Assembly: GCA_017305815.1 (NCBI GenBank)
Contig: JAFKJZ010000172.1
Span: 1-11,759 of the forward strand
Source of the DNA: Hyphomicrobiales bacterium
GTDB taxonomy: Bacteria > Pseudomonadota > Alphaproteobacteria > Rhizobiales > Kaistiaceae
Direction: 5' to 3'
DNA: 11,759 nt
The notes under the pieces are model-generated. The model saw nothing but the letters and a program-made list of their open reading frames with translations, was not told the origin of the DNA and ran no database searches. Shown here piece by piece: positions 1-11,759 of this stretch (the first letter of the stretch is position 1; the number at the start of each line of letters is the position of its first letter). Both the position numbers and the translations under genes were made by a program.

Positions 1-165
1 CGACATCAGCGCCTGGCTGTCGGTGTTGGCGCAGACGAACTCGACGCCCTCAAGGCCCGAGCGAATCATGTTGTTGACGGCGTTGCCACCCGCACCGCCG
101 ACGCCAAAGACCGTGATCTTGGGCTTCAGCTCAGTAATGTCCGGCATTTTCAGGTTGATCGTCAT
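1..165 (-). CDS. ftsZ: Cell division GTPase FtsZ, N-terminal fragment
   Basis: The first 55 codons of FtsZ, the tubulin-like GTPase that forms the Z-ring at the division site, run off the left edge of the window. The visible protein starts [20 protein letters not shown] and continues with [14 protein letters not shown], the nucleotide-binding loop of FtsZ, then CANTDSQAL, another strongly conserved FtsZ stretch. The start chosen is the ATG at 165, because homologues begin MTINL and a GAGGT ribosome-binding sequence (170-174) sits 4 bases upstream. The frame stays open upstream to in-frame ATGs at 213 and 222, but neither has a Shine-Dalgarno. The gene is last in the visible ddl-ftsQ-ftsA-ftsZ series and is 99 bases downstream of ftsA. 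Identification is secure; the C-terminal part lies outside the window. Confidence 0.97.
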
Positions 166-169
166 AGTG

Positions 170-174
170 ACCTC
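170..174 (-). promoter_or_regulatory. Shine-Dalgarno of ftsZ
   Basis: The minus strand reads GAGGT here, 4 bases before the ATG at 165. It supports that start over the upstream in-frame ATGs at 213 and 222. Confidence 0.6.
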
Positions 175-231
175 GTCGTCTTGACCCCTAAGCCGGTGGC
201 GTGCCCCGACCATATTTTCCATCAAATTGAA

Positions 232-249
232 GCGCCCCGCCGCGGGCGC
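232..249 (-). other. GC-rich hairpin in the ftsA-ftsZ spacer
   Basis: Arms GCGCCC (232-237) and GGGCGC (244-249) are perfect inverted repeats around a 6-base loop. On the transcribed minus strand the hairpin begins 15 bases after the ftsA stop and is followed by TTCAATTTG, which is not a proper U-run. It could be an mRNA-stability or processing element, or a weak attenuator between ftsA and ftsZ. In GC-rich DNA a 6-bp stem can arise by chance. Confidence 0.3.
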
Positions 250-264
250 CCCATCTGTTGCTTC

Positions 265-1587
265 TTAGAAACTTTCACGAAACCAGTGGCCGAAACGGGA
301 GAAGTAGCCCCCCGTCCCGGTCATGGCCAACCGATGCCCCCGCATCGCGGATACCTGCTCGATCTGCGCGACCTGCGGATAGATCAGGAGACCCACCGCG
401 GCCGAGAAGGCCGGCCCGCGCGCCGCCTCCGGCAGACCCGTTACGCCGAGCGGACGACCGAGCCGGACATTGCGGGCAAGAATCCGCCGCGCCGCCTCGG
501 TAATGCCTGTCAGCTGGCTGGCGCCGCCCGTAAGCACGATGCGCCGGCCTACCATGGTCTGGAATCCGGAGGCGTTGAGCCGGTCACGGACGAGTTCCAG
601 GATTTCCTCGATGCGCGCGCGGATGATGCGCGTCAGCGCCGAGCGCGGAATCTGGTTGGGCAGGTCGCGGTCGTCGTCGCCGATCGGCGGGACCGAAAGG
701 ATGTCGCGATCGTCCGACACGCTCGGCAGCGCGCTGCCATGCATGGTCTTCAGACGCTCGGCGTCCTCGATCCGGGTCGACAGGCCGCGGGCGATGTCGG
801 TGGTGACGTGCTGGCCGCCGATGGCGATCGCGTCGGTATGGACGAACTGGCCGTCCATGAAGACGGAGATCGTCGTCGTGCCGCCGCCGAGATCGACGCA
901 GGCGACGCCCAGCTCCGTCTCGTCGTCGACGAGCGCCGAAAGACCCGAGGCATAGGGCGTCGCGACCATGGCCTCGACCGAGAGATGGCAGCGGCCGATG
1001 GCGAGTTCGAGATTGCGCAGCGGCGCGGTCTCGCCGGTGACGACATGCATGTCGACGCCGAGGCGCTCGCCCAGCATGCCGCGCGGATCGCGAATGCCGC
1101 CATTGCCGTCGATGGCATAGCCGATCGGCAGAGAGTGGATGACCGAACGGTCGTCCGTCACGGAATGCTCGCGTCCGGCTGCCAGAACCCGCTTGATGTC
1201 CGCCTCCACCACTTCATGGCCGGCCAGGGCGACGCTCGCGGAGAACGCCTCGCTCGCCAGGCGGCCACAGGAGACGTTCACGATAAGCGATTCGACCGTC
1301 ACGCCCGCCATGCGTTCCGCGGCGTCGACGGCGAGGCGGATCGCCTGCTCGGCCTTGTCGAGGTCGACGACAACGCCCGACTTGATGCCGCGCGAACGCT
1401 GGTGGCCGATGCCGAGCACCTCGACCGCATGGGTGCGGCCGGGCAGCACGTCGCCCACCTCGCGCGGCTTCAGCCGGGCGATCAGGCAGCAGACTTTCGA
1501 CGAACCGACGTCGAGGATCGAGACGACGGTGCTCTTCTTGGTGGGCAGGGGGCGCATGCGACTGTCGGAGGACACAAAAAGGGACAT
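265..1587 (-). CDS. ftsA: Cell division protein FtsA
   Basis: FtsA (440 aa) is the actin-like ATPase that tethers FtsZ filaments to the inner membrane and recruits later divisome proteins. The actin-fold signatures are visible: phosphate-1 loop ILDVGSSKV (about 24-32), phosphate-2 loop VDLGGGTTTISVF (about 232-244), and the adenosine motif VLTGGASQLTGI further on. The extreme C-terminus, YFSRFGHWFRESF, is amphipathic and fits the FtsA membrane-targeting helix, so the protein appears complete. The length is slightly above the roughly 420 aa of E. coli FtsA because of a short N-terminal extension usual in alphaproteobacteria. The ATG at 1587 shares one base with the ftsQ TGA stop (TGATG), which implies translational coupling. 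An internal ATG at codon 11 is a less likely start. The stop is TAA. Confidence 0.97.
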   Translation of the reverse strand: MSLFVSSDSRMRPLPTKKSTVVSILDVGSSKVCCLIARLKPREVGDVLPGRTHAVEVLGIGHQRSRGIKSGVVVDLDKAEQAIRLAVDAAERMAGVTVESLIVNVSCGRLASEAFSASVALAGHEVVEADIKRVLAAGREHSVTDDRSVIHSLPIGYAIDGNGGIRDPRGMLGERLGVDMHVVTGETAPLRNLELAIGRCHLSVEAMVATPYASGLSALVDDETELGVACVDLGGGTTTISVFMDGQFVHTDAIAIGGQHVTTDIARGLSTRIEDAERLKTMHGSALPSVSDDRDILSVPPIGDDDRDLPNQIPRSALTRIIRARIEEILELVRDRLNASGFQTMVGRRIVLTGGASQLTGITEAARRILARNVRLGRPLGVTGLPEAARGPAFSAAVGLLIYPQVAQIEQVSAMRGHRLAMTGTGGYFSRFGHWFRESF

Positions 1588-2495
1588 CAGGTGCTCGCTC
1601 CCTTACGCTTGGCGAGCTTCTCGCGTTCCTTGATCTCGGCCGTCCGGCGCGCCGCCGCTTCCGGCGTCAGGCGCACGAACATCCGGTCGGCGAGGCGCAG
1701 GTCGACGCTGACGATATCCTTCGACAGCAGCCCGTCCTTGGCGTCGAGCGCCGCGATCACCTGCAGCGCCGCTTCCGGCTTGTCCTGTGGCAGCATCAGC
1801 GTGACGCCATTGTCGAGGACGAGATTCCAGCGACGCTCCGAGATCAGTACGGCGGCCCGCAGTCGGTCGCGGATTGCGGAGGCGGCGCCAGCCAGCGCGA
1901 TGGCCTCGCCGGCGCGCTTGTCGGCGCCCTGCCCCACCACGCGGATCAGATCCTGGTAATGCGTGTCCGACGCGTCGCCGATGACACGGCCCGACTCGTC
2001 GATGACCGAGACGGTCTGGTCGCGCTGCCACAGCACATAGGGCTTACGCTCGTTGATGGTGATCTTGAGCGTCGCCGGATAGATCTTGCGCAGCGTCGCG
2101 TTCTCGACCCAGGGCAGCGTCTCGACGCGCTCGCGCGCGGCGGCCAGATCGAAGGTCGCGAGCGAGGCTTCCGGCGCCAGCTCGAGGCGGTTCAGCACCG
2201 CGATTTCAGAGGTCTCGGTCTGGCCGGTGATGCGGACGGAATCGATCGCGAGCCCCGAGGCCGAGCTGATCCAGGTCAGCGTCTCGTCGACGCGATCGGC
2301 CGAGACCACGCCGGCGATGCCGGTCGCGGCGAACAGAAGGAACGTGCCCTTCAGTCCGGCATGGCGCGGCACCCGCCAGTTGATCCGGGAGAGCGCGCGG
2401 ATACGCCGATGCAGCCAGGGCGACAGCCTCCGGCCGGAGCCGAGCTCCGTTGCCGGCGCATCGCCCGCCGCTTCCTTGGTCGATCTCGGGCTCAT
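1587..2495 (-). CDS. ftsQ: Cell division protein FtsQ
   Basis: FtsQ is a bitopic inner-membrane divisome protein that links the cytoplasmic Z-ring machinery to the periplasmic FtsB/FtsL and septal synthase complex. The protein has a basic cytoplasmic N-terminus, one membrane segment (LKGTFLLFAATGIAGVV, about residues 48-64 from this start), then a POTRA domain opening with IDSVRITGQTETSEIAVLNRL-like sequence and the conserved LPWVENATLRKIYPATL stretch, then the FtsQ/DivIB beta domain. The ATG at 2495 overlaps the ddl stop as ATGA, giving 302 aa. Two in-frame TTG codons lie upstream: 2504, with a perfect GGAGGA six bases before it, and 2525, which would give 312 aa. The start is therefore uncertain by up to ten residues. 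The C-terminus, EIKEREKLAKRKGAST, is strongly charged. The family call is firm. Confidence 0.93.
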   Translation of the reverse strand: MSPRSTKEAAGDAPATELGSGRRLSPWLHRRIRALSRINWRVPRHAGLKGTFLLFAATGIAGVVSADRVDETLTWISSASGLAIDSVRITGQTETSEIAVLNRLELAPEASLATFDLAAARERVETLPWVENATLRKIYPATLKITINERKPYVLWQRDQTVSVIDESGRVIGDASDTHYQDLIRVVGQGADKRAGEAIALAGAASAIRDRLRAAVLISERRWNLVLDNGVTLMLPQDKPEAALQVIAALDAKDGLLSKDIVSVDLRLADRMFVRLTPEAAARRTAEIKEREKLAKRKGAST

Positions 2496-3415
2496 CTGCC
2501 GCAAGACGCGTCCTCCACCATCCAACTGACCAGTGCCGGAAAATCAATTCCGGCGTGTCGCGCCATATCCGGGACCAGCGACGTCGCCGTCATGCCCGGC
2601 TGGGTGTTCACTTCGAGACAGACGAGTTGCCCCGTGCCGCCGGGACGATCGTCATATCGGAAGTCCGCCCGGCTGATGCCGCGACACCCGAGAGCCCGAT
2701 GCGCCCGTACCGCTAGATTCTGTATACTTTGGTAAATATTTGGTGAAAGCGGCGCCGGAATAACGTGGCGCGCGCCGTTGGCGGAATACTTGGAATCATA
2801 GTCGTACCAGCCGCCCTCGGCCGTCACGAGTTCAATGATATCAAAGGCTTCGTCACCCCTGACGCCACAGGTGAGCTCGCGGCCGCCGACGTAACGCTCC
2901 ACCATGACCGTGTCCCCGAAGGCCCAGTCATCCGCAAATAATTGCTGAGGCGGGTTAATCGCGTCCTCGCGGACGATGAGCACGCCGAAGCTAGACCCTT
3001 CCGCCACCGGCTTGACGACATAGGGCGGCTCCATCGCGTGGGCGCGGGCGGCCTCGAGGCGATGCACCAGCAGCGAGTCGGCAACGGGAATGCCGGCCGC
3101 GTGCATCACATCCTTGGCGCGCGCCTTGTTCATGGCGAGCGCCGAGGCGAGCACGCCGGAATGCGTATAGGGAATGCCGAGGATCTCGAGGACGCCCTGG
3201 ATCGAGCCATCCTCGCCATAGGGACCATGCAGGGCGTTGAAGGCGACGTCGGGCTTCAGCTTCGCCAGCACCTCGGCGATGTCGCGCTGGACATCGACGC
3301 GGGTGACGCGATAGCCGGCCTGCTCCAGCGCGTCGGCGCAGCCGTTCCCCGAATTGAGCGACACCGGCCGTTCACTGGACCACCCGCCCATCAGGACGGC
3401 GACATGCTTCGCCAA
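2492..3415 (-). CDS. ddl: D-alanine--D-alanine ligase (Ddl)
   Basis: This ATP-grasp enzyme (307 aa) joins two D-alanines to give the dipeptide that MurF adds to the muramyl tripeptide. Family motifs are all visible: GGWSSERPVSL (10-20, with the active-site SER triad), LHGPYGEDGSIQG (62-74), VVKPVAEGSSFGV (133-145), YDYDSKY (204-210), and EVNTQPGMT (268-276, holding metal-binding Glu and Asn). The length is normal for a DdlB. The start is a TTG at 3415: it gives the expected MAKHVAVLMGG N-terminus, has GGAAGGA seven bases upstream, and no in-frame ATG or GTG lies between it and an upstream TAG. The nearest ATG is out of frame. It opens the ddl-ftsQ-ftsA-ftsZ unit and overlaps ftsQ by ATGA. Two AT-rich patches (about 2711-2745 and 2935-2960) stand out from the surrounding sequence. 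Confidence 0.96.
   Translation of the reverse strand: MAKHVAVLMGGWSSERPVSLNSGNGCADALEQAGYRVTRVDVQRDIAEVLAKLKPDVAFNALHGPYGEDGSIQGVLEILGIPYTHSGVLASALAMNKARAKDVMHAAGIPVADSLLVHRLEAARAHAMEPPYVVKPVAEGSSFGVLIVREDAINPPQQLFADDWAFGDTVMVERYVGGRELTCGVRGDEAFDIIELVTAEGGWYDYDSKYSANGARHVIPAPLSPNIYQSIQNLAVRAHRALGCRGISRADFRYDDRPGGTGQLVCLEVNTQPGMTATSLVPDMARHAGIDFPALVSWMVEDASCGR
2511..2516 (-). promoter_or_regulatory. Shine-Dalgarno of ftsQ, inside the ddl 3' end
   Basis: The minus strand reads GGAGGA. It is 6 bases before an in-frame TTG at 2504 and 15 bases before the ATG at 2495. The spacing favours the TTG, while the ATGA overlap with ddl favours the ATG. It lies within ddl coding sequence, so ftsQ translation is probably coupled to ddl. 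Confidence 0.5.
2721..2747 (-). promoter_or_regulatory. Possible internal promoter within ddl
   Basis: An unusually AT-rich patch inside ddl reads TTCACC, a 15-base spacer, then TATACA on the minus strand, each hexamer matching four of six sigma-70 positions. The spacer is short. E. coli has ftsQ promoters inside ddlB, so an internal promoter for ftsQAZ is plausible, but the match is weak and the patch may only reflect coding constraint. Confidence 0.2.
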
Positions 3416-3422
3416 AACGCAT

Positions 3423-3429
3423 TCCTTCC
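3423..3429 (-). promoter_or_regulatory. Shine-Dalgarno of ddl
   Basis: GGAAGGA on the minus strand lies 7 bases before the TTG start at 3415. It decides for TTG initiation. Its 5' half is also part of the 3' arm of the leader palindrome. Confidence 0.7.
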
Positions 3430-3451
3430 AACCGAATCGTATCGGTCGGAA
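3426..3451 (-). promoter_or_regulatory. Near-perfect palindrome in the ddl leader
   Basis: Arms TTCCAACCGA (3426-3435) and TCGGTCGGAA (3442-3451) are inverted repeats with one mismatch around a 6-base centre. As DNA this has the size and symmetry of an operator for a dimeric repressor. As RNA the one mismatch is a G-U pair, so it could fold into a 10-bp hairpin whose 3' arm covers GGAA of the Shine-Dalgarno. Which of the two it is cannot be told from one sequence. Confidence 0.5.
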
Positions 3452-3465
3452 TATCTACGAAAAAT

Positions 3466-3481
3466 GGTAAAGAAGCGTTAA
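3466..3481 (-). promoter_or_regulatory. CtrA-like box upstream of ddl-ftsQAZ
   Basis: The minus strand reads TTAACGCTTCTTTACC, that is TTAA-N7-TTAC, one base from the TTAA-N7-TTAA consensus of the alphaproteobacterial cell-cycle regulator CtrA. An AT-rich stretch with TAGATAT follows 8 bases later and could serve as a -10 region. CtrA is known to control ftsZ and ftsQA in Caulobacter, so the location makes sense. The box lies between the terminator of the preceding gene and ddl, where a promoter is expected. Confidence 0.5.
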
Positions 3482-3502
3482 CCAAGCGAAGGCGTTCACT
3501 TT

Positions 3503-3532
3503 AAAAATGGCGGCCCGCCGCGGGGCCGCCAT
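3503..3532 (-). terminator. Intrinsic terminator after the autotransporter
   Basis: A perfect 10-bp inverted repeat, arms ATGGCGGCCC (3507-3516) and GGGCCGCCAT (3523-3532) with a 6-base loop, is followed on the minus strand by a run of five T. The stem starts 23 bases past the autotransporter stop. This is a classical Rho-independent terminator on the minus strand only; reading plus, no U-run follows. It should separate ddl-ftsQAZ from everything upstream. Confidence 0.85.
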
Positions 3533-3555
3533 CCCGGCTGAGTCAATCGGTCGCG

Positions 3556-6318
3556 TCAGAACTTGATCTCGCCGTTGAGCTTCACCGCGTTCGAGGTGAC
3601 GCCGTCGCCGAACGAGCCGGCATAGGTCAACCCGAGATTGACATTGGCATTCACCGCAACGTCCAGGCCGGCTTCGAGCAGCAGGCTGTCGCGGGCGATC
3701 GGCGCGCCGTCGACCGTGAAGCCGGTGCCCGTGCCGGTGAAGGCGAGCGCCGCCTCCGGCACGTCGTCAGCGGCATGACGCCAGCCGACCATGCCGCGCG
3801 GCGCGACCTTGACGCCCCCGACCACGACCTCGGTCGAGGCCCGGACGCCGAGCGTCGTGTAGAACGTGTTGAACGAGGCGCCGTCGGAGCGGAGCCCCGT
3901 CACCGGCGCATTGCTCTCGGTGAAGCCGTCGACATCGACATTCACCCAGCCGAGGCCGGCGAAGGGCTCGATCGTCGCGGCGCCGAACTGCGTCTGGTAG
4001 CCGAGCTCGGCGAACAGATTGGCCGTGGTCGCGTCATAGGACGCTTCCGGCCGCTCGACGACATCGCCGATGGTGGTGGTGCGCTTGGTGTCGATCGAGC
4101 TCCAGGCGATCGAGGCGCCGCCGCGCAGCCGCAGCTTGTCGAAGCCGGCGCCGCCATAGAGGGCGAGCAGTCCGGTGTCGATATCGGCCGACGAGGCGAG
4201 ATCGTCGGCGTCGGTCGAGCCGCGGCTGTAGCCGCCGGCGACGCCGAGCGTATAGCCCTCGCCGGTCATGTCGACGCCGACCAGCACGCCGCCCAGATTG
4301 GTGTCGACGCCGGCGGCATTGCCGTCGCCATTCGTCGACGTCCAGGAACCGAAGGCCTGCGTCCAGGCGGAATAGCCCATATCGGCCGGCGCCAGCGCGC
4401 TGAAGGCCGAGGTGCCCTTCGCCTTCGGCTCCTCGCCATAGGCGAGCGGGGCGGCGTCCGCCGCCGGCGCCTTGGCGCCGCCGATCCGCGACAGTCGCGA
4501 CAGGATGGCGAGTTCGGCCTGCATCGACTGCTGGGCCAGCGCGCCGGTGACGTCGGCATGGATCTCGCCGTCGAGCGAGGCGAAGGAGTTCGCCAGCGCG
4601 ACCGGATCCTCGGCGCCGAACACCCAGCGATAGAGCTCGCCGGTGCCGTTGGCGGCGTCGATCGCGTTGGCGACGGCCCGCTGGTTGTCGGTGTTGGCGA
4701 CATCCGCGAAGGCGACGTCGTTGCGGTCGAGCGTCACCGAAACCGTGTTGGCGTCGCCGCCCAGCGTCGGATCGATGAACAGGAAGTCGGACGAGGTCGT
4801 GACGCTGCTGTAGCGCGTTCCCTCGATACCGCCGGTCGCGTTGATCAGCGTATAGGTGCTGCCGAGCGTGTAGGGGCCGCTCTCGGTCGTCAGCGCGATC
4901 GTGCCGCCGTCCAGCGTGGCAACGCCATCGACGTCGAGTTGGCCATGGTCGCCATTGCCGGCGATGGAGGCGTTGAGCGTCTGGAAATTGTCGAGCGAGC
5001 CAACCGTCGAAGTGCCGTAGTCGACCAGCGTCAGCGTATTCGAACCGGCCTGTCCGTCGAGCAATCCGTCGATCGACTGGCCGGCATAGAGCGTGACGAT
5101 ATCGTCGCCGCCGCCCATCAGCACGTCGCCGACGATCTCGCCCTTGTTGATCAGCGTGTCGTTCCAGTCGCCCGTCAGCGTGATCGCCTGGCCGATGTCG
5201 CTGACGATCTCGCCTTCGTTCATGATGGCGGTGGCGCCGAAGGCGGCACCGCCCTCGCTGTCGTCGATCAAGATGCCGCGCTGGACGCTGTAGATGAGGC
5301 CGCCGGCATAGTTGTTGATCGTGCCGCCGCCGGCAGAGATGCCGTCCGAGATGTTCGGGTCGGTCAGCACGCCGTCCTTGTAGCCGCGCGCGCCGAGCGC
5401 CTGGATCGTGCCGTAATTCTCGATCGCGACGAGACCGTCGACGTCGACGCCGTCGCCGTCCGTGTCGGTCGAGCTCGTGACCTGCGCCTCACCGGAGATC
5501 AGGCCGTAGTTGATCACCGAAACCGGCGCCGCCGTTCCGGACGTGTCGAAATTGATGCCGGAGCCGTTGCGGCCGCGGATGGTCGCGCCGGCCTCGTTGA
5601 CGACCGTCGCGCCGAGGTCGCCGGTGATGCCGTGCTTCGAGCCCTCGATCAGGCCGCCGGTGAAGTTGTTGACGGCGCCGCCGCCCTTGTCCTGGAAGTC
5701 GATGCCGTCGCCGCTGAAGCTGTTGGCATTCGCCGACGACTGGATCTTGCCGTAGTTGTTGATCGTGGCGTTCTCGCCCGGCCGCATCACGTCGGCGCCG
5801 GTGGCGGCGCTGATCACGCCGGTGGCGTAGTTGTTGATGGTGATCGTGCCGCCGGTCGCCGCATTGAAATTGATGGCGCGGCTCGCCGTCGAGGTGATCG
5901 TGCCGTAGTTCTCGACCAGTACCGTGCCGCCATAGAGCGGGTTGCTGATCTGGAAGGCGTCGTCGCCATTGCTCTCGATCAGGCCGGTGGAACGGTTCGT
6001 GACGGTCAGCGAATGGCCGTTGTTGACCGTGCTGTCATTGAGGCGAATGGCGCGGCCGGTGGTCGACTTGATCGTTCCGGCATTGTCGATCGAAAGCGTC
6101 GTCGAGGCGCCGTTGATGGTGACGGCGGTGCCGCTCGTCTGGAAGCTGCCACCCGTCTGAACCGTCAGCGTATCCGCGCCGGCCATGTTCAGCGACGTCG
6201 TGCGCGGCGTGCCGGCGACGACCGTGGTGTCCGTGCCATAGGCGGCGTTGGACATCGTGGCGAGCGCGCCAGTCGCGGCAAGCGCCACCCAGCTTACGGA
6301 AGAGAAATTCCTGATCAC
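3556..6318 (-). CDS. Autotransporter (type Va secreted) with beta-helix passenger
   Basis: This predicted surface or released protein (920 aa) exports itself through its own outer-membrane barrel. Order of parts: signal peptide (about 1-28, hydrophobic VALAATGALA, cleavage near SNAA or AYG); passenger with about twelve degenerate rungs of pattern [VI]xNxGxI between about 77 and 395 (for example VENYGTI, INNYGKI, INKGEI), typical of a right-handed beta-helix; a DTDGDGVDVDG loop at 285-295 like a calcium-binding site; an MGGGDDIVTL stretch; a probable autochaperone region around 470-540; a conserved helical segment with SLDGEIHADV; an Ala/Pro linker; and an autotransporter barrel from about 647 to the final Phe (NGEIKF). 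No Cys is seen, and no protease or GDSL esterase motif. The start is a GTG at 6318, chosen because it opens the signal peptide; the frame is open further up but there only shadows murC. It sits where murB is expected. Substrate and role are unknown; an adhesin-like function is a guess. Confidence 0.9.
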   Translation of the reverse strand: MIRNFSSVSWVALAATGALATMSNAAYGTDTTVVAGTPRTTSLNMAGADTLTVQTGGSFQTSGTAVTINGASTTLSIDNAGTIKSTTGRAIRLNDSTVNNGHSLTVTNRSTGLIESNGDDAFQISNPLYGGTVLVENYGTITSTASRAINFNAATGGTITINNYATGVISAATGADVMRPGENATINNYGKIQSSANANSFSGDGIDFQDKGGGAVNNFTGGLIEGSKHGITGDLGATVVNEAGATIRGRNGSGINFDTSGTAAPVSVINYGLISGEAQVTSSTDTDGDGVDVDGLVAIENYGTIQALGARGYKDGVLTDPNISDGISAGGGTINNYAGGLIYSVQRGILIDDSEGGAAFGATAIMNEGEIVSDIGQAITLTGDWNDTLINKGEIVGDVLMGGGDDIVTLYAGQSIDGLLDGQAGSNTLTLVDYGTSTVGSLDNFQTLNASIAGNGDHGQLDVDGVATLDGGTIALTTESGPYTLGSTYTLINATGGIEGTRYSSVTTSSDFLFIDPTLGGDANTVSVTLDRNDVAFADVANTDNQRAVANAIDAANGTGELYRWVFGAEDPVALANSFASLDGEIHADVTGALAQQSMQAELAILSRLSRIGGAKAPAADAAPLAYGEEPKAKGTSAFSALAPADMGYSAWTQAFGSWTSTNGDGNAAGVDTNLGGVLVGVDMTGEGYTLGVAGGYSRGSTDADDLASSADIDTGLLALYGGAGFDKLRLRGGASIAWSSIDTKRTTTIGDVVERPEASYDATTANLFAELGYQTQFGAATIEPFAGLGWVNVDVDGFTESNAPVTGLRSDGASFNTFYTTLGVRASTEVVVGGVKVAPRGMVGWRHAADDVPEAALAFTGTGTGFTVDGAPIARDSLLLEAGLDVAVNANVNLGLTYAGSFGDGVTSNAVKLNGEIKF
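5307..5842 (-). repeat. Degenerate coding repeats of the beta-helix passenger
   Basis: Short blocks recur at the DNA level where the INNY motif is encoded: 5307-5323, 5751-5767 and 5826-5842 are nearly the same 17 bases, and related blocks encoding ENYGTI occur near 5405 and 5895. The repeats are short and imperfect, as expected from an old rung-by-rung duplication, and spacing is irregular. They could allow slippage or recombination that changes passenger length. Confidence 0.5.
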
Positions 6319-6323
6319 GTCAA

Positions 6324-6350
6324 AGCCCCCGGTATGACAACCGGGGTGCT
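6324..6350 (-). other. Leader hairpin directly before the autotransporter start
   Basis: Arms CCCCGGT (6327-6333) and ACCGGGG (6340-6346) surround a 6-base loop. The stem can extend by AGC/GCT with one bulged base. On the minus strand it ends six bases before the GTG start and its 3' arm contains the only G-rich stretch that could act as a ribosome-binding site. It may mask that site, or be a terminator-like end of the murC transcript, although only TTTG follows. Confidence 0.5.
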
Positions 6351-6380
6351 TTACGGATTCAACATGACAATCGGACAACA

Positions 6381-6404
6381 GCCCCCGGCAGCGGGAACCG
6401 GGGC
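6381..6404 (-). terminator. Hairpin after murC, weak terminator candidate
   Basis: On the minus strand, starting just after the murC stop, GCCCCGG pairs with CCGGGGGC (one bulged G) around an 8-9 base loop. TGTTGTCC follows, so there is no true U-run. It resembles the second hairpin 50 bases on. It may end or stabilise the murC mRNA. Confidence 0.35.
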
Positions 6405-6407
6405 CAG

Positions 6408-7820
6408 TCAGGCGAGCGCGGCGAGCGCCTCCAACTCGCCCGGCAGAGCATAGGCCCAGCTGGTGATCGAGCCGGCGCCGAGGCAGACGACATAGTCGCC
6501 CGGCTTGGCGATCGCGGCGATCTCGGCGGCGAGCGCCTGCGGGCCTTCGAGCGCGCGGGCGTCGCGATGGCCGCGAACCCGCAGGCCGTCGACGAGATGG
6601 TCGCTGTCGATGCCCTCGATCGGCGTTTCGCCGGCGGCATAGACGGGCGCCACCAGAACGGTGTCGGCATCGTTGAAGCAGGTGCAGAAGCCGTCGAACA
6701 GGTCGCGCAGACGGGTATAGCGATGCGGCTGGACGACGGCGATCACCCGTCCCTTGGTCGAGGCGCGCGCCGCCTTCAGCACGGCGGCGATCTCGACCGG
6801 ATGGTGGCCGTAATCGTCGAACACCTCGACGCCGTTCCAGGAGCCGGTATGGGTGAAGCGGCGCTTGACGCCGCCGAACGCCGCCAGCCCCTTGCGGATC
6901 GCGTCGTTGGAAATGCCCAGGTGATGCGCCACGGCGATGGCGCCGGTCGCGTTCTGCACATTGTGCTCGCCCGGCATCGGCAGCACGAGGTCCACCAGCT
7001 CCGCGGTCTCGCCGGTCACGCGGTCGCGGATGCTGGCGGTGAAGATCGACTTGCCGCCCTCGTTGCGCAGATTGCCATAGCGGATGTCGGCCTGCGGGTT
7101 GGCGCCATAGGTGATGATGCGCCGGTCCTCGATCCTGCCGATCAGCGACTGCACTTCCGGATGGTCGAGGCACATCACGGCGAAGCCGTAGAACGGGATG
7201 TTCTCGATGAACTGCTTGTAGGCGTCGCGCGCCTTGTCGAAGGTGCCGTAGTGGTCGAGATGCTCGGGATCGATATTGGTCACGAGCGCGACGTCGGCCG
7301 GCAGCTTGACGAAGGTGCCGTCGCTCTCGTCAGCCTCGACGACGACCCAGTCGCTGGCGCCCATGCGGGCATTGGTGCCATAGGCGTTGATGATGCCGCC
7401 ATTGATGACGGTCGGGTCGAAGCCGCCGGCGTCGAGCAGCGCCGCCACCATCGAGGTGGTGGTGGTCTTGCCATGCGTGCCGGCGATGGCGATGGCGCTC
7501 TTCAGGCGCATCAGCTCGGCCAGCATCTCGGCGCGGCGCACGACGGGCAGCAGCCGCTCGCGGGCGGCTTTCAGCTCGGGATTGCTGGCCTTGATGGCCG
7601 AGGAGACGACGACGACCCGCGCATCGCCGAGATTGGCGGCGTCATGGCCGACCGCGACGGCGACGCCCTTCGCCTTCAGGCGCTGGACATTGGCGTTCTC
7701 GGCCGTGTCCGATCCCTGCACCCGGTATCCGAGATTGACCAGCACCTCGGCGATGCCGCTCATGCCGATGCCGCCGATACCGACGAAATGGACCGACCCG
7801 ATGTCGCGGGGCATTTTCAT
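6408..7820 (-). CDS. murC: UDP-N-acetylmuramate--L-alanine ligase (MurC)
   Basis: MurC (470 aa) is the cytoplasmic ATP-dependent ligase that adds L-Ala to UDP-MurNAc, the first amino acid of the stem peptide. The Mur-ligase order is complete: N-terminal dinucleotide-fold loop GIGGIGMSG (14-22), P-loop GTHGKTT (114-120), EADESDGTF (162-170), [11 protein letters not shown] (182-192), GEHNVQN (284-290), the C-terminal domain with DDYGHHPVE (335-343), and QPHRYTR (364-370). Length is typical. The ATG at 7820 has GGAG eight bases upstream inside the murG 3' end and lies three bases after the murG TAA. MurC's substrate comes from MurB, whose gene is normally the next one; here the autotransporter follows instead. 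Confidence 0.97.
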
Positions 7821-7823
7821 GAC

Positions 7824-8942
7824 TTAAACTCCGGTGGATCCGTCGGGGCGCTTTCCGCCGGCAACGCGCTCGACCAGGTCGGCCAGGCGTTCAACGGCGT
7901 CGGGGCGTCCGACGGATCTTGCTGCGGCCGCCGCCTGGGCCAGACGGCCCGGCTCGGCCAGGAAAACGGTCAATTCGCGCGCCAGGCGGTCGGCTGTCAA
8001 CTCGGCCTGCGGGACGACCCAGCCGCCGCCCGCCCTGGCGAGGACGAGCGCGTTGGCGCTCTGGTCCTGATCGATGGCGCCGGGAAGCGGCACCATGATG
8101 GCGGGCCGCCCGATAACGGCGAGTTCGCACACGGTCGATGCGCCCGAGCGGGAGACGACGAGATGGCTCGCGGCGATCCGCGCCGGCATGTCCTTGAAGA
8201 ACGACGCCAGTTCCGCCGTGACGCCGAGCCTGTCATAGGCGGCGCGGACACGGTCCATGTCCTCCGGCCGGCATTGCTGGACGATCGAAAGCCGGGCGCG
8301 CGAAGCGGCGTCGAGCTTGGCGAGCGCCTCGGGCAAGAGGTCGGAGAAGAAGCGCGCGCCCTGGCTGCCGCCGAAGACGACGAGCTTCAGCGGGCCGCCT
8401 TCCGGCTGGGCCGGATAGGGAAGCTTGCTGGCGTCGATCACCATCTGCCGGACGGGATTGCCGGTCTGCACGACCTTGCCGCTGGCCGCGTCGGCATGGC
8501 CGACCTCCGGAAAGCTGGTCGCGACCGCGCTGACCCGCGACGCCAGCAACCGGTTGGCGCGGCCGAGCACGGCATTGGCGTCATGCGCGACGGACGGGAT
8601 GCGCAGATGCACCGCCGCGAGAAGCGGCGGCACGGTCGGATAGCCGCCGAATCCGACCACGGCGGCGGGCCGCAGCCGCTTCAGCATCGCCTTCGACTGC
8701 CGATAGCCCTGCCAGAGGCTCCAGGCCGCCGCCAGCAGCACCTTGGGCGACTTCACCGAAGGGGTCGCGGAGCGGATGATATGCGTCTCGTCGGCCGGAA
8801 AGTTCTGGCCGTAGGTCTCGGCGCGATGATCCGTCGCCAGATGCACGGACCAGCCGCGATCCTTCAGCGCGTAGGCGAGCGCCTCGGCGGGGAACAGATG
8901 GCCGCCCGTTCCGCCGGCGCAAAGCAGGATCGTCCTGTTCAT
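7824..8942 (-). CDS. murG: UDP-GlcNAc:lipid I GlcNAc transferase (MurG)
   Basis: MurG (372 aa) is the peripheral inner-membrane GT-B glycosyltransferase that turns lipid I into lipid II. It shows the N-terminal glycine loop GGTGGHLFPAEAL (10-22), GFGGYPTVPPL, the second glycine loop GGSQGARFF (191-199), SRSGASTVCEL (264-274) and the UDP-GlcNAc-binding segment PLPGAIDQDQSANA (about 286-298). One difference stands out: the usual HEQNAVxGxxNR motif reads HDANAVLGRANR (120-131), so the Glu-Gln pair is Asp-Ala. The start ATG at 8942 is four bases past the ftsW stop and has no clear Shine-Dalgarno, suggesting coupling to ftsW. The C-terminus ends GGKRPDGSTGV. Confidence 0.96.
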   Translation of the reverse strand: MNRTILLCAGGTGGHLFPAEALAYALKDRGWSVHLATDHRAETYGQNFPADETHIIRSATPSVKSPKVLLAAAWSLWQGYRQSKAMLKRLRPAAVVGFGGYPTVPPLLAAVHLRIPSVAHDANAVLGRANRLLASRVSAVATSFPEVGHADAASGKVVQTGNPVRQMVIDASKLPYPAQPEGGPLKLVVFGGSQGARFFSDLLPEALAKLDAASRARLSIVQQCRPEDMDRVRAAYDRLGVTAELASFFKDMPARIAASHLVVSRSGASTVCELAVIGRPAIMVPLPGAIDQDQSANALVLARAGGGWVVPQAELTADRLARELTVFLAEPGRLAQAAAAARSVGRPDAVERLADLVERVAGGKRPDGSTGV

Positions 8943-8946
8943 CGCG

Positions 8947-10107
8947 TCAGGCTGCCTTCGGCCGGGTGGTGGCGAAGCGGCTGAAGCCGGCGGTCAGGCG
9001 CGCGGGCTCGAAGCGGCGGCGCGTCAGCGCCAGCACGAGGCCCATCTGGAAGGCGAGCGCCAGCATGGACGAACCGCCATAGGAGATGAACGGCAGCGTC
9101 ATGCCCTTGGCCGGCATCAGGTTCAGATTCACCGCCATGTTGATGACCGACTGCACGCCGAACAGCACCAGCAGGCCGGCGGAGGCGAGGCGCACGAAGG
9201 CATCCTCGTTCTTGAGGCTGTGGCTCAGGCCGCGCACGACGACGAAACCGAACATCAGCACCAGCCCCATGCAGAGGATGATGCCGAATTCCTCGGCCGC
9301 GACGGCGAAGATGAAGTCGGTATGGCTATCCGGCAGGATGCGCTTGACGACGCCCTCGCCCGGTCCGCGGCCGAGCCAGCCGCCGTGGATCACCGAGTTC
9401 AGCGCGGTATCGACCTGGAAGGTGTCGCCGGCGCCGGGATCGAGGAAGCGGTTGATGCGGCCGGCGAAGTGCGGGAACACCGTATAGGCGGCGACGATGC
9501 CGAGAGCGGCCAGACCGGCGAGGCCGGCGATCCAGAACCAGGAGAGGCCCGCCATGAAGAACACGGCCGACCAGGCGATGACGACCAGCATGGTCTGGCC
9601 GAGGTCCGGCTGCGCCACCAGCAGCGCGGCGACGATCGCCAGCAGCAGCATGGCGAAGATGTTGCCCGGGATATCGTTGCGGCGCGAATTCTCGGTGAAG
9701 AGCCAGGCCGACAGCACCAGGAAGGCCGGCTTGACGAATTCGGACGGCTGCAGCGAGAAGCCGAGGATGTTGATCCAGCGCCGGGCGCCCTTCACTTCCT
9801 GGCCGATGAACAGCGTCGCGAACATCAGCACGACCGAGATCGCGAAGACGATCAGCGCCGTGCGGCGGACGTTGCGCGGCGACAGGAAGGAAGTGCCGAT
9901 CATGATGGCGATCGTCGGCACCATGAACATCACGTGGCGTTTCACGAAGTGGAAGCTGTCGAGACCGATGCGCTCGGCCACGGGCGGGCTGCCGGCGAGC
10001 GACAGCACGACGCCGCCGATCATCAGGGCGAGCAGCCCGAACAGGAGATACTTGTCGACCGTCCACCACCATTCGGCGAAGACGCTGCGATCGGCCCGGC
10101 TGACCAT
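8947..10107 (-). CDS. ftsW: Septal peptidoglycan glycosyltransferase FtsW (SEDS family)
   Basis: FtsW (386 aa) is a polytopic inner-membrane SEDS protein that polymerises lipid II at the septum together with the FtsI transpeptidase. Many hydrophobic segments are visible, and the signature stretches are QPSEFVKPAFL, the large periplasmic loop with LGRGPGEGVVKRILPDSHTDFIFAVAAEE (split here only for description; it holds the putative catalytic Asp of SHTDF), and PAKGMTLPFISYGGSSML near the C-terminus. Two starts are possible. The ATG at 10107 has GGAGG seven bases upstream and shares a base with the murD stop; the GTG at 10110 overlaps it as GTGA with only four bases to the GGAGG. The ATG was preferred. 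The C-terminal tail is basic (FATTRPKAA). Confidence 0.95.
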   Translation of the reverse strand: MVSRADRSVFAEWWWTVDKYLLFGLLALMIGGVVLSLAGSPPVAERIGLDSFHFVKRHVMFMVPTIAIMIGTSFLSPRNVRRTALIVFAISVVLMFATLFIGQEVKGARRWINILGFSLQPSEFVKPAFLVLSAWLFTENSRRNDIPGNIFAMLLLAIVAALLVAQPDLGQTMLVVIAWSAVFFMAGLSWFWIAGLAGLAALGIVAAYTVFPHFAGRINRFLDPGAGDTFQVDTALNSVIHGGWLGRGPGEGVVKRILPDSHTDFIFAVAAEEFGIILCMGLVLMFGFVVVRGLSHSLKNEDAFVRLASAGLLVLFGVQSVINMAVNLNLMPAKGMTLPFISYGGSSMLALAFQMGLVLALTRRRFEPARLTAGFSRFATTRPKAA

Positions 10108-11507
10108 CACTTGACCTCCACGAACGGTTTGGCGCCGTCGAGCGCCAGGACGAGAGAGCGGAAGTGATCGCCGCGCTGCTCGAAATTGGAATATTGATCG
10201 TAGGACGCACAGGCTGGCGACAGCAGCACCACAGGCTCCGCCGCGCCGTCCGTCGCCGCGTCGCGGGCCGCATCGGCGACCGCGACATCCATCGTACCTG
10301 ACATCACCGTCTCGACCTTGCCCGCCAGCGTCGCCGCGAATTCCTCCGCCGCGTCACCGATCAGATAGGCTTTGGCGATCCGGGGAAAATACGAGGCGAG
10401 GCTGGTGATGCCGCCGGTTTTCGGCTTGCCGCCGGCAATCCAGTAGATGCGGTCATAGCTCGCCAGTGCCTTCTCGGCGGCGTCTGCATTGGTCGCCTTG
10501 CTGTCGTTGACGAACAGCGCCCGGTCGATCCGCGCGACACGCTCCATACGATGGGCGAGGCCCGGAAAGCTCTTCAACCCCTCGACGATCTCGGCCTCGG
10601 AGATGCTCAGCGCGCGCGCCGCCGCGATCGCCGCGGCAGCGTTCTGCGCATTGTGGGCGCCGCGCAGCGATCCGATGCCGTCGAGATTCGCGACCTCGCG
10701 GATGACGGCGTCGTCGGCCTCGACGATGCGTCCCTTGTCGACGAAATAGCCATTGGCGACCGGCCGGCGCACGGAGATCCGCTCGACCGCCACGCCGCGC
10801 TTGTCGAGATCCGACGCGATGGTCGAGCACCAGTCGTCGTCGACGCCGACAACCGCCGTCCCGGCGCCGCGCACCAGCCGCGCCTTGATGGCGGCATAGC
10901 GCTCCATCGTGTCGTGCCGGTCGAGATGATCCTCGGTCAGGTTCAGCAGGATGCCTACGGTCGGGTCGATGGTCGGGGCCAGGTCGATCTGGAACGACGA
11001 GCACTCAACGATGTGGATACGATCCTTCGCGGGCGGATCCAGCGAGAGGATCGCCGTGCCGATATTGCCGCCGAGCTGCACGTCCCAGCCGTCGACGCGG
11101 AAGAGATGGGCGATCAGGGCCGTCGTCGTAGACTTGCCGTTGGTGCCGGTGATGGCAATGAAGGGCGCCGACGGGGCAATCGCCCGCCGCTCGCGGCAGA
11201 AGAGCTCGATGTCGCCGATGATCTCGACGCCGGCCGCCTTGGCGAGTTCGACGGTCCAGTGCGGCTTCGGGTGGGTCAGCGGCACGCCCGGCGACAGCAC
11301 CAGCGCGTCGACGCGGGAGAAATCCAGCCCGCGCAGGTCGACGGTCGGGATGCCGAGCGCGGCCGCTTTGGCGACGGACTCCGCCTTGTCGTCCCAGGCC
11401 GAGACCTCCGCGCCGCCGGCGACGAGCGCCTGCGCGGTGACGAGGCCGCTGCCGCCCAGTCCGAAGACCGCGACCGACTTGCCGGCGAAGGAGGTGATCG
11501 GCGTCAT
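10107..11507 (-). CDS. murD: UDP-MurNAc-L-Ala--D-glutamate ligase (MurD)
   Basis: MurD (466 aa) is the cytoplasmic ligase that adds D-Glu to UDP-MurNAc-L-Ala, the step after MurC. Motifs in order: N-terminal GLGGSG loop (16-21), [10 protein letters not shown] (71-80), P-loop GTNGKSTTT (121-129), ECSSFQ (168-173), [10 protein letters not shown] (189-198), GAHNAQN (283-289), FPGLAHRME (314-322), NDSKATN (334-340) and [10 protein letters not shown] (429-438). All are standard for MurD, and the length is within the family's range. The ATG at 11507 is 7 bases past the mraY stop, without a strong Shine-Dalgarno; the TGA overlaps the ftsW start region. The tight packing says mraY, murD and ftsW share one transcript. 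Confidence 0.97.
10115..10119 (-). promoter_or_regulatory. Shine-Dalgarno of ftsW, inside murD
   Basis: GGAGG on the minus strand lies 7 bases before the ATG at 10107 and 4 before the GTG at 10110, which favours the ATG. It is within the last codons of murD. Confidence 0.6.
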
Positions 11508-11514
11508 GCTGCTG

Positions 11515-11759
11515 TCACCGGATCTTCAGGCTGGAGAGGCCGATCAGGGCCAGCACGACCGCGATGATCCAGAAGCGGATCACGACCTGCGGCTCGGTCC
11601 AGCCAAGCTGTTCGAAATGGTGATGAATCGGCGCCATCTTGAAGACGCGCTTGCCGGTCAGCTTGAACGACAGCACCTGGATGATGACCGAGGCCGCCTC
11701 GAGCACGAACAGGCCGCCGACGATGGCGAGCACGATCTCGTGCTTGGTTGCGACGGCGA
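11515..11759 (-). CDS. mraY: Phospho-MurNAc-pentapeptide transferase MraY, C-terminal fragment
   Basis: The last 80 residues of MraY enter from the right edge of the window; the start lies outside. MraY is the polytopic inner-membrane enzyme that transfers phospho-MurNAc-pentapeptide to undecaprenyl phosphate, making lipid I. The visible part begins [15 protein letters not shown], has the membrane segment [17 protein letters not shown], the MraY hallmark [10 protein letters not shown] with three His, GWTEP, and a last membrane helix ending LSSLKIR. The C-terminal end is exactly that of full-length homologues. A GTG near 11733 is an internal codon, not a start. It is the first visible gene of the mraY-murD-ftsW-murG-murC run. 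Confidence 0.96.

Follow-up and report, generated by a model that had tools for sequence, protein, structure and literature searches.

An autotransporter gene at the murC/murB-ddl junction of the Kaistia dcw cluster and the apparent displacement of dcw murB

Introduction

In B. subtilis the position of murB within the dcw cluster is reportedly important for growth and sporulation, to go by the title of a study. In E. coli and in the FBC superphylum, murB is reported to be located outside of the cluster (PMC8871954). For R. sphaeroides it has been described that ddlA-ftsA is a separate operon, which is bound by NtrX (PMC7240162), and that ddlA is among seven dcw promoters (PMC9275681). The site motifs given in these two reports are TGA-N8-TGA for CenR and GCA-N9-TGC for NtrX (PMC9275681, PMC7240162). 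For H. neptunium the CtrA consensus is given as TTAA-N7-TTAAC, and CtrA is described to regulate ftsAKQZ in this species (PMC7200025), while in S. meliloti CtrA was reported to act on division via minCD, and not via ftsQA (PMC4433202). In the open-access literature, co-mentions of "dcw cluster" and autotransporter were judged to be incidental, and neither a record of a Kaistia autotransporter nor a record on Kaistia murB was found.

Here, a dcw cluster with an autotransporter gene is analyzed. The DNA stretch, in the following called the window, is one entire contig of 11,759 bases from an assembly with 719 contigs, a completeness of 92% and a contamination of 5.3%. It was compared with other members of the genus, and the comparison set comprised 14 Kaistia genomes (order Hyphomicrobiales) including the genome of the window (G000).

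Results

The autotransporter gene of the window

The window contains, in the order of transcription and all on the minus strand, the 3′ end of mraY, which is cut by the contig end (11515..11757, named from its position and by eye), murD (10107..11507), ftsW (8947..10110), murG (7824..8942), murC (6408..7820), the autotransporter gene (3556..6318), ddl (2492..3415), ftsQ (1587..2525), and ftsA (265..1587). Apart from mraY, the dcw genes were identified with Pfam. The gene murC lacks the murB that comes next in most relatives, and ddl, which is overlapped by ftsQ, opens a ddl-ftsQ-ftsA run.

The autotransporter gene is 920 codons long; its start codon is a GTG at 6318, and its stop codon is at 3556-3558. 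A sequence-only reading had claimed that an intact autotransporter gene of this length is located between murC and ddl. The open frame was verified, and its strand is that of ftsA, ftsQ, ddl, murC, murG, ftsW, and murD. The C-terminal barrel of that reading was also found, because residues 651-899 (3622..4368, minus strand) match the autotransporter beta-barrel PF03797 in Pfam (E 2.1e-62, 211.6 bits versus a cut-off of 26), and the NCBIfam profile TIGR01414 matches the protein, too. Residues 1-27 (6238..6318, minus strand) form a candidate Sec signal peptide, as judged by eye. The sole match to a solved structure was weak (9oqa_A, E 2.2e-4, residues 678-891). In the proposed search of passenger and barrel against protein databases, the passenger had no Pfam match at E 0.001. 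The passenger contains N-x-G-x-I repeats, it is acidic (pI 4.1 over residues 28-450) and free of cysteine, and it is likely to have a beta-helix fold.

Taken together, the protein resembles type Va autotransporters (PF03797 / TIGR01414) in having a C-terminal barrel, Phe as the final residue, an apparent signal peptide, and a repetitive passenger. It differs from the known members in that its passenger has neither a Pfam match nor any of the few protease motifs that were tried. An autotransporter serine protease (subtilase/EprS) was considered and rejected, because a peptidase Pfam domain was absent and the few simple protease motifs that were looked for were not present; furthermore, the EprS profile NF051851 yielded 210 bits versus a cut-off of 1700, covering residues 463-920. 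The passenger is presumably displayed at the surface, and an adhesin-like role would be a guess. The genome of the window has a second autotransporter on contig C611, which is a different gene (42% over residues 441-913).

The murC-ddl interval in the genus Kaistia

The order murC-autotransporter-ddl recurs with 87-88% identity in G009, on a contig of 2,785,797 bases, and in G002, on a contig of 963,197 bases. The junctions with murC and ddl had been named as possible assembly joins, and the same order in these two genomes ruled this out. In the genus as a whole, the order was murC-murB-ddl in four of the 14 genomes (G001, G006, G007, G013), murC-murB-autotransporter-ddl in three (G004, G005, G008), murC-autotransporter-ddl in three (the window, G002, G009), and murC-ddl without murB or autotransporter in four (G010; G003, Kaistia granuli; G011, Kaistia sp. 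32K; G012, K. terrae). An autotransporter gene is therefore present at the murC/murB-ddl junction in 6/14 Kaistia, in three of them without murB and in three beside a resident murB. A comparison of this interval across relatives had been suggested earlier, with an ordinary strain-variable insertion as the outcome that would speak against a conserved placement. A shared placement was supported within limits: it is common to six genomes, but only to six of 14, and the gene was lost at least once (see below).

The dcw autotransporters of G004, G005, and G008 are longer than that of the window (1389, 1165, and 1374 residues, respectively, versus 920), and the two types are 46-52% identical over the matched pieces. 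Because of this low identity and the unequal lengths (920 versus 1165-1389 residues), the site may have acquired related genes twice. In G008, genes for a LysR regulator and a metallo-hydrolase are located on the opposite strand between the autotransporter gene and ddl (L071:2966-4749; Pfam). At the murB-ddl junction of G013, a PIN-domain gene and an antitoxin-like partner were observed (L074:3013-3659).

Absence of murB from the cluster and a second type of MurB

The absence of murB from the dcw cluster of the window had not been noticed in the sequence-only reading. Most relatives have murB between murC and ddl: the order murC-murB-ddl was found in 81 of 97 non-Kaistia loci, and in the other 16 murC or murB was missing in the examined stretch, sometimes through a contig end. 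Within Kaistia, dcw murB is present in seven of the 14 genomes and missing in the other seven. Each of the seven genomes without dcw murB has one PF02873 match at another locus; in the genome of the window the sole match is C616:2160-3173 (L085), on a separate contig. The MurB encoded on C616 is of the PRK00046 (E. coli) type (429.6 bits versus a cut-off of 277), as is the non-dcw MurB of G009 (426.6 bits); these two copies were typed by profile, and the other five were grouped by tree. The dcw MurB of G007 is of the PRK13905 type (377.8 bits versus a cut-off of 259), and the remaining six dcw murB genes were assigned through similarity only. The YRDS, GSFF, and EP blocks of the C616 MurB align with solved MurB chains; the catalytic Arg, Ser, and Glu of the E. 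coli enzyme are presumably R159, S229, and E325.

The genomic surroundings of the other murB are shared within the clade of these seven genomes. A pirin gene adjoins it in 7/7 (tblastn), and a ClC-type channel gene flanks the other side in 6/7 (by eye or tblastn; Pfam in G002), the ClC-type neighbor of G012 not being in the short stretch examined. The best proteins beyond the Kaistia MurB cluster (P0137-P0147) are 58-63% identical and include those of Fodinicurvata and Inquilinus. In a quick tree with 64 rows, the seven Kaistia MurB and the 16 nearest database rows formed one branch (SH-aLRT 99). We read this as a displacement of dcw murB by a distant homologue elsewhere in the genome, which was then inherited, and the E. 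coli-type murB seems to have taken over the job of the dcw gene. As in the dcw clusters of E. coli and the FBC superphylum, murB is outside of the cluster in the seven Kaistia; in contrast to these, a single genus apparently switched from a dcw gene of the PRK13905 type to a gene of the PRK00046 type elsewhere.

G007 carries a second MurB-like gene off the dcw cluster (L118:799-1857). The possibility that it is the gene of the seven was rejected, as it lies closer to PRK13905, with 257.9 bits versus a cut-off of 259, than to PRK00046. In the non-Kaistia genome G032, the only murB match (C34:224152-224520) is on a contig other than that with the best ddl match; its match span is long as in the E. 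coli type, and maybe an independent murB switch occurred there.

The murB-ddl junction in Hyphomicrobiales

The junctions were measured in 110 loci after removal of 8 duplicates; the 13 Kaistia were excluded from the counts, and the loci had been chosen by ddl similarity and not randomly (L142 and L145 are from the same genome). In the non-Kaistia loci the gap between murB and ddl had a median of 266.5 bases and a maximum of 6,473 bases, with positions extrapolated from tblastn ends, so that small gaps are approximate. It was larger than 300 bases in 39 of 84 loci and larger than 1,000 bases in 18 of 84. Gaps above 300 bases were found at murG-murC in 1/81, at murC-murB in 4/81, at ddl-ftsQ in 0/97, and at ftsQ-ftsA in 0/97 non-Kaistia loci, and none at these four junctions exceeded 1,000 bases.

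Eight cargo proteins from 7 of the 18 loci with gaps above 1,000 bases were analyzed with Pfam, which revealed MFS, MIP (twice), TerC, HupE/UreJ, alcohol dehydrogenase, and phosphoesterase domains; one of the eight had no Pfam match. The Hyphomicrobiales cargo is located at the same junction as the Kaistia autotransporter. In contrast to the other cargo loci, the window also lacks the neighboring core gene murB. A surface-protein gene within so conserved a cluster had been called unexpected. The placement itself is real, but the junction is variable, with 18 of the 84 non-Kaistia gaps above 1 kb, and the surprise is reduced because the autotransporter gene occupies the one soft joint of the cluster. 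Inspection by eye also revealed that similar MFS genes, on the strand opposite to the dcw genes, are repeatedly located between murB and ddl in rhizobia and related bacteria (L164, L178, L179, L185, L190, L197, L198, L204, and L206; L178 by Pfam).

Phylogeny, footprints of loss, and selection

In a tree of MurG, MurC, Ddl, FtsQ, and FtsA, the seven Kaistia without dcw murB formed one clade with an ultrafast bootstrap of 100. Within the clade, K. terrae stands beside G002 and G009 (91), and the window follows (97); the MurB tree is in agreement and places K. terrae with G002 and G009 (98). The branching of G008, G004, and G005 relative to the murB-only Kaistia was weakly supported (36 and 67), so that any dating of the autotransporter gain would be tentative. 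In a quick tree with 87 rows, the six dcw autotransporters formed one group (SH-aLRT 99) apart from 21 other autotransporters found in relatives; locus L011 gave no row, and unplaced database proteins fell within the dcw group.

The murC-ddl interval of K. terrae retains AGTTCTGACGCGACCGATTGACTCAG, which corresponds to the last codon, the stop codon, and the 3′ flank of the autotransporter gene of the window. Next comes a hairpin that shares its stem with the one of the window and has a T run. Blastn analyses of the four short murC-ddl intervals yielded no murB remnant at E 1, and the best match to the body of the autotransporter gene had an E value of only 0.19; thus the last codon, the flank, and the terminator are all that is left in K. 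terrae. In G010 the last codon is gone; what is left are the flank and a hairpin that is terminator-like but has a different stem. The intervals of G011 and G003 had no clear autotransporter footprint. The footprints in K. terrae and G010 point to a loss of the autotransporter gene, which was, on this evidence, lost in K. terrae and probably also in the lineage comprising G003, G010, and G011.

For the window, G002, and G009, the dN/dS values of the autotransporter gene were 0.14-0.19, and the passenger, linker, and barrel parts were alike (0.13-0.20). The respective values of the neighbors were 0.14-0.19 for ftsQ, 0.04-0.09 for murC, and 0.03-0.05 for ddl. The dS values of the autotransporter gene (0.18-0.43) were within the range of the neighbors (0.16-0.49), and its GC3 was 0.907, compared with 0.900 for murC and 0.769 for ddl. 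As dS is like that of the neighbors and GC3 like that of murC, the gene has been resident at least since the window, G002, and G009 split. This agrees with the earlier notions that the composition does not look foreign and that the gene has been there for long. The best reading of these values is a vertical inheritance under purifying selection.

Putative terminators, a leader hairpin, and a CtrA-like box

A terminator-like hairpin with a T run is located 3′ of the autotransporter gene (3503..3532, minus strand), as found with a hairpin script and an inverted-repeat search. Such a hairpin is present 3′ of all six dcw autotransporter genes, with a weak T run in G004, and the fold of the window's copy was unexceptional in comparison to shuffled sequences (z -1.22); the terminator reading is based on the recurrence at all six genes. 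In G001, G006, and G007, no hairpin with a T run was found between murB and ddl, and the interval of G013, which is filled by other genes, had weaker hairpins only. A consensus promoter/terminator scan yielded no promoter-like site (0 versus 0.6 expected), and it missed the terminator at 3503-3532, probably since the stem extends into the T run.

A further hairpin, which has no T run, is located in the interval between murC and the autotransporter gene and reaches the start codon (6318..6355, minus strand). The 91-base stretch that contains this leader hairpin folds better than 199 of 200 shuffled sequences (z -2.98). By eye, the hairpin resembles the terminators of murC in G011 and G003, and it may act as a transcription stop or mask the ribosome binding site. 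An Rfam search yielded three matches, all of them below the gathering score.

Upstream of ddl, a motif search revealed a CtrA-like box, TTAA-N7-TTAC (3467..3481, minus strand). It begins 63-128 bases upstream of ddl in 13 of the 14 Kaistia, G005 being without it. The more general motif TTAA-N7-TTA[AC] is present upstream of ddl in 26/111 loci, and in 13/97 loci outside of Kaistia; in single-base shuffles, which preserve only the single-base content, it was found in a mean of 0.26 of 111 loci versus the 26 observed. Upstream of murG, murC, ftsQ, and ftsA the box was found in 0/92, 0/95, 0/110, and 0/110 cases, respectively, which is a weak control because these stretches are mostly coding. The Kaistia box differs by one base from the TTAA-N7-TTAAC consensus of H. 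neptunium, and the minCD route in S. meliloti weakens its reading as a CtrA site. The box is a candidate promoter element of ddl, which is a lead and not a proof. With a terminator-like hairpin ahead of the CtrA-like box, and with ddlA-ftsA being a separate operon in R. sphaeroides, the murC/murB-ddl junction is probably an operon boundary.

Discussion

The murB switch is a stronger and more notable result than the placement of the autotransporter gene. The explanation that we consider to be likely is that an ordinary type Va autotransporter was kept vertically at an operon boundary of the dcw cluster, and that murB was displaced in the ancestor of the seven genomes. The protein would be exported via Sec, the barrel would insert, and the passenger would be displayed outside. 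In Kaistia, the gene would have settled at the murB-ddl junction, where murB or murC would be the end of one unit and the ddl promoter, carrying the CtrA-like box, the start of ddl-ftsQ-ftsA; an insert with its own terminator at such a boundary would therefore disturb neither unit. In the ancestor of the seven Kaistia, the resident murB would have been displaced by an E. coli-type murB elsewhere and would then have been deleted, which would have left the autotransporter gene, where it was retained, directly behind murC. Later it would have been lost in K. terrae, and probably also in the G010 lineage. We infer the order of these events, and the usage of promoter and terminator, from the sequences.

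As an alternative, one recombination event could have swapped murB for the autotransporter gene, with the new murB arriving before or after. This would fit to G000, G002, and G009, in which the autotransporter gene fills the place of murB from murC to ddl. However, a related autotransporter gene adjoins a resident murB in G004, G005, and G008, and neither gene is present in the cluster of four other members of the seven-genome clade, so that the gain of the autotransporter and the loss of murB are separable. A direct swap is thus unlikely.

It had also been suggested, as an inference, that a location beside septation genes could tie surface display to division. In a functional placement of this kind, the autotransporter would be expressed with the division genes or timed by them, and the passenger would be displayed at the septum or the new pole. 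Six genomes share the junction, the gene is under purifying selection, and the CtrA-like box is nearby, all of which would be in accordance with this proposal. Yet the gene has its own terminator-like hairpin before ddl, it is absent from the junction in 8/14 Kaistia, and the junction accepts other genes across the order. In K. terrae it is gone and only a footprint is left, while murC, ddl, and ftsQ are still in place. The suggested tie to division was not supported, and we regard a functional placement as very unlikely. The chances are slightly slimmer for the version in which the gene, located between the murC hairpin and a CtrA-like ddl promoter, is read through or timed with the division genes, the passenger is put on the new division surface, and the murB switch freed the junction and moved the gene next to murC. 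Lastly, the window is a single small complete contig of a fragmented MAG (719 contigs, 5.3% contamination), but an assembly or binning artefact is practically negligible, because the long contigs of G009 and G002 show the same order and the other murB of the window's own genome adjoins pirin and ClC-type genes as it does in the relatives.

The preferred explanation, a vertically kept autotransporter at an operon boundary together with a displaced murB, has two implications. The dcw cluster is often treated as rigid, but in Hyphomicrobiales it has one loose joint, which separates murB from ddl-ftsQ-ftsA. Furthermore, the genus Kaistia offers a natural experiment, in which a cell wall synthesis gene left the dcw cluster and a distant homologue is found at another locus. 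As the apparent murB switch lies within one genus, comparisons between closely related genomes can be used to study what it costs to take murB out of the dcw cluster.
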